Assembly (NCBI RefSeq): GCF_018860975.1
Contig: NZ_JAHKQI010000002.1
Coordinates: 62,001 to 126,000 of the forward strand
Length of the DNA stretch: 64,000 nt
Direction of reading: 5' to 3'
DNA from: Lentibacter algarum
GTDB taxonomy: Bacteria; Pseudomonadota; Alphaproteobacteria; Rhodobacterales; Rhodobacteraceae
Below are positions 1 through 64,000 of the stretch, one piece after another. The translations under genes and the position numbers were made by a program. Position 1 is the first letter of the stretch; every line of letters starts with the position of its first letter. The notes beneath the pieces are model-generated. The model did no database searches, was not told the origin of the DNA, and worked only from the letters and a program-made list of their open reading frames with translations.

Positions 1-1
1 C

Positions 2-106
2 ACTGTTATCACTACGGATACGGCGGGAATGTCCTGTATTCTGGCGACCGGCACCAACTGGCAAGACAGTGCGAAAGTGACGAGAACAGGCGCGCAAACG
101 CTGTAG
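2..106 (+). CDS. 3' end of an unidentified gene, cut by window edge
   Basis: A frame open from the left edge ends at TAG 104-106. Its last 34 residues include GMSCILATGTNWQDS, which resembles the tail of small secreted Rhodobacterales proteins ending in a C-I-L-A-x-G-x-N-W motif; that resemblance is from memory. Nothing upstream is visible, so start, length and function are unknown. It would be co-directional with ahcY, about 90 bases before it. Other frames across these 105 bases are also partly open, so the call is weak. Confidence 0.35.
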   Translation, partial: TVITTDTAGMSCILATGTNWQDSAKVTRTGAQTL

Positions 107-194
107 TCATTCGCACAAGTTGCACAAATTTAAATGAGGTGATATCGCCACGGCAAAGCCAGTATTCTGGTTAAAGCTATGAAAAGGTATCCCC
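107..194 (+). promoter_or_regulatory. Leader region of ahcY
   Basis: This 88-base AT-rich gap should hold the ahcY promoter. A 4-bp hairpin (CCAG/CTGG with loop TATT) lies at 159-170, and the ribosome-binding site AAAAGG at 182-187 sits 7-8 bases before the ATG. I compared the leader by eye with SAH, SAM-II and SAM/SAH riboswitches and could not match a consensus, so no riboswitch is called. Confidence 0.3.
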
Positions 195-1586
195 ATGTTT
201 GACGACTATATTGTTAAAGATATCGCCCTTGCGGAATTTGGCCGCAAAGAGCTTGATATTGCCGAAACCGAAATGCCGGGCCTGATGGCTTTGCGCGCCG
301 AATATGGCGATAGCAAACCATTGAAAGGCTCGCGCATTGTTGGCTCACTTCACATGACTATCCAAACCGCGGTTCTGATCGAAACGCTGGTTGAGCTAGG
401 CGCTGATGTGCGCTGGGCCTCATGCAATATTTTCTCGACACAAGACCACGCTGCTGCCGCGATCGCCGCGGGCGGCACGCCTGTCTTCGCGATCAAAGGC
501 CAGACATTGACCGAGCACTGGGACTACCTTGACCGCTCGTTCATGTTCCCCGAGGGCGCGAACCTGATCCTCGATGATGGCGGCGACGCGACGCTTTATG
601 TGCTGCTCGGCGCACGTGTTGAAGCGGGTGAGACAGACTTGATCGAAGTGCCAACGTCGGAAGAAGAAGAAGCGATTTTTGCGCAAATCAAAAAACGCAT
701 GGCGGCAAGCCCTGGCTGGTTCACAAAAACACGCAATGACATTCAGGGTGTTTCCGAAGAAACCACAACTGGCGTTCACCGCCTTTATGATCTGCACAAG
801 AAAGGCCAACTTCCTTTCCCCGCGATCAACGTCAACGACTCGGTCACCAAGTCAAAGTTTGACAACAAATACGGCTGTAAAGAGAGCCTTGTTGATGGCA
901 TCCGCCGCGCCACCGACACGATGATGGCTGGTAAGGTTGCTGTCGTTATGGGCTACGGCGATGTTGGCAAAGGCTCGGCGGCTTCGCTTTCGGGCGCTGG
1001 TGCTCGGGTGAAAGTAACTGAAGTTGACCCGATCTGCGCGTTGCAAGCCGCAATGGACGGCTTTGAAGTTGTGCTGCTCGAAGATGTTGTTGCTACGGCT
1101 GATATCTTCATCACCACAACCGGCAACAAAGACGTGATCCGCATCGAGCACATGCGCGAGATGAAGGACATGGCGATTGTTGGCAACATCGGCCACTTTG
1201 ACAACGAGATTCAGGTCGCGAACCTGAAGAACCACAAGTGGACGAACATTAAAGAACAGGTCGACATGATCGAGATGCCAAATGGCAACCGCTTGATCCT
1301 GCTCTCGGAAGGCCGTTTGCTCAACCTCGGCAACGCAACGGGCCACCCGAGCTTCGTTATGTCGGCGAGCTTCACCAACCAAGTGCTGGCGCAGATGGAA
1401 TTGTTCACCAATGGCGACAGCTACGAGAACCAAGTTTACATCTTGCCTAAGCACCTCGACGAAAAAGTTGCGCGTCTGCACCTTGATCGTATCGGCGTGA
1501 AGCTCAGCAAGCTCGACAAAGAGCAAGCCGACTACATCGGCGTGAGCACAGATGGGCCGTTCAAGCCCGAGCACTACCGCTACTAA
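195..1586 (+). CDS. ahcY: Adenosylhomocysteinase
   Basis: S-adenosyl-L-homocysteine hydrolase, a cytosolic NAD-dependent enzyme that reversibly splits SAH into adenosine and homocysteine and so clears the product that inhibits methyltransferases. The 463-residue protein is full length. Visible landmarks are [14 protein letters not shown] near residue 76 (substrate pocket), the insertion around residues 150-190 found in the long bacterial form, [12 protein letters not shown] near 214, the Rossmann motif [10 protein letters not shown] near 252, and the conserved C-terminal end [15 protein letters not shown] precedes the ATG. Long open frames on the opposite strand inside it are shadows. The identification is secure. 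Confidence 0.98.
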
Positions 1587-1622
1587 AGCGTGAAAATATT
1601 TATTAAAGGGCTCCGTTTGGCT

Positions 1623-2324
1623 ATGCGCCGCGCGGGGCTCTTTTTGTTTGTGGTGTTGGGTGTGGTTGGCGTCTGGCAGGCACTAACACACCCTGAAACA
1701 CCGTTGCCGCGGGCTTGGAACCCGACAAAACCGCTGCGCGTTGCTGATGATGTTTCGCCTTTGACCATTTGGAAGTTAAGGCAAGCCTTGGCCAGTCGTG
1801 AGCTTTGCCGAGATATTTTGGCTGCCGCTGCCGATATGCAGCCAATGAGCGACCATATTGAAAGCGAGCAGTGTCATATCAAGAACCGCGTAAAGCTAAG
1901 CCGTGTTGGGGCGGTGCAGTTACGGCCGGTTGAAACAACATGCAACACAGCGCTGAGGCTTGCTCTTTGGGAAGCACACGGGATTCAGGCAGCGGCAAAA
2001 CGGCATTTGAACGAGTCGATCAGCAAGGTTGCGCATTTTTCGAGTTACAACTGTCGGGCGATGCGCACGGGCACTGGCGGGCCAAGCAGGATGAGCACAC
2101 ATGCGACGGCGTCTTCTATCGACATTGCAGGATTTGTCAGCAAAAGCGGCAAGGTGATCGACTTAAAGCGCGACTGGGGCAAAGACACTGCAGAAGCGGC
2201 GTTCCTCCTCGAAGTGAACGAGGCGGCTTGTAACTGGTTCCGTGTGGCGCTTGGGCCGCGATACAACAGCTTGCACGCAGATCACTTTCATCTGCAAGGC
2301 CCGGGGTGGGGCTTGTGTCGCTAA
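1623..2324 (+). CDS. Extensin-like C-terminal domain protein
   Basis: Predicted envelope protein of the Extensin-like_C family (PF06904), of unknown biochemical role, common in alphaproteobacteria. A hydrophobic N-terminal segment (LFLFVVLGVVGVWQAL) suggests a signal anchor. The family core is visible as ELCRDIL, the QLRP-x-x-TCNTALRLALW stretch, SYNCRAMR, the ASSIDIAGF segment and the C-terminal NSLHADHFHLQGPG stretch, which resembles the histidines of D-Ala-D-Ala peptidase-like folds. I start at ATG 1623 because AAAGGG lies at 1605-1610. A GTG at 1590, only 3 bases after the ahcY stop, is an in-frame alternative adding 11 residues but has no ribosome-binding site. Probably transcribed with ahcY. 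Confidence 0.8.
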   Translation: MRRAGLFLFVVLGVVGVWQALTHPETPLPRAWNPTKPLRVADDVSPLTIWKLRQALASRELCRDILAAAADMQPMSDHIESEQCHIKNRVKLSRVGAVQLRPVETTCNTALRLALWEAHGIQAAAKRHLNESISKVAHFSSYNCRAMRTGTGGPSRMSTHATASSIDIAGFVSKSGKVIDLKRDWGKDTAEAAFLLEVNEAACNWFRVALGPRYNSLHADHFHLQGPGWGLCR

Positions 2325-2454
2325 CACCCGCCGAGGGGGAGAAACGGAAAAGTTTCCCCTTTGTGTTCGCCAACTTAGACGGTAGACTTCCCAGTGTATC
2401 TATTTAGATAATATGTTAACGGGCGGAAACGCCAGCAGGTGGGAGACGAAGACT

Positions 2455-2796
2455 ATGGGAAAACGTGATGATCTTATCGCGCAGTATGCGGATGATTTGA
2501 AAAACAAATGTGGCATGCAGCCAGATATGGACCTTTTGACGAAGGTGACTATCGGATGTGGTCCGGCGATTTATAACGCTGACGCTTCAACTGTTGCGGC
2601 ATCGCAGCCAAGCGAGATCGAGACAGTGAAAGAGAATTTTCTGATCAAGAAACTCGGCCTTTCAGACGGCCCTGAACTGGCAAAGGCGATTGACGCTGTG
2701 CTTGAAACCTATGGCCGCTCAGAGCGCAACAAGTACCGCGCTGTTGTATATTATATGCTGACAAAGCACTTCGGTAAGGAAGCGGTTTACGGTTAA
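2455..2796 (+). CDS. DUF2853 family protein
   Basis: Small soluble protein of 113 residues matching DUF2853 as I remember it: MGKRDDLIAQYADDLKNK at the start, a central KVTIGCGPAIYNADASTVA segment, and a helical C-terminal part ending HFGKEAVYG. No function is established for the family. The ATG at 2455 is preceded by a purine-rich GTGGGAGACGAAG stretch; an in-frame ATG at 2413 would add 14 unconserved-looking residues. The upstream AT-rich stretch around 2395-2415 could hold its promoter, and a strong hairpin follows at 2817-2847, so it looks monocistronic. Confidence 0.8.
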   Translation: MGKRDDLIAQYADDLKNKCGMQPDMDLLTKVTIGCGPAIYNADASTVAASQPSEIETVKENFLIKKLGLSDGPELAKAIDAVLETYGRSERNKYRAVVYYMLTKHFGKEAVYG

Positions 2797-2816
2797 ACCC
2801 GACCCACAAGATTTTG

Positions 2817-2847
2817 AAAGCGCCTGCTTGCAAGAGCGGGCGCTTTT
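2817..2847 (+). terminator. Rho-independent terminator after DUF2853 gene
   Basis: AAAGCGCCTGC and GCGGGCGCTTT form an 11-bp stem with one G-T pair around the loop TTGCAAGA, followed by TTTTC. It closes the DUF2853 transcript 20 bases after the stop. Confidence 0.85.
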
Positions 2848-3021
2848 CATTTGAGACGCTTTCTAAATAGTTTGGGTTTGCTCGAATCTGCAGCTTCAAG
2901 TAGCAAGGACGAGACCGAGCTAGGATGGCCGGACCTGAATTTAAGTTTGCGTGTGGTGTATGGGAGCACGCGGGGTGAAAGAGGGTTCTGTCCGAATAGC
3001 GCGACAGAACCCTCTTTTTTT
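2848..3021 (+). ncRNA. Gene-less segment ending in a strong terminator; possible small RNA
   Basis: The 174 bases between the DUF2853 terminator and the DUF1761 stop codon contain no supported gene on either strand. The segment ends in a perfect 13-bp hairpin (2980-2992 with 3003-3015, loop 10) followed on the plus strand by seven T's. A plus-strand intrinsic terminator with no plus-strand gene upstream of it suggests a short untranslated transcript. A 65-codon open frame at 2851-3048 runs through the hairpin, has no ribosome-binding site and looks random. I see no tRNA, SRP or 6S features and no clear promoter. Confidence 0.3.
2980..3021. terminator. Strong hairpin terminator, plus-oriented T-run
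   Basis: AGAGGGTTCTGTC and GACAGAACCCTCT pair perfectly (13 bp), followed by TTTTTTT on the plus strand. On the minus strand, where it follows the DUF1761 stop (3020-3022), the hairpin is followed only by TTTC. It may serve both directions, but the T-run clearly favours plus-strand transcripts. Confidence 0.85.
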
Positions 3022-3415
3022 AGAACAACGTCAATACCAAGCCGATAATGGCGCAAGCAATTGTCGCGTAGCCCGCATCAATTAACGTGAGTTTGAGCGG
3101 CCGCATTCCATACAAATTGTTAAGTGCAATCCACGGTGTGATGAAAAACAGCCCGATGCCAAGGCCCGAAACAAGACCCTTGCCAGTAGTGGTAATCGCC
3201 GACAGTTCAAACACATGGCGCATCATGCCGGCGACGATCAGCACCAACACAAATGATACTGCGAACATTGCCGGGCTCTGGCCGCCTTCGGGCTTGCCTG
3301 TCTCGTCACATTTAACTCCTGATGCTTCGACCCAAGGCTTTGAAAGCAAGCCATACCAGAGAGCGCCAAGCCCCCAACCAGCGGCGGCAGCGACGAGAAC
3401 ACTGAGCATTTGCAT
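3020..3415 (-). CDS. DUF1761 family membrane protein
   Basis: Integral inner-membrane protein of 131 residues and unknown function. Four hydrophobic segments are visible: SVLVAAAAGWGLGALWYGLL, MFAVSFVLVLIVAGMMRHV, SGLGIGLFFITPWIAL and a final IACAIIGLVLTLF. The GWGLGALWYGLLSKPW motif in the first segment is the signature I associate with DUF1761. The start at 3415 (MQMLSVLVAA) is set by an excellent AGGAGGAAATCAC ribosome-binding site; an upstream extension to 3508 would read into the neighbouring EVE gene. It appears to be a single-gene unit. Confidence 0.82.
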   Translation of the reverse strand: MQMLSVLVAAAAGWGLGALWYGLLSKPWVEASGVKCDETGKPEGGQSPAMFAVSFVLVLIVAGMMRHVFELSAITTTGKGLVSGLGIGLFFITPWIALNNLYGMRPLKLTLIDAGYATIACAIIGLVLTLF

Positions 3416-3474
3416 GTGATTTCCTCCTGTTTTACCTGACTGTAGGACATTTTGTGCGTCAGACAAACAAAAGC

Positions 3475-3888
3475 CTAAAGGCCAGCAAGCGTGCAAACTA
3501 TCTTCCATTCTTGCGGCGTGACAGGCTGAACAGACAGCCGCGAGGTTTTGACAAGCGCCATCTCGGCTAGGCGCTCATCAGATTTGATCTCTGCCAAAGT
3601 CACAGGCTTCACCACTGACTTGACAGCTTTGATGTCAACGCATTCCCAGCGTTCGTCATCGGTTGTGCTGTCGGGGTGAGCAGTTGCGCAAATTTCAACG
3701 ATTCCGACAATCGCCTTCTCTTTTTGGGAATGATAAAAGAACCCGCGATCGCCGAGATCCATTTCTCGCATGAAGTTGCGGGCTTGGTAGTTGCGCACAC
3801 CGTCCCATTCTTCACCAGCTTCGCCCTTGGCAACTTGGTCGTCCCAACTCCAGGTGGAGGGTTCGGATTTGAACAACCAATAGCGCAT
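3475..3888 (-). CDS. EVE domain protein (thymocyte nuclear protein 1-like)
   Basis: A 137-residue EVE-domain protein (PF01878, PUA-like fold), related to eukaryotic THYN1. EVE proteins bind modified bases in nucleic acids; the bacterial role is unsettled. Landmarks are MRYWLFKSEPSTWSWDD, the WDGVRNYQARNFMREM segment, GDRGFFYHSQKEKAIVGI and a C-terminal VQPVTPQEW. The start at 3888 is chosen because it gives a TGATG overlap with the stop of the yciI-like gene (3888-3890). It therefore lies third in a minus-strand set after gpsA and the yciI-like gene. Confidence 0.9.
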   Translation of the reverse strand: MRYWLFKSEPSTWSWDDQVAKGEAGEEWDGVRNYQARNFMREMDLGDRGFFYHSQKEKAIVGIVEICATAHPDSTTDDERWECVDIKAVKSVVKPVTLAEIKSDERLAEMALVKTSRLSVQPVTPQEWKIVCTLAGL

Positions 3889-4160
3889 CAGCCAATAACC
3901 TTTTTCCAAGCCTGAATGCGCACATCAGAAAACAGACCTGCCTTTGCGTAGGGGTCATTGTCGGCCCAAGCCTGTGCGTCCGACAGGGACTCCACGTCAA
4001 GCACAACCAGTGATCCGGCCATGTCACCTGCTGCGTCAAGAAGGGGCCCAGCCATGGCAACCACACCAGTATCTTTGATGTAAGCAAGGTGAGCGTCTCG
4101 GTTGGATTTGCGCACATCTAATGCGCCGGGTTTGTCTGTACAGATAAGAGCGATAAGCAT
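3888..4160 (-). CDS. YciI family protein
   Basis: A 90-residue YCII-domain protein with a dimeric alpha-beta ferredoxin-like fold. Members resemble small dehydrochlorinases or muconolactone isomerases, but the cellular role is not established. Visible features are MLIALICTDKPGA at the N terminus, the conserved histidine in RDAHLAYI (about residue 23), GPLLDAAGDMAGSLVV, and the NDPYAKAGLF segment with the conserved Asp-Pro-Tyr. The ATG at 4160 falls directly after the gpsA stop (4162-4164), and its own stop overlaps the EVE start, so gpsA, this gene and the EVE gene are probably one transcript. Confidence 0.9.
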   Translation of the reverse strand: MLIALICTDKPGALDVRKSNRDAHLAYIKDTGVVAMAGPLLDAAGDMAGSLVVLDVESLSDAQAWADNDPYAKAGLFSDVRIQAWKKVIG

Positions 4161-4161
4161 G

Positions 4162-5124
4162 TTATTCTTCCTTAAGTGGGCGTGAGAGCAGTGCTTGCAA
4201 GGCCTCGGAAACGCTTAACTTTCCGTCACACAGTGCTGCAACAGCTGTGCAGATAGGCATTTCTACGTCAAGTTTTTTGGCCCAATTCACAACGGCTTTG
4301 GCGGTAGGAACGCCTTCAACGGTGATGGATTGGTCAAACTCTTTCCCTCGTCCAAGGGCGAGTCCGAAGCGGTAGTTTCGCGACAGTTCGGATGTGCAAG
4401 TGAGCACCAGATCTCCAAAACCTGATAGGCCTGTGAGAGTTTCAGGCTCTGCTCCTTTTCGCAAAGCAAGGCGCTGCATCTCGGCGAAGCCACGGGTCAT
4501 CAGAGCTGCGCGCGCGCTGTCACCCATGCCGTTGCCAATGCACGCGCCACATGCGATAGCGATCACGTTTTTCAAAGCACCGCCCAGCTCTGCGCCTGCG
4601 GTATCAATGCTACGATAAATACGTAGGTTTGGCGTTGTTAGAGACTGTTGCAAACGTTCACCAAGCTCTGCATCTGCGCAAGCAAGCGTGAGCGCTGTCG
4701 GCAAACCGCAGGCTATATCAGCAGCAAAGCTCGGCCCTGTTAACAAGGCCGGTCGGGCGCTTGGAACAACATTAGATATTGTTGCTATCGGACCAAGCCC
4801 TGTTTGCAAGTCGATACCCTTGCAGGCCGCAATGAGGGAGCGGCCTGCGAGAGACCCGGCGTGTTCATTTAGGAAGCCATGCAGTTTTTGCATAGGCACC
4901 GCAAGGATACAGGGGCCGCCAGCTGCGGGTGCGCTGATGCTGTCCAAAATCTGAATCGACTCTGGCAAGGAAGCACCTGGCAAGCGCAACGCATTGACGC
5001 GAGTCGCCTGCATTTCGGCGGCATGCTCTTTACTGCGGGCAACGAGAGCAACGGCTTTGCCACCCTGCGACAAGGAAATAGCGAGACTGGTGCCAAACGC
5101 ACCGGCGCCAATAACTGTGATCAT
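4162..5124 (-). CDS. gpsA: Glycerol-3-phosphate dehydrogenase [NAD(P)+]
   Basis: Cytosolic enzyme that reduces dihydroxyacetone phosphate to sn-glycerol-3-phosphate, the backbone for phospholipid synthesis. The 320-residue length is typical. [16 protein letters not shown] carries the GxGxxG dinucleotide-binding loop. The [10 protein letters not shown] segment and [13 protein letters not shown], with the catalytic lysine, lie mid-protein, and [12 protein letters not shown] follows. The start at 5124 gives an ATGA overlap with the tsaD stop (5121-5123); a longer frame to 5184 would intrude into tsaD. The tsaD-gpsA pairing is common in alphaproteobacteria. Confidence 0.97.
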
Positions 5125-6215
5125 GCCTTTGCTCCCTTCTTGCCAGATCCAAGCATGGCGGGGCTGGTTGTGTCCAGCGGCCATCGAGGGCGAGCGCCGA
5201 GTGATAGATCATTGCGCTGGCCTAACTCAAAAAGCTCAAGCCCTGTGTATGCAATCATCGCTGCATTGTCGGTACAAAGAGCGAGGGGTGGCGCTGTGCA
5301 AGCAACATCAAATTCAGCAGAAACGTTCTCTAATGCTGCGCGAATGGCTGTGTTTGCGGCAACACCTCCGGCGATAGAAAGTGTTGGAACGGCTGGAGTT
5401 TCGGCCAAGTATACTTGTAACGCACGCCGCGTTTTCTCTGCTAGAACATCAACAACTGCAGCTTGAAACCCTGCGCACAGGTCGGCTCTATCTTGTCTTG
5501 TTAGACCGCTATTTGCAGCGATCACACCGTCGCGAGCGCGCAGCAAAGCTGTTTTGAGACCGGAGAAGGACATGTCGCAACCAGCCCGATCAAGCAGGGG
5601 ACGAGGCAGCTTAAAGCGCGTAGCGTCACCTTTGAGGGCTTCTGTTTCGACGGCAGGGCCGCCGGGCTGTGGCAAGCCAAGCAGTCGCGCGGTTTTGTCA
5701 AAGGCTTCGCCCGGGGCGTCGTCAATTGTGCCGCCAAGCCGAGAGAACTCTTGCGCAGAGCGGACCAGCAAAAACTGACAGTGCCCGCCAGATACAAGCA
5801 GCATAAGATAGGGGTATGGCGTTGCATCGGTGAGACGGGGTGTGAGAGCGTGGCCTGCAAGATGATTTACCCCAACAAGGGGCTTGCCTGTGCCGGCACT
5901 CAAGCCCTTGGCAAGCATAACACCTGACATAACACCGCCAATCAGACCCGGGCCAGCTGTGACAGCGATGGCGTCGAGGTCATCAAGCGCTACATGCGCT
6001 TCTGAAAGGGCTTTGGCGACGCAACCATCAAGCCGCTCGGCATGGGCGCGCGCGGCTATCTCGGGAACGACGCCACCGAAGGCTGCATGCAGTGCATTTT
6101 GGCCTTGCACGATAGAAGACCGCACGACAGCGTTGCCTGACGTGCCTTCAACAATTGCCGCGGCAGTGTCGTCGCAGCTGCTTTCGATACCAAGGATGAG
6201 CTTTGATTTTGTCAT
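5121..6215 (-). CDS. tsaD: tRNA N6-adenosine threonylcarbamoyltransferase
   Basis: Catalytic subunit of the bacterial t6A machinery (with TsaB, TsaC and TsaE), which transfers threonylcarbamoyl to A37 of tRNAs reading ANN codons. The protein has 364 residues. Landmarks are [14 protein letters not shown] at the N terminus (ASKHA nucleotide fold), [13 protein letters not shown], the metal-binding HLAGH in VNHLAGHAL near residue 115, [19 protein letters not shown] and a C-terminal [12 protein letters not shown]. It is transcribed away from hemD, with 47 bases between start codons, so promoters for both directions are packed in that gap. Confidence 0.97.
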
Positions 6216-6262
6216 AAGCCTTTTCGTTGCAAGCGGGTTTGAGGGCAGGTAACACCGATGTC

Positions 6263-6973
6263 ATGCTCAAAACAACCATGCCTCACATTGTTCTTACGCG
6301 CCCGCAAGCCGCCTCCAATCGGTTTGCAGAGGCGTTGCAGGCGGTGCGCCCAGATGTTTCGGTGATCATATCACCTGTTTTGAGCATTACTTACTTGAAG
6401 AACGTGCCTTTGCCTGACGCCAAGGCGCTTGTGTTAACTTCTGTGCACGGGCTTGAAGGCTATCTGCGGCAGGGCGGTGAGCCGACTTTAGCTTACTGTG
6501 TTGGCAAACGAACGGCGTTGAAAGCCCGTGAACGCGGGTTTCAGATCGTTGCAATCGAGGAGAGTCTTGCCAAGTTAGAGCCTGTATTGCGAAAGATTGA
6601 TGCCACCGGATTGCTGCATGTGCATGGCAAACACGTTACGGGCAATTTGAGCAACCAGATTATCGGGATGCAGGATGTTGTTGTCTATGACCAGCCCGCA
6701 CAAGCCCTGACCGGCGAAGCTCAGAAGGCGCTTTCGGGTGAAAGAGCGGTTGTTCTTCCCCTTTTCTCACCACGTTCGGCACGCGAAGTTGCTAGGCAGA
6801 TAGAGCCAAAGGCGCCCGTCTTTGCTGCTTTCATTAGCGACGCGGCGAAAATGCAGTTTGCCGATGTTACGCTCAGGGGCGGTTTGACCGCTGAAAGACC
6901 TGACGGGGATGCGATGTGCAACGCAACGTTGACCTTACTTGAGGCCGCATGCGCGCTTGAGGCTTGTAAGTAG
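6263..6973 (+). CDS. hemD: Uroporphyrinogen-III synthase
   Basis: HemD family protein of 236 residues that cyclises hydroxymethylbilane to uroporphyrinogen III in tetrapyrrole synthesis. Sequence identity in this family is low. What I see is PHIVLTRPQAASNRFAEAL at the N terminus, VLTSVHGLEGYLR (typical T-S-x-x-G/A element), a CVGKRTALKARERGF segment and LPLFSPRSAREVA near residue 170. The start is uncertain: ATG 6263 follows GAGGGCAGG at 6241-6249, while ATG 6278 gives MPHIVLTRP, the more family-like beginning. Its neighbours, a mitofilin-like gene and hemY, are the usual alphaproteobacterial partners. hemC is not in the window. Confidence 0.85.
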   Translation: MLKTTMPHIVLTRPQAASNRFAEALQAVRPDVSVIISPVLSITYLKNVPLPDAKALVLTSVHGLEGYLRQGGEPTLAYCVGKRTALKARERGFQIVAIEESLAKLEPVLRKIDATGLLHVHGKHVTGNLSNQIIGMQDVVVYDQPAQALTGEAQKALSGERAVVLPLFSPRSAREVARQIEPKAPVFAAFISDAAKMQFADVTLRGGLTAERPDGDAMCNATLTLLEAACALEACK

Positions 6974-7020
6974 GGCGACTAAGCTCAGGGAAACGATTAG
7001 GATTCGGGGGTTGCGCGTTT

Positions 7021-8220
7021 ATGGCTCGTAAGAAAAGTAAAACGGCTGAAGCAAAAGCGGCTGAAACTGCCGAGACAGCTGCGGAAGTTGTAACAGAAGA
7101 TGTTGTCGAGGCGGAAGTTGTTGAAGGTGCCATTGAAGATGTGGCCGAGGAAGCAACAGAAGCACTTGATGAGCCAGAACCTTCAGAACCTGAAAACGAA
7201 GCGGACGAGGAGCCGCTTCAACCCCTTGAACCCGTGCAAACTGTTATGCACCGCAAAAGCGGGTTTTTCCCGATGCTGCTCGGTGGCATTGTCGCTGGTG
7301 CTATCGGGTTTGGCGCGGCGCTGTATGTGTTGCCGGAGTTGCCAAAAAGCTGGCTGCCCGATGCCGCTGAAGACCAGAGCGCAGAGTTGATCGAACGCAT
7401 TGAAGCGCAAGACAAAACGATTGCAACTCTCAAGGCTGAGATCGCGACAGCAAGCGATAACACCGCGGTTGAAGATAGTCTTGGCGCAGTAAAGGCGGGA
7501 GTTGATTCGCTCGCGGCAGATGTTGCTTCATTGAAAACGCAGGTTGGCGGAATTGCTGCATTGAGCGAGCGAATGACGACACTTGAAAAGGCACCGATGG
7601 CTGATGCCTCGCCAGAAGCAGTGGCAGCCTTCAAACGTGAAATGGAAGCCTTGCAAGCTGCTTTGGCTGCGCAGAGGGCCGAAGTTGAAGAGATGGCGGC
7701 CGCAGCGGAAGCGAAGAATGCAAGTGCCGAGATGACGGCTCAGGATGCTTTGAAGCGCTCGGCGATGAGCCAAATTTTGACTTCGCTTGAAACCGGTTCG
7801 GGCTTTGCGGATGCAACCAATAGTCTGACAGCGGCAGGCGTTGACGTTCCGGCGGCCTTGGCGGCACAGGCTGATGGCGTGCCTTCACTTGATGCTCTGG
7901 CCGAGAGCTTTGTTGAACCGGCGCGCGCCGCTCTTGCAACGGCACGTGACGCGGAAAGCGGCGGCGGCTTTAGCGGCTTTTTGAAAACCCAGCTTGGCGC
8001 GCGTTCGCTTGAGCCACGGGAAGGCGACGATGCTGATGCCGTGTTGAGCCGTGTTGAAGCTGCAGTAAGAGACGGACGCATCGGCGATGCATTGGCCGAA
8101 GCCGAAGCACTGCCCGAACCAGCGAAAGCCGAGCTTAAAGACTGGACCGATGCGGCAAGCGCCCGTCAAGCCGCGCTCAAAGCCGCCGAAGCTTTAAGCC
8201 AGCAAATAAATTCGAACTGA
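7021..8220 (+). CDS. Mitofilin (Mic60)-like inner membrane protein
   Basis: A 399-residue membrane protein of the alphaproteobacterial mitofilin-like group (COG4223), regarded as bacterial relatives of mitochondrial Mic60 and linked to inner-membrane shaping. Residues 1-75 form a Glu/Ala-rich cytoplasmic stretch after a basic MARKKSK start. One membrane segment lies near residues 81-103 (FFPMLLGGIVAGAIGFGAAL). Residues about 120-240 are rich in Lys, Glu and Ala heptads and look coiled-coil. The C-terminal part ends in a helical domain with LEPREGDDADAVLSRVEAAV, resembling the conserved mitofilin signature region. Position between hemD and hemY is characteristic. The assignment is by architecture and context. 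Confidence 0.82.
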   Translation: MARKKSKTAEAKAAETAETAAEVVTEDVVEAEVVEGAIEDVAEEATEALDEPEPSEPENEADEEPLQPLEPVQTVMHRKSGFFPMLLGGIVAGAIGFGAALYVLPELPKSWLPDAAEDQSAELIERIEAQDKTIATLKAEIATASDNTAVEDSLGAVKAGVDSLAADVASLKTQVGGIAALSERMTTLEKAPMADASPEAVAAFKREMEALQAALAAQRAEVEEMAAAAEAKNASAEMTAQDALKRSAMSQILTSLETGSGFADATNSLTAAGVDVPAALAAQADGVPSLDALAESFVEPARAALATARDAESGGGFSGFLKTQLGARSLEPREGDDADAVLSRVEAAVRDGRIGDALAEAEALPEPAKAELKDWTDAASARQAALKAAEALSQQINSN

Positions 8221-8230
8221 GGGTTATTGT

Positions 8231-9679
8231 ATGTTGTGGTCATTGATTAAAATCATTCTGTTTTTTGCCCTCATCGCGGCTGCCAGTTACGGCGCTGTGC
8301 AGTTGCTTGCGCTTGAAGGCGGGGTGCGGATTGCTTTTGCAGGGCAGGAATACAACCTAACGCCGCTGAGCACGGTGATCGCCCTCGTGCTGCTGGTGAT
8401 CGCAGTGTGGCTGCTGATCAAATTGGCAGGAATTTTGCTGGCAACTTTCCGGTTTCTCAACGGCGATGAAACAGCTATTTCGCGTTATTTTGATCGCAAC
8501 CGAGAGCGCAAAGGCTTTCAGGCTTTGGCTGACGGGATGCTGGCTCTTGCTTCGGGTGAGGGGCGTCTGGCTATGGCGAAGGCGGCCCGCGCCGAGCGCT
8601 ATCTTGACCGACCTGATCTGACCAATTTGCTGAGCGCGCAAGCGGCTGAGCTTGCTGGCGACAAGCCCAAGGCTGAAACGGCCTACAAAAAGCTGCTGGG
8701 CGATGACCGCACGCGGTTTGTTGGTGTTCGGGGCATTATGAAACAACAGCTTGTAGCCGGTGAAACCGACAAGGCGTTGAAGCTGGCGAAAACAGCGTTT
8801 GCGCTGAAGCCGACACATGTTGAAACGCAAGATACGTTGCTTAAGCTGCAAACCGGACAGGGCGACTGGAGCGGTGCGCGGGAAACCCTGAATGCCAAGC
8901 TCAAGCACGGTAGTATGCCACGCGATGTGCACAAGCGCCGTGACGCTGTGTTGGCACTTTCCGAAGCGAAAGTTGTGATCTCGGAAGACAGTGACATCGG
9001 CGCGAAAGAACGAGCGATTGAAGCCAACCGCTTGTCGCCGGATCTGATCCCCGCGGCTGTGATGGCGGCCGAAAGATATATTGAGAAAGACCAAGCGCGC
9101 TATGCAACCCGGGTTCTTGCGAAGGCATGGGAAGCGCAGCCGCATCCTGATTTGGCAGCCGCTTTTGCAGCGATCGTTCCTGATGAAACACCAGCCAAAC
9201 GTGTGAAGCGGTTTCGCAAGTTAACAAAGCAACACACCGACAACCCCGAGACAAAGATGCTGCTTGCTGAGCTGCACCTCGCGGCAGAAGATTTCCCTGA
9301 AGCGCGACGTGCGTTGGGAGATTTGGTTGAAACCGACGGTGATGCGCGCGCGATGACGATCATGGCGGCTGTTGAGCGCGGTGAAGGAAAGTCTGACGCG
9401 GTTGTACAAGGCTGGCTTGCCAAAGCCTTGAGTGCCCCGAGAGCGGCACAATGGGTTTGCGAAAACTGCCAACACATTCACTCGGAGTGGACGCCAACAT
9501 GTGAAAACTGTGAGGCACTGGACACGCTGAGCTGGAAGCGTCCGCCACAATCTGAGGTGAGTATGCCAACAGGAATGGCGATGCTGCCGTTGCTTGTAGG
9601 ACAACCCGAAGATGGCGGTCATGATGTTGTCGATGCAATCGAGGTGAGCGATGCATCTAAGGAAGATGCTGCCCCGTAG
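8231..9679 (+). CDS. hemY: HemY-like heme-biosynthesis-associated TPR protein
   Basis: Inner-membrane protein of 482 residues with two N-terminal hydrophobic segments ([40 protein letters not shown]) followed by a long helical TPR-type region, matching the HemY_N/COG3898 family. The exact role in heme synthesis is unknown; it should not be confused with protoporphyrinogen oxidase HemY of Gram-positives. Near residues 415-438 a Cys4 element is visible ([13 protein letters not shown], then TCENC), a zinc-ribbon like that in LapB. It starts 11 bases after the mitofilin-like gene and is probably co-transcribed with hemD. Confidence 0.87.
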
Positions 9680-9720
9680 TCTGCTCGACAGCAGGCTGCG
9701 CCAGTGATACGCCGAGCGCC

Positions 9721-10203
9721 ATGTCAAACGGTAACAAGAAATCAGACCCCAACTATAAGGTGATCGCCGAAAATCGGCGCGCGCGCTATGACTATGCGAT
9801 CGAGGATGACATCGAGTGCGGTATCATGCTTGAAGGCTCTGAAGTTAAGTCGCTGCGCATTGGTGGCTCAAATATTGCCGAGAGTTACGCAGCCGTGGAA
9901 GACGGCGAGCTGTGGCTAGTGAACTCGTATATTGCCCCCTATGCGCAGGCCAAGAGCTTCAAGCACGTTGAGCGGCGACGGCGTAAACTGCTGGTGTCGC
10001 GCAAAGAGCTTTCTAAGCTTTGGTCAGAGACCAACCGCAAAGGGATGACCCTTGTGCCGCTGGTGATGTATTTCAACCATAAGGGCTTTGTGAAGCTCAA
10101 GATCGGTATCGCTAAGGGCAAGAAGAACCATGACAAGCGGGCCAGCGACGCAAAACGCGACTGGGGCCGCCAGAAGCAGCGCCTGTTGCGGCATGGTGAC
10201 TAG
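9721..10203 (+). CDS. smpB: SsrA-binding protein
   Basis: SmpB, 160 residues, binds tmRNA and brings it to stalled ribosomes in trans-translation. Landmarks are [33 protein letters not shown], the [14 protein letters not shown] segment, [16 protein letters not shown], and the basic tail [16 protein letters not shown], where the usual KRE-type motif reads KRA. The tmRNA gene itself is not found nearby. The start ATG at 9721 lies 41 bases after hemY. It could be read through from hemY or use its own promoter in the gap. Confidence 0.97.
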
Positions 10204-10340
10204 GTTTCACCCTAGGGGGAATAGCACCGCCCTTTTTCCCGTTTCGCGATTTCGTAAACATGAGATAACCTGCCCATGATCGGAGTGGGGGGTGCTTGCT
10301 TCGGTGTCAATTTATAGATTCGACTCGGAGGGTCACAAAT

Positions 10341-10628
10341 ATGGAAATGATTATTGGTCTGATTTCAGGCGCAGTAGGCGGTAACGTTGCTGGCGGCGTA
10401 ATGAAAAACCTCAACCAAGGCACGCTGATCAACTCGATCTCGGGCATCGTTGGTGGCGGCCTTGGCGGCTCTATCCTGAGCATGCTTGGCGCTGGTGGCG
10501 TTGCAGATGCGGCGGCTTCAGGCGGTTTGGATATTGGCTCGATCGTGAGCCAAGTAGCTGGTGGCGGTGTTGGCGGCGGCGTTGTTCTGGCTGTTGTCGG
10601 TGTTATCCGCAACATGATGAACAAGTAA
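10341..10628 (+). CDS. Small glycine-rich membrane protein
   Basis: I do not recognise a named family. The 95-residue product is extremely Gly/Val/Ile/Ala rich, with three hydrophobic stretches (MIIGLISGAVGGNVAGGV; ISGIVGGGLGGSILSML; VAGGGVGGGVVLAVVGV), a glycine-zipper pattern, and a short polar tail RNMMNK. Similar small proteins in proteobacteria are annotated hypothetical. The start at 10341 follows a clear GGAGGGTC ribosome-binding site; an in-frame extension to 10296 lacks one. A strong terminator follows and a 137-base gap precedes, so it appears to be expressed alone. Confidence 0.75.
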   Translation: MEMIIGLISGAVGGNVAGGVMKNLNQGTLINSISGIVGGGLGGSILSMLGAGGVADAAASGGLDIGSIVSQVAGGGVGGGVVLAVVGVIRNMMNK

Positions 10629-10637
10629 TATAGTTTT

Positions 10638-10664
10638 GGCCGGGTGCTACGTGCGCCCGGCCTT
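10638..10664 (+). terminator. Terminator after glycine-rich protein gene
   Basis: GGCCGGG (10638-10644) pairs with CCCGGCC (10656-10662) around an 11-base loop, followed by TTGC. The stem is strong but the T-run is weak. Confidence 0.65.
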
Positions 10665-10719
10665 GCTCATCTAGCCCCTGCGCGCTAGAAATTTGCCTAA
10701 GCGACATGCGAGGGCAAAC

Positions 10720-11577
10720 ATGGCACAGGACGACCCCAAAACATTGGTATCAACAGAGTGGCTTGCCACTCACCTCAAGAATCCTGACTTGAGGGTTCTT
10801 GACGCGACGTGGGTCATGCCCGGTGTCGAGCTTGACCCAATTGCAGGATACAACGACGCACACATTCCGGGCGCGCGGTTTTTTGACATCGACGGTATCA
10901 GCGATCATCGCTCCGAGCTTCCTCATATGGTTCCGCCAGTCGAGAAGTTTATGAGCCGGATGCGCGCCATGGGCGTGGGCGACGGGCACCAGGTTGTTGT
11001 CTACGACCAACAAGGCGTGCGCTCGGCGCCGCGGGTATGGTGGCTGTTCAAGCTGATGGGGCAAAGCAACGTTGCTGTGCTTGACGGCGGTCTGCCCAAG
11101 TGGCTTGCCGAGGGACGCGAAGTTGAAGACTTGCCGCCAATGATCCGCGACAGGCACATGACAGTGCGCCGCCAGAACCACCTTGTTAAGGACGTAACGC
11201 AGGTGTCTGCCGCTTCAAAGCTTGGCGACTACGAGATCATTGATGCGCGCTCGGCGGGCCGATTTTCCGGAACCGAAGACGAACCACGCGAAGGGCTGCG
11301 CGGCGGACATATCCCAAATTCGAAATCGGTTCCTTTTACGGATCTGATCGGCAAAGACGAAACCCTGAAAAGCCCCGATGCCTTGCGAGCGGTATTTGAG
11401 GCGGCGGGTGTGGACTTGAGTAAACCCGCGATCACAACCTGCGGCTCGGGTATCACTGCGGCTGTTTTGTCGCTGGCGCTTGAGAGGATCGGTAAGACAG
11501 ACCATGCCGTTTATGACGGCTCTTGGACAGAATGGGGCGCCTTCGCGACCTTGCCTGTCGAAACAGGAGAAGCGTAA
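10720..11577 (+). CDS. sseA: 3-mercaptopyruvate sulfurtransferase (double rhodanese)
   Basis: A 285-residue tandem rhodanese protein that moves sulfur from 3-mercaptopyruvate (or thiosulfate) to an acceptor thiol or cyanide. The first, inactive rhodanese repeat covers about residues 8-140 (LDATWVMPG, HIPGARFFDID, VYDQQGVRSAPR). The second holds the active-site loop CGSGITA (about residue 246), the sequence typical of mercaptopyruvate rather than thiosulfate enzymes. ATG 10720 is preferred because GAGGG lies just before it; a TTG at 10693 is in frame. Its stop overlaps the next gene as TAATG, so the two are co-transcribed. Confidence 0.93.
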   Translation: MAQDDPKTLVSTEWLATHLKNPDLRVLDATWVMPGVELDPIAGYNDAHIPGARFFDIDGISDHRSELPHMVPPVEKFMSRMRAMGVGDGHQVVVYDQQGVRSAPRVWWLFKLMGQSNVAVLDGGLPKWLAEGREVEDLPPMIRDRHMTVRRQNHLVKDVTQVSAASKLGDYEIIDARSAGRFSGTEDEPREGLRGGHIPNSKSVPFTDLIGKDETLKSPDALRAVFEAAGVDLSKPAITTCGSGITAAVLSLALERIGKTDHAVYDGSWTEWGAFATLPVETGEA

Positions 11578-12761
11578 TGTTTAGCAATCTGACCAAACAG
11601 CCAACTGACAAAATCATGGCGATGATGGGCAAGTTCAAGGCTGACCCACGTGTCGGCAAGATTGATCTTGGTGTTGGTGTCTACAAGAACGCCGAGGGTA
11701 TCACGCCCGTAATGCGCGCAGTGAAGGCTGCCGAGCACAAGCTTTGGGAAGAGCAGCAAAGCAAGGCATATGTCGGGCTTGTTGGTGATCCTGCCTATGC
11801 GGATGCGATGATAAGCTTGGTTCTGGGCGAGGCTGTGTCGCGTGACAAGATCGCCGCCGCCGCAACGCCGGGGGGCACGGGCGCAGTGCGTCAGGCGTTT
11901 GAGATGATCAAAATGGCCAACCCCGAAGCGCGTGTTTTTGTCAGCGACCCGACATGGCCGAACCACATTAGCATCTTGGGTTATCTTGGCATTGAGGCTG
12001 TGAGCTATCGCTATTTTAACAGCGAAACTCGCGGCGTTGATTTTGCAGGTATGCAAGAAGATCTGGAAGGTTTGAAACCCGGTGACGTGGTGCTTTTACA
12101 CGGTTGCTGTCATAATCCAACGGGCGCAAACCTGACGCTTGATCAGTGGCAATTGGTGATTGATCAACTTAATGCCAAGGGTGCGATTCCGATGATCGAC
12201 ATCGCTTACCAAGGTTTCGGTGACGGACTTGAGGAGGATGCGCAGGCAACAAGGCTTGTGGCGTCGAGTGTGCCGGAGTGTCTGATTGCGGCGAGTTGCT
12301 CAAAGAACTTCGGTATCTATCGCGAGCGGACAGGCTTGCTATTGGCGGTTGCACAAGATGCTGACTTGCAGGCGCTGACACAAGATAACCTCTCTTCGCT
12401 CAACCGGCTGAATTATTCCTTTCCGCCTGACCACGGCGCGCGCGTAGTGACGATGATCTTGAACGACGATGCCTTGCGAGCTGACTGGAAAGCCGAGCTG
12501 GAAGCCGTGCGCCTTGAGATGCTGGCTCTGCGTGAACAATTGGCAGGTGAGCTCAAGCGGCTCTCGAACTCCGACAGGTTTGATTTTATCGGTCGGCACC
12601 GTGGGATGTTTTCCTTGCTGGGCACAACACCTGATATGGTCGAAGTTCTGCGCGCCAACAACGCGGTTTACATGGTGCCTGACAGCCGCATGAACATTGC
12701 TGGCCTTGATACGGCGACTGTGCCGATACTTGCCAAGGCGATCATCGACGCGGGGATTTGA
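11577..12761 (+). CDS. Aspartate/aromatic amino acid aminotransferase
   Basis: Class I PLP-dependent aminotransferase of the AspC/TyrB type, 394 residues, exchanging amino groups between aspartate or aromatic amino acids and 2-oxoglutarate. The N terminus KIDLGVGVYKNAEGITPVM is the family signature. HGCCHNPTGANL lines the PLP pocket, DIAYQGFGDGLEED carries the PLP-contacting Asp and Tyr, and SCSKNFGIYRERTG holds the Schiff-base lysine. Substrate preference cannot be settled by eye; the gene pairing with a mercaptopyruvate sulfurtransferase fits cysteine transamination to mercaptopyruvate, which is my inference. The start overlaps the sseA stop (TAATG). Confidence 0.93.
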   Translation: MFSNLTKQPTDKIMAMMGKFKADPRVGKIDLGVGVYKNAEGITPVMRAVKAAEHKLWEEQQSKAYVGLVGDPAYADAMISLVLGEAVSRDKIAAAATPGGTGAVRQAFEMIKMANPEARVFVSDPTWPNHISILGYLGIEAVSYRYFNSETRGVDFAGMQEDLEGLKPGDVVLLHGCCHNPTGANLTLDQWQLVIDQLNAKGAIPMIDIAYQGFGDGLEEDAQATRLVASSVPECLIAASCSKNFGIYRERTGLLLAVAQDADLQALTQDNLSSLNRLNYSFPPDHGARVVTMILNDDALRADWKAELEAVRLEMLALREQLAGELKRLSNSDRFDFIGRHRGMFSLLGTTPDMVEVLRANNAVYMVPDSRMNIAGLDTATVPILAKAIIDAGI

Positions 12762-12779
12762 ACCCAATGATACGGAAAG

Positions 12780-12806
12780 AAACCCGGCCTTAGTGCCGGG
12801 TTTTCT
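12780..12806 (+). terminator. Terminator after sseA-aminotransferase operon
   Basis: AAACCCGGC and GCCGGGTTT form a 9-bp stem around CTTAGT, followed by TTCTTTTG. It lies 18 bases after the aminotransferase stop and separates it from the ureide operon. Confidence 0.9.
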
Positions 12807-12896
12807 TTTGCCAATGAATGACAGGTCTTTCAGGTTTGTTTTGATAATCAGGGCGAATGAACTAGCCTACAAGAGATCAACCTAAGGACACTGCAA

Positions 12897-14309
12897 ATGA
12901 ACCGCTACCCCAGAAATATGATAGGCTACGGGCCAGATGCGCCGGATGCGGCTTGGCCGAATGGTGCCAAAATCGCTGTGCAATTTGTGCTCAACTATGA
13001 GGAAGGCGGCGAGAATTGTGTGCTACACGGCGACGCGACTTCCGAGGCGTTTTTGTCGGACATCGCAGGCGCTGCGCCTTGGGAGGGTAAGCGCCACTGG
13101 AACATGGAAAGCATGTATGAATATGGCGCTCGCGCAGGCTTTTGGCGGCTGCACCGTTTGTTCACTGGGGCTGATATTCCGCTAACAATCTACGGCGTAG
13201 CAACCGCTTTGGCGCGCTCGCCCACGCAAGTGCAAGCCATGAAGGATGCTGATTGGGAGATCGCCAGCCACGGCCTCAAGTGGGTTGAACATAAAGACAT
13301 GGCTGAAGCCGATGAGCGTGCAGCTATTGCCGAGGCGGTGCGCCTGCATACCGAAGTTGTCGGTACGCCTCCGCGTGGTTGGTATACGGGGCGGTGCAGT
13401 GAAAACACTGTGCGGCTTGTGGCTGAGCAGGGCGGGTTTGACTATATCTCCGACACCTATGACGACGACCTGCCCTATTGGCTTGAAGTTGGTGAGCGCG
13501 ATCAGTTGATCATTCCCTACACGCTCGAAGCCAACGATATGCGCTACGCCACCGCACCGGGATATATCGAAGGCGAGCAGTTTTTCACTTACCTGCGTGA
13601 CGCCTTTGATGTGCTCTATGCCGAGGGCCAAGACGGCGCGGCTAAGATGATGAGCATCGGCTTGCACTGTCGTTTGATCGGTCGGCCCGGCAAGATCGCT
13701 GGTTTGATGCGGTTCATTGACTACATCAAGGGCTTTGACGGTGTTTGGACGCCGACCCGCGCGCAGATCGCCGAACACTGGGCCAGTAAGCACCCGCACA
13801 CTCGACGCGAGCGCGCCAGTGAGATGAGTCTTGAGCGTTTCGTAGAGAAGTTTGGCGGTGTGTTTGAACATTCGGCTTGGATCGCGGAGCGCGCGCACGA
13901 GCTTGAGCTTGGGCCAGCGCATGACACGGCGGCCGGTGTTCACAATGCTTTGGCACGGATGTTCAGGAGCGCAACACAAGATGAGCGGCTTAGCGTTTTG
14001 ACGGCGCACCCTGATCTTGCAGGCAAGCTCGCTGCCGCCAACCGACTGACGGCCGAGAGCACCCATGAGCAAGCCAGCGCCGGGCTGGATTCGCTCACAG
14101 ACGATGAACGCGCTCGGTTTACCGAATTGAACGAGGCCTACGTGAGCAAGCACGGGTTCCCGTTTATCATCGCTGTGCGCGACCACGATAAAGCAGGAAT
14201 TATGGCGGCGTTCGAACGGCGGATAAGCAATGCAACCGAAGTTGAGTTTGACGAGGCTTGCAGACAAGTTGAGCGCATTGCGCAAGTGAGGTTGGAAGAC
14301 ATCGTATGA
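12897..14309 (+). CDS. puuE: Allantoinase PuuE fused to OHCU decarboxylase UraD
   Basis: Two-domain protein of 470 residues. Residues 1 to about 300 are a polysaccharide-deacetylase-fold allantoinase of the PuuE type (NRYPRNMIGYGPDAPD start; GARAGFWRLHRLF; DWEIASHGLKWVEH; GWYTGRCSENT), hydrolysing allantoin to allantoate. Residues about 305-470 are an OHCU decarboxylase domain (FVEKFGGVFEHS, LTAHPDLAGKLAAANRLT, KHGFPFIIAVRD), which turns 2-oxo-4-hydroxy-4-carboxy-5-ureidoimidazoline into (S)-allantoin. The fusion therefore joins consecutive steps. AAGGA precedes the ATG. First gene of a four-gene operon; its stop overlaps the next start as ATGA. Confidence 0.94.
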   Translation: MNRYPRNMIGYGPDAPDAAWPNGAKIAVQFVLNYEEGGENCVLHGDATSEAFLSDIAGAAPWEGKRHWNMESMYEYGARAGFWRLHRLFTGADIPLTIYGVATALARSPTQVQAMKDADWEIASHGLKWVEHKDMAEADERAAIAEAVRLHTEVVGTPPRGWYTGRCSENTVRLVAEQGGFDYISDTYDDDLPYWLEVGERDQLIIPYTLEANDMRYATAPGYIEGEQFFTYLRDAFDVLYAEGQDGAAKMMSIGLHCRLIGRPGKIAGLMRFIDYIKGFDGVWTPTRAQIAEHWASKHPHTRRERASEMSLERFVEKFGGVFEHSAWIAERAHELELGPAHDTAAGVHNALARMFRSATQDERLSVLTAHPDLAGKLAAANRLTAESTHEQASAGLDSLTDDERARFTELNEAYVSKHGFPFIIAVRDHDKAGIMAAFERRISNATEVEFDEACRQVERIAQVRLEDIV

Positions 14310-15124
14310 CTTACGCATTCCCTATGGGCGGCTTGCCCGAGCAGCATGTAAACCCTGAGGGAGCGGCTGTGTTTACCGAGGCCTATGCCTTGATTCCGGC
14401 GATCACCATGCGTGATATCGTGGTGAGCCTTTTGCCGGGTTGGAACAAAACTCATGCGTGGATTATTGCCCGACCGATGACAGGCTTTGCCGAGACGTTT
14501 GCGCAATATGCTGTCGAGGTTGAGCCACAAGGCGGGAGTGAAACGCCGGAGCCTGACCCAGGCGCCGAGGCGGTGCTTTTTGTTGCTCGCGGGCGTGGAC
14601 GCCTCACAGTTGCAGGCGTCGTGCATGAGTTAGGTGAAGGCGGATATGCCTACATTCCACCAGGGATCGCATGGAGCATTTTCAACCATAGCGACGACGT
14701 GTTGCAGTTTCACTGGATACGCAAACGTTATGAAGCGGCGCCGGGCTTTTCGGCACCAGAAGCTTTTGTGACACGAGAGCAAGACGAGCCGCTGAACACT
14801 ATGTCAAACACTGACAAATGGGGCACGACACGGTTTGTTGACGTGGAAGATTTGCGCCACGATATGAATGTGAACATCGTTACGTTTCAACCGGGCGGGC
14901 GGATTCCATTTGCCGAGACACACGTTATGGAACACGGGCTTTATGTGTTGCAGGGCACGGCGCGGTATCTGCTCAATCAAGATTGGGTTGATGTCGGGCC
15001 GGGTGATTTTATGTGGTTACGTGCGTTCTGTCCGCAAGCATGTATTGCGACAGGCGACGAGCCATTCCGCTATTTGCTATACAAAGATGTGAACCGCCAC
15101 GCCAAGTTGGGGCTCGGGGAATGA
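14306..15124 (+). CDS. (S)-ureidoglycine aminohydrolase
   Basis: Bicupin protein of 272 residues of the UGHY/AllE type, releasing ammonia from (S)-ureidoglycine to give (S)-ureidoglycolate in the ureide pathway. Landmarks are the first cupin with VLFVARGRGRLTV and YAYIPPGIAWSIFNH, and the second, metal-binding cupin with NIVTFQPGGRIP, FAETHVMEHGLYVLQG and VGPGDFMWLRAFCPQ, where the Glu and His residues should bind manganese. It overlaps puuE (ATGA) at its start and allA (ATGA) at its end. Allantoate amidohydrolase, needed between PuuE and this enzyme, is not in the window. Confidence 0.92.
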   Translation: MTYAFPMGGLPEQHVNPEGAAVFTEAYALIPAITMRDIVVSLLPGWNKTHAWIIARPMTGFAETFAQYAVEVEPQGGSETPEPDPGAEAVLFVARGRGRLTVAGVVHELGEGGYAYIPPGIAWSIFNHSDDVLQFHWIRKRYEAAPGFSAPEAFVTREQDEPLNTMSNTDKWGTTRFVDVEDLRHDMNVNIVTFQPGGRIPFAETHVMEHGLYVLQGTARYLLNQDWVDVGPGDFMWLRAFCPQACIATGDEPFRYLLYKDVNRHAKLGLGE

Positions 15125-15609
15125 ACGAAATCTTTGTTGAGCCTCTGACGCAAGATGCCTTCGCTCAGTTCGGTGATGTGCTTGAGGCCGTCGGCAAGCC
15201 TGACAAGATTATCAACGCTGGGTTTTGTGGCCGCTGGCATGACCGTGCGGCGCTTGATTTTGGCGCCGACGGCCGCGCCGGTATGAGCGTGTTCAAAGCC
15301 GAGCCACGTGCGCTGCCTTACAAGCTTGAAATGGTTGAGCGGCATCCAGACGGTTGCCAAGCCTTTGTGCCGATGAGCATGGACAACTGGCTTGTCACGG
15401 TTGCGGAAGACGAGGGCGGTAAGCCTGTGCGCTTGCGGGCATTCCTTGCGGGGCCTGGTCAGGGTGTTAACTACCACCGCAATACCTGGCACGGTGTGCT
15501 GACACCGCTGAGTGCCCCGGGGCTGTTTGCTGTGGTTGATCGTATCGGAGAGACGCCAAACTTAGAAGAGTTCCGCCTCGATCCACAATATGTGGTATTG
15601 GAGAAGTAA
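15121..15609 (+). CDS. allA: Ureidoglycolate lyase
   Basis: AllA family enzyme of 162 residues that splits (S)-ureidoglycolate into glyoxylate and urea, the last ureide step. Visible family features are EPLTQDAFAQFGDVLE at the start, MVERHPDGCQAFVPM mid-protein, and the LRAFLAGPGQGVNYHR-x-x-WHGVLTPL segment with the conserved histidines. The ATG at 15121 overlaps the stop of the aminohydrolase gene. A longer frame beginning at 15013 lies inside that gene and is not the start. Confidence 0.95.
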   Translation: MNEIFVEPLTQDAFAQFGDVLEAVGKPDKIINAGFCGRWHDRAALDFGADGRAGMSVFKAEPRALPYKLEMVERHPDGCQAFVPMSMDNWLVTVAEDEGGKPVRLRAFLAGPGQGVNYHRNTWHGVLTPLSAPGLFAVVDRIGETPNLEEFRLDPQYVVLEK

Positions 15610-15655
15610 GACTTGCCACAAAGGCAGGCCAAAAGGGACAACAAGGAGTAACACA

Positions 15656-17008
15656 ATGAGTGCAAATTCAGTCGGAACACCGGAACAGCTGCGAGATCCG
15701 AACTACACACCCCCGATGGCGCAAGCTATCCCACTTGGTATTCAGCACGTGCTCGCGATGTTTGTGTCAAACGTCACGCCGGCGATCATTATTGCAAGCG
15801 CCGCCAAAATCTCGTTCGGGCCGACGGCGGATCCGGTTGCTATGGTCTATCTGATCCAGATGGCAATGATGTTTGCTGGCGTTGCGACGCTTATTCAAAC
15901 CATCGGTTTCGGCCCTGTCGGCGCTAGACTTCCAATTGTTCAAGGCACGAGCTTTGCGTTCTTACCGGTGATGATTCCGGCGATGGCCGGAGCAGGAACG
16001 GCAGGGCTTGCAGGCCTGATGACGGGCGTTGTCATCGGCGGTTTGTTTCATGCGTTCCTCGGGCTGTTCGTTGGCAAGATCCGCTTTGCCTTGCCGCCTT
16101 TGGTCACGGGCCTGATCGTGCTGATGATCGGCCTCGCACTAATCAAAGTCGGTATCGAGTATGCAGCTGGCGGCGCGGGAGATTTTAACCGCGGCAAGGA
16201 AACATGGGGCGGTTTGACCAACTGGTTTCAGGCCAGTGTTGTGCTGGTTGTTACGCTAGGCTTCAAGTTTTTCACACGCGGCATGTTGTCGGTTTCCTCA
16301 GTTCTGATCGGCCTTGTGGTTGGCTACATCGTTGCCTACCTGATGGGCGATGTGAACATGAGCGGTATGTCGAATGCGGGTTGGTTTGCGCTTCCCGCTC
16401 CTTTCAAGTTCGGCTTTGCCATCAATTGGGCGATCATCATTGGTATGTGTCTGATGGCAGTCATCTCGGCGATCGAAACTGTCGGGGATGTCTCGGGTAT
16501 CACCAAAGGCGGCGCGGGGCGTGAGGCAACTGACGAGGAAGTTGTCGGCGCGACATATGCCGATGGCCTCGGCTCGGCGATTGCAGGTGTTTTTGGCTCG
16601 CTTCCCAACACATCGTTTAGCCAGAATGTTGGCCTCATCGCGATGACGGGTGTGATGTCACGACATGTTGTAACTATCGGAGCAATTGTTCTGATTGCTT
16701 GCGGATTGGTGCCAAAAGTCGGCGCACTCATCAATACCGTCCCGATTCAAGTGCTCGGTGGCGGTGTGATAGTGATGTTTGGCATGGTCGCGGCTGCGGG
16801 TGCAGCGATGCTTGCAGATGTGCATTGGAACAGCCGCAACATGGTGATCTTCGCAGTTTCGCTTTCGGTTGGCCTTGGTCTTCAGCAAGTGCCTGATGCG
16901 ATGGTTTTCCTCGGTGATACGGCACGCATTTTGCTGACTTCGGGTCTGCTGCCTGCTGCGTTTCTGGCGATCATTCTTAATCTGGTGCTGCCAGACGAGA
17001 TCGGCTGA
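15656..17008 (+). CDS. NCS2-family purine/uracil permease
   Basis: Nucleobase-cation symporter-2 membrane protein of 450 residues with about 12-14 hydrophobic segments. Signature stretches are the VQGTSFAFLPVMIP element, ISAIETVGDVSGITKGG (conserved acidic residue) and SFSQNVGLIAMTGVMS, which matches the family QNxGxxxxTx motif. The last motif, and its position after ureide-catabolic genes, make urate, xanthine or uracil the likely substrates. The first two are my inference from context. AAGGAG lies before ATG 15656. The 46-base gap after allA has no terminator, so it is probably the last gene of the operon. Confidence 0.92.
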   Translation: MSANSVGTPEQLRDPNYTPPMAQAIPLGIQHVLAMFVSNVTPAIIIASAAKISFGPTADPVAMVYLIQMAMMFAGVATLIQTIGFGPVGARLPIVQGTSFAFLPVMIPAMAGAGTAGLAGLMTGVVIGGLFHAFLGLFVGKIRFALPPLVTGLIVLMIGLALIKVGIEYAAGGAGDFNRGKETWGGLTNWFQASVVLVVTLGFKFFTRGMLSVSSVLIGLVVGYIVAYLMGDVNMSGMSNAGWFALPAPFKFGFAINWAIIIGMCLMAVISAIETVGDVSGITKGGAGREATDEEVVGATYADGLGSAIAGVFGSLPNTSFSQNVGLIAMTGVMSRHVVTIGAIVLIACGLVPKVGALINTVPIQVLGGGVIVMFGMVAAAGAAMLADVHWNSRNMVIFAVSLSVGLGLQQVPDAMVFLGDTARILLTSGLLPAAFLAIILNLVLPDEIG

Positions 17009-17030
17009 ACCAAAGGCCTATGTGCAAAAG

Positions 17031-17058
17031 AAAGTCCCATCATCACGGTGGGGCCTTT
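17031..17058. terminator. Bidirectional terminator between permease and cysQ
   Basis: AAAGTCCCA and TGGGGCCTTT pair imperfectly around TCATCACGG, with TTTTT on the plus strand and TTTCTTTT on the minus strand. It lies between the convergent permease and cysQ-like genes and could stop both. Confidence 0.7.
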
Positions 17059-17835
17059 TTACTTCAGGCATGCTTGAAGTGCTGAATGAACACCCGACCC
17101 CGCGGCAACAACACCGTTAAGGCGCGGGTCTGCATTGTTGAACTTGAGCGGCTTGCCTTGCCTGTCGCTAATGGCCCCTCCGGCTTCACTGAGCAAAAGC
17201 GCACCTGCGGCAATGTCCCACTCCCACGAGGGGCGCAACGTCAGCATCGCGTCATAGCGGCCCTCGGCAACCAGCGCCAAACGGTAGGCAAGCGACGGGC
17301 GATAGGCGCGAATGAGGTCTGGCACAGTGCCGTTTTTCCAGTGCTCGGGCTTGTATATCGGCTTGGTGGCCAGCATCTCGGCACCAACAAGCCCTTGTCG
17401 GGAAGAGGCGCTTATTGCCTCACCATTGAGTGTTGCGCCTTTGCCTTTTGCAGCTGCATAGAGCTTGTCGAGCAACGGCAGATAAACGACCGCGGCAGTT
17501 ACGTCGCCGTTCTCAACCACAGCAAAAGAATGCGCCCAGGTTTTGGAACCTTCGATGAAGCTGCGCGTGCCATCTATCGGATCAATGATAAACAACCGCT
17601 CCTTACCGAGGCGTTCATTTGAATCGTCACTTTCCTCGGACAGCCACCCATAGTCAGGGCGCGCATTGCGGAGTTCGACTTCGAGAAAATTGTTCACCGC
17701 AAGATCGGCTTCTGTCACAGGGCCTGCGCCATCGGGCTTGTCCCACTTCTCATGCGGTCGTTGAGCAAAGTCGGACGCGATTTCACCAGCGGTCTTAGCA
17801 GCCTCAATCAGAAGATCACGATCATGCTCCGGCAA
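17059..17835 (-). CDS. cysQ: 3'(2'),5'-bisphosphate nucleotidase (inositol monophosphatase family)
   Basis: Metal-dependent phosphatase of the IMPase superfamily, 258 residues, most likely CysQ, which recycles 3'-phosphoadenosine 5'-phosphate from sulfate assimilation. Landmarks are KPDGAGPVTEADLAVN, GWLSEESDD (metal-binding Glu), IIDPIDGTRSFIEG (metal-binding Asp residues) and SWEWDIAAGALLLSEAGG. I place the start at TTG 17835, giving a mature MPEHDRDLLIEAAKTAG start that fits the family. Frames extending to 17895 lie inside pmbA. It overlaps pmbA by 14 bases. The pmbA-cysQ pair is common in this group. Confidence 0.9.
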   Translation of the reverse strand: MPEHDRDLLIEAAKTAGEIASDFAQRPHEKWDKPDGAGPVTEADLAVNNFLEVELRNARPDYGWLSEESDDSNERLGKERLFIIDPIDGTRSFIEGSKTWAHSFAVVENGDVTAAVVYLPLLDKLYAAAKGKGATLNGEAISASSRQGLVGAEMLATKPIYKPEHWKNGTVPDLIRAYRPSLAYRLALVAEGRYDAMLTLRPSWEWDIAAGALLLSEAGGAISDRQGKPLKFNNADPRLNGVVAAGSGVHSALQACLK

Positions 17836-19168
17836 GTGTGAGCCCCTCGACAAGCAAGGAAGGTACAACGCGTGACAGGTGCGTGCGTGCGTCATTTGCT
17901 GGCGTCACCGAGCGCAACATGTCGCGCAGATTGCCCGCGATTGTGACTTCGTTTACGGCGTGCGTTATGGCGCCGTTCTCGACCCAAAACCCGGAAGCGC
18001 CGCGCGAGTAGTCGCCTGTATTCGGGTTAATCGTTGAGCCAATAAGAGAGGTCACGAGAAAGCCGGTGCCCATGTCAGATAGCAAGGCATCGCGACTTTG
18101 TGTGCCTTGAGTCAGGCCGATATTCCAAACGCTCGGTGACGGCGCGGAGCCTGTTCCGCGCGCCGCGTTGGCGGTTGACTGCAGGCCGAGTTTGCGGGCA
18201 TTGGCGAGATCGAGTGTCCAGCTTTGCAGCACACCGTTTTCAACAATGTAGCGGGGCTTGGTTGGTAGGCCTTCAGCATCAAAAGGGCGCGAGCCCGAGA
18301 TGCGAACACGATGAGGATCTTCCAGTATCGACAAGCCTTTTGGGAGCACATCCTCGCCCATCGCATCACGCAGCCATGAAGAGCCGCGCGCCACCATCGC
18401 GCCACTGACGGCAGACAGTAGATGCCCGACAAGCGTGCTTGAAATGCGCTCGTCAAACATAACGGGATAAGCGCCGGTTTTTGGTTTTTGCGGATCGAGG
18501 CGCTCAACGGCGCGCTCGGCGGCGCGTTGGCCTATCTCTTCGGCAGAGCGCAAATCTGCTTGAAAAATGCGCCCGTCGCCGTCGTAGTCTCGTTCCATCC
18601 CGAGGCCTTCGCCCGCGATAGCGACGCATGACAACGAGCGACTCGTGCGGGTGTATCCGCCCGAGAACCCGCCGGATGTTGCGATGTGAACCTTGTTCTT
18701 TCCGTAGCTTGCGCTGGCTGATTGCACCTGTGAAACGCCTGCGATCGAGAGGGCTGCTGCCTCGGCGCGGCTGGCATCATCTTGCAAGGCTTCAGGTGTT
18801 GGCTCGGGCGAACTATCGGCAAGCTCTAGTGCGGCAATGTCCCAACTGTTCGCCAGATCAGCAGGGTCAGCGAGGCCGATGTAGGGGTCGTCCGGCGCAA
18901 TACGAGCCATCGCAACGGCGCGCTCGGCCATCTCTTTGAGGGTCGCTTCGGAGGTGTTTGACGACGATACAATCGCCTGCTTTTGTCCTATCAAGACGCG
19001 CAAACCAATGTCAGTGCCTTCTGCACGTTCGGCGTGCTCAAGGGCACCGGCGCGCATGTCGACAGCGACGGAACTGCCCTCAAGGGTGATTACATCGGCG
19101 GCCTCTGCTCCTGCTTTGAGAGCAATATCAAGAGCGGTTTGGGAAAGGTGTTCGAGGGAATTTTTCAT
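17822..19168 (-). CDS. pmbA: TldD/PmbA family metalloprotease subunit
   Basis: PmbA (TldE) homologue of 448 residues. With TldD it forms a heterodimeric zinc protease that degrades unfolded peptides and processes modified peptides such as microcin B17. Features are LKAGAEAADVITLEGSSV near the N terminus, GLRVLIGQKQAIVSSSNT, PVMFDERISSTLVGHLLSAV in the middle, and the C-terminal NPNTGDYSRGASGFWVENG segment. PmbA subunits lack the zinc HExxH motif and none is seen. tldD is not in the window. The start at 19168 (MKNSLEHLSQ) is preferred over an upstream frame to 19222. Confidence 0.92.
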   Translation of the reverse strand: MKNSLEHLSQTALDIALKAGAEAADVITLEGSSVAVDMRAGALEHAERAEGTDIGLRVLIGQKQAIVSSSNTSEATLKEMAERAVAMARIAPDDPYIGLADPADLANSWDIAALELADSSPEPTPEALQDDASRAEAAALSIAGVSQVQSASASYGKNKVHIATSGGFSGGYTRTSRSLSCVAIAGEGLGMERDYDGDGRIFQADLRSAEEIGQRAAERAVERLDPQKPKTGAYPVMFDERISSTLVGHLLSAVSGAMVARGSSWLRDAMGEDVLPKGLSILEDPHRVRISGSRPFDAEGLPTKPRYIVENGVLQSWTLDLANARKLGLQSTANAARGTGSAPSPSVWNIGLTQGTQSRDALLSDMGTGFLVTSLIGSTINPNTGDYSRGASGFWVENGAITHAVNEVTIAGNLRDMLRSVTPANDARTHLSRVVPSLLVEGLTLAGA

Positions 19169-19222
19169 AATAGCTATGTGGGCCATATGAGCCCCGCAAT
19201 CAAGCCGCGAGTGATAAACCAC

Positions 19223-19254
19223 AAAAAAGGGCGCCGCAGTTAACAGCGCCCTTT
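19223..19254 (-). terminator. Terminator after DUF2125 gene
   Basis: Read on the minus strand, AAAGGGCGC and GCGCCCTTT pair around an 11-base loop, followed by six T's. It ends the DUF2125 transcript about 20 bases after its stop and isolates it from pmbA. Confidence 0.88.
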
Positions 19255-19274
19255 GGATTTTAACGCAGCAGAAG

Positions 19275-20792
19275 TTAGCGCAGGCGTTGGCCGTTGGCGA
19301 GAACGTGGCCTTCTTCGTTCACTTCGATCTTGGAATTGAGCGTGTCTTCGCCTTCACCCGCGACGGCAAACAGCCCCATCATCATCCGAGCGCCCATAGC
19401 TTGCTCATCTTGCACGAGGCCCATTGCGACAAGTTTGTCGAGCAAACCGTTGCCGCCTGTGAGTTTGAGTTCAACTGCGCCAGTTGGCTTTGGCATTCCG
19501 GGGATGGTTTCCATATCGGAGTTATCAAATGTGAATGCGCCTTTGCCTGTCAGATCAGCGCCGGCGGCCTTCAGTTGCAGAGCGCGAACTTCGAGGCTTT
19601 CGACCTCACCAGGCGCCGTACCAGCTTCCATTTTGGCTGCTTCTTCAGGGTTGAAGATGTCGATCAACAGTTTGGCCTTACCGGCTAGATCAATGTTCAA
19701 AGTCGCAGGGTCACGCGGCAGTTGGGCCGTAGGGTCAACCATGCTCCAAAGCATTTCCGAAGTTGTGAAGCCGCCCAGAAGAATACCGAACTCGAAGTCT
19801 TTGGCTTCGTCAGACGTTCCCACGGGCATTTTGAAATTGAATGAGCTGTTCTCGGCGTTGATCTCGACTGGCAGCGGGATGCCGCCGCCTGTCATGTTTG
19901 ATGTCAGGCCGGTAGCTGCGGCTGTGTAGTGCAACTGATCGGCATCCATCGCCACTTTCAAGCTGCCGCTTTGGGTTGTCGACTTGCCTTGCATCGCTTC
20001 GCCGTCGATGAGCCCGTCAAAGTCTATGTTACCGCCTTGATGTGTGAACATACCTGTAAAGGCAAAGCCAGCTTTGAGCATCGCTGACATATCTTGTGGA
20101 TCAAATCCGCCCATCGGATAGGCGCCTGTGCCATCAAAGTTGAGGGCGTTCATGCTGCCGACCAATTTGAAGGTGTTGCCATCAATCGGCGGAATGTCGA
20201 TGTCGTATGACAGGCTTGCCGCCGCAAAGCTTTGCACGACTTCACGCAGGTTGCCGATCTTCATTTCCATTTTACTGGTGACATTGCCCAGCTTCATGTT
20301 GACAGCATTGAGCGGAATTGTCGTGCCAGCAACTGTCACGGTTCTAACAGCGAGCGCGAGCTCTGCAGCATTGGTTTGATAAGTCATGTTGGCGGGATCG
20401 CCAGAGACTTTTATCGACAAATCAGAGTTGGTGTAATCAAGAACGCCTTCAATAGGCTCGTCTTTTTCGGTGTTAAACTTGAAGCTGATTGGCATCGTCT
20501 CGGGAATTTTGATCTCGACCGAGCCGTCAGACATGTTGGTGAAAGTTACACCGGTCAGGTCGATGCTTACAGAGCCTTCTTCGTCAGGAAGGTCCACCAT
20601 CATTTTCATTTCGGAGATGGTGAGTGTGTCGCCTGATGTCGCTTCAGACCCTTCAACATTATAACCGAAAGCTTGCATGTAGCTCTTCCAGTCTGACCAA
20701 ACATCTTGAGCTGATACATCGGCAAATGCAGCGTGTGGAGCTCCTATAAGCGCCATTGCGGCAGTTGAAAGCAGGGTTTGACGAAAAGTCAT
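19275..20792 (-). CDS. DUF2125 family secreted protein
   Basis: A 505-residue exported protein of unknown function matching DUF2125 as found in Rhodobacterales. A signal peptide is clear (MTFRQTLLSTAAMALIGAP, then AAFA, cleavage before DVSAQ). The mature part is a long, mostly beta-like chain with repeated short segments such as SVSIDLTGVTF, GAYPMGGFDPQDM and VESLEVRALQLKAAGADLTG, consistent with a periplasmic beta-rich or lipid-handling fold; that last point is inference. AAGGA precedes the ATG at 20792. An open frame to 20852 lacks a ribosome-binding site. It appears monocistronic, with its own terminator. Confidence 0.85.
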   Translation of the reverse strand: MTFRQTLLSTAAMALIGAPHAAFADVSAQDVWSDWKSYMQAFGYNVEGSEATSGDTLTISEMKMMVDLPDEEGSVSIDLTGVTFTNMSDGSVEIKIPETMPISFKFNTEKDEPIEGVLDYTNSDLSIKVSGDPANMTYQTNAAELALAVRTVTVAGTTIPLNAVNMKLGNVTSKMEMKIGNLREVVQSFAAASLSYDIDIPPIDGNTFKLVGSMNALNFDGTGAYPMGGFDPQDMSAMLKAGFAFTGMFTHQGGNIDFDGLIDGEAMQGKSTTQSGSLKVAMDADQLHYTAAATGLTSNMTGGGIPLPVEINAENSSFNFKMPVGTSDEAKDFEFGILLGGFTTSEMLWSMVDPTAQLPRDPATLNIDLAGKAKLLIDIFNPEEAAKMEAGTAPGEVESLEVRALQLKAAGADLTGKGAFTFDNSDMETIPGMPKPTGAVELKLTGGNGLLDKLVAMGLVQDEQAMGARMMMGLFAVAGEGEDTLNSKIEVNEEGHVLANGQRLR

Positions 20793-20915
20793 GTGCGAAA
20801 TCCTTTTTAAAGTCGATATTATCAATGTCGGTGCGCTGGCGGCAATGGTCAAGCGCGTTCTAGCTGGACGTCAGCGTAACAGATGATTACCACAAAGGGA
20901 AAACAGGAGATCGTT

Positions 20916-21668
20916 ATGACATTGGTAACTGGCAAAACCGTGCTCATCACCGGTGCAAGCCGCGGAATTGGCGAGGCTGCAGCGCGGCTTTTTGCGGCAG
21001 AGGGTGCAAATGTTGTGCTGACAGCCCGCAGTAAAGGCGCGATTGATGCGATTGCCGAAGACATAGGTGACAGCGCATTGGCGATCGCTTGCGATGTATC
21101 GCGCTATGACGAGGTTGAAGCCGCGATCAACAAGGCTGTTGATCACTTCGGAGCGCTTGATGTCTTGATCGGCAATGCTGGTGTTATCGAGCCAGTTGCG
21201 CTGCTTTCGGAGTCTGATCCGGAAGCGTGGGGCCATGCGATAGATATCAACCTTAAAGGTGTTTACTACGGGATGCGCGCGGCAATGCCGATTATGCAGA
21301 AAGCCGGGGGCGGCACGATTATCACCATAAGCTCTGGCGCTGCTCACAACGCACTTGAAGGCTGGAGCCACTATTGCGCATCTAAGGCCGGAGCGGCGAT
21401 GCTAACCAAGGCTGCGCACGTCGAAGGTGCCGAGCATGGTTTGCGGATCATGGGCCTGTCGCCGGGCACTGTTGCGACACAGATGCAGCGCGAGATTAAA
21501 GCCAGCGGTGTGAATGTTGTGAGTTCCCTCAATTGGGAAGACCACGTGCCGCCAGAATGGCCTGCGCGCACGCTCCTATGGATGTGTAGTAAGGAAGCGG
21601 ATCAGCATCTTGGCCAAGAACTTGCCCTACGGGACGAAGGCCTGCGAAAGGCCGTTGGCTTGCTATGA
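20916..21668 (+). CDS. Short-chain dehydrogenase/reductase
   Basis: Classical SDR oxidoreductase of 250 residues with NAD(P) binding loop TGASRGIG (residues about 13-20), the CDVSRYDEVE segment, the IGNAGVIEP motif and a catalytic set SSGAAHN and YCASK (Tyr-x-x-x-Lys). Substrate cannot be inferred. ATG 20916 follows AGGAGA; a frame to 20883 lacks a site. Its stop overlaps the start of the enoyl-CoA hydratase-like gene (ATGA), so the pair is co-translated, suggesting acyl-CoA or hydroxyacyl chemistry. Confidence 0.92.
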   Translation: MTLVTGKTVLITGASRGIGEAAARLFAAEGANVVLTARSKGAIDAIAEDIGDSALAIACDVSRYDEVEAAINKAVDHFGALDVLIGNAGVIEPVALLSESDPEAWGHAIDINLKGVYYGMRAAMPIMQKAGGGTIITISSGAAHNALEGWSHYCASKAGAAMLTKAAHVEGAEHGLRIMGLSPGTVATQMQREIKASGVNVVSSLNWEDHVPPEWPARTLLWMCSKEADQHLGQELALRDEGLRKAVGLL

Positions 21669-22273
21669 TAGAACTTGAAAGAAGCGATGCGCTCTGGACG
21701 GTGACTATCAACCGGCCCGAAAAAGCCAACTCGCTAACTCTGGCGATGCTCACAGAGCTTGCTGAAATTGTTGAAGGCGCAGACGCGGCGCGGGTGCTTG
21801 TTATCACGGGGCGTGGCAAGGTTTTTTCAGCAGGAGCCGATCTTGACGAAGCGCGCGCTGGCCTTGCTGTCTCGCCGATATGGGAGCGTCTCTCAAGCGC
21901 GATTGTGAACTTTGAAGGCCTCAGTATTGCTGCGCTAAACGGAACACTGGCAGGTGGGGCAATGGGCATGGCGCTCGCTTGCGATATACGGCTCGCAGTT
22001 CCGAACGCTAAATTCTTTTACCCGGTCATGAAGCTCGGGTTTTTGCCGCAGCCTTCGGACCCGGCGCGCATGTCAGCGCTTATCGGGCCGTCACGAACCA
22101 AGCTGATCTTAATGGGCGGTCAGAAAGTGCAGGCTCAAGAGGCGCTTGCCTTTGGACTAATTGACAGAATCGTCGAGCCTGAAAACCTGCTTGAGCAAGC
22201 CGGCGAAATTGCTGCTGATGTGATGGCCGCGAAGTATGAAGCTTTAAGCGGGATCAAGGCGCTTATTGTGTGA
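21665..22273 (+). CDS. Short enoyl-CoA hydratase/isomerase family protein
   Basis: Crotonase-fold protein of 202 residues. Features are MIELERSDALWTVTINRPEKAN, GRGKVFSAGADLDEA (first oxyanion-hole segment) and NGTLAGGAMGMALACDIRLA (second). It is about 50-60 residues shorter than the usual 255-265, lacking the C-terminal helices that complete the trimer, and ends LSGIKALIV. The stretch after the second oxyanion segment (GFLPQPSDPARMS) lacks the usual GAGGTQRL with catalytic Glu, so true hydratase activity is doubtful. No frameshifted remainder is visible downstream. Translationally coupled to the SDR gene. Confidence 0.85.
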   Translation: MIELERSDALWTVTINRPEKANSLTLAMLTELAEIVEGADAARVLVITGRGKVFSAGADLDEARAGLAVSPIWERLSSAIVNFEGLSIAALNGTLAGGAMGMALACDIRLAVPNAKFFYPVMKLGFLPQPSDPARMSALIGPSRTKLILMGGQKVQAQEALAFGLIDRIVEPENLLEQAGEIAADVMAAKYEALSGIKALIV

Positions 22274-22347
22274 AACACTTGTGAAACGGATCAGAAAACG
22301 GCAATGAGAACCACAACCTTGGCTTAGGCACAAAAAAGGCGGCTGCA

Positions 22348-23661
22348 ATGGAAGACTATCCGGAGATCGTTCAGAAAGGCATAAGCTTGGCTGAGCAAGG
22401 CGTTGACCTCGCGAAAAACTGGTTGCTTAGCCCTGCTGCATGGTCGCAGTTTGCCCTTTTGATCGTGGCGTTTCTCCTGGCGATTTTCATTGCACGTAGG
22501 CTTCGCCCGCGGTTGAGCGACCTGCTTACGCCACCTGAAGACCAGCAAAACATCATCGCTACATCCCGGCGTTTTGTGTTGATTTTCATTCCATTGCTGC
22601 TGCCGCTTATGGCCTACCTATTCACTGGTGTTGGCGAAAGCGTTACGCGGTCGTTTTTTGGTTCGGGTGCGGTTATTGCCTTCGGCAAACGGGTGTTCCT
22701 GCTCCTTGCTGCGCGCATACTCGTAAACGAAATTCTGCGCGATCCATTTTTGAAACTGCTTGGCCGCTATGTGCTGATCCCGATTATGGCGCTCTATGCG
22801 CTCGGCTTTCTTGATTTTGCCAGTGCATGGCTTACAGCAACTGTTGTCAGCCTCGGAAACATCAGCTTTTCCTTGATGTCACTCGTGCGGGGCATCATAG
22901 CCGGCTCGCTGCTATTCTGGCTTGGGCGTTGGTCAAACGATCAGTCACATGCCTTTATTTCCAAGCAAAACGAGATGCCGCCTGCAACGCGCACGCTTGC
23001 TGCCAAAACGGCTGAAATGGTGATCTTTGGCGTGGCCTTCCTGCTGCTGATGAACATTATGGGCATCTCTCTCACCTCACTTGCGGTGCTCGGTGGTGCG
23101 ATCGGTGTTGGCCTCGGGTTTGGCCTGCAAAAGATCGCCTCGAACTTTATTTCTGGCGTTATTTTGTTGCTCGAAGGACAGGCGACTGTTGGCGACTTTG
23201 TCGAGCTTGACGGCGGCGAGGCAGGCACGATCGTTAAGATGACTGCACGCGCTGCAATACTTGAAACATTCGATGGTCGCTGGATCGTGGTGCCCAACGA
23301 GGACTTCATTACAACGCGCGTGGTGAACTACTCGGACTCAGGCAGCGCCAACCGGTATGAAGCCGACTTTTCAGTTAGTTACGATACCGACATCAACAAA
23401 ATACCAGCAATCGTTGAGGCCGCCGTTGCCACGCATGAGGGGGTGCTTGACGCGCCCTATCCGCCCGACTGTGAGCTGCGTGGGTTTGGCGAAAGCGGTG
23501 TCGACTTCTGTGTCGAATTCTGGGTGAACGGGCTTGACGACGGTAAGAACAAGTTCACCTCGGATGTGCTGTTTTTGATCTGGAATGCGCTGCGTGATAA
23601 CAACATCGAGATCCCTTATCCGCACCGTGTTGTGGAACTTCGCGACAAGGCTGGCAAATGA
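22348..23661 (+). CDS. MscS-family mechanosensitive ion channel
   Basis: Inner-membrane channel of 437 residues. Several membrane segments precede the diagnostic pore-lining helix and beta domain: LAVLGGAIGVGLGFGLQKIA, FISGVILLLEG, and the beta domain with GDFVELDGGEAGTIVKM and VVPNEDFITTRVVNYS. The C-terminal cytoplasmic domain ends PYPHRVVELRDKAGK. It is longer than E. coli MscS (286) because of extra N-terminal membrane helices, like many YbdG/YnaI-type members. AAGGCGG precedes the ATG. Stop and next start overlap as ATGA, coupling it to the flavoprotein. Confidence 0.94.
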   Translation: MEDYPEIVQKGISLAEQGVDLAKNWLLSPAAWSQFALLIVAFLLAIFIARRLRPRLSDLLTPPEDQQNIIATSRRFVLIFIPLLLPLMAYLFTGVGESVTRSFFGSGAVIAFGKRVFLLLAARILVNEILRDPFLKLLGRYVLIPIMALYALGFLDFASAWLTATVVSLGNISFSLMSLVRGIIAGSLLFWLGRWSNDQSHAFISKQNEMPPATRTLAAKTAEMVIFGVAFLLLMNIMGISLTSLAVLGGAIGVGLGFGLQKIASNFISGVILLLEGQATVGDFVELDGGEAGTIVKMTARAAILETFDGRWIVVPNEDFITTRVVNYSDSGSANRYEADFSVSYDTDINKIPAIVEAAVATHEGVLDAPYPPDCELRGFGESGVDFCVEFWVNGLDDGKNKFTSDVLFLIWNALRDNNIEIPYPHRVVELRDKAGK

Positions 23662-24803
23662 AACAGGCACTCGTAATTGGCGCGGGGCCTGCGGGGCTTA
23701 TGGCGGCGCAGGAGTTGGCAAACGCCGGCTTGAAAGTGACGATCGCCGAGGCAAAACCCTCGCCCGCGCGCAAGCTTTTGATGGCAGGGAAGTCGGGCCT
23801 GAACCTCACCAAGGACGAGCCAAAAGACGAGTTTATCGAGGCCTTCGGAGAGAGCGCCAATGAGCTGCGTCCGATGCTCGAAGCTTTCGGGCCGCAGAAC
23901 GTAAAAGCTTGGGCCAACTGGCTTGATCAAAGTGTTTTCACGGGCAGTTCCGGCCGGGTTTTTCCAGAAGCAATGAAGGCCTCGCCGCTTTTGCGAGAGT
24001 GGTTGAAACGTCTACAAGAACAAGGTGTTACTCTCAAAACGCGCTGGAAATGGCTGGGCGGTAACGACTTTGAAACGCCCGAAGGCCGTGTTGAATTTGC
24101 GCCTGATGTCACGGTGCTGGCTTGCGGCGGTGCGAGCTGGTCTCGGCTTGGATCGGACGGGAAGTGGGCCGAGCATTTTGCTGACAGTGTAGCGCCGTTC
24201 AAGCCTGCGAATATGGGGTTTGAAGTGAGCTGGTCGCAGCATATGACACCGCATTTCGGCGCGCCTGTTAAGGCTGTTCGCTTGATCGCGGGGGAGCAAG
24301 AACACCTTGGTGAGTTCGTGATTTCCCAACGTGGCATTGAGGGCAGCGGTGTTTACGCCATGTCAAAAGCGCTGCGCGAAGGGGCTGAATTGCGGCTTGA
24401 TTTGCTGCCAAAAACTCCGCTTGAAGAAGTAGAAGCACGGCTGAAGAAGGCAGGCAAACAAAGCTTGCCCAATGCATTGAAGCGGCTGAAAATTCCGGCA
24501 GCGAAACGCGCGTTGTTCTTTGAGTTTGGCAAGAATGGAGATGGCTCCACCGCTGAAAAACTCAAGAACCTGCCGATCAAGCTCGACCGCCCACGACCGC
24601 TTGATGAAGCGATATCGGTTGCGGGCGGACTGCGCTTTGAGGCGCTTGATGACGGCCTCATGCTTAGGAACCAACCAGGTGTTTTTGCGGCGGGTGAAAT
24701 GCTTGATTGGGAGGCTCCGACTGGCGGTTATTTGATTACCGCGTGCCTCGCGACAGGTAAGTGGGCGGGGCAACATGCAGCTGCGTGGGTTAACAAAACG
24801 TAA
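23658..24803 (+). CDS. BaiN/HI0933-like NAD(P)/FAD flavoprotein (TIGR03862 type)
   Basis: Predicted FAD-dependent oxidoreductase of 381 residues, of the HI0933/BaiN-like group, function unknown. The N terminus QALVIGAGPAGLMAAQELAN holds the FAD-binding GxGxxG. KLLMAGKSGLNLTKDE is the characteristic K-L-x-x-x-G-x-G-x-N/L element. LACGGASWSRLGSDG and the C-terminal AGEMLDWEAPTGGYLI complete the nucleotide-binding fold, where the terminal GGY-L is typical. Overlaps the MscS stop (ATGA). A convergent gap holding an unusual repeat element follows. Confidence 0.9.
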   Translation: MKQALVIGAGPAGLMAAQELANAGLKVTIAEAKPSPARKLLMAGKSGLNLTKDEPKDEFIEAFGESANELRPMLEAFGPQNVKAWANWLDQSVFTGSSGRVFPEAMKASPLLREWLKRLQEQGVTLKTRWKWLGGNDFETPEGRVEFAPDVTVLACGGASWSRLGSDGKWAEHFADSVAPFKPANMGFEVSWSQHMTPHFGAPVKAVRLIAGEQEHLGEFVISQRGIEGSGVYAMSKALREGAELRLDLLPKTPLEEVEARLKKAGKQSLPNALKRLKIPAAKRALFFEFGKNGDGSTAEKLKNLPIKLDRPRPLDEAISVAGGLRFEALDDGLMLRNQPGVFAAGEMLDWEAPTGGYLITACLATGKWAGQHAAAWVNKT

Positions 24804-24859
24804 AGCCGCGTTTGTAGCGGTTAACGGTGAAACCCGGGAAAAAGCAGCCTGCGCAACGG

Positions 24860-24939
24860 GTGCATACCACAGTGCATATTCTAGTGCATAACGCGTGCAT
24901 ACAGTTTTGCAGCCGAGTGTTAACCGAAATTAACTTAAC
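24860..24939 (+). repeat. Four-fold GTGCATA direct-repeat element, copy A
   Basis: GTGCATA occurs four times in the same orientation at 24860, 24872, 24884 and 24895, with 12, 12 and 11 bp start-to-start spacing. A 19-base spacer and an AT-rich tail (TTAACCGAAATTAAC then TTAAC) at 24920-24939 follow. A second copy with the same spacing is at 35233-35311. Here it lies between the convergent ends of the flavoprotein gene and polA, so it is not obviously a promoter. On the minus strand each unit reads TATGCAC; the third gives TTATGCACT, one mismatch from a DnaA box (TTWTNCACA). The role is unknown. Confidence 0.85.
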
Positions 24940-24955
24940 AGAGCGCGCGTTGCTC

Positions 24956-27745
24956 TTAATGCGCTTCTGCCCAGTTCGCGCCCTGGCCAGCGTCGACTTC
25001 CAGCTTCACGTCGATTTTTACGGCTGGCTCGGCAGCACCTTCCATCACATCGCGCGCGCGCGCAATTGTCTCGTCGATGGCGTCGTTTTCGACTTCAAAC
25101 AACAGTTCATCGTGGACTTGCAACAGCATCTTGGCTGGCAAGTCAGCAATCGCATCCGGCATTCTGATCATCGCGCGGCGGATAACGTCGGCGGCTGTGC
25201 CTTGGATCGGGGCGTTGATGGCAGCACGTTTGGCAAAACCTGCGCGCGGGCCTTTCGCAGCGATCTCGGGGGTGTGGATTTTGCGGCCAAAGAGCGTTTG
25301 CACATAGCCATGCTCTTTGGCGAACTCGACGGTCTCGTCCATGTAGGTGCGAATGCCGGGGAAGCGCTCGAAATAGCGGTTGATGAAGTCTTGTGCTTCG
25401 CCGCGCGGGATACGCAGATTGCGCGCAAGGCCAAAGCCCGAGATGCCGTAGATAACCCCGAAGTTGATCGCCTTGGCGCGGCTTCTCACTTCGCGGGTCA
25501 TCTCGTCGAGCGGGACATCAAATATCTCGGAAGCGGTCATGGCGTGGATGTCTTGCCCGTCGCGAAAGGCTTGCTTGAGCGTCTCTATTCCGGCGGTATG
25601 CGCCAAAATGCGCAGTTCGATCTGGCTGTAGTCAAGGCTGATCAGAGTCTTGCCTTCCTCGGCGATAAAGGCCTCGCGGATGCGGCGGCCATCTTCCGAG
25701 CGCACGGGGATGTTCTGCAAGTTCGGATCACTTGACGCGAGACGACCGGTGGTTGCACCTGTCTGTACATAGGAGGTGTGGACGCGGCCGGTGTCTGGGT
25801 TGATGTGCTCTTGCAGGGCGTCGGTGTAGGTGCTTTTGAGCTTTGAAAGCTGCCGCCAGTCGAGCACCCGCGCAGGCAAGTCGTGCTCTGTCGCGAGGTC
25901 TTCCAAAATATCAGCGCCAGTGGCATAGGCGCCCGTTTTGCCCTTTTTGCCGCCCTCAAGGCCCATCTCGTCAAACAGGATTTCACCGAGTTGTTTCGGG
26001 CTGCCAACGTTGAAGCTGCGGCCTGCGAGCTCATGAATTTCAGACTCTAATCCAGCCATTTTCTGGGCGAAGGCGTTGGACATGCGACTCAGAGTGTCGC
26101 GGTCAACTTTGATGCCGTGCATCTCCATTTGCGCAAGCACGGGGGATAGGGGGCGCTCAAGCCGCTCATAGACAGAAGTGACGTTTTTGACATGCAGCTT
26201 GGGCTTGAACACCTGCCAGAGGCGCAGGGTGATGTCGGCGTCTTCCGCGGCATATGTAACGGCGTCGTCGATACCGACTTTGTCAAAGGTGATCGCAGCT
26301 TTGCCAGTGCCGAGCAGCGTTTTGATCGGGATCGGGTTGTGGCTGAGGTAGCGCTCGGAAAGGGCATCCATACCGTGGTTATGCTCGCCTGCGTGCAGGG
26401 CGTAGGACATCAGCATCGTGTCATCATATGGCGCGAGAGAAACACCGTAGCGCTTGAAGATTTTGGCGTCATATTTCATGTTCTGGCCGATCTTGAGGAC
26501 GGCCTCATCTTCCAGCAGCGGTTTGAGCATTTTTAGGCACTGTTCCAGCCCAAGTTGGCCTTCCTTGAGGTCATCGGAGCCAAACAGCGCGCCCTCTTCG
26601 CCGTCTTTGTGGCCGAGCGGAATGTAGCAGGCATGCCCCGCCTCAACGCAGAGCGAAATACCGACAAGCTCGGCGATCATCTCGTTGAGCGAGGTTGTCT
26701 CGGTGTCGACAGCGACAAAGCCACGGGCGTTGGCGAGGTCGATCCACTGCTGTAGCTCTTCGACGGTGCTAACTTTCTCGTAAGTTGCCTCTTCAAACGA
26801 GGGCGCATCGGGGGTGCTGGCAGCGGCCTCAACTTCGACAATCTCCGGCGCTTCGGCTCCGAGTTGTTCAGCGACACGTTTGCTGAGGGTGCGGAACTCC
26901 ATCTCGGCCAAAAAGTTGAGCAGGGTGTCTGGCTCGGGGTCGCGCACTTCCAAGCTATCAAGCGTGAAGTTGAGCGGCGTGTTGCAATCAAGCGTGACCA
27001 GTTTTTTGGAAAGCTCGATCTGGGCACGATTGTCGATCAGCGTCTGGCGGCGCTTGGGCTGTTTGATCTCTTCGGCGCGATCAAGCAGGCTCTCGAGGTC
27101 GCCATACTCGTTGATCAAAAGCGCGGCGGTTTTGATGCCGATACCAGGTGCGCCGGGCACGTTGTCGGCGGTGTCACCAGCGAGGGCTTGCACGTCGATC
27201 ACGCGCGACGGGCCAACGCCGAACTTCTCTTCGACGCCTTCGACATCAATCCGGCGGTTCTTCATCGCGTCGAGCATTTCAACACCGCCACCGACAAGTT
27301 GCATCATGTCTTTGTCAGAGCTGATGATCGTTACCCGCCCGCCAGCGTCGCGCGCTTGGCAAGACAGCGTGGCGATGATGTCGTCGGCCTCATAGCCTTC
27401 CATCTCTTCGCAGGCGATGTTGAAAGCAACAGTCGCGCGGCGGGTGAGCGGCATTTGCGGGCGCAAGTCTTCTGGCATGGCCTCGCGGTTGGCTTTGTAG
27501 AGGTCATACAACTCGTTGCGAAAGGTGTGGCTGCCTTTGTCGAAGATCACCGCGACATGTGTCGGCGCATCGGCGCCTGTGTTGCCCTCGATATAGCGGT
27601 GCAGCATGTTGCAAAAGCCCGCAACCGCGCCGATGGGCAGGCCATCAGACTTGCGCGTTAGGGGCGGCAGAGCGTGATAGGCACGAAAGATGAAGGCGGA
27701 GCCATCAATCAGGTGCAAGTGGCACCCCTTGCCAAACTGTGTCAT
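24956..27745 (-). CDS. polA: DNA polymerase I
   Basis: Full-length 929-residue Pol I for Okazaki-fragment maturation and excision repair. The 5'-3' exonuclease domain covers about residues 1-310 (LIDGSAFIFRAYHALPPL; EADDIIATL; SSDKDMMQLV; GDTADNVPGAPGIG). The 3'-5' exonuclease domain keeps its acidic residues (VAVDTETTSLNE near 345; IGQNMKYDAKIF; YAAEDADITLRLW). The polymerase domain has GATTGRLASSDPNLQNIP, SLDYSQIELRILAH (motif A), RSRAKAINFGVIYGIS (O-helix) and LQVHDELLFEV (motif C). All three activities should be intact. The start is ATG 27745. Long open frames on the opposite strand are shadows. Confidence 0.98.
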   Translation of the reverse strand: MTQFGKGCHLHLIDGSAFIFRAYHALPPLTRKSDGLPIGAVAGFCNMLHRYIEGNTGADAPTHVAVIFDKGSHTFRNELYDLYKANREAMPEDLRPQMPLTRRATVAFNIACEEMEGYEADDIIATLSCQARDAGGRVTIISSDKDMMQLVGGGVEMLDAMKNRRIDVEGVEEKFGVGPSRVIDVQALAGDTADNVPGAPGIGIKTAALLINEYGDLESLLDRAEEIKQPKRRQTLIDNRAQIELSKKLVTLDCNTPLNFTLDSLEVRDPEPDTLLNFLAEMEFRTLSKRVAEQLGAEAPEIVEVEAAASTPDAPSFEEATYEKVSTVEELQQWIDLANARGFVAVDTETTSLNEMIAELVGISLCVEAGHACYIPLGHKDGEEGALFGSDDLKEGQLGLEQCLKMLKPLLEDEAVLKIGQNMKYDAKIFKRYGVSLAPYDDTMLMSYALHAGEHNHGMDALSERYLSHNPIPIKTLLGTGKAAITFDKVGIDDAVTYAAEDADITLRLWQVFKPKLHVKNVTSVYERLERPLSPVLAQMEMHGIKVDRDTLSRMSNAFAQKMAGLESEIHELAGRSFNVGSPKQLGEILFDEMGLEGGKKGKTGAYATGADILEDLATEHDLPARVLDWRQLSKLKSTYTDALQEHINPDTGRVHTSYVQTGATTGRLASSDPNLQNIPVRSEDGRRIREAFIAEEGKTLISLDYSQIELRILAHTAGIETLKQAFRDGQDIHAMTASEIFDVPLDEMTREVRSRAKAINFGVIYGISGFGLARNLRIPRGEAQDFINRYFERFPGIRTYMDETVEFAKEHGYVQTLFGRKIHTPEIAAKGPRAGFAKRAAINAPIQGTAADVIRRAMIRMPDAIADLPAKMLLQVHDELLFEVENDAIDETIARARDVMEGAAEPAVKIDVKLEVDAGQGANWAEAH

Positions 27746-27815
27746 CGCGCATCTCCCTTATGAGTTGCCCACAGGTTTGCCACGTTGCGGCGGGGGCATA
27801 AAGGGGGAACTCGGC

Positions 27816-28277
27816 TTAGTCGCCTGTTATCCGCACCTGCCAGCAGTTGTTGCGTGATGAGCGGACATCGACGAAGGCAACATCATCGCGCGCAAGCAGG
27901 CTCGAAGCGTAGCTTTCGAGTTCGGATTTCGCGGTGATCTGCCCTGTGCCGTAAATGATCCGCTCGTCATGTGAGTAGGCTTTGAGCAGATAGTCGGGTG
28001 ACGTCGTTAGCACGGGCGGCAAAAATGTGCCTTTTACTTCGCAGTGATCAGCGCAAAGGAAGATAGGCCCTGTCTCGGCGTAGGGCTGATTGGCGGTGAA
28101 AGGCTTGTGCGCGCAGATCAGCATTTCCGCGCCTTCGGGCACATTTTGCAAACAACAGCGGCAGGGGTTGCCTGCTCCGCTGGATATCGAGCGCTCGGCT
28201 GGGGTTCCGTAGGCGTCTGGCCCGCCTGCGCGTAGGGCGTCGGCCTCGGCTTGGGGCATTCCTGCGTAGGTTGTCAT
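27816..28277 (-). CDS. DUF1203 family protein
   Basis: Soluble protein of 153 residues matching DUF1203, function unknown. Core elements visible are NPCRCCLQNVPEGAEMLICA, HKPFTANQPYAETGPIFLC and a C-terminal FVDVRSSRNNCWQVR. Cysteines at CRCCL and histidines in the core could bind a metal, but this is inference. GGAGA precedes the ATG at 28277. It is followed on the same strand by polA after a 70-base gap with no clear terminator. Confidence 0.85.
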   Translation of the reverse strand: MTTYAGMPQAEADALRAGGPDAYGTPAERSISSGAGNPCRCCLQNVPEGAEMLICAHKPFTANQPYAETGPIFLCADHCEVKGTFLPPVLTTSPDYLLKAYSHDERIIYGTGQITAKSELESYASSLLARDDVAFVDVRSSRNNCWQVRITGD

Positions 28278-28307
28278 GTCTGTCTCCTTGTTGAAGGCCA
28301 AACAAAC

Positions 28308-28337
28308 AAAAAGGCCGCCCGTGGGCGACCCGTTTCT
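28308..28337 (-). terminator. Terminator after the small zinc-finger gene
   Basis: On the minus strand GGTCGCCC and GGGCGGCC pair around ACG (one mismatch in the stem), followed by TTTTTGTTTG. It lies about 20 bases after the stop of the gene at 28357-28530. Confidence 0.7.
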
Positions 28338-28356
28338 TGCTCAAATGTAGCTGGCT

Positions 28357-28530
28357 TCAGACTTTGCCTTCAAAGTCTTTATGCACATATTTGCAGTCGC
28401 AATAGGGGCATTCAACCCAACCGTGCTCGCTGGGGATTTGCAGCCAAACGCGCGGGTGGCCGCCTTCGCCGCCGTCACAGGCAAAGCGGTATGTATCAAC
28501 AATCTTGGTTTCGGGGGCTTGCGTTGTCAT
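28357..28530 (-). CDS. Small zinc-finger protein (zf-CHCC, NDUFS6-like)
   Basis: A 57-residue protein too short for simple ORF finding. Its sequence has VDTYRFACDGGEGGHPRVWL followed by the VECPYCDCKYV element, so one Cys and one His are followed by Cys-x-x-Cys. This is the zf-CHCC pattern (PF10276), also found in the mitochondrial complex I subunit NDUFS6. Alphaproteobacterial members are thought to be linked to complex I. Start ATG at 28528-28530 (complement) and stop TGA at 28357-28359. A terminator follows. Nuo genes are not nearby, so context adds nothing. Confidence 0.9.
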   Translation of the reverse strand: MTTQAPETKIVDTYRFACDGGEGGHPRVWLQIPSEHGWVECPYCDCKYVHKDFEGKV

Positions 28531-28602
28531 GCGGGCTTCCTTTTACGGGCAGTCTTGTGTTGCTGCGAATATGAAACATGTGCCGCGCGGGGGCAAGCAA
28601 GT

Positions 28603-30180
28603 TCAATCGGCAAAGAGATGTTCGATATTGGCGATCGCATAAGCTTTTTCCGGGCTGGTTTCCAGAAAGTAGGAAAGTGCGATGGCGTTGTCTTCAACAC
28701 TGGCTGACTGACGAATGCGATAATGATTGTCAAAGTTGGCGTCGCGGATCATGTCACTTTCGAACAGCATATCGGCTTTGATCGTTGGCAGGAGCCTTTC
28801 AAGCGTTTCGCGCGGCGTCTTTTCTCCGGCGAGTCCAACGCGCATTGCGTGGCCCGTCAGGTATTCATCGGAAAACTGACTGTCGATTTCAAGCAGACGT
28901 GTCTTGGCGCGGTCGCTGCAGAAATCATTGAGCAAATCGAGGTTGCTGGGATCAAGACAGATCACCAGTTGGTCGGTTTCATAGTAGTCAAACAGCATCC
29001 GAATAAGCGCGCGACGGTGCCGATGCCGCTTGCTCATGGTTGACTGGATGCCGCCGAGGTCAGGCAGCTCAGTCGCGTCTTCGTTGAACAGATACTCGAT
29101 GCAGGGCACGTTTGTCATGGAGCGGATACGCTCGACAAGGCGCTTGGCAACATGCCATTTTTTACTGACGATGATCAGCAATTCACGTTCACGGCCTAGC
29201 GAGCCTTCATTCTCCCAAAACCTGAGACCGAAACGGCGGCCGACACGGCCACGGTTGGTGAGAAACTTGAACAGGCTTGCGCCCTCATTGGAAATTTTGA
29301 ACTCCCAACCGCGTGTCGCATAGAGCAGCCCGAGCCTGCGTTTCAGCTCCTTGGCCTCAGGGCTGATCTTGCGCGCGAACAGGTAGTCTTGACTGAGCAG
29401 CAGGTCATAGTGATCGTTATAAAATGTCACTGGCATGCCGTAGTCGGTGAACATCAAGAACGTCAGTGTGCGGGTTTTGATCTCGTGTTCAGGCACCAGA
29501 TGCCGCACCAGCGTTTGAAAAAACGTCTCGTCGGGGATCCAGGTTGTGCGAAAGAATCGCATGACGTCTTTTCGCTTCTTGGTGAAGTCGATGATCCACT
29601 CAACCGTGCGCCGCCGTAAACACCACCACTGAGAGCCGATTTGAACCTGAATATCTTCAGGTACTTTGCGTGTCAGGCCGAGTTTGCGTTGCAAATTGAA
29701 GGCCGCATAAAAGCGCCGCTTCTGCGTGCGCTCGTTAAAGAAGTGACGGTATATCAGCCGCTCTTCTTTCATGCCGGTTTTGATCCAGTCACTTTCGAAA
29801 TAGTCAAAACTCTCGATATAGTCGACATCGGCGCGATCAAGCAGCTCGTGGGTATACTCGGCTGACTTGATGGCCATACAGTCGCCGGACAGCATGTAAA
29901 AATGCGTGGCGCGCGGGAAGGCCTCAACTGCGGCTTCGACGGCATGTAGCGAGGCCTGCACAAGGCTCCACTCGCCCCAGCCACATTTGATCCGTTTTTT
30001 GGCGAAAGTGACGTTCGGATTGCTATCAAGCGCCTCGCGCACTTGCTTGTAAAGTTTGGGGTCAGCGCTGGCATCAAAGTGAACCGACATGTAGTCGCCT
30101 ACAGCTGTAAGGCGTTCTGCCTGCTTGATAATCGCCTCAGGGTCTTTGTGGCAAAGCAATATGAAGGCGATTTTTGCCAT
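28603..30180 (-). CDS. Core-2/I-branching type glycosyltransferase with C-terminal DUF5928-like domain
   Basis: A 525-residue protein. The N-terminal ~250 residues look like a family GT14 beta-1,6-N-acetylglucosaminyltransferase-type domain: IAFILLCHKDPEAI, VHFDASADPKLY, CGWGEWSLVQASL, ATHFYMLSGDCMAI and TWIPDETFFQTL. The remaining ~270 residues, ending IANIEHLFAD, match the uncharacterised C-terminal domain I know as DUF5928 in Rhodobacterales. No signal peptide or membrane segment is seen, so it probably acts in the cytoplasm on a surface glycan; donor and acceptor are unknown. It is divergent from a sulfotransferase gene, which may modify the same polymer. Confidence 0.85.
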   Translation of the reverse strand: MAKIAFILLCHKDPEAIIKQAERLTAVGDYMSVHFDASADPKLYKQVREALDSNPNVTFAKKRIKCGWGEWSLVQASLHAVEAAVEAFPRATHFYMLSGDCMAIKSAEYTHELLDRADVDYIESFDYFESDWIKTGMKEERLIYRHFFNERTQKRRFYAAFNLQRKLGLTRKVPEDIQVQIGSQWWCLRRRTVEWIIDFTKKRKDVMRFFRTTWIPDETFFQTLVRHLVPEHEIKTRTLTFLMFTDYGMPVTFYNDHYDLLLSQDYLFARKISPEAKELKRRLGLLYATRGWEFKISNEGASLFKFLTNRGRVGRRFGLRFWENEGSLGRERELLIIVSKKWHVAKRLVERIRSMTNVPCIEYLFNEDATELPDLGGIQSTMSKRHRHRRALIRMLFDYYETDQLVICLDPSNLDLLNDFCSDRAKTRLLEIDSQFSDEYLTGHAMRVGLAGEKTPRETLERLLPTIKADMLFESDMIRDANFDNHYRIRQSASVEDNAIALSYFLETSPEKAYAIANIEHLFAD

Positions 30181-30318
30181 TTTGGAAACGTTTACCCCTA
30201 GTTTGCACTATTGTTTACTTGATAAAGGTGAACTGCCGTTGAATAAACAGGAATTAATCGGAATTTGTTCATAAATTGTGGATAGAACCGCAAAGGCACG
30301 ATTTGGAGGAAGAGTAAC
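30181..30318. promoter_or_regulatory. Divergent promoter region, glycosyltransferase / sulfotransferase
   Basis: A 138-base AT-rich gap between two divergent start codons must carry promoters in both directions. The sulfotransferase ribosome-binding site GGAGGAA is at 30305-30311. TTAATCGGAATT at 30254-30265 recurs exactly at 40559-40570 before the RND efflux operon. No further structure is evident. Confidence 0.45.
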
Positions 30319-31137
30319 ATGGGTTTTCCCGGAACATGGATGACTGAAAGCGAGAGCGTAGTTTATCGCGTTGTGCCCAAGTGTGCCTGCTCGACCATTG
30401 GTCAGATCATGTATTACTCTGATCACGGCGAGTTTTTTGATGGCGACATTCATGACGCCAGCGAAGGCCTGCACAAGTGGGCCCGCGAAGACAGCCAGCC
30501 GCTGATCAACGCCAATGTCAAAACCCACAACTCCTATGCCTTCACCTGCGTTCGCAACCCTTACACGCGGATTCTCTCAAGCTTCTTTGACAAAATCTGC
30601 GGAATTCAGCGCAATGGTCGCCGCTATCGGGGCAACCTTGTGCCGCTGCTTATCCAGAAATACGGCATTGAAGTTGGTGGTGAGGATGGCAAGGAAGAGT
30701 TCGACCAAGTTAAAAGCTTCCGCCGCTTTCTGTTGTTCGCGCGTGACACCATCAGATGGCGCCGCCCGATGGACCCTGACATTCACTGGAGTGCGATGTC
30801 GGGCCATGTGAGCACCTTTATCGCCAACGGCGGGCGCTACGACAAAATCTTTTGGACAGAGCAGTTTAACGACGGCATGCAGGACGTGCTTGATGCGATC
30901 GAGACGCCGCATAAGGTTTTGCTCAAAGACATCCCCCGGTTTAACGAATCTGAAGGGCACGGGCCGAAGCGCTTGCACCCTGTCGAGGACTACTTTGATG
31001 ATCTTTCAAAGCACCTCGTTTACGAGATTTTCAAGCGCGACTTTGACCTGTTCAAATATGATTTCCACGATCCTGCGAACAAGATGCCGATTGGTGAGAT
31101 CGACCTTGATGAAGTGCACGCGAAACTCGGTGAATAA
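30319..31137 (+). CDS. Sulfotransferase family protein
   Basis: Sulfotransferase-like protein of 272 residues that should transfer sulfate from PAPS to a carbohydrate. VVPKCACSTIGQIM resembles the 5'-phosphosulfate loop of membrane-type carbohydrate sulfotransferases (K-x-x-x-S/T), and FTCVRNPYTRILSSF is the 3'-phosphate motif (R-N-P-x-x-R-x-x-S). The rest, including SGHVSTFIANGGRYDKIF, fits the sulfotransfer_2 family. No signal peptide is seen. The likely acceptor is a surface polysaccharide, inferred from the divergent glycosyltransferase. cysQ at 17059 would remove the PAP by-product. Confidence 0.88.
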   Translation: MGFPGTWMTESESVVYRVVPKCACSTIGQIMYYSDHGEFFDGDIHDASEGLHKWAREDSQPLINANVKTHNSYAFTCVRNPYTRILSSFFDKICGIQRNGRRYRGNLVPLLIQKYGIEVGGEDGKEEFDQVKSFRRFLLFARDTIRWRRPMDPDIHWSAMSGHVSTFIANGGRYDKIFWTEQFNDGMQDVLDAIETPHKVLLKDIPRFNESEGHGPKRLHPVEDYFDDLSKHLVYEIFKRDFDLFKYDFHDPANKMPIGEIDLDEVHAKLGE

Positions 31138-31205
31138 ACTGACAATTTAAGGCTTTTCAAATAGCACAACTCTGTCACTGTTCATCTGAGCAAGTGGAGT
31201 GTGCT

Positions 31206-32558
31206 ATGACTGTCAAGTTCGAAGAGTTTGCTGCAGGCCTGAGTTACGCCGACATCCCCGAAGAGATGCGCGCGCTATTGCGTGTCAGCTTTGCCGACAC
31301 AATGGGTGTTGCGGCGATCGGCTCTCGCAGTGACATGTCAAATGCGGCCAAGGCGAGCACGGTTCGGCTTTTTGGCGCGGGAACGGCGGGCGCTAGTCGC
31401 ATGCTACTGGACGGGCGCAAAGCCAGCCCCGTTGGTGCGGCGATGGCGGGGGCGTTTACTGTCGACAGCATTGATGCCCATGACGGAACCACCCCCAACA
31501 AGGGCCACGTCGGCTCGGCGGTGTTTCCGGCGCTTTTGGCTGTTGCCGATGCGCTGCGCTCGGAAGGCCGCGTTGTTACCGGCGCTGACTTCGCGCTTTG
31601 GCTGGCGCTCGCTTATGAAGTCAGCAGCCGTGCTGGCAAGGCCCAACACGCGACATGCCCCGACTACCACACATCCGGCTCGTGGACGGCTGTTGGTGTT
31701 GCCGTCGCAGTTGGGCGCATGTTGGGGGCCACGCAAGAGCAACTCAGACACGCCGCAGGGATTGCCGAGTATCACGGCCCACGCAGCCAGATGATGCGCT
31801 GTATTGATCATCCGAGCATGGTGCGTGACGGTGTCGGTTGGGGCGCGCCAACGGGCGTTACGGCGGGTTATCTCGCGCTTGACAGCTTTACCGGAGCACC
31901 AGCCCTGACTTGCGAAAGCGATGAGGCCGCGCCCTATTGGGAGGGTCTTGGTGAAAGCTGGATGACGCTCGCTGACACGCATTACAAGAAGTATCCTTGC
32001 TGCCGTTGGGCGCACCCGTCGATGGATGCGGCGATCGGCCTGATGCAAGAGCACGGACTTGCACACTACGAGATTGCCAAGGTCGAAATCAGAACATTTC
32101 ACTACGCCACACGGCTTGCAGGGCACCGCCCAACGAGCATGGACGAGCTTGCCTATTCGATCGCATTTCCTGTCGCGACGGTGATCGTGCGGGGCGGTTT
32201 TGGTGCTGATGAAATGCACGACAGCGTGCTCACCGATGCTGATATTTTGCGGATTTCCGAGGCGACCGAGCTGATCGACGATGACGAAATGACTGCAATC
32301 AGTGTCGACAAGCGCTGGGCGCAGGTGACGTTAATCACCAAGGATGGTAGGCGCTATAGCGCAGAGCCACAAAGCGCACGGGGTGATGTTGATAACCCGC
32401 TGAGCGCTGCGGAAATGGACGACAAGTATCACCTGTTCGCTGATCCGGTGCTTGGAAGGCCTCGCGCCGAAAAACTCAAAGCCCTCTGCCAGCGCTTTGA
32501 TACGCTCGATGCAGAGGGCTTTGCTGAACTGCTTGATTTGGCGCTTGAGGCGCCTTAG
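31206..32558 (+). CDS. MmgE/PrpD family protein
   Basis: A 450-residue member of the MmgE/PrpD family, which includes 2-methylcitrate dehydratase, cis-aconitate decarboxylase and iminodisuccinate epimerase. Visible features are FADTMGVAAIGSRS near residue 30, the DSIDAHDGTTPNKGHVGSAV segment with the conserved Asp-His pair, YKKYPCCRWAHPSMDAAIGL and RPTSMDELAYSIAFPVA. No propionate or itaconate genes are nearby, so the reaction remains open. Start ATG 31206 follows GGAG at 31196-31199. Convergent and overlapping by 4 bases with the PfkB-family kinase gene. Confidence 0.88.
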   Translation: MTVKFEEFAAGLSYADIPEEMRALLRVSFADTMGVAAIGSRSDMSNAAKASTVRLFGAGTAGASRMLLDGRKASPVGAAMAGAFTVDSIDAHDGTTPNKGHVGSAVFPALLAVADALRSEGRVVTGADFALWLALAYEVSSRAGKAQHATCPDYHTSGSWTAVGVAVAVGRMLGATQEQLRHAAGIAEYHGPRSQMMRCIDHPSMVRDGVGWGAPTGVTAGYLALDSFTGAPALTCESDEAAPYWEGLGESWMTLADTHYKKYPCCRWAHPSMDAAIGLMQEHGLAHYEIAKVEIRTFHYATRLAGHRPTSMDELAYSIAFPVATVIVRGGFGADEMHDSVLTDADILRISEATELIDDDEMTAISVDKRWAQVTLITKDGRRYSAEPQSARGDVDNPLSAAEMDDKYHLFADPVLGRPRAEKLKALCQRFDTLDAEGFAELLDLALEAP

Positions 32559-33547
32559 TCAACAAGGCCGTCGCGGCGGAACATGTTGAGCATCGGCACC
32601 TCGGGGCGTGGGCCCATGTGGCTGATCACCTCGGCGGCGCAGATATTGCCCATGCGCCCGCATGTGGCCATGTCGCGGCCTGTTGATAGCCCGTAAAGAA
32701 AGCCCGCAGCGAACTGATCACCGGCGCCTGTGGCGTCAACGGGAACAACTTTTTCAACCGAAATATCGATGCGCTCGCCGTTGTGAATGATGCTGACGCC
32801 GTCGCCCGAGCGGGTGCAAACCACCAGAGGACAAACAGAAGAAACACGCGCAAGATCGGCATCGAGATCACCGAGTTGATAGAGCGATTTGATCTCGTCT
32901 TCGTTGCCGATCACATAGTCCATCTCGTTCTCGATCAGGCTGATAAAGTCGTCGCGGTGACGTTCGACGCAGAAAGGATCAGAGATCGCGATGCCTGCTT
33001 TTCCGCCTGCTGCACGGCAAGTTCTGGCGGTGCGGATGAAGGCTTCTTTGCCTTTGTCTTTGTCAAACAGATAGCCCTCAAGAAAGACGATTTCGGCGTT
33101 TGAAGTGACCGCTTCGTCAACGTCATCTGGGCCGAGTTCGGCTGAAATTCCAAGGTAGGTGTTCATCGAGCGCTCGCCATCGGGCGACACGAAGATCATC
33201 GAACGTGATGTTGGCAGCTCACCGCCGGCGACAGGCGCGTTGACGAAATCGGTTCCGTCTTTGGCCATCGCGTCAGCGTAGAATTGCCCCAAAGCATCGT
33301 CGTGAACGCGGCCGATGAAGCCTGTCTTCAGGCCGAGGTTTCCAAGGCCAGCAATGGTGTTGGCAACCGAGCCACCGGGTGTTTGAACACGGCTTTCCAT
33401 CGCGGCATAGAGCAGCTGCGCGCGGTCGGTTTCGATCAACTGCATGATACCTTTATCGATGCCCATTTGCTCAAGAAAGCTGTCATCAGACTGGGTTATA
33501 ACGTCGACGACAGCATTGCCGATTCCGACGATTTGATAGGTTTTCAT
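32555..33547 (-). CDS. PfkB-family carbohydrate/adenosine kinase
   Basis: Ribokinase-type sugar or nucleoside kinase, 330 residues. Features are YQIVGIGNAVVDVI, the GGSVANTIAGLGNLG substrate-binding stretch and the signature PVDATGAGDQFAAGFLYGL, whose DTGAGD-type element (here DATGAGD) carries the catalytic Asp and anion hole. Related alphaproteobacterial proteins are annotated adenosine kinase. If so, it could use adenosine released by AhcY, but that is inference. The start at 33547 overlaps the nth stop as ATGA and follows AAGGAAAAG; a frame to 33598 lies inside nth. Confidence 0.9.
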   Translation of the reverse strand: MKTYQIVGIGNAVVDVITQSDDSFLEQMGIDKGIMQLIETDRAQLLYAAMESRVQTPGGSVANTIAGLGNLGLKTGFIGRVHDDALGQFYADAMAKDGTDFVNAPVAGGELPTSRSMIFVSPDGERSMNTYLGISAELGPDDVDEAVTSNAEIVFLEGYLFDKDKGKEAFIRTARTCRAAGGKAGIAISDPFCVERHRDDFISLIENEMDYVIGNEDEIKSLYQLGDLDADLARVSSVCPLVVCTRSGDGVSIIHNGERIDISVEKVVPVDATGAGDQFAAGFLYGLSTGRDMATCGRMGNICAAEVISHMGPRPEVPMLNMFRRDGLVD

Positions 33548-34188
33548 AGGTTCTTTTCCTTGTATTCGCAGAGATCGCGGATGATGCATGTTCCACACAA
33601 AGGTTTGCGGGCTTTGCAGTGATATCGGCCATGTAAAATAAGCCAGTGATGGGCGTGGAGTTGAAAGTCTGTCGGGATGTTATCTTCGATCGCACGTTCA
33701 ACGGCGTCGACGTCCTTTCCCGGGCAAATACCCGAGCGGTTTCCGACGCGAAAGATGTGCGTATCGACGGCCTGAGCAGGGGCACGCCACCACATATTGA
33801 GCACGACATTTGCTGTCTTTCGGCCCACACCGGGTAATGAAATAAGGGCTGCGCGCGAATTTGGAACCTCGCTGTTATACTCGTCAACAAGGATGCGCGA
33901 GAGCTTGATCACGTTCTTGGCTTTGTTGCGAAACAGCCCGATTGTCTTGATGTGCTCAATGACACCTTCCTCGCCGAGAGCGAGCATTTTCTCGGGCGTA
34001 TCGGCGATCTTGAACAGCTCGCGCGTAGCCCTGTTTACGCCGACATCAGTTGACTGTGCAGAAAGGGCAACAGCGACGACGAGCGTGAAAACATTGACAT
34101 GGTCAAGTTCGCCAACAGGTGCGGGGTCGGCCTTTTGAAAGCGGGTAAATATCTCGCGGATTGTGTGGTAATCAAGTTGCTTGGCCAT
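33544..34188 (-). CDS. nth: Endonuclease III
   Basis: DNA glycosylase/AP lyase of 214 residues that removes oxidised pyrimidines in base excision repair. The helix-hairpin-helix motif LPGVGRKTANVVL carries the catalytic lysine, followed by VDTHIFRVGNRSG with the catalytic Asp. A 4Fe-4S loop C-x6-C-x2-C-x5-C is present near the end (CKARKPLCGTCIIRDLC). The start is ATG 34188. Its stop overlaps the kinase start, so the two are co-transcribed. Confidence 0.97.
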   Translation of the reverse strand: MAKQLDYHTIREIFTRFQKADPAPVGELDHVNVFTLVVAVALSAQSTDVGVNRATRELFKIADTPEKMLALGEEGVIEHIKTIGLFRNKAKNVIKLSRILVDEYNSEVPNSRAALISLPGVGRKTANVVLNMWWRAPAQAVDTHIFRVGNRSGICPGKDVDAVERAIEDNIPTDFQLHAHHWLILHGRYHCKARKPLCGTCIIRDLCEYKEKNL

Positions 34189-34296
34189 GGGCGGGGTATG
34201 CCTTTCGGAGCCGCGTTTTTCAAGCGTAAGATTTGCGCATGAAACGGGTCGCGCATAGGCGGCGGGTTGGCTAGGCTTAGGTCAGGAGGACATGCT

Positions 34297-35145
34297 ATGA
34301 CCATGCAAGAGCCCGAGGGCCAGTATCACTACCAAATGATGCGCCGCGCGTTGGAGATCATCGACGCCGCTGAAGAGACGCTATCGCTTGAAGGTCTGGC
34401 CAAGCAGATGAACATGTCTTCGGCGCATTTTCAGCGGGTTTTCTCAAGCTGGGTCGGGGTGTCTCCAAAGCGTTATCAGCAGTATTTGCAGCTTGGGCAG
34501 GCCAAGGAGATGCTGACTAACCGTATGACAACACTTGATGTTTCGCACGAGATCGGTTTGTCGGGGTCGGGGCGTTTGCACGACATGTTCCTGCGCTGGG
34601 AGGCAATGAGCCCCGGCGAGTTTGCCCGCAGGGGAGAGGGGCTGACAGTGCGCTTTGGCTGGTTTGACAGCCCCTTCGGAGAAGCGCTTGTGATGGGCAC
34701 GGCGAAGGGCATTTGCGGCTTGGCTTTCGTTGCAGAAACGGGGCCGGAAGAGGCCATGCGCGATATGCGCAGCCGCTGGCCGAATGCGGTGTATGAGCAG
34801 GACGAAACAGCGCTTGAACCTTGGGTGAAAGCCGCGTTTGCGCAGGACGGCGAAACGGCTTTGCACCTCATTGGCGCGCCTTTTCAGATCAAGGTTTGGG
34901 AGGCGTTGTTAAAGGTGCCGACGGGGCATGTGACAACATACTCTGAGATCGCCGGAGCCGTTGGCAGCCCCAAAGCAGTGAGGGCAGTGGGAACGGCTGT
35001 TGGCCGCAACCCGGTGAGCTGGCTCATTCCGTGTCACCGTGCTTTGCGAAAGTCGGGTGCTCTTGGCGGGTATCACTGGGGCTTGCCAGTGAAGCGTGCT
35101 TTGCTGGCTTGGGAGTCGGCGCGCGAGGATAGCCTTGCAAAATAG
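34297..35145 (+). CDS. AraC-type HTH fused to O6-methylguanine-DNA methyltransferase
   Basis: An Ada-like protein of 282 residues without the N-terminal methylphosphotriester-accepting Cys domain. Residues about 15-105 form an AraC/XylS HTH (LSLEGLAKQMNMSSAHFQRVFSSW; GVSPKRYQQYLQLGQA; a second helix pair in VSHEIGLSGSG). The C-terminal part is an MGMT suicide methyltransferase: VWEALLKVPTGHVTTYSEIA, AVRAVGTAVGRNP and the acceptor PCHR in SWLIPCHRALRKSG. It repairs alkylated guanine directly. Whether the HTH still controls transcription is unclear. AGGAGGA at 34284-34290 fixes the start. Confidence 0.93.
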   Translation: MTMQEPEGQYHYQMMRRALEIIDAAEETLSLEGLAKQMNMSSAHFQRVFSSWVGVSPKRYQQYLQLGQAKEMLTNRMTTLDVSHEIGLSGSGRLHDMFLRWEAMSPGEFARRGEGLTVRFGWFDSPFGEALVMGTAKGICGLAFVAETGPEEAMRDMRSRWPNAVYEQDETALEPWVKAAFAQDGETALHLIGAPFQIKVWEALLKVPTGHVTTYSEIAGAVGSPKAVRAVGTAVGRNPVSWLIPCHRALRKSGALGGYHWGLPVKRALLAWESAREDSLAK

Positions 35146-35232
35146 GGTTATCATGAATTTCCGAAGGCCGAATGACGCCAGCGTTTGAAGACGTTAACCT
35201 TGTTTGCTGCGAGCCATTCGCAGGTGACTTGC

Positions 35233-35311
35233 GTGCATACCACAGTGCATACCATAGTGCATAATGCGTGCAGACGATCGCGCCCGGCGTCTTAAGCGAT
35301 ATTAACTTAAC
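35233..35311 (+). repeat. Four-fold GTGCATA direct-repeat element, copy B
   Basis: Units start at 35233, 35245, 35257 and 35268 (the last is GTGCAGA), with 12, 12 and 11 bp spacing exactly as in copy A (24860-24939). A 17-base GC-rich spacer and the tail TTAAGCGATATTAAC plus TTAAC (35292-35311) follow. The first 13 bases and most of the tail are identical between copies, while spacers differ, which points to conserved protein-binding sites. Here it lies 73 bases upstream of the likely OmpA promoter. Confidence 0.85.
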
Positions 35312-35383
35312 CGACCGTTCGCTGCTGGGTGTTGCAGGCGGCCAAGATGGGCGAATTGCTGCCGATCACGTTTGTTTGAGTGT

Positions 35384-35411
35384 TTGGAGCGCGCAGGTTT
35401 TAGCATATACT
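35384..35411 (+). promoter_or_regulatory. Candidate sigma-70 promoter of OmpA lipoprotein gene
   Basis: TTGGAG (35384-35389) and TATACT (35406-35411) are 16 bp apart, close to the housekeeping consensus. Transcription would start near 35418, about 40 bases before the OmpA ATG. Confidence 0.55.
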
Positions 35412-35430
35412 CAACAAGGAAGTCGCCACG

Positions 35431-35457
35431 ATGAGCGACCAATGTAATGAGGCATAG
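35431..35457 (+). CDS. Possible 8-codon leader peptide
   Basis: ATGAGC...GCATAG encodes MSDQCNEA and stops one base before the OmpA ATG (35459). AAGGA at 35416-35420 lies 10 bases upstream. Stop and start are so close that re-initiation or coupling is possible. The main gene has its own GAGG site inside this frame. It may be fortuitous. Confidence 0.3.
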   Translation: MSDQCNEA

Positions 35458-35458
35458 T

Positions 35459-36118
35459 ATGAAATTTTTGAACAAGTTTACCGGCGCTCTTTGCGCGCTT
35501 TCGATTTTTGCAGTTGCGGGTTGCACAGAAGGGCCGCTTGTCAGCCCCGACGACCCCAACCAGAAGACCAAAAACGGTGCGATGATTGGTGCTGCCGCGG
35601 GTGCTGTTCTTGGCGCGCTGACCAGCAGCGACGAAAAGCGCGGTGCTGTTAAGGGCGCGCTGATCGGTGCGGGTGTTGGCGGCATCAGTGGTGCGCTGCT
35701 CGACAAACAGGAAGCCGACTTGCGTCAGGAACTGGGCAACGGTGCCACCATCCAGAACACCGGTGACCGGCTGATTGTAACGATGGCGCAGGACATTCTG
35801 TTCGCCACCGGAAGCGCAACGCTGCGCCCCGACATCAACCGTGATATCAGAGCCGTTGCCGGCAGTTTGCAGGCCTACCCGAACTCGACTGTTCAGGTGA
35901 TCGGCCACACCGACAATGTCGGCGATGCTGGCTACAACTTTGATCTGTCGCTGCGCCGTGGGCAAGCCGTGACGCAGGTGCTTGCCAGTGAAGGTGTAAC
36001 AACCAGCCGGATGCAGGCAGTGGGCCGCGGTGAAGACCAGCCTGTCGCCAGCAACCTGACGCCGGAAGGCCGCCAACAAAACCGCCGGGTCGAGATTGTG
36101 ATTGTTCCGACCAGCTAG
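35459..36118 (+). CDS. OmpA-family outer membrane lipoprotein
   Basis: A 219-residue YiaD/Pal-like lipoprotein. The signal peptide ends in a lipobox AVAGC (Cys at about residue 23). Residues about 42-85 form a glycine-zipper segment (GAMIGAAAGAVLGAL; GALIGAGVGGISGALLDKQ). The OmpA C-terminal peptidoglycan-binding domain follows, with ILFATGSATLRPDI, VQVIGHTDNVGDAGYN, LSLRRGQAVTQVL and PEGRQQNRRVEIVI. It should sit in the outer membrane and grip the cell wall. A strong terminator follows, and upstream lie a promoter and the GTGCATA element. Confidence 0.95.
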   Translation: MKFLNKFTGALCALSIFAVAGCTEGPLVSPDDPNQKTKNGAMIGAAAGAVLGALTSSDEKRGAVKGALIGAGVGGISGALLDKQEADLRQELGNGATIQNTGDRLIVTMAQDILFATGSATLRPDINRDIRAVAGSLQAYPNSTVQVIGHTDNVGDAGYNFDLSLRRGQAVTQVLASEGVTTSRMQAVGRGEDQPVASNLTPEGRQQNRRVEIVIVPTS

Positions 36119-36140
36119 GTTTGGTGAAATTTGTTTGAAG

Positions 36141-36171
36141 AAAGCCCTGCCTGTTTGGCGGGGCTTTTTTT
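36141..36171 (+). terminator. Terminator after OmpA lipoprotein gene
   Basis: AAAGCCCTGCC and GGCGGGGCTTT pair (11 bp, one G-T) around TGTTT, with seven T's. Confidence 0.93.
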
Positions 36172-36253
36172 GTGCACATCGAGTGTGCGGTGATGCGAAT
36201 TGCGCTGTGCGCGGACTGTGCCTAGGTTGACGCAACAATCAATGGAGGCCGAT

Positions 36254-36790
36254 ATGGCGACGATAAAACTTCTCGGAATTTCAGGGGCGCTGCGCGAAGG
36301 CTCGACCAACCGGATGCTGCTGAAAGAAGCTGCACGGCTGGCTGGCGATGTAGACTATAGCGAGGCCGACTTGCAGCTGCCGCTATATGACGGCGACGAT
36401 GAGGCCAAAAGCGGGGTGCCTGCGCGCGTTGAAGCGCTGGCAAAGCAAGTCAGCGAGGCCGATGCGGTTGTTATTTCGACGCCGGAGTATAACGGCGCGA
36501 TCAGCGGTGTTTTGAAAAACGCACTGGATTGGGTGAGCCGTGTCGAGGACAACCCGTGGGCGAGCAAGCCGGTGGCGCTTATGTCGGCGGCTGCGGGGCG
36601 CGGGGGCGGCAACCAAGCACAGGTGATGTTGTTGTCATGCATGACCAACTTTGCGCCGCGCATTGTCAGCGGGCCGCTGGTTGCTGTTGCCGGGAGCTTT
36701 GAGGCGTTTGACGACGCGGGGCAGCTTAAGGGCGAGATGTATGTGAACAACCTTACGGCGCTGATGGAAAAACTGCGCGCGGCTGTTTGA
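36254..36790 (+). CDS. NADPH-dependent FMN reductase (flavodoxin-like fold)
   Basis: Flavoprotein of 178 residues of the NADPH-dependent FMN/quinone/azo-reductase family (ChrR/YieF-like). LGISGALREGSTNRMLL carries the FMN-phosphate loop (S-x-R-x-x-S-x-N type), and ISTPEYNGAISGVLKNALDWVSR is the family signature around the flavin ring. The reduced acceptor may be quinone, chromate or free FMN and cannot be chosen by sequence. GGAGG at 36244-36248 fixes the ATG at 36254. A double-hairpin repeat follows immediately after the stop. Confidence 0.92.
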   Translation: MATIKLLGISGALREGSTNRMLLKEAARLAGDVDYSEADLQLPLYDGDDEAKSGVPARVEALAKQVSEADAVVISTPEYNGAISGVLKNALDWVSRVEDNPWASKPVALMSAAAGRGGGNQAQVMLLSCMTNFAPRIVSGPLVAVAGSFEAFDDAGQLKGEMYVNNLTALMEKLRAAV

Positions 36791-36797
36791 AGAGTAT

Positions 36798-36875
36798 CGA
36801 ATTTTGCTTTGCAAAATCCGATGTAAGCGAGGGGCCAGCCCCTCGCGCTCCCCGGGATATTTATACCAAGAAAAA
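36798..36875. repeat. Rhodobacterales-type double-hairpin intergenic repeat, copy 1
   Basis: Two palindromes in a row: GATTTTGCAAAGCAAAATTC-type hairpin (36799-36821) and the GCGAGGGGC/GCCCCTCGC hairpin (36827-36845, CA loop-like centre), then GCTCCCCGGGATATTT and CCAAGAAAAA. A near-identical copy is at 52181-52258. Both lie within 10 bases of the stop of a plus-strand gene and just before the end of a minus-strand gene, so they sit between convergent genes and may act as terminators. I recall closely similar repeats in roseobacter genomes. Confidence 0.9.
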
Positions 36876-36903
36876 GAGTGGAGATGTGTTTCCGGTTTTG
36901 CCG

Positions 36904-37575
36904 CTAGAGTACTTGGATAACGTTTTTGTCGATGCTGAGGATATAGCCGCGGCGGGCGATGTTTTTGACCAGCAGTTCTGAAACCAGCTGATTGCCCAAC
37001 GCGTCGCGCAGGCGTTTGATGCGGGTGGCACCGGCGGCTTCTTCGCAGTCAACCGCGAGGCGGCCTGATATCACGGCTTCAAGCTCGGCACCTGTCATCA
37101 CGTCGTCGTCCATGCGGGCCTCGGCGAGGACAGAGAGAGTTTCCATTGCTGCGGGTGTCAGGGTGAAGCCCATGTTGTTGAGGTAGACGGCGTTTTCCTC
37201 GCGACTGATGAGCAGTGAGTTGACTTGAATGCCGGAGCGTTCGATGGCTGTCATGCGGCGGGAGAAAGCGGCGAGCAGCATGAGGAACACAAATGCGGCG
37301 ATGAGCATGCTTGCGGCGAAGACCAACAGCACGAAGATGATCAAACGGTAGCTTGCGAGCGTATCGGAGAATGTTGTGCCGGTTTGGGCGAGCAACTCGA
37401 GCAGCTTGATTTCGGCTTGCTCGGTGAGGTCGTCATTTTCGACAAACAACTGCTCGACGCGGGCGTTAAAGGCGTTGGCGTCGGGCAGGGTGAAAAACAG
37501 CACCAGCGCAACGACAAGCAGGATAATCACGATTGCCGCGATGCCGAGGTAGACTGTGCGGCTCGGGTTGATCAT
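36904..37575 (-). CDS. Membrane protein with C-terminal winged-helix domain
   Basis: Unnamed 223-residue protein. Two membrane helices are visible, residues about 8-30 (YLGIAAIVIILLVVALVLFF) and 78-105 (LIIFVLLVFAASMLIAAFVFL), with a ~45-residue loop between them that would face the periplasm. After a linker, residues about 140-223 look like an OmpR/PhoB-type winged helix: FTLTPAAMETLSVLAEA, a helix with AGATRIKRLRDALGNQLV and the wing ending VKNIARRGYILSID. This would make it a membrane-tethered DNA-binding protein, inverted compared with ToxR. The start at 37575 follows the upstream gene stop by 4 bases; longer frames run into that gene. Confidence 0.72.
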   Translation of the reverse strand: MINPSRTVYLGIAAIVIILLVVALVLFFTLPDANAFNARVEQLFVENDDLTEQAEIKLLELLAQTGTTFSDTLASYRLIIFVLLVFAASMLIAAFVFLMLLAAFSRRMTAIERSGIQVNSLLISREENAVYLNNMGFTLTPAAMETLSVLAEARMDDDVMTGAELEAVISGRLAVDCEEAAGATRIKRLRDALGNQLVSELLVKNIARRGYILSIDKNVIQVL

Positions 37576-37579
37576 GCGC

Positions 37580-37861
37580 TCAGTAGCGGAGGAAGTATTG
37601 TCCGGCACTGGCTTTCCTTTGGTTGAGGCCGCTGTCGTCGAAGACATTAAGCACGTTGAGGAGTGTCCAACCTTTTGAGGCGAGACGGGGGGCAAGCGAG
37701 GCGCGGGCAGACTTTTTGTTGCAGGCACCAGACACGCTGGCCACGCCGTAATGCAGCTTGAGCGGGTTGTCTTGCTTGGCTTTATAGTCGGCATAGCAAC
37801 CAGCGTGAAGCGGGGCTGTCATAAGTGCGAGCACAGCGCATGAGAGGATGATCTGTTTCAT
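37580..37861 (-). CDS. Small secreted conserved protein
   Basis: A 93-residue protein with a clear signal peptide (MKQIILSCAVLALMTAPLHA, cleavage before GCYADYK). The mature part carries YKAKQDNPLKLHYGVA, two cysteines (GCYADY and SGACNKK) that could form a disulfide, WTLLNVLNVFDDSGL and a C-terminal ASAGQYFLRY. I recognise this pattern from Rhodobacteraceae hypothetical proteins but know no function. It lies 4 bases upstream of the tethered winged-helix gene, so the two are surely co-expressed; a sensor partner role is only a guess. Confidence 0.78.
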   Translation of the reverse strand: MKQIILSCAVLALMTAPLHAGCYADYKAKQDNPLKLHYGVASVSGACNKKSARASLAPRLASKGWTLLNVLNVFDDSGLNQRKASAGQYFLRY

Positions 37862-38035
37862 CCTGCCAACCTGCGCTTTTTGTGGCTGCTATTCAATATC
37901 CAATGGGGTTTGCGGGGGCTGATATCCGATAGCACGGCGCTGTTATTGCCTGTCTTGGGGGAGAGGCTGACTTTGAGTTTATCAAAGGCTCCGTTCTGCC
38001 AGAGGGGCCGCCAACCCAAGAAAGGAAACTCTCTT

Positions 38036-38554
38036 ATGTCACGTCAATTTATCACTGCTATCGCGCTTTCTGCTGTTGTTGCCACTGGGCTTAGCTCGGC
38101 TCAGGCCCGGGCGGGAGAGCATGACACTGCCCGCGCTCTTGTAGGCATCACGGCTGTTCTTTTGCTTGGCAAGGCGTTGAGTGATCGCAAAGATGACCGC
38201 AATGTTCAGGTGACGCGCGGGCATGGCTACATCCGCCATCACGGGAACAACAACGGGCACAACAGCCACAACAACGGCCACGGCAATGCGCACAACAACG
38301 GGCCGGTGCGGGTTGATCCACGGCCACTTCCGCCACGGGTGCGCAGTAAGATCTTGCCAAGGCAGTGTTTGACGACGCTGAGATCTCGCAGCAAGAACAT
38401 ACGCATTTTGGGTGCACAGTGTTTGCAGAACAACTACCGGTTTAGCAACACCCTGCCGCGCAAGTGTTCGGTTAAGGTGAAAACCAACCGTGGCAACCGT
38501 TTTGGTTTTGCGCCGAACTGTTTGCAGCGTCACGGTTACAGCATCCGCGGGTAA
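38036..38554 (+). CDS. Exported protein with Asn/His/Gly-rich linker
   Basis: A 172-residue protein of unknown function. A signal peptide (MSRQFITAIALSAVVATG, ending AQARA) is followed by a hydrophobic stretch RALVGITAVLLLGKAL, a basic region, a low-complexity segment of Asn, His and Gly (GNNNGHNSHNNGHGNAHNNG, residues about 69-90) and a C-terminal domain with four cysteines (RQCLTTL, AQCLQNN, RKCSVKV, PNCLQRH) spaced to form disulfides. The His-rich part could bind metal, which is inference. AAGGAAA precedes the ATG at 38036; the long frame upstream is not supported. Confidence 0.75.
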   Translation: MSRQFITAIALSAVVATGLSSAQARAGEHDTARALVGITAVLLLGKALSDRKDDRNVQVTRGHGYIRHHGNNNGHNSHNNGHGNAHNNGPVRVDPRPLPPRVRSKILPRQCLTTLRSRSKNIRILGAQCLQNNYRFSNTLPRKCSVKVKTNRGNRFGFAPNCLQRHGYSIRG

Positions 38555-38605
38555 GCCACGCTTTTAGAGCTTGATCGGGGCCTGTTATGTCTGTCATCTG
38601 GCAAC

Positions 38606-39238
38606 ATGACGGGCCCTGATTATTCTTACGAGCAGGCAGCGCTTGAGCGCGGCTTTATGCGTATCGCCGGTGTTGACGAGGTTGGCCGCGGGCCGCTCGC
38701 GGGGCCGGTTATGGCCTGTGCTGTGGTTTTGGACATTGCCAATATTCCCGACGGGCTGAACGACAGTAAGAAACTGACAGCCAAACGGCGGGAAGTTTTG
38801 AACGAGGCAATTTGGGCCTGTGCCGAGGTGAGCATCGGGGAGGCGAGTGTTGAGGAGATCGACGAGATCAACATTCTGCGCGCTTCGCACTTGGCTATGG
38901 AACGAGCAGTTGCTGGGCTTGCCGTGCCGCCTGACCATTGTTTGATTGACGGAAACCTGCTGCCCAAGGGGCTTAAGGTGTCGGCGGAAGCGATTATCAA
39001 GGGCGACAGCAAATCACTGAGCATTTCTGCGGCCTCAATTGTGGCCAAAATCAGGCGGGATTATGTCATGTCGACATTGGCGCAACACTACCCTGGGTAT
39101 GGCTGGGAGACGAACGCTGGATACCCATCAAAAAGTCACAGGTTGGCGCTTCAACAACTTGGTGTGACCCCACACCATAGACGTTCGTTCAAACCGGTGC
39201 ACAACATCTTGTATCAACAAAAAAATGTAAGTGGTTGA
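38606..39238 (+). CDS. rnhB: Ribonuclease HII
   Basis: RNase HII, 210 residues, cuts RNA in RNA-DNA hybrids and starts removal of single ribonucleotides from DNA. Active-site features are IAGVDEVGRGPLAGPV (Asp-Glu), LNDSKKLTAKRRE, CLIDGN with its Asp, and the KGDSKSLSISAASIVAK segment. The protein ends in QQKNVSG after the HHRRSFKPV tail. The start is ATG 38606. Together with ccrM downstream (88 bases) this matches the rnhB-ccrM order seen in many alphaproteobacteria. Confidence 0.97.
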   Translation: MTGPDYSYEQAALERGFMRIAGVDEVGRGPLAGPVMACAVVLDIANIPDGLNDSKKLTAKRREVLNEAIWACAEVSIGEASVEEIDEINILRASHLAMERAVAGLAVPPDHCLIDGNLLPKGLKVSAEAIIKGDSKSLSISAASIVAKIRRDYVMSTLAQHYPGYGWETNAGYPSKSHRLALQQLGVTPHHRRSFKPVHNILYQQKNVSG

Positions 39239-39259
39239 TTAGATAAAGAATTTGACCGC

Positions 39260-39275
39260 GAATCGGTCTTGAATC
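39260..39275 (+). promoter_or_regulatory. Twin GAATC sites in the ccrM leader
   Basis: Two GANTC methylation targets (GAATC at 39260-39264 and 39271-39275) lie 11 bp apart, 52-67 bases before the ccrM start. In Caulobacter the ccrM leader also carries paired GANTC sites, whose methylation state feeds back on expression. The same arrangement is inferred here. Confidence 0.6.
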
Positions 39276-39296
39276 ATCCTAGGTCTCAACAAGTGA

Positions 39297-40451
<1,155 letters not shown>

Positions 40452-40503
40452 CCTATACCTAACACCGCCGGTGCCTGCGGCCTGACTCTGCGGCACCACA
40501 ACT

Positions 40504-40538
40504 TAAGCCCCCGTTCTCCTCCAGAGACGGGGCTTTTT
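40504..40538 (+). terminator. Terminator after ccrM
   Basis: AAGCCCCCGT pairs with ACGGGGCTT (one bulged C) around TCTCCTCCAGAG, followed by seven T's. Confidence 0.92.
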
Positions 40539-40654
40539 TTGTTGTTGGTGAAGTGTTGTTAATCGGAATTGGCGGGACTAAGTGTAGCCTTACCGCCCAA
40601 AGCGCAATCAAAGATAGTGTTAACTGCGGTGTCTACCCGATCTAGGACGATGCG

Positions 40655-41791
40655 ATGGCCTACCAAAAACCAGACTCAGAACCCGAGCAAGCTGGAGCAC
40701 GGTTTAACGTTGTTAGAGTTGTGCCAAGGCTTGCTCCGCTCAAGCTGACAGCTTTGATTGCTTTTGCGCAGGCATTGGCTTTGCCTGTTGCCGCAGACGC
40801 GCCGCTGACAGTTGAAATTGTTACAGCGACCACCATCGCGGAAAGCCAGAGCTATTCGCTGACAGGCGAGATCACTGCACGCAATACGCTGAATGCATCG
40901 TTTCCAGTTGGGGGGCGTGTGGCTGATGTGTTTGTTGATGAGGGCGATGCCGTCGCGAAAGGAACACCTCTGGCCAAGATCGAGTCAATCCAACAAGAGC
41001 AGGCATTGCGGGCTGCCCAAGCTGGTGTATTGACGGCGCAAGCAAACCACCGGCAAGCAAGAGAAGACCTGACACGGCAGGATGCTTTGCTGGAACGAGG
41101 CGCGACGACGCGCATCAACCGAGACAACGCCGCTGATGCCGAGCGGATTGCCGAGGGGCAGCTTATCCGCGCCCGATCTGATCTTGAGCGCGCCTCTAAA
41201 GCGCTGACAGACACAATGTTGCTGGCACCGGCTGCGACAGTGGTTATCGACCGGACGGTTGAGCCGGGACAGGTTGTTGGCGCGGCGCAAACCGTTCTGG
41301 AACTGGCGCTTGGTGACGGGTTTGACGCTGTGTTCAACGTTTCGGAAGTGTTGATGACTGTCCCACGCCCGAAGCTTGGCATTGACCTTGAGTTGATAGA
41401 ACACCCCGGTCAGCATTTTGAAGGCGAGGCCCGAGAGATCTCACCTTTGGTTGATGCTCAAACCGGCACAGTTGCAACGAAAGTCACGGTTATCAACCCG
41501 CCTTCATACCTCTCGTATGGTGACGCTGTGCGCGGCACTGCGAGCTTTGAGGTTAAGCAACAAATCAACCTTCCGTTCACGACGATGACGGCGACGGCGG
41601 ATGGCCCTGCTGTTTGGGTGGTTGATCCGGAAACCATGATGGTTTCACTGAAGCAAGTGACGGTTGACAGGTTTGAAACCGGACGCATCATTCTGGCTGG
41701 TGGGCTTGAAGAGGGCACGCTTGTTGTCGCGAAGGGGGCGCAACTGCTTTACCCGGGGCGGGTTGTGCAGCGCGCGGAGGCAGGCCAATGA
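40655..41791 (+). CDS. RND efflux periplasmic adaptor 1 (HlyD/AcrA-type)
   Basis: Membrane fusion protein of 378 residues. A hydrophobic stretch near residues 26-45 (PLKLTALIAFAQALALPVAA) serves as signal or anchor. The adaptor signature follows: YSLTGEITARNTLNASFPVGGRV, the lipoyl-like FVDEGDAVAKGTPLAKIES, a long helical hairpin (residues about 105-180) and TMLLAPAATVVIDRTVEPGQVV. It links the inner-membrane RND pump to an outer-membrane channel. AGGA precedes the ATG. It overlaps the next adaptor by ATGA. The first gene of a three-gene operon with a ~200-base upstream gap. Confidence 0.9.
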   Translation: MAYQKPDSEPEQAGARFNVVRVVPRLAPLKLTALIAFAQALALPVAADAPLTVEIVTATTIAESQSYSLTGEITARNTLNASFPVGGRVADVFVDEGDAVAKGTPLAKIESIQQEQALRAAQAGVLTAQANHRQAREDLTRQDALLERGATTRINRDNAADAERIAEGQLIRARSDLERASKALTDTMLLAPAATVVIDRTVEPGQVVGAAQTVLELALGDGFDAVFNVSEVLMTVPRPKLGIDLELIEHPGQHFEGEAREISPLVDAQTGTVATKVTVINPPSYLSYGDAVRGTASFEVKQQINLPFTTMTATADGPAVWVVDPETMMVSLKQVTVDRFETGRIILAGGLEEGTLVVAKGAQLLYPGRVVQRAEAGQ

Positions 41792-42870
41792 AGATTGCGA
41801 CTTTCCTGCTGCCGCTTGTGTTTGCTATGCCCGCTATAGCCGTTGCCAGCGACGCCGATACAACCACGCCGCTGACCTCTCTAGCACCACGCCCGGTGCT
41901 TTCGGAAATCGTGAATGCGCAAAGTGGCGAGAGGACATATTTTGTCGGAACTGTTGTCGCACGCGCCGAGACAGATTTGGGGTTTCCGATGAACGGCACC
42001 ATTGCAGAGCGCCCTGCCGAGACAGGTGATCTGGTAAGTCGCGGTGATGTTCTTGCATTGGTTGACCCTGAAGACCTTGAGGCTGATGTGCGCGCCGCTG
42101 AAGCCGGTGTGTCTGTTACCACTGCGCAACTTCGTGCGGCCCGAGACAACGAGAACAGAGCCCGCGAGCTGTTGCAGCGCGGTGTCGACAGTGCGACCCG
42201 TCTTGAAGATGCGGCACGCGGGTTGACCTCGGCTGAAGCCCAGCTTGAGCAGGCGCTCGCGACTTTGCGGCGCGCTGAAGACATGCGCAGCCTTGCCACT
42301 TTGACTGCTCCCCAAGACGGGGTGATCACGCAGGTTTACCACGAGGCAGGAGCATCTCTTACGGCTGGCCAGCCTGTGGTGCGCCTTGCGGGCACATCAA
42401 ACCGAGAGATCATTATTGACATGAGCGAACATAGCGTTGCCGGCCTGAAAAACGGAACCGTTTTTGAAGCTACGCTTGCGGCCAACAACAGTGTCACTGC
42501 GCAAGCGACGCTGACGCGGATTGACCAAGTAGCGGCGAGCGCCACGCGCACACGCCGTGCCCATCTGACGATGGCTGCGCCTCCGGTCGGGTTTCGGTTG
42601 GGGGCGTTGGTGCGTGTCAGCCCTGCCGCAAATGCCGAGATCGGTGTTAGCCTGAACCGCAGCGCCATCGTTGATCCTGAAGGCACACCGGCTGTCTGGA
42701 TTGTAGACCGCAATACCAATGCTGTGCACCTCAAACCTGTCACGCTCGGCGGCACTTTCGGATCGCGTGTCCGGATAACGGACGGCGTCGGCGAGGGAGA
42801 TGAGGTCATCATCAAGGGCATCAATTCACTTGAGGATGGGCAGATCGTTGGCCCACGTGTGACGAAATGA
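41788..42870 (+). CDS. RND efflux periplasmic adaptor 2 (HlyD/AcrA-type)
   Basis: Second adaptor, 360 residues, with a cleavable-looking signal peptide (MKIATFLLPLVFAMPAIAVA). Core features are YFVGTVVARAETDLGFPM, the ISRGDVLALVDPEDLEADVRAAE-like lipoyl/helical hairpin region and SLATLTAPQDGVITQVYHEAG. It is clearly related to adaptor 1 but differs in length and in its hairpin. Pumps with two adjacent adaptors and one RND gene are common in Rhodobacterales. Whether the pump uses a mixed hexamer is unknown. Overlaps both neighbours (ATGA). Confidence 0.9.
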   Translation: MKIATFLLPLVFAMPAIAVASDADTTTPLTSLAPRPVLSEIVNAQSGERTYFVGTVVARAETDLGFPMNGTIAERPAETGDLVSRGDVLALVDPEDLEADVRAAEAGVSVTTAQLRAARDNENRARELLQRGVDSATRLEDAARGLTSAEAQLEQALATLRRAEDMRSLATLTAPQDGVITQVYHEAGASLTAGQPVVRLAGTSNREIIIDMSEHSVAGLKNGTVFEATLAANNSVTAQATLTRIDQVAASATRTRRAHLTMAAPPVGFRLGALVRVSPAANAEIGVSLNRSAIVDPEGTPAVWIVDRNTNAVHLKPVTLGGTFGSRVRITDGVGEGDEVIIKGINSLEDGQIVGPRVTK

Positions 42871-45800
42871 GCAAGTTCAACCTTTCAGACTGGGCCTTGA
42901 ACCACAGATCATTTGTCTGGTTTCTGATGATCATTTCGCTGGTTGCGGGGGTGATTTCCTATGTGAATATCGGCCGCGAGGAAGACCCTGACTTTTCGAT
43001 CAAGGTGATGATCATCGCGGGGGCTTTGCCGGGGGCCGATGTTCAGGAAACCCTGACGCAGGTGACTGACCGCATTGAAAAGAAGCTTGAAGACCTGCCG
43101 GAACTTGACTTCACCCGCTCTGTAACCCGACCGGGTGAAACCCTTGTTTATCTGGAGTTGCTGCCAACCACCAAGGCAAGCGAGTTGCCGCGTATCTGGC
43201 AAACTGTGCGCAACATGATGGGTGACATAAGAGGCGACTTTCCCGAGGAGTTCGCCGGTTTTCAGTTCAACGATAATTTCGGCGATGTGTTCGGCAATTT
43301 ATATGCCTTTACCACAGACGGTTTTACGCCGCGTGAGGTGCGCGACTATGTCGAACGCACCCGTCGCGCCATACAGGCGCTAGACAGCGCTGGTAAGGTC
43401 GAGCTTTTTGGCGTCCGCGAAGAAGTTGTTTATCTGGAATTCGACACCGAGAAGCTGGGCGCGCTTGGCCTTAACCAGCAAGCGGTGGAGGCAACCCTTG
43501 CGGCGCAAAACGCGATTTTGCCCTCGGGTGTTATTGACGCGGGCGCCGAGCAAGTGCTTGTCCGCATTGGCGGGCAGTTCACCGATGCGAGCAGCCTTGA
43601 GGAAATTAACCTGCGGGTCGATGATCAGTTCTTCCGGCTCGCGGATGTTGCTGAAATCCGCCGTGGCTATGCCGATCCGCCATCGGAGTTGTTCCGCTAC
43701 AATGGCGAAGAGGCGATCGGCCTTGCTGTCGGGATGCGCAAAGGAGCGAATATCATCGAATTCGGAGCTGATCTTGAGCAGGTGATTTCACAGGCTCAGG
43801 CTGAATTGCCGATCGGTGTTGAAATTCACCAAGTTGCTGATCAGCCGCATGTTGTTGACGAGGCGGTGAACCACTTTTTGCAAGCCTTGCTAGAGGCCGT
43901 GCTGATCGTTCTTGCTGTCAGTTTCATTTCGCTGGGGCTGCGTGCGGGGCTGGTGGTGACGCTGACGATACCGCTGGTGCTGGCGATCACTTTTGTGGTG
44001 ATGGACTATGCCGGAGTGACATTGCAACGCATCTCGCTTGGCGCGCTCATTATCGCGCTGGGGCTGTTGGTTGACGACGCGATGATCGCGATCGAGACCA
44101 TGATCACGCGGCTGGAGAAGGGCGAGAGCCTGGCAAAGTCGGCGTCGTTTGCCTGGACTTCGATTGCCTTTCCGATGCTCAGCGGCACCTTGGTTACGGT
44201 TGCGGGTTTTATTCCGATTGGCCTGAACACTTCGGCGGCGGGCGAGTTCACGTTCTCGCTGTTCGTGGTGATCGCGGTGTCGCTTATTGTGTCGTGGATT
44301 GTGGCCGTGCTGTTTGCACCGTTGATCGGGGTGACGTTGTTGCCTGCAAAGATGAAACACCACGACGGCGAACCGGGGCGCGTTCGGCGCCGGTTTCACA
44401 ACATTTTGCGCGCGGCGATGCGTTATCGCTGGGTGACAATCGGCCTGACGGTTTTGATGTTCGGCGGGTCGATCTTCGGGATGCGATTTGTCGAGCAGCA
44501 ATTTTTCCCGGTCTCGGACCGGCATGAGCTGATGGTTGACGTGACGCTGCCCCAAAATGCCTCGATCGCGGCCACCCGCGCCGAGATGGACCGGCTGGAA
44601 GCGCATCTTGCTGACAATGAAAACGTGTTGTTCTGGTCGTCGTATGTGGGGCGTGGTGCGCCTCGGTTCCTGCTGGCGTCCGACGTTCCAACACCGGGTG
44701 TGAACACCGGACAGATCGTGATTCAAACGCCGACGATTGCCGCACGCGATGCCCTGCGAAGCGAACTTGATGCGATTGTCGCAAGCGACTTTCCCGGGGT
44801 TGATAACTTTGTGAAGCTGCTTGAGATCGGGCCGCCCGTTGGCCGCCCCGTGCAATACAGGTTGAGCGGGCCGGATATCGACACGCTGCGGGACCACGCG
44901 AGAGACCTCGCGGCTTTGGTTGCACAGGACAGCCGGCTGAAAGGCGTGGTGATGGACTGGAACGAGCCGGCCCGCGTTATCCGCGTCGAGATATTGCAAG
45001 ACAAGGCGCGCCAGCTTGGCATTTCACCACGCGACATCGCGGCGTCGCTGAACGCGATCTATGACGGGGTTACGATCACGCAGCTGCGCGATGCAGCCTA
45101 TCTGGTTGATATCCTCGGACGCGGTGATGAAACGGCGCGCCAGTCTGTTGAGGCACTGGCTGATTTGCAGTTGGGCGCCTCGGACGGAAAGGCTATTCCG
45201 CTACGGGCGGTTGCGACCTTTGGTTTTGACACCGAGCAACCGGTGATCCACCAGCGCAACCGTGCACCGACTATTACGGTGAAGGCGGCGATCGCGAGTG
45301 ACGACCAGCCAGCTACAGTTGTTGCTGATTTGCAGGAGAGCATCGACGCGTTCAACGCTGGTTTGCCGCTTGGGTATCATGCTGAAGTTGGTGGTGCCGT
45401 TGAGGCCAGCACTGACAGTCAGGGCCCGATTGCTGCGGTCGTGCCATTGATGCTTTTGATCATGCTGATGTTGATAATGGTCCAGATGCAGAGCTTTAGG
45501 CTGATGTTTGTGGTGCTGTGTGCCGCACCTCTGGGCTTGATCGGTGTGGTTGCTGCGCTTGTTCCGTCAGGTGCGCCATTGGGCTTTGTTGCGATCCTTG
45601 GAGTCTTGGCGTTGATCGGGATTTTGATCCGCAATTCTATCATTCTTGTGCATGAGATCGAAGTGCTGCGCGACAAGGGATACACGGCGTGGAACGCGGT
45701 GTTTGAGGCCAGTGATAGCCGTGCGCGCCCGATCTTGCTGACGGCGGCGGCGGCCAGTTTGGCTCTGGTTCCGATTTCGCGGCAGATATTCTGGGGGCCG

Positions 45801-45926
45801 ATGGCCTTTGCAATGATGGGCGGAATCATTGTTGGCACAGTTATCACGCTGATGTTTGTGCCGGCGCTTTATCTGGCGGTCTTCAATGTGAAGGAAGACG
45901 AGGATTCTGAGGCACAAGCAAGTTAG
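42867..45926 (+). CDS. RND efflux transporter (AcrB family)
   Basis: Inner-membrane proton-driven exporter of 1019 residues, hydrophobe/amphiphile efflux type. It has a first membrane helix at about residues 14-34, two large periplasmic loops and the rest of twelve helices. LLVDDAMIAIETM in helix 4 keeps the paired Asp residues of the proton relay, and the helix 10-12 block (LGVLALIGILIRNSIILV; FAMMGGIIVGTVITLMFVPALYL) is intact. The substrate is unknown. An outer-membrane TolC-like gene is not in the window. It follows adaptor 2 with an ATGA overlap. Confidence 0.94.
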   Translation: MSKFNLSDWALNHRSFVWFLMIISLVAGVISYVNIGREEDPDFSIKVMIIAGALPGADVQETLTQVTDRIEKKLEDLPELDFTRSVTRPGETLVYLELLPTTKASELPRIWQTVRNMMGDIRGDFPEEFAGFQFNDNFGDVFGNLYAFTTDGFTPREVRDYVERTRRAIQALDSAGKVELFGVREEVVYLEFDTEKLGALGLNQQAVEATLAAQNAILPSGVIDAGAEQVLVRIGGQFTDASSLEEINLRVDDQFFRLADVAEIRRGYADPPSELFRYNGEEAIGLAVGMRKGANIIEFGADLEQVISQAQAELPIGVEIHQVADQPHVVDEAVNHFLQALLEAVLIVLAVSFISLGLRAGLVVTLTIPLVLAITFVVMDYAGVTLQRISLGALIIALGLLVDDAMIAIETMITRLEKGESLAKSASFAWTSIAFPMLSGTLVTVAGFIPIGLNTSAAGEFTFSLFVVIAVSLIVSWIVAVLFAPLIGVTLLPAKMKHHDGEPGRVRRRFHNILRAAMRYRWVTIGLTVLMFGGSIFGMRFVEQQFFPVSDRHELMVDVTLPQNASIAATRAEMDRLEAHLADNENVLFWSSYVGRGAPRFLLASDVPTPGVNTGQIVIQTPTIAARDALRSELDAIVASDFPGVDNFVKLLEIGPPVGRPVQYRLSGPDIDTLRDHARDLAALVAQDSRLKGVVMDWNEPARVIRVEILQDKARQLGISPRDIAASLNAIYDGVTITQLRDAAYLVDILGRGDETARQSVEALADLQLGASDGKAIPLRAVATFGFDTEQPVIHQRNRAPTITVKAAIASDDQPATVVADLQESIDAFNAGLPLGYHAEVGGAVEASTDSQGPIAAVVPLMLLIMLMLIMVQMQSFRLMFVVLCAAPLGLIGVVAALVPSGAPLGFVAILGVLALIGILIRNSIILVHEIEVLRDKGYTAWNAVFEASDSRARPILLTAAAASLALVPISRQIFWGPMAFAMMGGIIVGTVITLMFVPALYLAVFNVKEDEDSEAQAS

Positions 45927-45986
45927 GGTATGCCAGCGGATCTGTAGTATGGCTTGTGTGTGGCTTGGCATAGGTTACACAAAGGT

Positions 45987-47054
45987 ATGACGCGAGATTA
46001 TTCACAGTTTTCCCTTGGAGAACCGGCAGAACCGGCGCCGCTGACGGTGTTGCAAAAACTTGGCTGGCAAGCGTTTTTTGCCCAGCAGACCGATGCCGAC
46101 ACGATGGAGAAGACGCCACCTGTTCGGGTGACGCAAGTGCACAGAAGTGCGCATCAGGTTGTTGGTGAGGGCATAGATAAACTCATTCCGCCGCGCCATG
46201 ACGCCACTGTCGGTGACTGGTTGTTGCTTGATCAGGACGATCTGGCCGCCAGTGTTGTGCTTGAGCGCAAGAGCCTGATCAAGCGCCGTGCTCCGGGGCG
46301 TGTGCGGGCCGTGCAGATGATCGGGGCGAACCTTGATACGACATTTATCGTCACCTCCTGCAACGACGATTTTAACATTGCGCGGCTTGAGCGTTACATC
46401 GCCCTGGCTTTTGAGGACAAGACCGATCCGGTGATTTTGCTGACCAAGGCCGACTTGTGCGATGATGTTGAAAGCTATGTTGAACAGGCGCGTGCGATCT
46501 CGGATATGGTGCCGGTGGTGACGATTGATGCGCGCGGTGACGAGCCCAAAAGCAAGCTTGCCGAGTGGTGCAAGCCGGGCAAGACTGTTGCCTTTCTTGG
46601 CTCGTCGGGTGTTGGCAAGTCAACGCTGACCAACGCACTGGGAGGCGGGCTTGATATCGACACGCAGGCGATACGCGAAAGCGATGCGCGCGGACGGCAC
46701 ACCACAACGACACGGCAGCTGCACATCATGGAAGCGGGCTTTTGTGTGCTCGACACGCCCGGCATGCGAGAGCTTCAGCTGACGGATGTTGCGAGCGGGC
46801 TGAGTGATGTGTTTGCTGACTTGCAGGAGCTGAGCACTCAGTGCCGCTTTCGCGATTGCGCCCATGAGAGCGAACCGGGCTGTGCTGTGAAAACGGCGCT
46901 AGAAGCCGGAGACGTAGATGCTGCGCGCATCGCCCGTTGGAAAAAGCTTGTCGCGGAGGACAGCTTTAACTCGGAAAGCCTGAGTGCGCGCAAGGCTAAG
47001 GACAAGAGCCTTGGGCGCGTCATTAAGCAGGTGAAAAAGCACGGTAAGAAGTGA
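45987..47054 (+). CDS. rsgA: Small ribosomal subunit biogenesis GTPase
   Basis: RsgA (YjeQ), 355 residues, a circularly permuted GTPase that checks late 30S maturation. After an OB-fold N-terminal part, motifs appear in permuted order: G4 LLTKADLC, G1 GSSGVGKSTLTNAL, G2-like RHTTTTRQL and G3 DTPGMRELQ. The C-terminal zinc knuckle reads CRFRDCAHESEPGCAV. AAAGG precedes ATG 45987; upstream in-frame codons lack a site. The gene is 60 bases after the RND pump and convergent with the YbjN gene, with only two bases between stop codons. Confidence 0.95.
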   Translation: MTRDYSQFSLGEPAEPAPLTVLQKLGWQAFFAQQTDADTMEKTPPVRVTQVHRSAHQVVGEGIDKLIPPRHDATVGDWLLLDQDDLAASVVLERKSLIKRRAPGRVRAVQMIGANLDTTFIVTSCNDDFNIARLERYIALAFEDKTDPVILLTKADLCDDVESYVEQARAISDMVPVVTIDARGDEPKSKLAEWCKPGKTVAFLGSSGVGKSTLTNALGGGLDIDTQAIRESDARGRHTTTTRQLHIMEAGFCVLDTPGMRELQLTDVASGLSDVFADLQELSTQCRFRDCAHESEPGCAVKTALEAGDVDAARIARWKKLVAEDSFNSESLSARKAKDKSLGRVIKQVKKHGKK

Positions 47055-47056
47055 GC

Positions 47057-47518
47057 TTACTTGCCTGTGCGGAAGTCGTTGAATGAGTCGAGCACGACTT
47101 GCCAGTAGTCAAACGTGTCCATGAAGTTTTTGTCGGTAACGCCATAGTCCAGATTGACGTCCATTTGGATGAACGGGTTGTTGTCATCGTTGACGTAGAC
47201 TTTGCCAAACCGCTTTTTGCGGTTCCACTCGTTCACTTTCGCGAGGGTCATGCCGTCTTTCATCTCGAAGCCCGCGGAAAACTGGATCGAGTTGCAGCCT
47301 CTTGAGCTTTTGCAGCCGTAAAACCAGATCGAGAAGTTCACACCTTCTGCGGCACTGCGAATGCGTGGGGCGCCATCGTTGGAAGTCTCCATTTGGGCAC
47401 GATACCCCGCGTCGCCTATCAGTTTGGCGATATACTGTGGGCTAGAGCCTGTTATCTCGGCAAATGCTGGAGTGCTGAAAGCCAGACTCGCGGTTAGAAA
47501 ATAGATAAAGTGGCGCAT
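47057..47518 (-). CDS. YbjN-domain exported protein
   Basis: A 153-residue protein with a signal peptide (MRHFIYFLTASLAFSTPAFA, mature EITGSS). The rest fits the YbjN sensory-transduction-like fold: IAKLIGDAGYRAQME, FSIWFYGCKSSRGCNSIQFSAGF with two cysteines, NEWNRKKRFGKVYVND and PFIQMDVNLDYGV. Its function is not known. AAGGA lies at the right distance before ATG 47518; upstream in-frame starts at 47536 and 47587 are less likely. It appears monocistronic. Confidence 0.85.
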   Translation of the reverse strand: MRHFIYFLTASLAFSTPAFAEITGSSPQYIAKLIGDAGYRAQMETSNDGAPRIRSAAEGVNFSIWFYGCKSSRGCNSIQFSAGFEMKDGMTLAKVNEWNRKKRFGKVYVNDDNNPFIQMDVNLDYGVTDKNFMDTFDYWQVVLDSFNDFRTGK

Positions 47519-47602
47519 TAAGTAGTTCCTTTTCATCAAATGTTCGGCCCCCCTAACGAAAGGAATGAGGCTTGAATTGTCAAGCATTCTGCTGAGGAGA
47601 TA

Positions 47603-48736
47603 TCACCGCGGCGAAGGGTTGCTGCCTTTGTTATAGGCCTTCCAGTCGGTTATTTCGGGGTAATACATCTCGCGCCATTTGCGCACGCGCGGGTTCATCC
47701 TTGCGCGCCAGAGCGGGGGAATAGAGGCGAGCATTGTCATCACCGGGTAGCCGTAGGGCAGTTGCGGTGCTTCGGCTTGCGAGTAGTTTTGCAACAACGG
47801 ATAGCGGCGATCAGGCTTGTAGTGATGGTCGGAGTGACGTTGCAGGTTGATCAACAGCCAGTTTGACGCTTTATGCGCGGCGTTCCAGCTATGATGCGGT
47901 TGAACGTGTTCATATTTGCCATCACCTAGGTGCTTGCGGGTCAGGCCGTAGTGCTCGACGTAGTTGACCAGCTCAAGCTGCCATATCGCCACGAAGGCTT
48001 GCAGGATAAAGAGGCCAAGGCCAGCCCAGCCAGACAGCAGAACGGCGAGCAAGAGCATGACGCCTTGCAAGGCCCAGTAGCGGAAGAAAGGGTTTGAGGT
48101 GTCTGTCCACTCGGCGTCTTTGCGCGCCAACATGGCTTTTTCGGCGGCGAAGGCCGAGTGCCATGACTGCTTGAGAACGCGTGGGAAAAAGCGGTGAAAC
48201 CCCTCGTTGTAGCGCGCTGTGACGGCGTCGCGGGGCGTGCCGACGTAGCGGTGATGCACCAGCATATGCTCGCTGCGGAAGTGCGAATAGAGCACCATCG
48301 CCAGCAGGATATCACCGAGCCAGCGCTCGAATTTGTTCTTTTGGTGCATGAGTTCGTGAGAGTAGTTGATGCCAACCGTGCCGGTGATAACCCCGACGCC
48401 AAAGAACAGTACGATGCTTTCGAGGGTGCCGAGGTGTTCGGCGCGGGGCACGTAGTAGATAAGCCCGAAGAGCATGAGAAACTGAAGCGGAGCCCAGAGC
48501 TTTGTGACCAAGGCGTAGGTTTGCAGATGCTCGTCGCCGATCTCGGGATCGGCGTTCTCGGTGTTTAGCCCGAGCACAGCGTCGAGGCCGGAGAAGAGAT
48601 ACCATGTGGCGATTGGCAAGAGGATAACTGTCCAGCCGCCGTTAAGCGCACCGACCCAAGCGAGGGGGATGAGCAGGAGCGACAGGAAGAAGGGCAATAC
48701 GCGGCTTAGGTTTGAAACTTGATCAGCGTTTAGCAT
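47603..48736 (-). CDS. alkB: AlkB-type alkane 1-monooxygenase / fatty-acid desaturase family
   Basis: Integral-membrane diiron enzyme of 377 residues. The conserved histidine boxes of AlkB are all visible: NYSHELMHQKNK, SEHMLVHHRYVGTP, NYVEHYGLTRK and LQRHSDHHYKPD, along with about six membrane helices. AlkB oxidises the end of medium-chain alkanes using rubredoxin-supplied electrons. No rubredoxin, rubredoxin reductase or alkane regulator is nearby, so the natural substrate and electron donor are uncertain. It starts on the minus strand at ATG 48736, followed downstream by a gap before the YbjN gene; mutY lies just upstream. Confidence 0.93.
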   Translation of the reverse strand: MLNADQVSNLSRVLPFFLSLLLIPLAWVGALNGGWTVILLPIATWYLFSGLDAVLGLNTENADPEIGDEHLQTYALVTKLWAPLQFLMLFGLIYYVPRAEHLGTLESIVLFFGVGVITGTVGINYSHELMHQKNKFERWLGDILLAMVLYSHFRSEHMLVHHRYVGTPRDAVTARYNEGFHRFFPRVLKQSWHSAFAAEKAMLARKDAEWTDTSNPFFRYWALQGVMLLLAVLLSGWAGLGLFILQAFVAIWQLELVNYVEHYGLTRKHLGDGKYEHVQPHHSWNAAHKASNWLLINLQRHSDHHYKPDRRYPLLQNYSQAEAPQLPYGYPVMTMLASIPPLWRARMNPRVRKWREMYYPEITDWKAYNKGSNPSPR

Positions 48737-48749
48737 AGTGTCCTCTTAC

Positions 48750-49805
48750 TCATTTAGGTTCGTCGAAGGCGCTTTGAGCGAGATCAAACGCCTTGCGCAT
48801 GACTGTCGGAAGCGACGACGGCTTGAAGCTGTGCCTGTCGATAAACTCGCACCCTTGAGCGCGCGCCTCAAGGGGAAGATGCGCTATCTGGACATCAAGA
48901 CGCAGATGAAAATGCGTGAAAGTGTGGCGGGCTTCTTCAGGAAGCAGTTGCCAGTTTGCTTTTAGTGGCGGTTGGGCGATACGCTCCTCGCCCCAAGGCG
49001 CACCGGGCCAGCCGAGCATGCCGCCGAGCAGGCCCTTGTCTGGCCGACGCTCTAGCAGCCAAGCGCCGTCAGCACGCTTGGCGATGTAGGCGATGCCGAG
49101 GCGGGTTGGCTTGGGCGCTTTGGGCTTTTTGCGTGGCAGGGTGTCGGCGATGCCTTGCTCGCGGGCCAGACAAGCGGTGCTCCAAGGGCAGAGACCGCAT
49201 GTTGGCGAACGCGGCGTGCAGACGGTTGCGCCGAGATCCATCACCGCTTGCGCGTAGTCACCGGCGCGATGATTTGGCGTTAACCTGGCAGCAAGCGCTC
49301 GCAGGCTTTCTTTTGAATCGGGCAGTGGCTCAAGCACCGCATAGAGCCGCGACATGACGCGCTCGACGTTGCCATCAAGCACGGTTTCGGGGTGATCATA
49401 GGCGATCGCCGAAATTGCTGCCGAGGTGTAGGGGCCGATACCGGGGAGCTTTTGCAAGCCATCCCGGGTGTCGGGAAAGCTGCCCAGCTCTGTAACTTCA
49501 CGCGCACATTTTAGCAGGTTGCGGGCGCGGGCGTAGTAACCAAGGCCTGCCCACTCGGCCATAACGTCTTCGTCGCGTGCTGCTGCCAAGGCCTCGACTG
49601 TTGGCCAGAGCAGCATAAACCGCGTGAAGTAGGCTTTTACGGCGGCGACAGTTGTTTGCTGCAACATGACCTCGGACAGCCAGACTGCGTAGGGGTCAGG
49701 CTGTCTGCCAGCGCGGCGATCAGCGGGGCTTGTGCGCCAAGGCAGCCTGCGCGCATGAGCGTCATACCAAGCGAGCAAGTCGGATGAGGTGGCATTCTCA
49801 CGCAT
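48750..49805 (-). CDS. mutY: A/G-specific adenine glycosylase
   Basis: MutY, 351 residues, removes adenine mispaired with 8-oxoguanine. The helix-hairpin-helix with LPGIGPYTSAAISAIAYD is visible, with VLDGNVERVMSRL following (catalytic Asp). The EVMLQQTTVAAVKAYF segment carries the catalytic Glu. The 4Fe-4S cluster is C-x6-C-x2-C-x5-C (CTPRSPTCGLCPWSTAC). The C-terminal NUDIX-like domain for 8-oxoG reads LLERRPDKGLLGGMLGWPG. The start ATG is 49805. The divergent DUF721 gene begins 54 bases away. mutY, DUF721 and a DsbA-like gene are a usual set in Rhodobacterales. Confidence 0.97.
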   Translation of the reverse strand: MRENATSSDLLAWYDAHARRLPWRTSPADRRAGRQPDPYAVWLSEVMLQQTTVAAVKAYFTRFMLLWPTVEALAAARDEDVMAEWAGLGYYARARNLLKCAREVTELGSFPDTRDGLQKLPGIGPYTSAAISAIAYDHPETVLDGNVERVMSRLYAVLEPLPDSKESLRALAARLTPNHRAGDYAQAVMDLGATVCTPRSPTCGLCPWSTACLAREQGIADTLPRKKPKAPKPTRLGIAYIAKRADGAWLLERRPDKGLLGGMLGWPGAPWGEERIAQPPLKANWQLLPEEARHTFTHFHLRLDVQIAHLPLEARAQGCEFIDRHSFKPSSLPTVMRKAFDLAQSAFDEPK

Positions 49806-49859
49806 TGTTTATACCTTGTTCACTTTCTCACCTGTGCAACGACGCACAGCAGGGCTAAC

Positions 49860-50384
49860 ATGTGCGCGATGAACAAAGCTACCAACAAACGAGGCCGCGG
49901 CTTCAAGCGCGCTGTGACGCTGATGAACGGGCAGATCAAATCTGTTTCGCAACAGCGCGGCTTTGCTGTGTCGCGGCTGTTGACTCATTGGGAGGAGATC
50001 GCGGGCAGTGATATTGCCGCGATCAGCCGCCCTGTTGAGGTGAACTATGGCAAAGGTGCGCTGGGAGCGACACTTTGCTTGCTGACCACCGGCTCAAATG
50101 CGCCGCTGCTTGAGATGCAAAAGGTGAAGCTGCGCGAGAAAGTAAACGCGACCTACGGTTACAACGCGATTTCCCGCATTCGCATAACTCAGACGCACGC
50201 ACGCGGCTTTGCCGAGGGGCAAGTTGACTTTGTGCACCGCAAGGGCGCTGCTGCTGTGAAGGCGGTTGACCCGGAAATTGCGCGTGAAGTGAACGAACAT
50301 GCAGCGCAGGTTGGCGATGACGGCCTACGAGAAGCGCTTGCGGCCCTTGGCCAAAACGTCTTATCCAAACACAAACGAAAATAA
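49860..50384 (+). CDS. DUF721 (DciA-like) protein
   Basis: A 174-residue DUF721 protein. DciA, from the same family, loads or helps the DnaB helicase in bacteria lacking DnaC; whether this member does so is inferred from family only. Visible features are SQQRGFAVSRLLTHWEEIAG (the conserved W-x-x-I/V-x-G element) and a central KGALGATLCLLTTGSNAPLL, then a basic C-terminal end KHKRK. ATG 49860 has AGGG five bases upstream; ATG 49869 is a close alternative. It is followed by a DsbA-like gene 12 bases downstream. Confidence 0.88.
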   Translation: MCAMNKATNKRGRGFKRAVTLMNGQIKSVSQQRGFAVSRLLTHWEEIAGSDIAAISRPVEVNYGKGALGATLCLLTTGSNAPLLEMQKVKLREKVNATYGYNAISRIRITQTHARGFAEGQVDFVHRKGAAAVKAVDPEIAREVNEHAAQVGDDGLREALAALGQNVLSKHKRK

Positions 50385-50396
50385 GAGAGTATCTTC

Positions 50397-51056
50397 ATGA
50401 ACCGGAATTCTATCATAGCCTTGATCGTGCTTGTCGCGGCACTTGGCATCGGCGCTTACATGTATTTGGGCGCAGGCGAAGAGGCTGCGCAAGGCGCACC
50501 CTCCGAAGAAACATCTGCCGCGGCCCTGTTAGATGTTCCTGAAATGACGCTCGGTGACGCGGATGCACCAGTGAAAGTGATTGAGTATGCCTCTTTCACC
50601 TGCCCACATTGCGGGGCCTTTCACGAGGACAGTTTTGACAAGCTCAAGGCTGACTACATCGACACAGGGAAAGTGCAGTTCACTTTCAGGGAAGTCTATT
50701 TTGATCGCTTTGGTCTCTGGGCATCTATGATCGCGCGGTGCGGCGGCGAAGAAAAGTTTTACGGCCTCACCGGTTTGATCATGAAAGGCCAGCAAGACTG
50801 GCTTGGTGACGGTGATCCGAACAATATCTCGGCTGCTTTGCGCAAGATCGCGCTCGTTGCGGGCCTGACTGAAGAACAAACGGATGCGTGCCTCAATGAT
50901 GATCTTCAAGCGCAGTCCCTTCTTTTCTGGTTTCAAGAAAACGCAGATGTGCATGCTATCCGGTCAACGCCGAGCTTTGTTGTTGGTGACGAGCTGATTG
51001 CCGGAAACAACTACGCCAAAGTCAAAGCTGCGATTGACGCCCAACTGGGCGAGTAA
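50397..51056 (+). CDS. DsbA-family thiol-disulfide oxidoreductase
   Basis: A 219-residue protein with one N-terminal membrane anchor (IIALIVLVAALGIGAYMYL) and a periplasmic thioredoxin-fold domain. The active site CPHC is in ASFTCPHCGAFHED (residues about 68-71), and the cis-Pro loop reads RSTPSFVVGD. It most likely oxidises or isomerises disulfides in secreted proteins. It lacks a partner DsbB in the window. It is close after the DUF721 gene and 3 bases before a CoA-transferase gene, so all three may be one transcript. Confidence 0.92.
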   Translation: MNRNSIIALIVLVAALGIGAYMYLGAGEEAAQGAPSEETSAAALLDVPEMTLGDADAPVKVIEYASFTCPHCGAFHEDSFDKLKADYIDTGKVQFTFREVYFDRFGLWASMIARCGGEEKFYGLTGLIMKGQQDWLGDGDPNNISAALRKIALVAGLTEEQTDACLNDDLQAQSLLFWFQENADVHAIRSTPSFVVGDELIAGNNYAKVKAAIDAQLGE

Positions 51057-51059
51057 TCC

Positions 51060-52172
51060 ATGAATGCGCCGCTTGAAGGACTAAAGGTTGTTGAACTGGC
51101 ACGCATTCTGGCTGGGCCTTGGGCCGGGCAGACGCTTGCTGACTTAGGCGCAGAAGTGATCAAGGTTGAGGCCCCGCAAGGTGACGACACGCGCCAGTGG
51201 GGCCCTCCCTTTGTTGAGCGTGATGGCGATACTTCGGCTTCCTACTTTCACGCCTGCAACCGTGGCAAGGCCAGCGTTGCGCTCGACTTTCGCACGCCTG
51301 AGGGGCAAGCGCAGGTGCGTGAGTTGGTCGCTGATGCAGATATCCTGATCGAGAATTTCAAAGTTGGCGGACTGAAGAAGTATGGCCTTGATTATGAGAG
51401 CTTGGCGGAAGTGAACCCGCGGCTGATCTATTGTTCGATCACCGGCTTCGGGCAGACGGGACCTTATGCGCATCGCGCGGGGTATGACTACATTATTCAA
51501 GGCATGTCGGGCCTCATGTCGATCACCGGAGAACCTGACGGACAACCGCAGCGGGCCGGCGTGGCGATCACAGATGTGTTCACAGGTGTTTACTCTGTTG
51601 CTGGTGTGCTGGCCGCTTTGTACCAGCGCGAGCGCACCGGGCGTGGGCAGCATGTTGATATGGCGCTGCTGGATGTGGCTGTATCGGTGTCTGCGAACCA
51701 AGGGCTGAACTATCTGACGACCGGCACCGCCCCGAGCCGCACGGGGAACTATCACCCCAACCTCACGCCTTATCAGGTGTTTGATTGCGCTGACGGGCAT
51801 ATCATTATTGCGACGGGAAATGACGCCCAGTACCAGCGGCTTTGCGGGCTTCTCGGGCTCGACTGGATGAAAGACCACGCTGACTATTTGCACAACTCTG
51901 ATCGGGTGAAGAACCGGCCTGCTATGATAGCGCTCCTGATGGGTGAAACTGCGAAGCTGACCAAAGCGAAGTTGCTTGCTGGCTGTGAATCTGAAGGAAT
52001 TCCCGCGGGGCCGATCAATGATATGGCTGAGATGTTTGCTGATCCACATGTGCAGGCCCGGGGGATGCAGTTCGAGCTTGATGGCGTGCCCGGTGTGCGA
52101 GCACCTTTCGTGTTTTCGGATGCAGAACTGGCGTTGAAACGACCTTCACCGAAGCTGAACGAAGACGGGTAG
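51060..52172 (+). CDS. CaiB/BaiF family CoA-transferase
   Basis: Class III CoA-transferase, 370 residues. LKVVELARILAGPWAGQTLADLGAEVIKVE is the family start, shown here in part, with the ADILIENFKVGGLKKYGLDY segment carrying the conserved Asp. Further features are YCSITGFGQTGPYAHRAGYD, LAALYQRERTGRGQHVDMALLD and EGIPAGPIND. Members move CoA between formyl, succinyl, carnitine or aromatic acids; the substrate cannot be given. A double-hairpin repeat starts 8 bases after the stop. Confidence 0.92.
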   Translation: MNAPLEGLKVVELARILAGPWAGQTLADLGAEVIKVEAPQGDDTRQWGPPFVERDGDTSASYFHACNRGKASVALDFRTPEGQAQVRELVADADILIENFKVGGLKKYGLDYESLAEVNPRLIYCSITGFGQTGPYAHRAGYDYIIQGMSGLMSITGEPDGQPQRAGVAITDVFTGVYSVAGVLAALYQRERTGRGQHVDMALLDVAVSVSANQGLNYLTTGTAPSRTGNYHPNLTPYQVFDCADGHIIIATGNDAQYQRLCGLLGLDWMKDHADYLHNSDRVKNRPAMIALLMGETAKLTKAKLLAGCESEGIPAGPINDMAEMFADPHVQARGMQFELDGVPGVRAPFVFSDAELALKRPSPKLNEDG

Positions 52173-52180
52173 GGCTGCTT

Positions 52181-52258
52181 TCGAATTTTGCTTCGCAAAA
52201 TCCGATCAATGCGAGGGGCCAGCCCCTCGCGCTCCCCGGGATATTTTTTCCAAGAAAA
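52181..52258. repeat. Rhodobacterales-type double-hairpin intergenic repeat, copy 2
   Basis: Near-identical to 36798-36875 apart from a few bases (TTTGC to TTCGC loop, TGTAAGC to TCAATGC, ATATTTATA to ATATTTTTT). Hairpins GAATTTTGC/GCAAAATCC and GCGAGGGGC/GCCCCTCGC are kept. The region starts 8 bases after the CoA-transferase stop and ends 6 bases before the lpxK stop. Confidence 0.92.
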
Positions 52259-52263
52259 TGAAC

Positions 52264-53217
52264 TTAGGTATGGCTTTCGAGAAGTGCATTCAGGCCTTCG
52301 GGATTCTGGAGTTTGAGGCGGACGGGGAGTGTGAGCACCTCCTGTCTGAAAGCCTTGGGAAGCCGCACTGCATCTTTTTCTGTGGTGACAAGGCGCGCGT
52401 TGTGGCGCTGAGCGTCGGCGAGCAGGCGGGTCATGAGGGGTTGCGAAAGTGGCTGGTGATCGGCGAGGGCCTCGGTGTGAACAAGAGTTGCGCCGAGGCT
52501 GCGTAGTGTTGCGAAAAACTTTTCTGGATGGCCTATACCTGCGAAAGCGAGGACGCGGGTATCTTGCCAGTCCATTCCGGTAGAAAGCGGCTCTAACATT
52601 GCATGAAACAGAGGTTTGCCGGTGTTTGGCTGTGGACCTTCGCCGATCAGAACGAGAGCCTCGGCGCGCGCTAAACCAGTTGTGACAGGCTCGCGAAGGG
52701 GGCCGGCAGGGATGCAGCGTTGATTGCCGAAACCACGTTTGGCGTCGACCACTACGAGCGATATATCCTTATGCAGGGACGGATCTTGAAAGCCGTCATC
52801 CAGGATGATGTGAGATGCGCCCGCGTTAACGGCGGCTTGTGCGCCTGCTAACCGGTTTTTTGACACCCAGACGGGGGCGAAAGCTGACAGCAACAATGGC
52901 TCGTCGCCAGCTTCGGACGCGGAGTGCTGACGCTCAACGACTTGCACGGGCCCTACGAGTGATCCGCCGTATCCTCGCGTCACGACATGGGGTGTGTGGC
53001 CCTGCCCGACGAGGTGTTGCAGCAGATAGATAACTGTCGGCGTTTTGCCGGTGCCGCCTGCGTTGATATTGCCGACGCAAATTACGGGTATTGGAAGTTT
53101 TTGTGGCGTGCCGCGCGAGAGGCGGCGGGCAGTTCCCCATGCATAGAGCTTGCCGATTGGGGCGAGCAACGTGGCTTGCCAACTTGACGGGCGAAACCAG
53201 AAACTGGGGGTTTGCAT
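52264..53217 (-). CDS. lpxK: Tetraacyldisaccharide 4'-kinase
   Basis: LpxK, 317 residues, phosphorylates the lipid A disaccharide at the 4' position on the inner-membrane face. The start (FRPSSWQATLLAPIGKLYAWG) is membrane-associated. The P-loop GNINAGGTGKTPTVI is near residue 48, followed by VVTRGYGG and the HIILDDGFQDPSLHKD segment, where the DDGFQ motif binds ATP/metal. Its start ATG overlaps the stop of waaA as TAATG, so the two LPS-core genes are translated together. Confidence 0.96.
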   Translation of the reverse strand: MQTPSFWFRPSSWQATLLAPIGKLYAWGTARRLSRGTPQKLPIPVICVGNINAGGTGKTPTVIYLLQHLVGQGHTPHVVTRGYGGSLVGPVQVVERQHSASEAGDEPLLLSAFAPVWVSKNRLAGAQAAVNAGASHIILDDGFQDPSLHKDISLVVVDAKRGFGNQRCIPAGPLREPVTTGLARAEALVLIGEGPQPNTGKPLFHAMLEPLSTGMDWQDTRVLAFAGIGHPEKFFATLRSLGATLVHTEALADHQPLSQPLMTRLLADAQRHNARLVTTEKDAVRLPKAFRQEVLTLPVRLKLQNPEGLNALLESHT

Positions 53218-54431
53218 TACGGAGCTCCCAAGTTATCGAGAATATCATGAACGAGGGCAGTGATCTTGTCAGTTACTTCGGCACCCTCGGTCGCGATTTC
53301 CCATGCTGACATAGCCATTTGCGCCGCGCGGTCAGGGGCGGAAAGCTGTGTGACGGCGGCGGCGAGTGTTTCGGTATCACGGACAATTCGGGCGCCGCCT
53401 ACGCTGGCGAAACGCGAGTAGCTTTCAAGGTGACGCCCGACATTTGGGCCGTATAGGATCGCTGATCCAAGGTTGGCTGGAGCGTAAGGATTGTGCCCGC
53501 CGAAGCCCGGAACGAGCGAAGCCCCCATAAAGGCAACAGGTGCGAGACGTAGCCAGAGGCCCATTTCGAAAGGGTCTTCAGCGAGTAAAACCTGGGCTGT
53601 TTCATCGGCGATTCCGGCAAGGTCGGGCCAGACTGAAAATCGCAAGTTATGCCTTATTAGAGACTGTTTGAAGCCGGAAAATTCGTCTTCATCGTCGGGC
53701 ACAAGCAGCAGTAGCAGGCGATGTGCTGCGCGATTGGCTTTGGCGTGGGCTTCAAGCACGGTATCAAGCTCTTCGAGCCGCGCACAGGCCGCGAGCCAAG
53801 TCGGGCGGGACTTAACTGCACCGCGCAGCTCTTCCAGATCGGTTGCGTTATAGGGCAGAGCCGGAATGCCTTCCTGCATACGGCCGGCGATAGTGACATC
53901 GGCGGCATCGACGCCGAAGCGCTCTAGCAATAGTGAGGCCTCTGCATCGCGGGCAAAGTAGGATGCGAAGGCCTGAACCGCCCGCTTTTCGGCGTGGCTA
54001 AGAGACCGCCAGCGACCTGTTAACAAGCCTTGTGACTGAGCGTCGATCATCAACAAGGGTGTGCCCCGCTTGGCGGTTTCGCTGATGAGGGCGGTTCTTA
54101 ACCAGCCACCGGCCCAAAGACAAAGGCGAGGATTGTATTTCTCGAAGAAACGGGCGTTTTCAGAGGGCTTGTCACTTGTAAACACATGCCAAGCGACGAA
54201 TGGATCGAAGCCTTCGGGCTGAAGCACGCTGCCGTCGGTGGTGACGAGGCAGCTAAGATCGGGCCGTTCGGCAAGCAAGGCGCGGCGAAGCTGCAAAAAG
54301 GCCGGCAAATGCGCAGGTTCTGTCGCGTGAAACCACAGATCAATGACCTGCGCGTCCGCGCTTCCCGAAGTCGACGACTTTTGACTGCGTCCACCACGAG
54401 AAAGCAGGCCTGTTAGCAGTGGTTTTACCAT
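53217..54431 (-). CDS. waaA: 3-deoxy-D-manno-octulosonic acid transferase
   Basis: Kdo transferase (KdtA), 404 residues, adding Kdo to lipid IVA. The glycosyltransferase-30 features seen are LWFHATEPAHLPAFLQL near the N terminus, where E is in the place of the catalytic glutamate of the usual WLHAASVGE, GGHNPYAPANLGSAILYGP near the C terminus (donor site), and DAQSQGLLTGRWRSLSH. The N-terminal signature is divergent, so the enzyme may be diverged or have altered specificity. The overlap with lpxK supports the assignment. Its start is ATG 54431. Confidence 0.88.
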   Translation of the reverse strand: MVKPLLTGLLSRGGRSQKSSTSGSADAQVIDLWFHATEPAHLPAFLQLRRALLAERPDLSCLVTTDGSVLQPEGFDPFVAWHVFTSDKPSENARFFEKYNPRLCLWAGGWLRTALISETAKRGTPLLMIDAQSQGLLTGRWRSLSHAEKRAVQAFASYFARDAEASLLLERFGVDAADVTIAGRMQEGIPALPYNATDLEELRGAVKSRPTWLAACARLEELDTVLEAHAKANRAAHRLLLLLVPDDEDEFSGFKQSLIRHNLRFSVWPDLAGIADETAQVLLAEDPFEMGLWLRLAPVAFMGASLVPGFGGHNPYAPANLGSAILYGPNVGRHLESYSRFASVGGARIVRDTETLAAAVTQLSAPDRAAQMAMSAWEIATEGAEVTDKITALVHDILDNLGAP

Positions 54432-54537
54432 TGGGCTCTTGGCACGTGATTAACCTCTTTGCGCGATTGCGTTAACCTAAGGCATTGCCATCTATGGTCA
54501 AGCCGATGCATTTAGTGAAGCGAGTATGGAGCCCGGT

Positions 54538-55284
54538 ATGAAACCATTTTTGATCTTGCAACTGCGCCCTGAAGCAGCGGCTTCCGACAGCGAGTTTTTT
54601 GCGATTTGCCGCAATGCGGGCTTGGACGCGAATGAAGTGAAGCGGATCAGGCTTGATCAAGAAGCTTTGCCAACAGAGCTAAATCTTGATGATTTCTCCG
54701 GTGTTATTGTCGGCGGTGGGCCGGGGTGCGTGAGCGATGCACCTGCACAGAAAACGGATGATGAAGCGCGGATTGAGGCTGAGATATTGGGCCTCATGCC
54801 GCAGATAACCGAGCGCGACTTTCCCTTCATGGGGTGCTGCTACGGGATCGGAATTCTGGGCCATCATCTTGCGCAAAATGTTAGCAAGGAGCGTTACTCG
54901 GAGCCGGTAGGAACCGCTGATTGCAGGCTGACAACAGCCGGAGAACTTGATCCGGTTTGTGCCGGTTTGCCAAAGCGGTTTGATGCCTTTGTAGGGCACA
55001 AAGAGGCAATGCAGAGCCTACCTGACGGGTGTGAACACCTTATTGAAGCGCCGAGTTGCCCTTACCAAATGATCCGGTATGGGCAGAATGTTTACGCAAC
55101 GCAGTTTCACCCCGAGGCTGACGGAGCCGAGTTTGAAATCCGGATCAATATCTATAAGCACAAAGGCTACTTTGCGCCGGCAGAGGCCGAGGGCCTGATT
55201 GCCATGTGCCGCACCGCAAATGTGACGGCACCCGCCAGTATCTTGCGAAGCTTTGTGGAGCGCTATCGGTCGCTATCAGACTAG
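54538..55284 (+). CDS. Class I glutamine amidotransferase (GuaA-like domain)
   Basis: A 248-residue class I glutamine amidotransferase domain protein. The nucleophile is in FMGCCYGIGILGHHLA (Cys at about residue 101), and FHPEAD carries the His/Glu. It has no ATP-pyrophosphatase domain, so it is not a complete GMP synthase. Similar stand-alone domains include PuuD (gamma-glutamyl-GABA hydrolase), but PuuD differs in detail and I do not assert it. The neighbourhood (aminotransferase, polyamine oxidase and transport) fits a polyamine role. GGAG at 54528-54531 sets the start at 54538. Confidence 0.85.
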   Translation: MKPFLILQLRPEAAASDSEFFAICRNAGLDANEVKRIRLDQEALPTELNLDDFSGVIVGGGPGCVSDAPAQKTDDEARIEAEILGLMPQITERDFPFMGCCYGIGILGHHLAQNVSKERYSEPVGTADCRLTTAGELDPVCAGLPKRFDAFVGHKEAMQSLPDGCEHLIEAPSCPYQMIRYGQNVYATQFHPEADGAEFEIRINIYKHKGYFAPAEAEGLIAMCRTANVTAPASILRSFVERYRSLSD

Positions 55285-55305
55285 ACAGAATCAAACGGCG
55301 TGCTA

Positions 55306-55319
55306 AATTTGATCAAATT
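55306..55319. promoter_or_regulatory. Palindromic operator candidate, site 1
   Basis: AATTTGATCAAATT is a perfect 14-bp palindrome, 26 bases before the aminotransferase start codon and 22 bases after the amidotransferase stop. It shares its core with sites at 62075-62086 and 62859-62872, near the GntR gene. Confidence 0.6.
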
Positions 55320-55344
55320 ATTGGTCAGCCTGATGGAGCACGCT

Positions 55345-56697
55345 ATGAAAGATGATAACTTCCTCAAAGAGAACAACGCGCGTCACATGTGGCACCCTAT
55401 GGGAGCGCCCGGCGACAGCCTTGAGCACCCACCTACGATCATTAAAAGCGCCGAGGGTGTGAAGATCACTGATCTTGACGGCGCTGAAGTTGTTGATGCC
55501 GTTGGCGGGCTTTGGTGCGTTAACCTTGGTTACTCTAATGACGTGGTCAAAGATGCGATTGCCAAGCAACTGTATGAGCTGCCCTACTACTCGGCCTTTG
55601 CGGGCACGAGTAACCCGACGGCGATTGAGGCGTCATATGCTGTGCGTGAGTTCTTTAAGGATGACGGCATGGGGCGGGTGTTTTTCACCTCCGGCGGTTC
55701 TGATTCGGTTGAGACATGTCTGCGGCTTTCGAGACAGTATCACCGCATCAAGGGCGAGCCGACGCGCACCAAGTTTTTGAGCCTCAAGAAGGGCTATCAC
55801 GGCACGCATTTTGGCGGTGCAAGTGTGAACGGTAACAACCGTTTTCGCATTGCTTACGAGCCGCTTTTGCCGGGTTGCTTTCACCTGCCGAGCCCGTACG
55901 ACTACCGCAACCCGTTTAACGAGAGCGACCCTGCCAAGCTCGCGCAACTTATTGCGCAAGCGATGGAAGACGAGATCAACTTCCAAGGGGCGAACACGAT
56001 TGCGGCGTTTATCATGGAGCCGATTCAGGGCGCGGGTGGGGTGATTGTGCCGCATGAGAGCTTGATGCCGATGCTTCGGGAAATTTGCACGCGGCACGGA
56101 ATTTTGATGATCTCTGATGAGGTGATCACCGGATTTGGCCGCACCGGCGACTGGAGCGGCGCGCGGCACTGGGGCGTGAAGCCCGACATGATGAGCCTCG
56201 CGAAAGGCATTACTTCAGGCTACTTCCCTGTTGGGGCGGCGATGATGAGCGAGGCTGTGGCGGATGTGTTTGAAAAAGACACGTCGGGTGAAGCAGGGAT
56301 ATTCCACGGCTACACCTATTCCGCGCACCCTGTTGGGGCAGCCGCGGTGACTGCGACGCTGAGCGAGACGCTACGTCTGGACACCAAAACCAACGCAGCG
56401 GCGCGCGGCACACAGCTGTTTGAGGGGATGAAAGCTCTGGCTGGAAAATACGACATTATCGGCGATGTGCGCGGAGGGCATGGCTTGATGACCGGCGTTG
56501 AAATTGTCTCTAACAAGGCTGAAAAGACGCCGATGGACATGGCTGTGATGAAGGCCATTCACAAGGCGACTTATGAAACCGGAGCCATGGTTCGGCTTGG
56601 GGGCAACAATGTATTGATGTCACCGCCGCTGACAATTTCAGAGAGCGAAGTCGATGTGATCATCAACGCGCTGGATGTGGGTTTTGGCTCGGTTTGA
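55345..56697 (+). CDS. Class III aminotransferase, putative putrescine/omega-amino acid type
   Basis: PLP-dependent aminotransferase of 450 residues, fold type I class III. Key features: MWHPMGAPGDSLEHPPTII at the N terminus, VDAVGGLWCVNLGYSND, VFFTSGGSDSVETCLRLSRQY, MISDEVITGFGRTGDW (PLP-binding Asp), and SLAKGITSGYFPVGA with the Schiff-base lysine. Related enzymes act on putrescine, beta-alanine, taurine or GABA with pyruvate. Position in a polyamine region suggests a diamine or GABA-type substrate. Start ATG 55345 follows GGAG in TGATGGAGCACG. Convergent with the FAD oxidase gene. Confidence 0.9.
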   Translation: MKDDNFLKENNARHMWHPMGAPGDSLEHPPTIIKSAEGVKITDLDGAEVVDAVGGLWCVNLGYSNDVVKDAIAKQLYELPYYSAFAGTSNPTAIEASYAVREFFKDDGMGRVFFTSGGSDSVETCLRLSRQYHRIKGEPTRTKFLSLKKGYHGTHFGGASVNGNNRFRIAYEPLLPGCFHLPSPYDYRNPFNESDPAKLAQLIAQAMEDEINFQGANTIAAFIMEPIQGAGGVIVPHESLMPMLREICTRHGILMISDEVITGFGRTGDWSGARHWGVKPDMMSLAKGITSGYFPVGAAMMSEAVADVFEKDTSGEAGIFHGYTYSAHPVGAAAVTATLSETLRLDTKTNAAARGTQLFEGMKALAGKYDIIGDVRGGHGLMTGVEIVSNKAEKTPMDMAVMKAIHKATYETGAMVRLGGNNVLMSPPLTISESEVDVIINALDVGFGSV

Positions 56698-56712
56698 TCT
56701 GAGTATCCAGGC

Positions 56713-56730
56713 AAAAAGCCGCAGGCGCGG
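56713..56730 (-). terminator. Weak terminator after FAD oxidase gene
   Basis: Read on the minus strand, CCGC and GCGG pair around GCCT, followed by CTTTTTG. The stem is short, so the call is tentative. Confidence 0.35.
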
Positions 56731-58050
56731 TTACCAGTCTTTGAGGGCTGCGCCTGCGTAGATACCGAGCATTAGAGCGCGACGGGCGCGGCCCAGCGGA
56801 AACTTCAAAGGCGGTTTCTGCATCAGTTTTGGTGAGAGCAACTTTTGTGACCCAAGGATTTGTTCGGCCAAAAGCGCGCCTGTGTAACTGCCCATAGCAA
56901 CGCCGTTGCCGTGATAGGCGAAGCCAGCGTAGGTGCCTGGCATGTCGGGAACGGGGCCCGCGAAGGGCGTGAGGCCAGCCGACAAGCAAACCATGCCAGA
57001 CCAGTAATGTGGTGTCTCGACCTGCGCCCAAGCGGGGAACATGCTTTCAAAGTCGCTGCGGATTTTGCGTTTGATAGCGGCTTCGCTGAGGTCGCTTGAG
57101 GTAAGCCCTCCGCGCATGCCAAAGAGAAAGCGGCGGTTGGGCATGAGGCGGAAATAGTGCAAGAGATTGCGGCTGTCGTAAGACATCTGATCGGAGTGCC
57201 AGCCTGCGGCAAGCTCTGCATCTGTTAGCTCGCGAGTGACGATCACCGACGATTGCGAAGGCATATAGCGGGCGGCGAGCCACGGTGGCACATCTTCAGA
57301 AGAATAGCCGTTGGTCGCGAGGGTGAGCTGCTCGGCTTCAAGTGTGCCTTGCGGTGTTTTGAGCGCGTAAGTTCCACTGCGGGAAATGTCGGAAACCGGC
57401 GAAGCGCCATATACTGTGACGCCAGCAGCTTCGGCGGCGCGCAGCAGCCCTACGAGATACTTGCGTGGGTTGAGGCCAAAGCCGATAGGCGTTGTCATGC
57501 CACCATGAAACGGGCCGGGCATGCCGAGGGTTTCAAGCTCGGATTTGCTGTGCAGTGTTGGGGTTACACCGTAATTTTCTTCAATTTCGCGCGCCTCGGC
57601 TTCGAACGGATAGCCAGCTTTATGCGAGACAATTGTCTCACCTTTACTATGTGTCTCAGCGTCGATTTCATGCGTTGAAAGGGTTTCGGCGACATGTTTG
57701 ACGGCGGCAACTTCGGCCTGACGATACTCAAGGCGAGCGGGCTTTCCATGCATGCGGTCGATCATGCCATTGGAAGCCTTTGCACCACCGAGGCAGCAAA
57801 AACCGCCGTTGCGACCTGAAGCACCAAAGCCGGGGAAAGTGGCGTCGAGCACAACGGTTTTGACGCCACTTTCAGCGAGCCTGAGCGCCGCTGAAAGGCC
57901 TGTAAAGCCTGCTCCGATGATGGCAACATCAGCTTTTTCTGCACCAATGAGAGCCGGGCGCATTAGTGTTGAATCAGGCACTGTTTCGGCCCAATAGCAG
58001 TTTTCTATACGGGCATAATCATAGGCGTGATCCGAAAAGATGCGACGCAT
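56731..58050 (-). CDS. FAD-dependent oxidoreductase, PuuB-like (gamma-glutamylputrescine or polyamine oxidase)
   Basis: D-amino-acid-oxidase fold flavoprotein of 439 residues. The FAD-binding GAGFTGLSAALRLAESG is at residues about 47-63, with GFGASGRNGGF after it. The middle has LPGPFHGGMTTPIGFGLNPRKYL-like substrate-domain elements, and the C terminus carries MPGTYAGFAYHGNGVAMG. It resembles PuuB, which oxidises gamma-glutamylputrescine. Gene order after potI (58050 overlaps the potI stop) supports a polyamine substrate. A glutamylputrescine synthetase (PuuA) is not in the window, so the free amine is possible. Confidence 0.87.
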   Translation of the reverse strand: MRRIFSDHAYDYARIENCYWAETVPDSTLMRPALIGAEKADVAIIGAGFTGLSAALRLAESGVKTVVLDATFPGFGASGRNGGFCCLGGAKASNGMIDRMHGKPARLEYRQAEVAAVKHVAETLSTHEIDAETHSKGETIVSHKAGYPFEAEAREIEENYGVTPTLHSKSELETLGMPGPFHGGMTTPIGFGLNPRKYLVGLLRAAEAAGVTVYGASPVSDISRSGTYALKTPQGTLEAEQLTLATNGYSSEDVPPWLAARYMPSQSSVIVTRELTDAELAAGWHSDQMSYDSRNLLHYFRLMPNRRFLFGMRGGLTSSDLSEAAIKRKIRSDFESMFPAWAQVETPHYWSGMVCLSAGLTPFAGPVPDMPGTYAGFAYHGNGVAMGSYTGALLAEQILGSQKLLSPKLMQKPPLKFPLGRARRALMLGIYAGAALKDW

Positions 58051-58871
58051 CAGTCGTCTATCCGCTCGGCGGCCCGCTCTTCACGTTGCTGGCGCACCGC
58101 GGCCCGCTTAGAGATGAGCGAGGCCGAGATAACCCCGACAGTGACGATGCTGATCATCATTGTCGAAAGTGCGTTGATCTCGGGTGACACTCCGAGGCGC
58201 ACGGCTGAGTAGATCTTGATCGGCAGGGTTGTTGCCGAAGGGCCAGACGTGAAGGACGCAATAACGAGATCGTCGAGCGATAGGGTGAAGGCGAGCAGCC
58301 AACCCGAGATAACTGCGGGGGCGATGACCGGAAGTGTCACGAGACGAAAAGCCTCGAAGGGTGAGCAGCCAAGATCAAGTGCAGCTTCTTCTAGAGAGCG
58401 ATCAAAGCTGACGAGGCGTGACGAAACCACCACCGAGACATAGCACATCGAAAAGGTTGTATGAGCGAGGATGATTGTCATCATGCCACGGTCAAACCCG
58501 ATGCCAATGAAGAGCAAGAGAAGCGACAGGCCAGTGATCACTTCGGGCATCACGAGGGGTGCATAGATCATGCCCGAAAAGAGCGTGCGGCCCATGAAGC
58601 GGCCGCCGCGCACGAGGACATAGGCCGCCATTGTGCCAAGCACCGCTGCGAATGTTGAGCTGACGACAGCGACTTTGATTGTCACCCATGCTGCGTCAAG
58701 GAAGGCTTCGTTTTGAAACAGCGTGCCATACCATTTGGTTGAGAAGCCCGCCCAAACAGTGACCAGTTTTGACGCGTTGAAGCTGTAGATGACCAGGATG
58801 ACCATCGGCAGGTAAAGAAAGACAAAACCGAGGGTAAGGGAGGTTGCGTTGAACCATGTGAAACGTCTCAT
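58050..58871 (-). CDS. potI: Polyamine ABC transporter permease (PotI-type)
   Basis: Inner-membrane permease of 273 residues with six hydrophobic segments. The EAA loop that contacts the ATPase is visible in EEAALDLGCSPFEAFRLVTLPVI. The start at 58871 is set by an ATGA overlap with potH; a long frame to 59003 lies inside potH. It pairs with PotH in the ABC importer. Family membership (PotI/PotC) is from the similarity of the MRRFTWFNATSLTLGFVFLY start and the loop. Confidence 0.92.
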   Translation of the reverse strand: MRRFTWFNATSLTLGFVFLYLPMVILVIYSFNASKLVTVWAGFSTKWYGTLFQNEAFLDAAWVTIKVAVVSSTFAAVLGTMAAYVLVRGGRFMGRTLFSGMIYAPLVMPEVITGLSLLLLFIGIGFDRGMMTIILAHTTFSMCYVSVVVSSRLVSFDRSLEEAALDLGCSPFEAFRLVTLPVIAPAVISGWLLAFTLSLDDLVIASFTSGPSATTLPIKIYSAVRLGVSPEINALSTMMISIVTVGVISASLISKRAAVRQQREERAAERIDD

Positions 58872-59761
58872 TGGCCTTCTGCCTCGCGCTGTTTTTGCTC
58901 GTTGCGCTGGAACAGCACGATCGGGATGATCAGGATGAGCAGGAGGATGACGGCGACAGCGGATGCAACGGGCCAGTCGCGGTTGGAGAAGAACTCCTCC
59001 CACAGGACTTTACCGATCATCAGGGTTTTTGAACCGCCGAGGAGCGAGGGAATGACGAACTCGCCCAATGCTGGAATGAACACGAGAAAGCAGCCCGCGA
59101 TGATGCCTTGTTTGCTCAGCGGGATTGTCACCAGCCAAAATGCCGTGAGGCGTGAGCAGCCCAAGTCTTCTGCGGCCTCAAGCAAGGATGCATCGAGTTT
59201 TTCCAATGCTGCGTAGATCGGCAAAATCATAAAGGGCAGGTAGGTATAAACGATGCCGATATAGACCGCCGTGTTGGTGTTGAGAATGACCAACGGCTCG
59301 GAGATGAGCCCCGTCCACATCAGGAACTGGTTGAGGAAACCCTCGTTGGAGAGGATGCCCATCCATGAGTAAACGCGGATCAGAAAGCTTGTCCAGAAGG
59401 GCAGGATGATCAGCATCATCAGGGTTGGGCGCCACTCGTCAGCGGACTGTGCCATAGCGTAGGCGATGGGATAGCCGATGAGCAGGGTAAACAGTGTTGA
59501 AATCGCTGCGATCTGGAGGCTGGAAAGGTAGGCTTTCCAGTAGAGATCGTCGGTGGTGAGGAAGGTGAAGTTCTCCCAATCGAGATCGGCGAAGAAGCCT
59601 TTGATGCCCTCCCAGCCGGAGTTTAGATCGAGCGTTGGGGTGTAGGGCGGGATCGCCAGTGCGGTGTCTGACAGGCTGATCTTGAAGACGATAATGAACG
59701 GCACGAGGAACAAGACCAAAAGCCAGAAGTAAGGAACAGCAATGAGGGTAAAGCGGCGCAT
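58868..59761 (-). CDS. potH: Polyamine ABC transporter permease (PotH-type)
   Basis: Permease of 297 residues with six membrane segments, beginning MRRFTLIAVPYFWLLVLFLVP. The EAA loop is LLEAAEDLGCSRLTAFWLVTIPL. A long loop with residues 40-75 (after SDTALAIPPYTP) faces the periplasm. It is the partner of PotI. Its own stop overlaps potI, and it starts 3 bases from the potG stop. Confidence 0.94.
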   Translation of the reverse strand: MRRFTLIAVPYFWLLVLFLVPFIIVFKISLSDTALAIPPYTPTLDLNSGWEGIKGFFADLDWENFTFLTTDDLYWKAYLSSLQIAAISTLFTLLIGYPIAYAMAQSADEWRPTLMMLIILPFWTSFLIRVYSWMGILSNEGFLNQFLMWTGLISEPLVILNTNTAVYIGIVYTYLPFMILPIYAALEKLDASLLEAAEDLGCSRLTAFWLVTIPLSKQGIIAGCFLVFIPALGEFVIPSLLGGSKTLMIGKVLWEEFFSNRDWPVASAVAVILLLILIIPIVLFQRNEQKQREAEGQ

Positions 59762-59764
59762 GGC

Positions 59765-60889
59765 TCAGGCCTCCAACACGATTGCTGCGGTGTCTGTCCA
59801 GCTTAGCCAGACGCTGTCTTCCCAAGTGAAGGCACGGCGCTCAAGGCGGCGGGTGTTGGCGGCTTGGGCTTTCATCATCTGGCCGTTGGCGAGCTCGACA
59901 TGATATGTCGAGAGGTTGCCGAGGTAGGCGATGTCGATGATCTTGCCTTTGACAGTGTTCGCCGCTTTTGAGGGCTTTTGAGCGGTAATAGAGACTTTTT
60001 CCGGCCTGATCGCCAGCGCACACTTGGCAGAATTCCCGAGGTCATTGCTGGTTTTGGCGTGCAGGGGGGCCGTGCCTTCAGCATAAGTGACATCATAGCC
60101 GTCGCCAGCGCGGGTGGCGTGCCCGTTGATGATGTTCACGTCTCCGATGAAGTCGGCAACGTAGACAGAGTTGGGCCGCTCATAAATGTCGGCCGGTGTT
60201 GCAACTTGGATGATCTGGCCCTCGTCCATCACCGCAACGCGAGAGGCGACTGTCATCGCTTCTTCTTGGTCGTGGGTGACGATGACAAAGGTCGTGCCGG
60301 TTTTCTCCTGAATATCCATCAGCTCGAACTGGGTGTCTTGGCGCAGCTTTTTGTCGAGCGCTCCGAGGGGTTCGTCAAGCAACAGCAGTTTCGGTGCTTT
60401 GGCGAGTGAGCGGGCAAGGGCAACGCGCTGACGCTGACCGCCGGAAATTTGGTGAGGCTTGCGCTTGGCGAACTTCTCGAGCCGCGTCAGGCGCAGCATC
60501 TCGTCAACGCGGGCGTCGATTTCGGGCTTGGGCTTGCCCTCACGCTTGAGGCCAAAGGCGATGTTTTCAGAGATCGTGAGATGCGGAAACAGCGCGTAGG
60601 ACTGGAACATCATGTTCACCGCTCGCTTGTTGGGCGGCACATTGTTCATGTCTTGCCCGGCGATCAGGATCTGGCCTTCGGTGACGGTTTCAAACCCGCC
60701 GAGCATGCGCATCATCGTGGTTTTACCGCAGCCGGAAGGGCCGAGCAGCGCAAAGAACTCTTCAGCGTAGATATCCTGTGTAAGGTTGTCGATTGCGACG
60801 AAATCACCATAGCGTTTGGTGACGTTTTTGAACTGGATAAGCGGCGTTGCGCTCTCGTCGTTCCAAGGTGCGAATGCTGTTTCGGCCAT
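59765..60889 (-). CDS. potG: Polyamine ABC transporter ATPase (PotG-type)
   Basis: ATP-binding subunit, 374 residues. Walker A GPSGCGKTTMMR is at about residues 53-64, the signature SGGQRQRVALARSLA at 148, Walker B LLLLDEPLGALD, and the switch His in IVTHDQEEAM. A C-terminal TOBE domain (residues about 290-370) with CALAIRPEKVSI fits the PotA/PotG group. It powers uptake through PotH/PotI. It follows potF on the minus strand after a 58-base gap with a perfect hairpin. Confidence 0.95.
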   Translation of the reverse strand: MAETAFAPWNDESATPLIQFKNVTKRYGDFVAIDNLTQDIYAEEFFALLGPSGCGKTTMMRMLGGFETVTEGQILIAGQDMNNVPPNKRAVNMMFQSYALFPHLTISENIAFGLKREGKPKPEIDARVDEMLRLTRLEKFAKRKPHQISGGQRQRVALARSLAKAPKLLLLDEPLGALDKKLRQDTQFELMDIQEKTGTTFVIVTHDQEEAMTVASRVAVMDEGQIIQVATPADIYERPNSVYVADFIGDVNIINGHATRAGDGYDVTYAEGTAPLHAKTSNDLGNSAKCALAIRPEKVSITAQKPSKAANTVKGKIIDIAYLGNLSTYHVELANGQMMKAQAANTRRLERRAFTWEDSVWLSWTDTAAIVLEA

Positions 60890-60912
60890 GGTGCCCCCAC
60901 ATGTAAAAAGTA

Positions 60913-60938
60913 AGCCCGCAAACCTGAGTTTGCGGGCT
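60913..60938 (-). terminator. Perfect hairpin between potF and potG
   Basis: AGCCCGCAAAC (60913-60923) and GTTTGCGGGCT (60928-60938) are an 11-bp perfect stem with CTGA loop (TCAG on the coding strand). On the minus strand it is followed by TACTTTTTA. Position between the binding-protein gene and the ATPase gene fits a partial terminator or mRNA-stabilising hairpin that lets PotF be made in excess. Confidence 0.8.
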
Positions 60939-60947
60939 GATTTTAGT

Positions 60948-62033
60948 TTAGACGCCAGATTTGATCTTAGTCCAAAGGCGCGTCACGGCGCGCTGAACTT
61001 TGACTGGATAAGGCCGTGTGGTGAAGAGATTGCTGAGCGTTGCTTCATCAGGGTAGATCGCGGTATCGCCGATCACGTCTTCGACAAGAAACTCTTGCGA
61101 GGCTTTGTTGCCGTTGGCGTAATAGACGTAGTTTGAAGCGGTTGCCATGTTCTGAGCATCAAGGATGAAGTCCAGGAACTTGTGGGCGCCGTCCACGTTT
61201 GGAGCGTCAGCTGGGATGGCCATTTGGTCAAACCACATCTGCGCGCCTTCTTTGGGGGCGTTGAACGCGATTTCGACACCGTTCTCGGCTTCGGCGGCTC
61301 GGTCGCGGGCTTGCAGAACGTCACCCGACCAGCCGACTGCAACACAGATGTCACCGTTGGCCAAACCGTTGATGTATTCTGAGCTGTTGAACTTCTGGAT
61401 ATACTCGCTGACCCCAGCATAGACCGCCTCGGTTTTGCCAATAACTTCGAGGTCTTGGCTGTCCGGGTCTTCTCCGAGGAACTTGAGCGCCGCCGGGATC
61501 ATCTCGGCGGGTGCATCAAGGAAATGCACGCCACATTCGGCCAGTTTTTCCATGTTGGCCGGATCAAACACCAGTGACCAGCTGTCGATGGGCGCATCTT
61601 CACCAAGGATCTCTTTGACCTTGCCGACGTTTACGCCGATGCCGGTTGTGCCCCACATGTAGTTGATCGAATAGGCGTTATCAGGGTCATACTGAGCGGT
61701 GCGTTGTTCAACCATATCCCAAACGTTGGCGTGGTTTGGCAGTTTGCTCATGTCGAGCTTTTGGAAAGCACCGGCTGTGATCTGACGCTGAAGGAATGTT
61801 CCTGTTGGAACCACGACATCGTAGCCAGAGCCGCCCGCGAGCATTTTGGTTTCCAGCACTTCGTTGGAATCAAACACATCGTAGATCAGCTTGATGCCGG
61901 TTTCTTCTTGGAATTTTGTGAGCAGTTCTTCGTCGATATAATCAGACCAGTTATAGACGCGAACTTCTTCTGCTTGAGCCATACCGGCAAATAGTGCGAG
62001 TGTGGCTGTAGCGCCGATTAGATGATACTTCAT
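60948..62033 (-). CDS. potF: Polyamine ABC transporter substrate-binding protein (PotF-type)
   Basis: Periplasmic binding protein of 361 residues. The signal peptide is MKYHLIGATATLALFAGMAQA, mature EEVRVYNWSDYID, which is the PotD/PotF N-terminal signature. GYDVVVPTGTFLQRQI and the AVGWSGDVLQARDRA segment also fit. It captures putrescine or spermidine for the PotGHI importer. The first gene of a minus-strand potFGHI plus oxidase operon. The start codon at 62033 faces a shared upstream gap with the GntR regulator, holding a TTTGATCA palindrome. Confidence 0.94.
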   Translation of the reverse strand: MKYHLIGATATLALFAGMAQAEEVRVYNWSDYIDEELLTKFQEETGIKLIYDVFDSNEVLETKMLAGGSGYDVVVPTGTFLQRQITAGAFQKLDMSKLPNHANVWDMVEQRTAQYDPDNAYSINYMWGTTGIGVNVGKVKEILGEDAPIDSWSLVFDPANMEKLAECGVHFLDAPAEMIPAALKFLGEDPDSQDLEVIGKTEAVYAGVSEYIQKFNSSEYINGLANGDICVAVGWSGDVLQARDRAAEAENGVEIAFNAPKEGAQMWFDQMAIPADAPNVDGAHKFLDFILDAQNMATASNYVYYANGNKASQEFLVEDVIGDTAIYPDEATLSNLFTTRPYPVKVQRAVTRLWTKIKSGV

Positions 62034-62074
62034 TTATTTCTCCCAGTTGGTGAGGCCATGCCTCTTGACGAAAG

Positions 62075-62086
62075 ATTTGATCAAGT
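62075..62086. promoter_or_regulatory. Palindromic operator candidate, site 2
   Basis: ATTTGATCAAGT with a perfect TTGATCAA core (62077-62084) is in the divergent gap, 42 bases before the potF start and 44 bases before the GTG start chosen for the GntR gene. It could control both directions. Confidence 0.55.
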
Positions 62087-62129
62087 TTTGTCTGTCTTGG
62101 CAAGAGATTCGAGAAAAAGGGGCCGGTTT

Positions 62130-62840
62130 GTGGGCAGTAAGAAGAAGACAGCTAAGTTGCTGAGTTTTACCTCGCAGGATGACACAACAACGGTTGATTT
62201 GCCTGCGCATGAAGTCGTCTACCGGCAAATGCGGGAGTTGATCTTGTTTGGCGAATTGGCGCCAGGGCAGCCGATTACGATCCAAGGCATTTGCGAAGAG
62301 CTCGGCGCAGGTATGACGCCTGTGCGAGAAGCGATCCGGCGGTTGTGTGCCGAAGGTGCTCTTGCCCTTCAAGGCAACCGGCGCGTTGTTGTTCCCGAAT
62401 TGTCAGTCGAGAATGTGAACGAGCTGATTTTTGCGCGGCAAGCCATTGAGCCACAGCTTGTTTTGCGAGCAACCGAGCGAGCAACCGACGCCGAGCTTGA
62501 ACAGCTTGCCGAGATTGACAGCGCCCTTGACGCAGCGATCGAGAAGGGTGACTTGCGCAACTACCTTGAACAAAACTACCGCTTTCATGCCACGCTTTAT
62601 GCGATGGCTGGTGCGCCCATTCTGGCCGCTTTGGCGGATGGGCTTTGGCTTAGGTTCGGGCCAAGCCTTCGAGTTGTTTGTGGTCGAATGGGCACGCAAA
62701 ACCTGCCTGATCAACACCATGAAGCCCTTGATGCTATGCGCGGAGGCGATGCGCAAGCTGCCGCCAAAGCGATGCGTGAGGACGTTATTCAAGGCATGGA
62801 ACAAGTGCGGCGTGCGCTTTCTGAAGGCACTATTGATTGA
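62130..62840 (+). CDS. GntR-family (FCD-type) transcriptional regulator
   Basis: A 236-residue transcription factor. The N-terminal winged HTH is HEVVYRQMRELILFGELAPG with ITIQGICEELGAGMTPVREAIRRL and the wing ALQGNRRVVVPELS. The C-terminal FCD ligand domain includes FARQAIEPQLVLRATE, LRNYLEQNYRFHATLY and QHHEALDAMRGGDAQAA with metal-type histidines. It is divergent from potF. I choose GTG 62130 because AAGGGG (62117-62122) lies 7 bases upstream; ATG 62058 or an even earlier start would place the operator-like site inside the gene. A repressor of the polyamine genes is inferred. Confidence 0.88.
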   Translation: MGSKKKTAKLLSFTSQDDTTTVDLPAHEVVYRQMRELILFGELAPGQPITIQGICEELGAGMTPVREAIRRLCAEGALALQGNRRVVVPELSVENVNELIFARQAIEPQLVLRATERATDAELEQLAEIDSALDAAIEKGDLRNYLEQNYRFHATLYAMAGAPILAALADGLWLRFGPSLRVVCGRMGTQNLPDQHHEALDAMRGGDAQAAAKAMREDVIQGMEQVRRALSEGTID

Positions 62841-62858
62841 CAGAGATTGACAGTAATT

Positions 62859-62872
62859 AATTTGATCATATT
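62859..62872. promoter_or_regulatory. Palindromic operator candidate, site 3
   Basis: AATTTGATCATATT matches site 1 (55306-55319) in 13 of 14 positions. It lies 54 bases before the second aminotransferase start. Confidence 0.6.
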
Positions 62873-62926
62873 CTGACGGCAAGATTGATTCACGCCTTTT
62901 GAGCGCATTTGAAAGCGAGGCCCGCC

Positions 62927-64000
62927 ATGAATAAGATCACCAACCACATGCCCACCGAAGAACTGCAACGGCTTGATGCCGCGCATCATATGCACCCTTT
63001 CACCACTGGTGATGAGGTGAACGCAAAAGGCGCGCGCGTGATTACCCGCGCAAAGGGCGTGACGCTGACCGATAGCGAGGGCAACGAGATTCTGGATGCG
63101 ATGGCTGGCTTGTGGTGTGTGAACCTCGGCTATGGCCGCGAAGAGCTTGCCGAAGTTGCAGCGCGGCAGATGAAAGAGCTGCCCTACTACAACACGTTTT
63201 TCCAGACCACACATGTGCCTGCGATTGCTTTGTCAGAGCGGCTGGCGCAGCTTGCACCTGGCGACTTGAACCATGTGTTCTACTCCGGTTCAGGTTCTGA
63301 GGCCAACGATACAAATATCCGCATGGTGCGCACTTATTGGGCAGAAAAAGGAAAGCCCGAGAAGACGGTTATCATCAGCCGGCACAATGCTTACCACGGC
63401 TCGACAGTGGCCGCTTCGGCGCTGGGCGGGATGTCGGGCATGCACGCACAGAGCGGGATGATCCCTGACATTCACCATATCAACCAGCCGAACTGGTGGG
63501 CCGAGGGCGGTGATATGTCGCCTGAGGAGTTTGGCCTTGCGCGCGCGCAGGAGCTTGAGGCGGCGATCTTGGAACTCGGCGAGGGCCGTGTTGCGGCCTT
63601 TATCGGTGAGCCGGTGCAGGGCGCGGGCGGTGTTGTCATTCCGCCAGAAACATACTGGCCCGAGATCCAGCGCATTTGTGACAAATACGAGATCCTTTTG
63701 ATTGCCGATGAAGTGATCTGTGGTTTTGGCCGCACGGGCAACTGGTTTGGCTGTCAGACGCTGGGCATCAAGCCCGATATCATGACTGTCGCCAAGGGGC
63801 TGAGTTCCGGTTATGCGCCGATTTCAGCGAGCATCGTGAGTGATGAAGTTGCGACAGTGATGAACGGGTGTGAGTTTAACCACGGTTACACCTACTCCGG
63901 GCACCCCGTGAGCGCGGCTGTGGCGCTCGAAAACCTACGCATTCTGGACGAGGAGGGCATCGTTGAGACGGCAGGTCGCGAGACTGCGCCCTACTTGAAG
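62927..64000 (+). CDS. Class III aminotransferase, putative putrescine-pyruvate type, 3' end outside window
   Basis: The frame from ATG 62927 is open to the window end (358 codons) and is not complete. It is a second class III aminotransferase: DAMAGLWCVNLGYGRE, VFYSGSGSEANDTNIRMVR, ADEVICGFGRTGNWFG (PLP Asp) and TVAKGLSSGYAPISA with the Schiff-base lysine. It resembles SpuC-type putrescine/pyruvate aminotransferases more than the first one does; the SGSEANDTNIR stretch is the basis for this. GAGG at 62917-62920 is the ribosome-binding site. A TTTGATCA site lies 54 bases upstream of the start. Confidence 0.9.
   Translation, partial: MNKITNHMPTEELQRLDAAHHMHPFTTGDEVNAKGARVITRAKGVTLTDSEGNEILDAMAGLWCVNLGYGREELAEVAARQMKELPYYNTFFQTTHVPAIALSERLAQLAPGDLNHVFYSGSGSEANDTNIRMVRTYWAEKGKPEKTVIISRHNAYHGSTVAASALGGMSGMHAQSGMIPDIHHINQPNWWAEGGDMSPEEFGLARAQELEAAILELGEGRVAAFIGEPVQGAGGVVIPPETYWPEIQRICDKYEILLIADEVICGFGRTGNWFGCQTLGIKPDIMTVAKGLSSGYAPISASIVSDEVATVMNGCEFNHGYTYSGHPVSAAVALENLRILDEEGIVETAGRETAPYLK

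Follow-up and report, generated by a model that had tools for sequence, protein, structure and literature searches.

Copies A and B, the two repeat arrays in the window (the whole 64,000-nt stretch of Lentibacter algarum DNA analysed here), belong to a set of about 72 composite, direction-marked sites in the genome, and we lean, with moderate confidence, towards the view that a putative protein reads these sites as landmarks for a replication-linked, chromosome-wide process. Each copy consists of three or four TGCA-cored units placed one helical turn apart. Among open-licence papers, we found nothing that matches these arrays.

The earlier note described four GTGCATA units in copy A, their recurrence at copy B, and a position of copy A between convergent genes. 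All three descriptions are confirmed (Table 1); the periods in copy A are 12, 12 and 11, and the fourth unit of copy B is degenerate. The TTAANCGANATTAACTTAAC tails occupy 24920-24939 in copy A and 35292-35311 in copy B. A gene for a CcrM-like adenine methyltransferase (39297-40451, + strand; score below the curated cut-off) lies 4 kb from copy B. The site expected for such an enzyme, which we take to be GANTC, is present in some left caps and absent from others.

Table 1. Features of the two arrays and of the adjoining genes, in window coordinates
Feature	Position	Strand	Basis or remark
TIGR03862 family flavoprotein gene	23658..24803	+	56 bp between its end and the copy A array
Left GTTAAC, copy A	24820..24825	+	sequence; GTTAAC enrichment near arrays
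Left cap, copy A (CCTGCGCAACGG; elsewhere TGTGACTCGG, TGCACAATGC etc.)	24848..24859	+	comparison of copies
Array, copy A	24860..24901	+	GTGCATA at 24860, 24872, 24884 and 24895
Last units and right cap GTGCATAACGCGTGCATACAGTTTTG, copy A	24884..24909	+	overlaps the array
Right GTTAAC, copy A, with the AT-rich tail and the end GCGCGCGTTGC	24919..24953	+	
polA, DNA polymerase I	24956..27745	-	convergent with the TIGR03862 flavoprotein gene
Ada/Ogt-type methylated-DNA methyltransferase gene	34267..35145	+	upstream of copy B
Left GTTAAC, copy B	35193..35198	+	
Array, copy B	35233..35274	+	GTGCATA at 35233, 35245 and 35257, then GTGCAGA at 35268
AT-rich tail, copy B (TTAAGCGATATTAACTTAAC)	35292..35311	+	
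YiaD-type OmpA lipoprotein gene	35447..36118	+	downstream of copy B

In the whole genome (G000; 3,650,272 bases, 3.65 Mb, 11 contigs), three units at period 12 with at most three mismatches were found at 74 places (36 forward, 38 reverse), versus 0 for a reversed-pattern control. Merging of overlaps gives 72 elements, and the 70 fetched with flanks are the base of most counts below. Four TGCA spaced at period 12 form a palindromic pattern, and a scan with it was uninformative. The pair seen in the earlier note is thus real and far above chance, and it is not just a duplicated pair. Read on the element strand, an element shows GTTAAC, followed after about 30 bp by a cap (CTGTGACTCGG, CTGCACAATGC or similar) and three GTGCATA at 12 bp; its 3' part comprises the right cap AATGCG, TGCTGACAG or TATGCACAG, TTTTG, a short stretch, and again GTTAAC. 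Conservation among the L. algarum copies spans some 60 bp. In 68 of 70 copies, a GTTAAC lies no more than about 120 bp from the centre on one or both sides (left 56, right 50, both sides 38), and over the 70 loci its density is 7.50 per kb up to 120 bp from array centres versus 0.157 per kb at distances above 200 bp. The AT-rich tail, which had been taken as part of the repeat, is present at both window copies but marks only a sub-type, the general flank being GTTAAC; with up to three mismatches, the tail occurs at 17 places genome-wide, 14 of them beside an array. A motif near TTAACGCNGCGNGCG lies downstream in nine cases for 28 arrays and has four matches elsewhere in 464 kb. The caps are mosaic, with variants common to different copies. 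GTGCATA is exact in 194 of 210 units, and the 140 five-base spacers fall into 25 kinds, in line with the conserved units and diverged spacers noted earlier from the two copies. Since the cores are constant and the spacers free, this is the pattern of protein-binding sites under selection, and the proposal of helically phased, putative binding sites fits the data.

The arrays are oriented with respect to GC skew, nearly all of them along the apparent leading strand. The GTGCATA strand is G-rich at 63 of 70 elements by flank skew and at 62 of 70 by third-codon-position skew, leaving 7-8 discordant arrays, and the mean local skew is +0.081 at + elements (33) and -0.084 at - elements (37). This effect is flat across about 1.4 kb on each side of the elements. 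Sorted by net gene orientation, the flanks are G-rich on this strand in 15/15, 23/27 and 25/28 elements; since the polarity is held in every class, transcription is not its cause. Adjacent elements are co-oriented in just 32 of 62 pairs because the local skew flips sign over tens of kilobases. A divergent (outward-pointing) array pair brackets dnaA, dnaN and gyrB (L310:6960-15042), where the skew switches from negative to positive values. Elements that lie further to the left on that contig are again in positive skew.

In G381 and G330, which represent two other genera, the GTGCAT strand is C-rich in 19/20 elements each (20 elements examined per genome, out of 23 and 48), and the reverse complement of these arrays reads (ATGCACA N4)x3 ATGCATA. 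The G381 end TGCATATCGCACCTGCAG aligns with TGCATAATGCGTGCTGACAG of L. algarum, and on this alignment we judge the polarity of both genomes to be probably the same as in L. algarum. Among further relatives, the orientation is to the G-rich strand in G136 (13/13) and G001 (7/7), and has the sign of G330 in Harenicola maris KMM 3653 (G262, 5/6) and Paenihalocynthiibacter styelae MYP1-1 (G328, 6/8); among the matches listed, 22 of 26 named loci have the sign of G330 and G381, and four the opposite. Orientation by replichore alone gives P 0.02 in G381 and is not significant in G330 (P from 0.16 to 0.56, depending on the origin chosen). The discordance in L. algarum looks old, since counterparts in the closest congener, G003, are also off-sign: the skew there is zero or negative in three of four discordant and in none of eight concordant arrays (loci of 1.5-3.8 kb, discordant being defined here by contig majority).

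The spacing of the arrays in L. algarum is more even than random (CV 0.66, P 0.0002), with a smallest gap of 5.1 kb (P 0.0006) and a largest of 121 kb (P 0.003). The 23 elements of G381 behave likewise (CV 0.59, P 0.005). For the 48 elements of G330 the CV of 0.82 is not significant (P 0.10), and the smallest gap, 19.6 kb, is matched in 0 of 5000 simulations. Deletion between close repeats could be a source of the absence of close pairs.

The strict pattern occurs at 10 places in G003, at two weak places in G004 and at none in the other four congeners; one more G003 array came from another scan and one, at polA, from inspecting a site of L. algarum. Of these 12 arrays, 10 are flanked left and right by orthologues of the genes around an L. 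algarum array (one of them by the second gene called), or 9 of 11 if the polA array is left aside; one of the remaining two has neighbours at two different L. algarum sites and the other a single matched neighbour. The layout is retained in G003, and the unit spelling and caps differ. The earlier note had named chance frequency and lack of conservation at the same loci as the findings that would speak against it; the count of 74 against 0 is not chance, and many arrays lie at orthologous sites in this closest congener. The 400 kb of G001 that were scanned contain seven arrays, five of them near GTTAAC, whose units resemble GTGCACAACCC and recur every 11 bases. One is at the arfB site, also an array site in L. 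algarum and G003, and this locus matches L036 alone among the 70 L. algarum loci (71% over 1535 bases). GTTAAC is enriched beside arrays in L. algarum, G381, G330, G262 and G136; it is weaker in G328 (1.39 versus 0.366 per kb), and G381 has just 10 GTTAAC near 20 arrays.

With one genome per genus, exact GTGCAT units at period 11-12 were found in 20 of 394 genera of the family, controls giving 0. The general form RTGCAY (period 11 or 12) had any match in 59 of the 394 and at least four forward matches in 27, against three for controls, dispersal having been checked in only part of the 27. The system is thus missing in most genera, or its units are spelled otherwise there. Harenicola maris is assigned to Rhodobacterales, Paracoccaceae in the NCBI taxonomy, and the surveyed family that includes it is, we assume, Rhodobacteraceae sensu lato. 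A class-level scan of 289 genomes (285 outside the family) showed no dispersed set; one of these genomes gave 19 forward matches, those listed all at one tandem locus. Two other repeats were encountered. Five loci of an Amaricoccus MAG (L173, L202, L203, L205, L225) have a near-identical long flank around three period-11 GTGCAT units and look like a repeat family of their own, perhaps coding, with mixed skew signs (three negative, two positive). A 0.8-Mb alphaproteobacterial genome (G530, contig C4 near 51 kb) contains the 11-base unit TGCACAGGTTA in a single long tandem run.

Several of these features would also be expected of a mobile, MITE-like repeat inserted in the single-stranded lagging-strand template at the fork, with the even spacing due to target immunity or loss of close pairs. 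The patchy distribution among genera, the preference for gene 3' ends and the mosaic caps common to several copies are consistent with such an origin, as is the xth-pgi site, where the distance between the two stops is -17 to 2 bp in five congeners versus 189 bp, with an array, in L. algarum. Neither the polA nor the xth-pgi position has an array in the five other congeners, which indicates that single sites are dispensable. At the polA 3' end of the congeners G005, G002, G001 and G004 (L073, L074, L075 and L076), a different repeat, TTTCGAATTGTGC..GCACAATCCGACC, precedes a GC-rich stretch, and no array is present there. However, the spacers vary while the cores stay, and the G003 arrays retain their cores at the sites of L. 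algarum arrays. A plasmid or phage origin was rejected: the exact L. algarum pattern had no match in IMG/VR, two typed array queries had none in PLSDB, and phage records gave only chance 27-base pieces. We consider the mobile repeat possible but unlikely.

The gap between neighbouring arrays depends on how they face each other. The median gap of divergent versus convergent pairs is 12.0 versus 84.1 kb in L. algarum (15 and 16 gaps, with ranges that narrowly fail to overlap; P 1.2e-6), 29.0 versus 130.6 kb in G330 (14 and 14 gaps; P 4.3e-4), and 43.2 versus 203.1 kb in G381 (5 and 5 gaps; P 4.0e-3), the tandem medians lying between. When the seven close divergent pairs of L. algarum are pooled (20-kb stretches), the third-position skew of + and - strand genes is -0.14 and -0.13 on the left, and +0.08 and +0.21 on the right. 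Single pairs are uneven, with positive skew on both sides of L312 and a rise only to about zero at L307 and L308. Judged by eye, the genes between the seven pairs, dnaA, dnaN and gyrB among them, are presumably housekeeping genes, and no tRNA genes were found there.

Extra initiation zones, inversions ending near arrays, or a fixed domain architecture would each give this pattern of gaps and skew. A simple inversion could have produced the discordant arrays, but alone it leaves the short divergent and long convergent gaps unaccounted for unless the inversion ends near arrays. The G003 array L134 has the left neighbour of one L. algarum array and the right neighbour of another (L042, L018), which places a rearrangement end at or next to an array. 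As a doubtful extension of the landmark reading, the arrays might form a code that gives chromosome domains their orientation, with a fast-evolving DNA-binding protein common to many genera of the family as its reader; close divergent pairs would then be domain borders or secondary initiation zones, and convergent pairs would delimit loops, or zones where forks meet, about 40-370 kb in length. It seems improbable that the close divergent pairs are extra replication initiation zones with the arrays as outward-pointing borders. The pooled skew flip on both gene strands and the short divergent and long convergent gaps in three genera agree with such zones, but the skew change is uneven at single pairs, and inversions with ends near arrays could yield the same pattern. 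In G001, moreover, the skew is positive in nine stretches to 1.4 Mb and then negative, with near-zero values at 2.18-2.36 and 2.98-3.16 Mb. We know of no precedent for several origins in one bacterial chromosome.

DnaA titration, which the earlier note had raised, is not borne out. When DnaA boxes follow one another head to tail with 2-3 bp between them, their period is 11-12, equal to that of the arrays; the period-11 units, which read ATGCACA on the G-rich strand, are similar to the box end, and the array pair around dnaA, dnaN and gyrB also suits a DnaA role. However, the exact consensus TTWTNCACA occurs near only 2/70 L. algarum, 0/20 G381, 3/20 G330 and 0/7 G001 arrays, and the base that continues the box is A after unit 1 in 3/70 and after unit 2 in 7/70 L. 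algarum elements. The DnaA-box-like unit TTATGCACT is indeed present, but only as the third unit. DnaA is conserved, and its box should therefore not change spelling between species, as the units do. Seventy clusters also far exceed the known DnaA titration sites. Clusters of boxes that titrate or reactivate DnaA are thus a highly improbable identity for the arrays.

By a home-made codon-based gene caller, 69/70 elements are outside called genes. Genes were called on either side of 66 elements, of which 32 lie between convergent, 22 between tandem and 12 between divergent genes, whereas 138 array-free gaps of 100-800 bp (464 kb) comprise 10 convergent, 79 tandem and 49 divergent ones (32/66 versus 10/138, Fisher P 5e-11, convergent versus rest). 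In tandem pairs, 19/22 arrays are closer to the 3' end of the upstream gene. This preference would suit a gene-end function, either as two-sided terminators of transcription or as RNA elements, but the array orientation tracks GC skew and not genes, and 12/66 arrays are between divergent genes. Conserved RNA structure was rejected, since RNAalifold on 67/70 elements gave 10 pairs with a double change in one; single-strand DNA folds of eight elements had z from 0.79 to -1.77 (four near -1.7), with no strong structure. A known RNA family was likewise rejected, the Rfam gathering score giving one tRNA only (14/70 loci). We regard terminators or RNA elements as very doubtful. The gene xth adjoins arrays in L. 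algarum, G003, G381 and G328, with the array downstream of it in the former two and upstream in the latter two; flanking genes that recur beside arrays (xth) were checked as a clue to the binder, and no binder was found among them.

Known dispersed sites resemble the arrays in part. KOPS, SRS and AIMS are polar sequences that serve the FtsK and SpoIIIE translocases, with the FtsK gamma domain as a reader. KOPS and SRS are skewed octamers found all over the chromosome, as described in part of PMC6549158, and AIMS are 8-bp sequences, according to the portion of PMC5993296 available. The arrays are similarly dispersed and oriented, and the leading-strand bias of such motifs is matched in the arrays by local GC skew; unlike these 8-mers, there are about 72 intergenic sites of more than 60 bp, with GTTAAC nearby and a species-specific spelling. 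The available part of PMC7901474, on a member of Rhodobacterales, mentions KOPS and gives no sequence. In number and dispersion the arrays are like the sites of nucleoid occlusion, namely the approximately 70 Noc sites and 24-52 SlmA sites reported in the accessible part of PMC4726725. Those sites, as far as that part describes them, are palindromes under-represented near the terminus, whereas the arrays are directed, although the TGCA core of each unit is palindromic. The gap that spans the skew change is the largest of 48 in G330 (367 kb) and the fourth largest of 23 in G381. The arrays thus have neither the full set of features that defines KOPS nor that of Noc and SlmA sites. Like REP/BIME elements, which can be associated with a RAYT transposase, they are intergenic, multicopy, 3'-end biased and mosaic; they lack the GTAG-headed palindrome given in the available part of PMC2817692, and their cores are kept at common positions in a second species. 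A conserved stable hairpin of the REP type was not found (67 elements by RNAalifold, eight folded as DNA). DnaA titration sites, terminators, RNA elements and REP-type palindromes all fit the arrays poorly.

The CtrA site is TTAA-N7-TTAA, and it was rejected since the tails of copies A and B have TTAA-N6-TTAA, as counted in these two window copies. The CTCF-bounded loops of animal chromosomes have directed sites, close divergent pairs and long convergent intervals. The likeness of the arrays to these loops would be one of working and not of kinship, the host being bacterial, the protein another, and the arrays known from sequence only.

Returning to the landmark reading, we consider that a sequence-specific candidate protein would bind the units cooperatively, on one face of the DNA, and that the bound complex would have a front and a back and so give direction. 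Such a complex may serve as a landmark in some chromosome-wide process running in the direction of replication, most likely segregation or compaction, where it could load, guide or stop a translocating machine, e.g. an FtsK- or SMC-type motor. The respelling of units at kept positions might come from co-evolution of site and binder, or from conversion among copies. A putative role in segregation or as a nucleoid-protein platform rather than a promoter, as suggested earlier from copy A, fits what was found. Since the same layout occurs with other spelling in some related bacteria, a putative protein probably reads the arrays to organise or move the chromosome. Directed, evenly spaced sites with a layout common to genera, but not a common spelling, point to a putative chromosome-organising protein in a large bacterial family. 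The arrays may offer a ready test of how bacterial chromosome machinery uses orientation, and their spelling turnover at kept positions would illustrate cleanly, in a natural setting, either co-evolution of binder and sites or concerted evolution.
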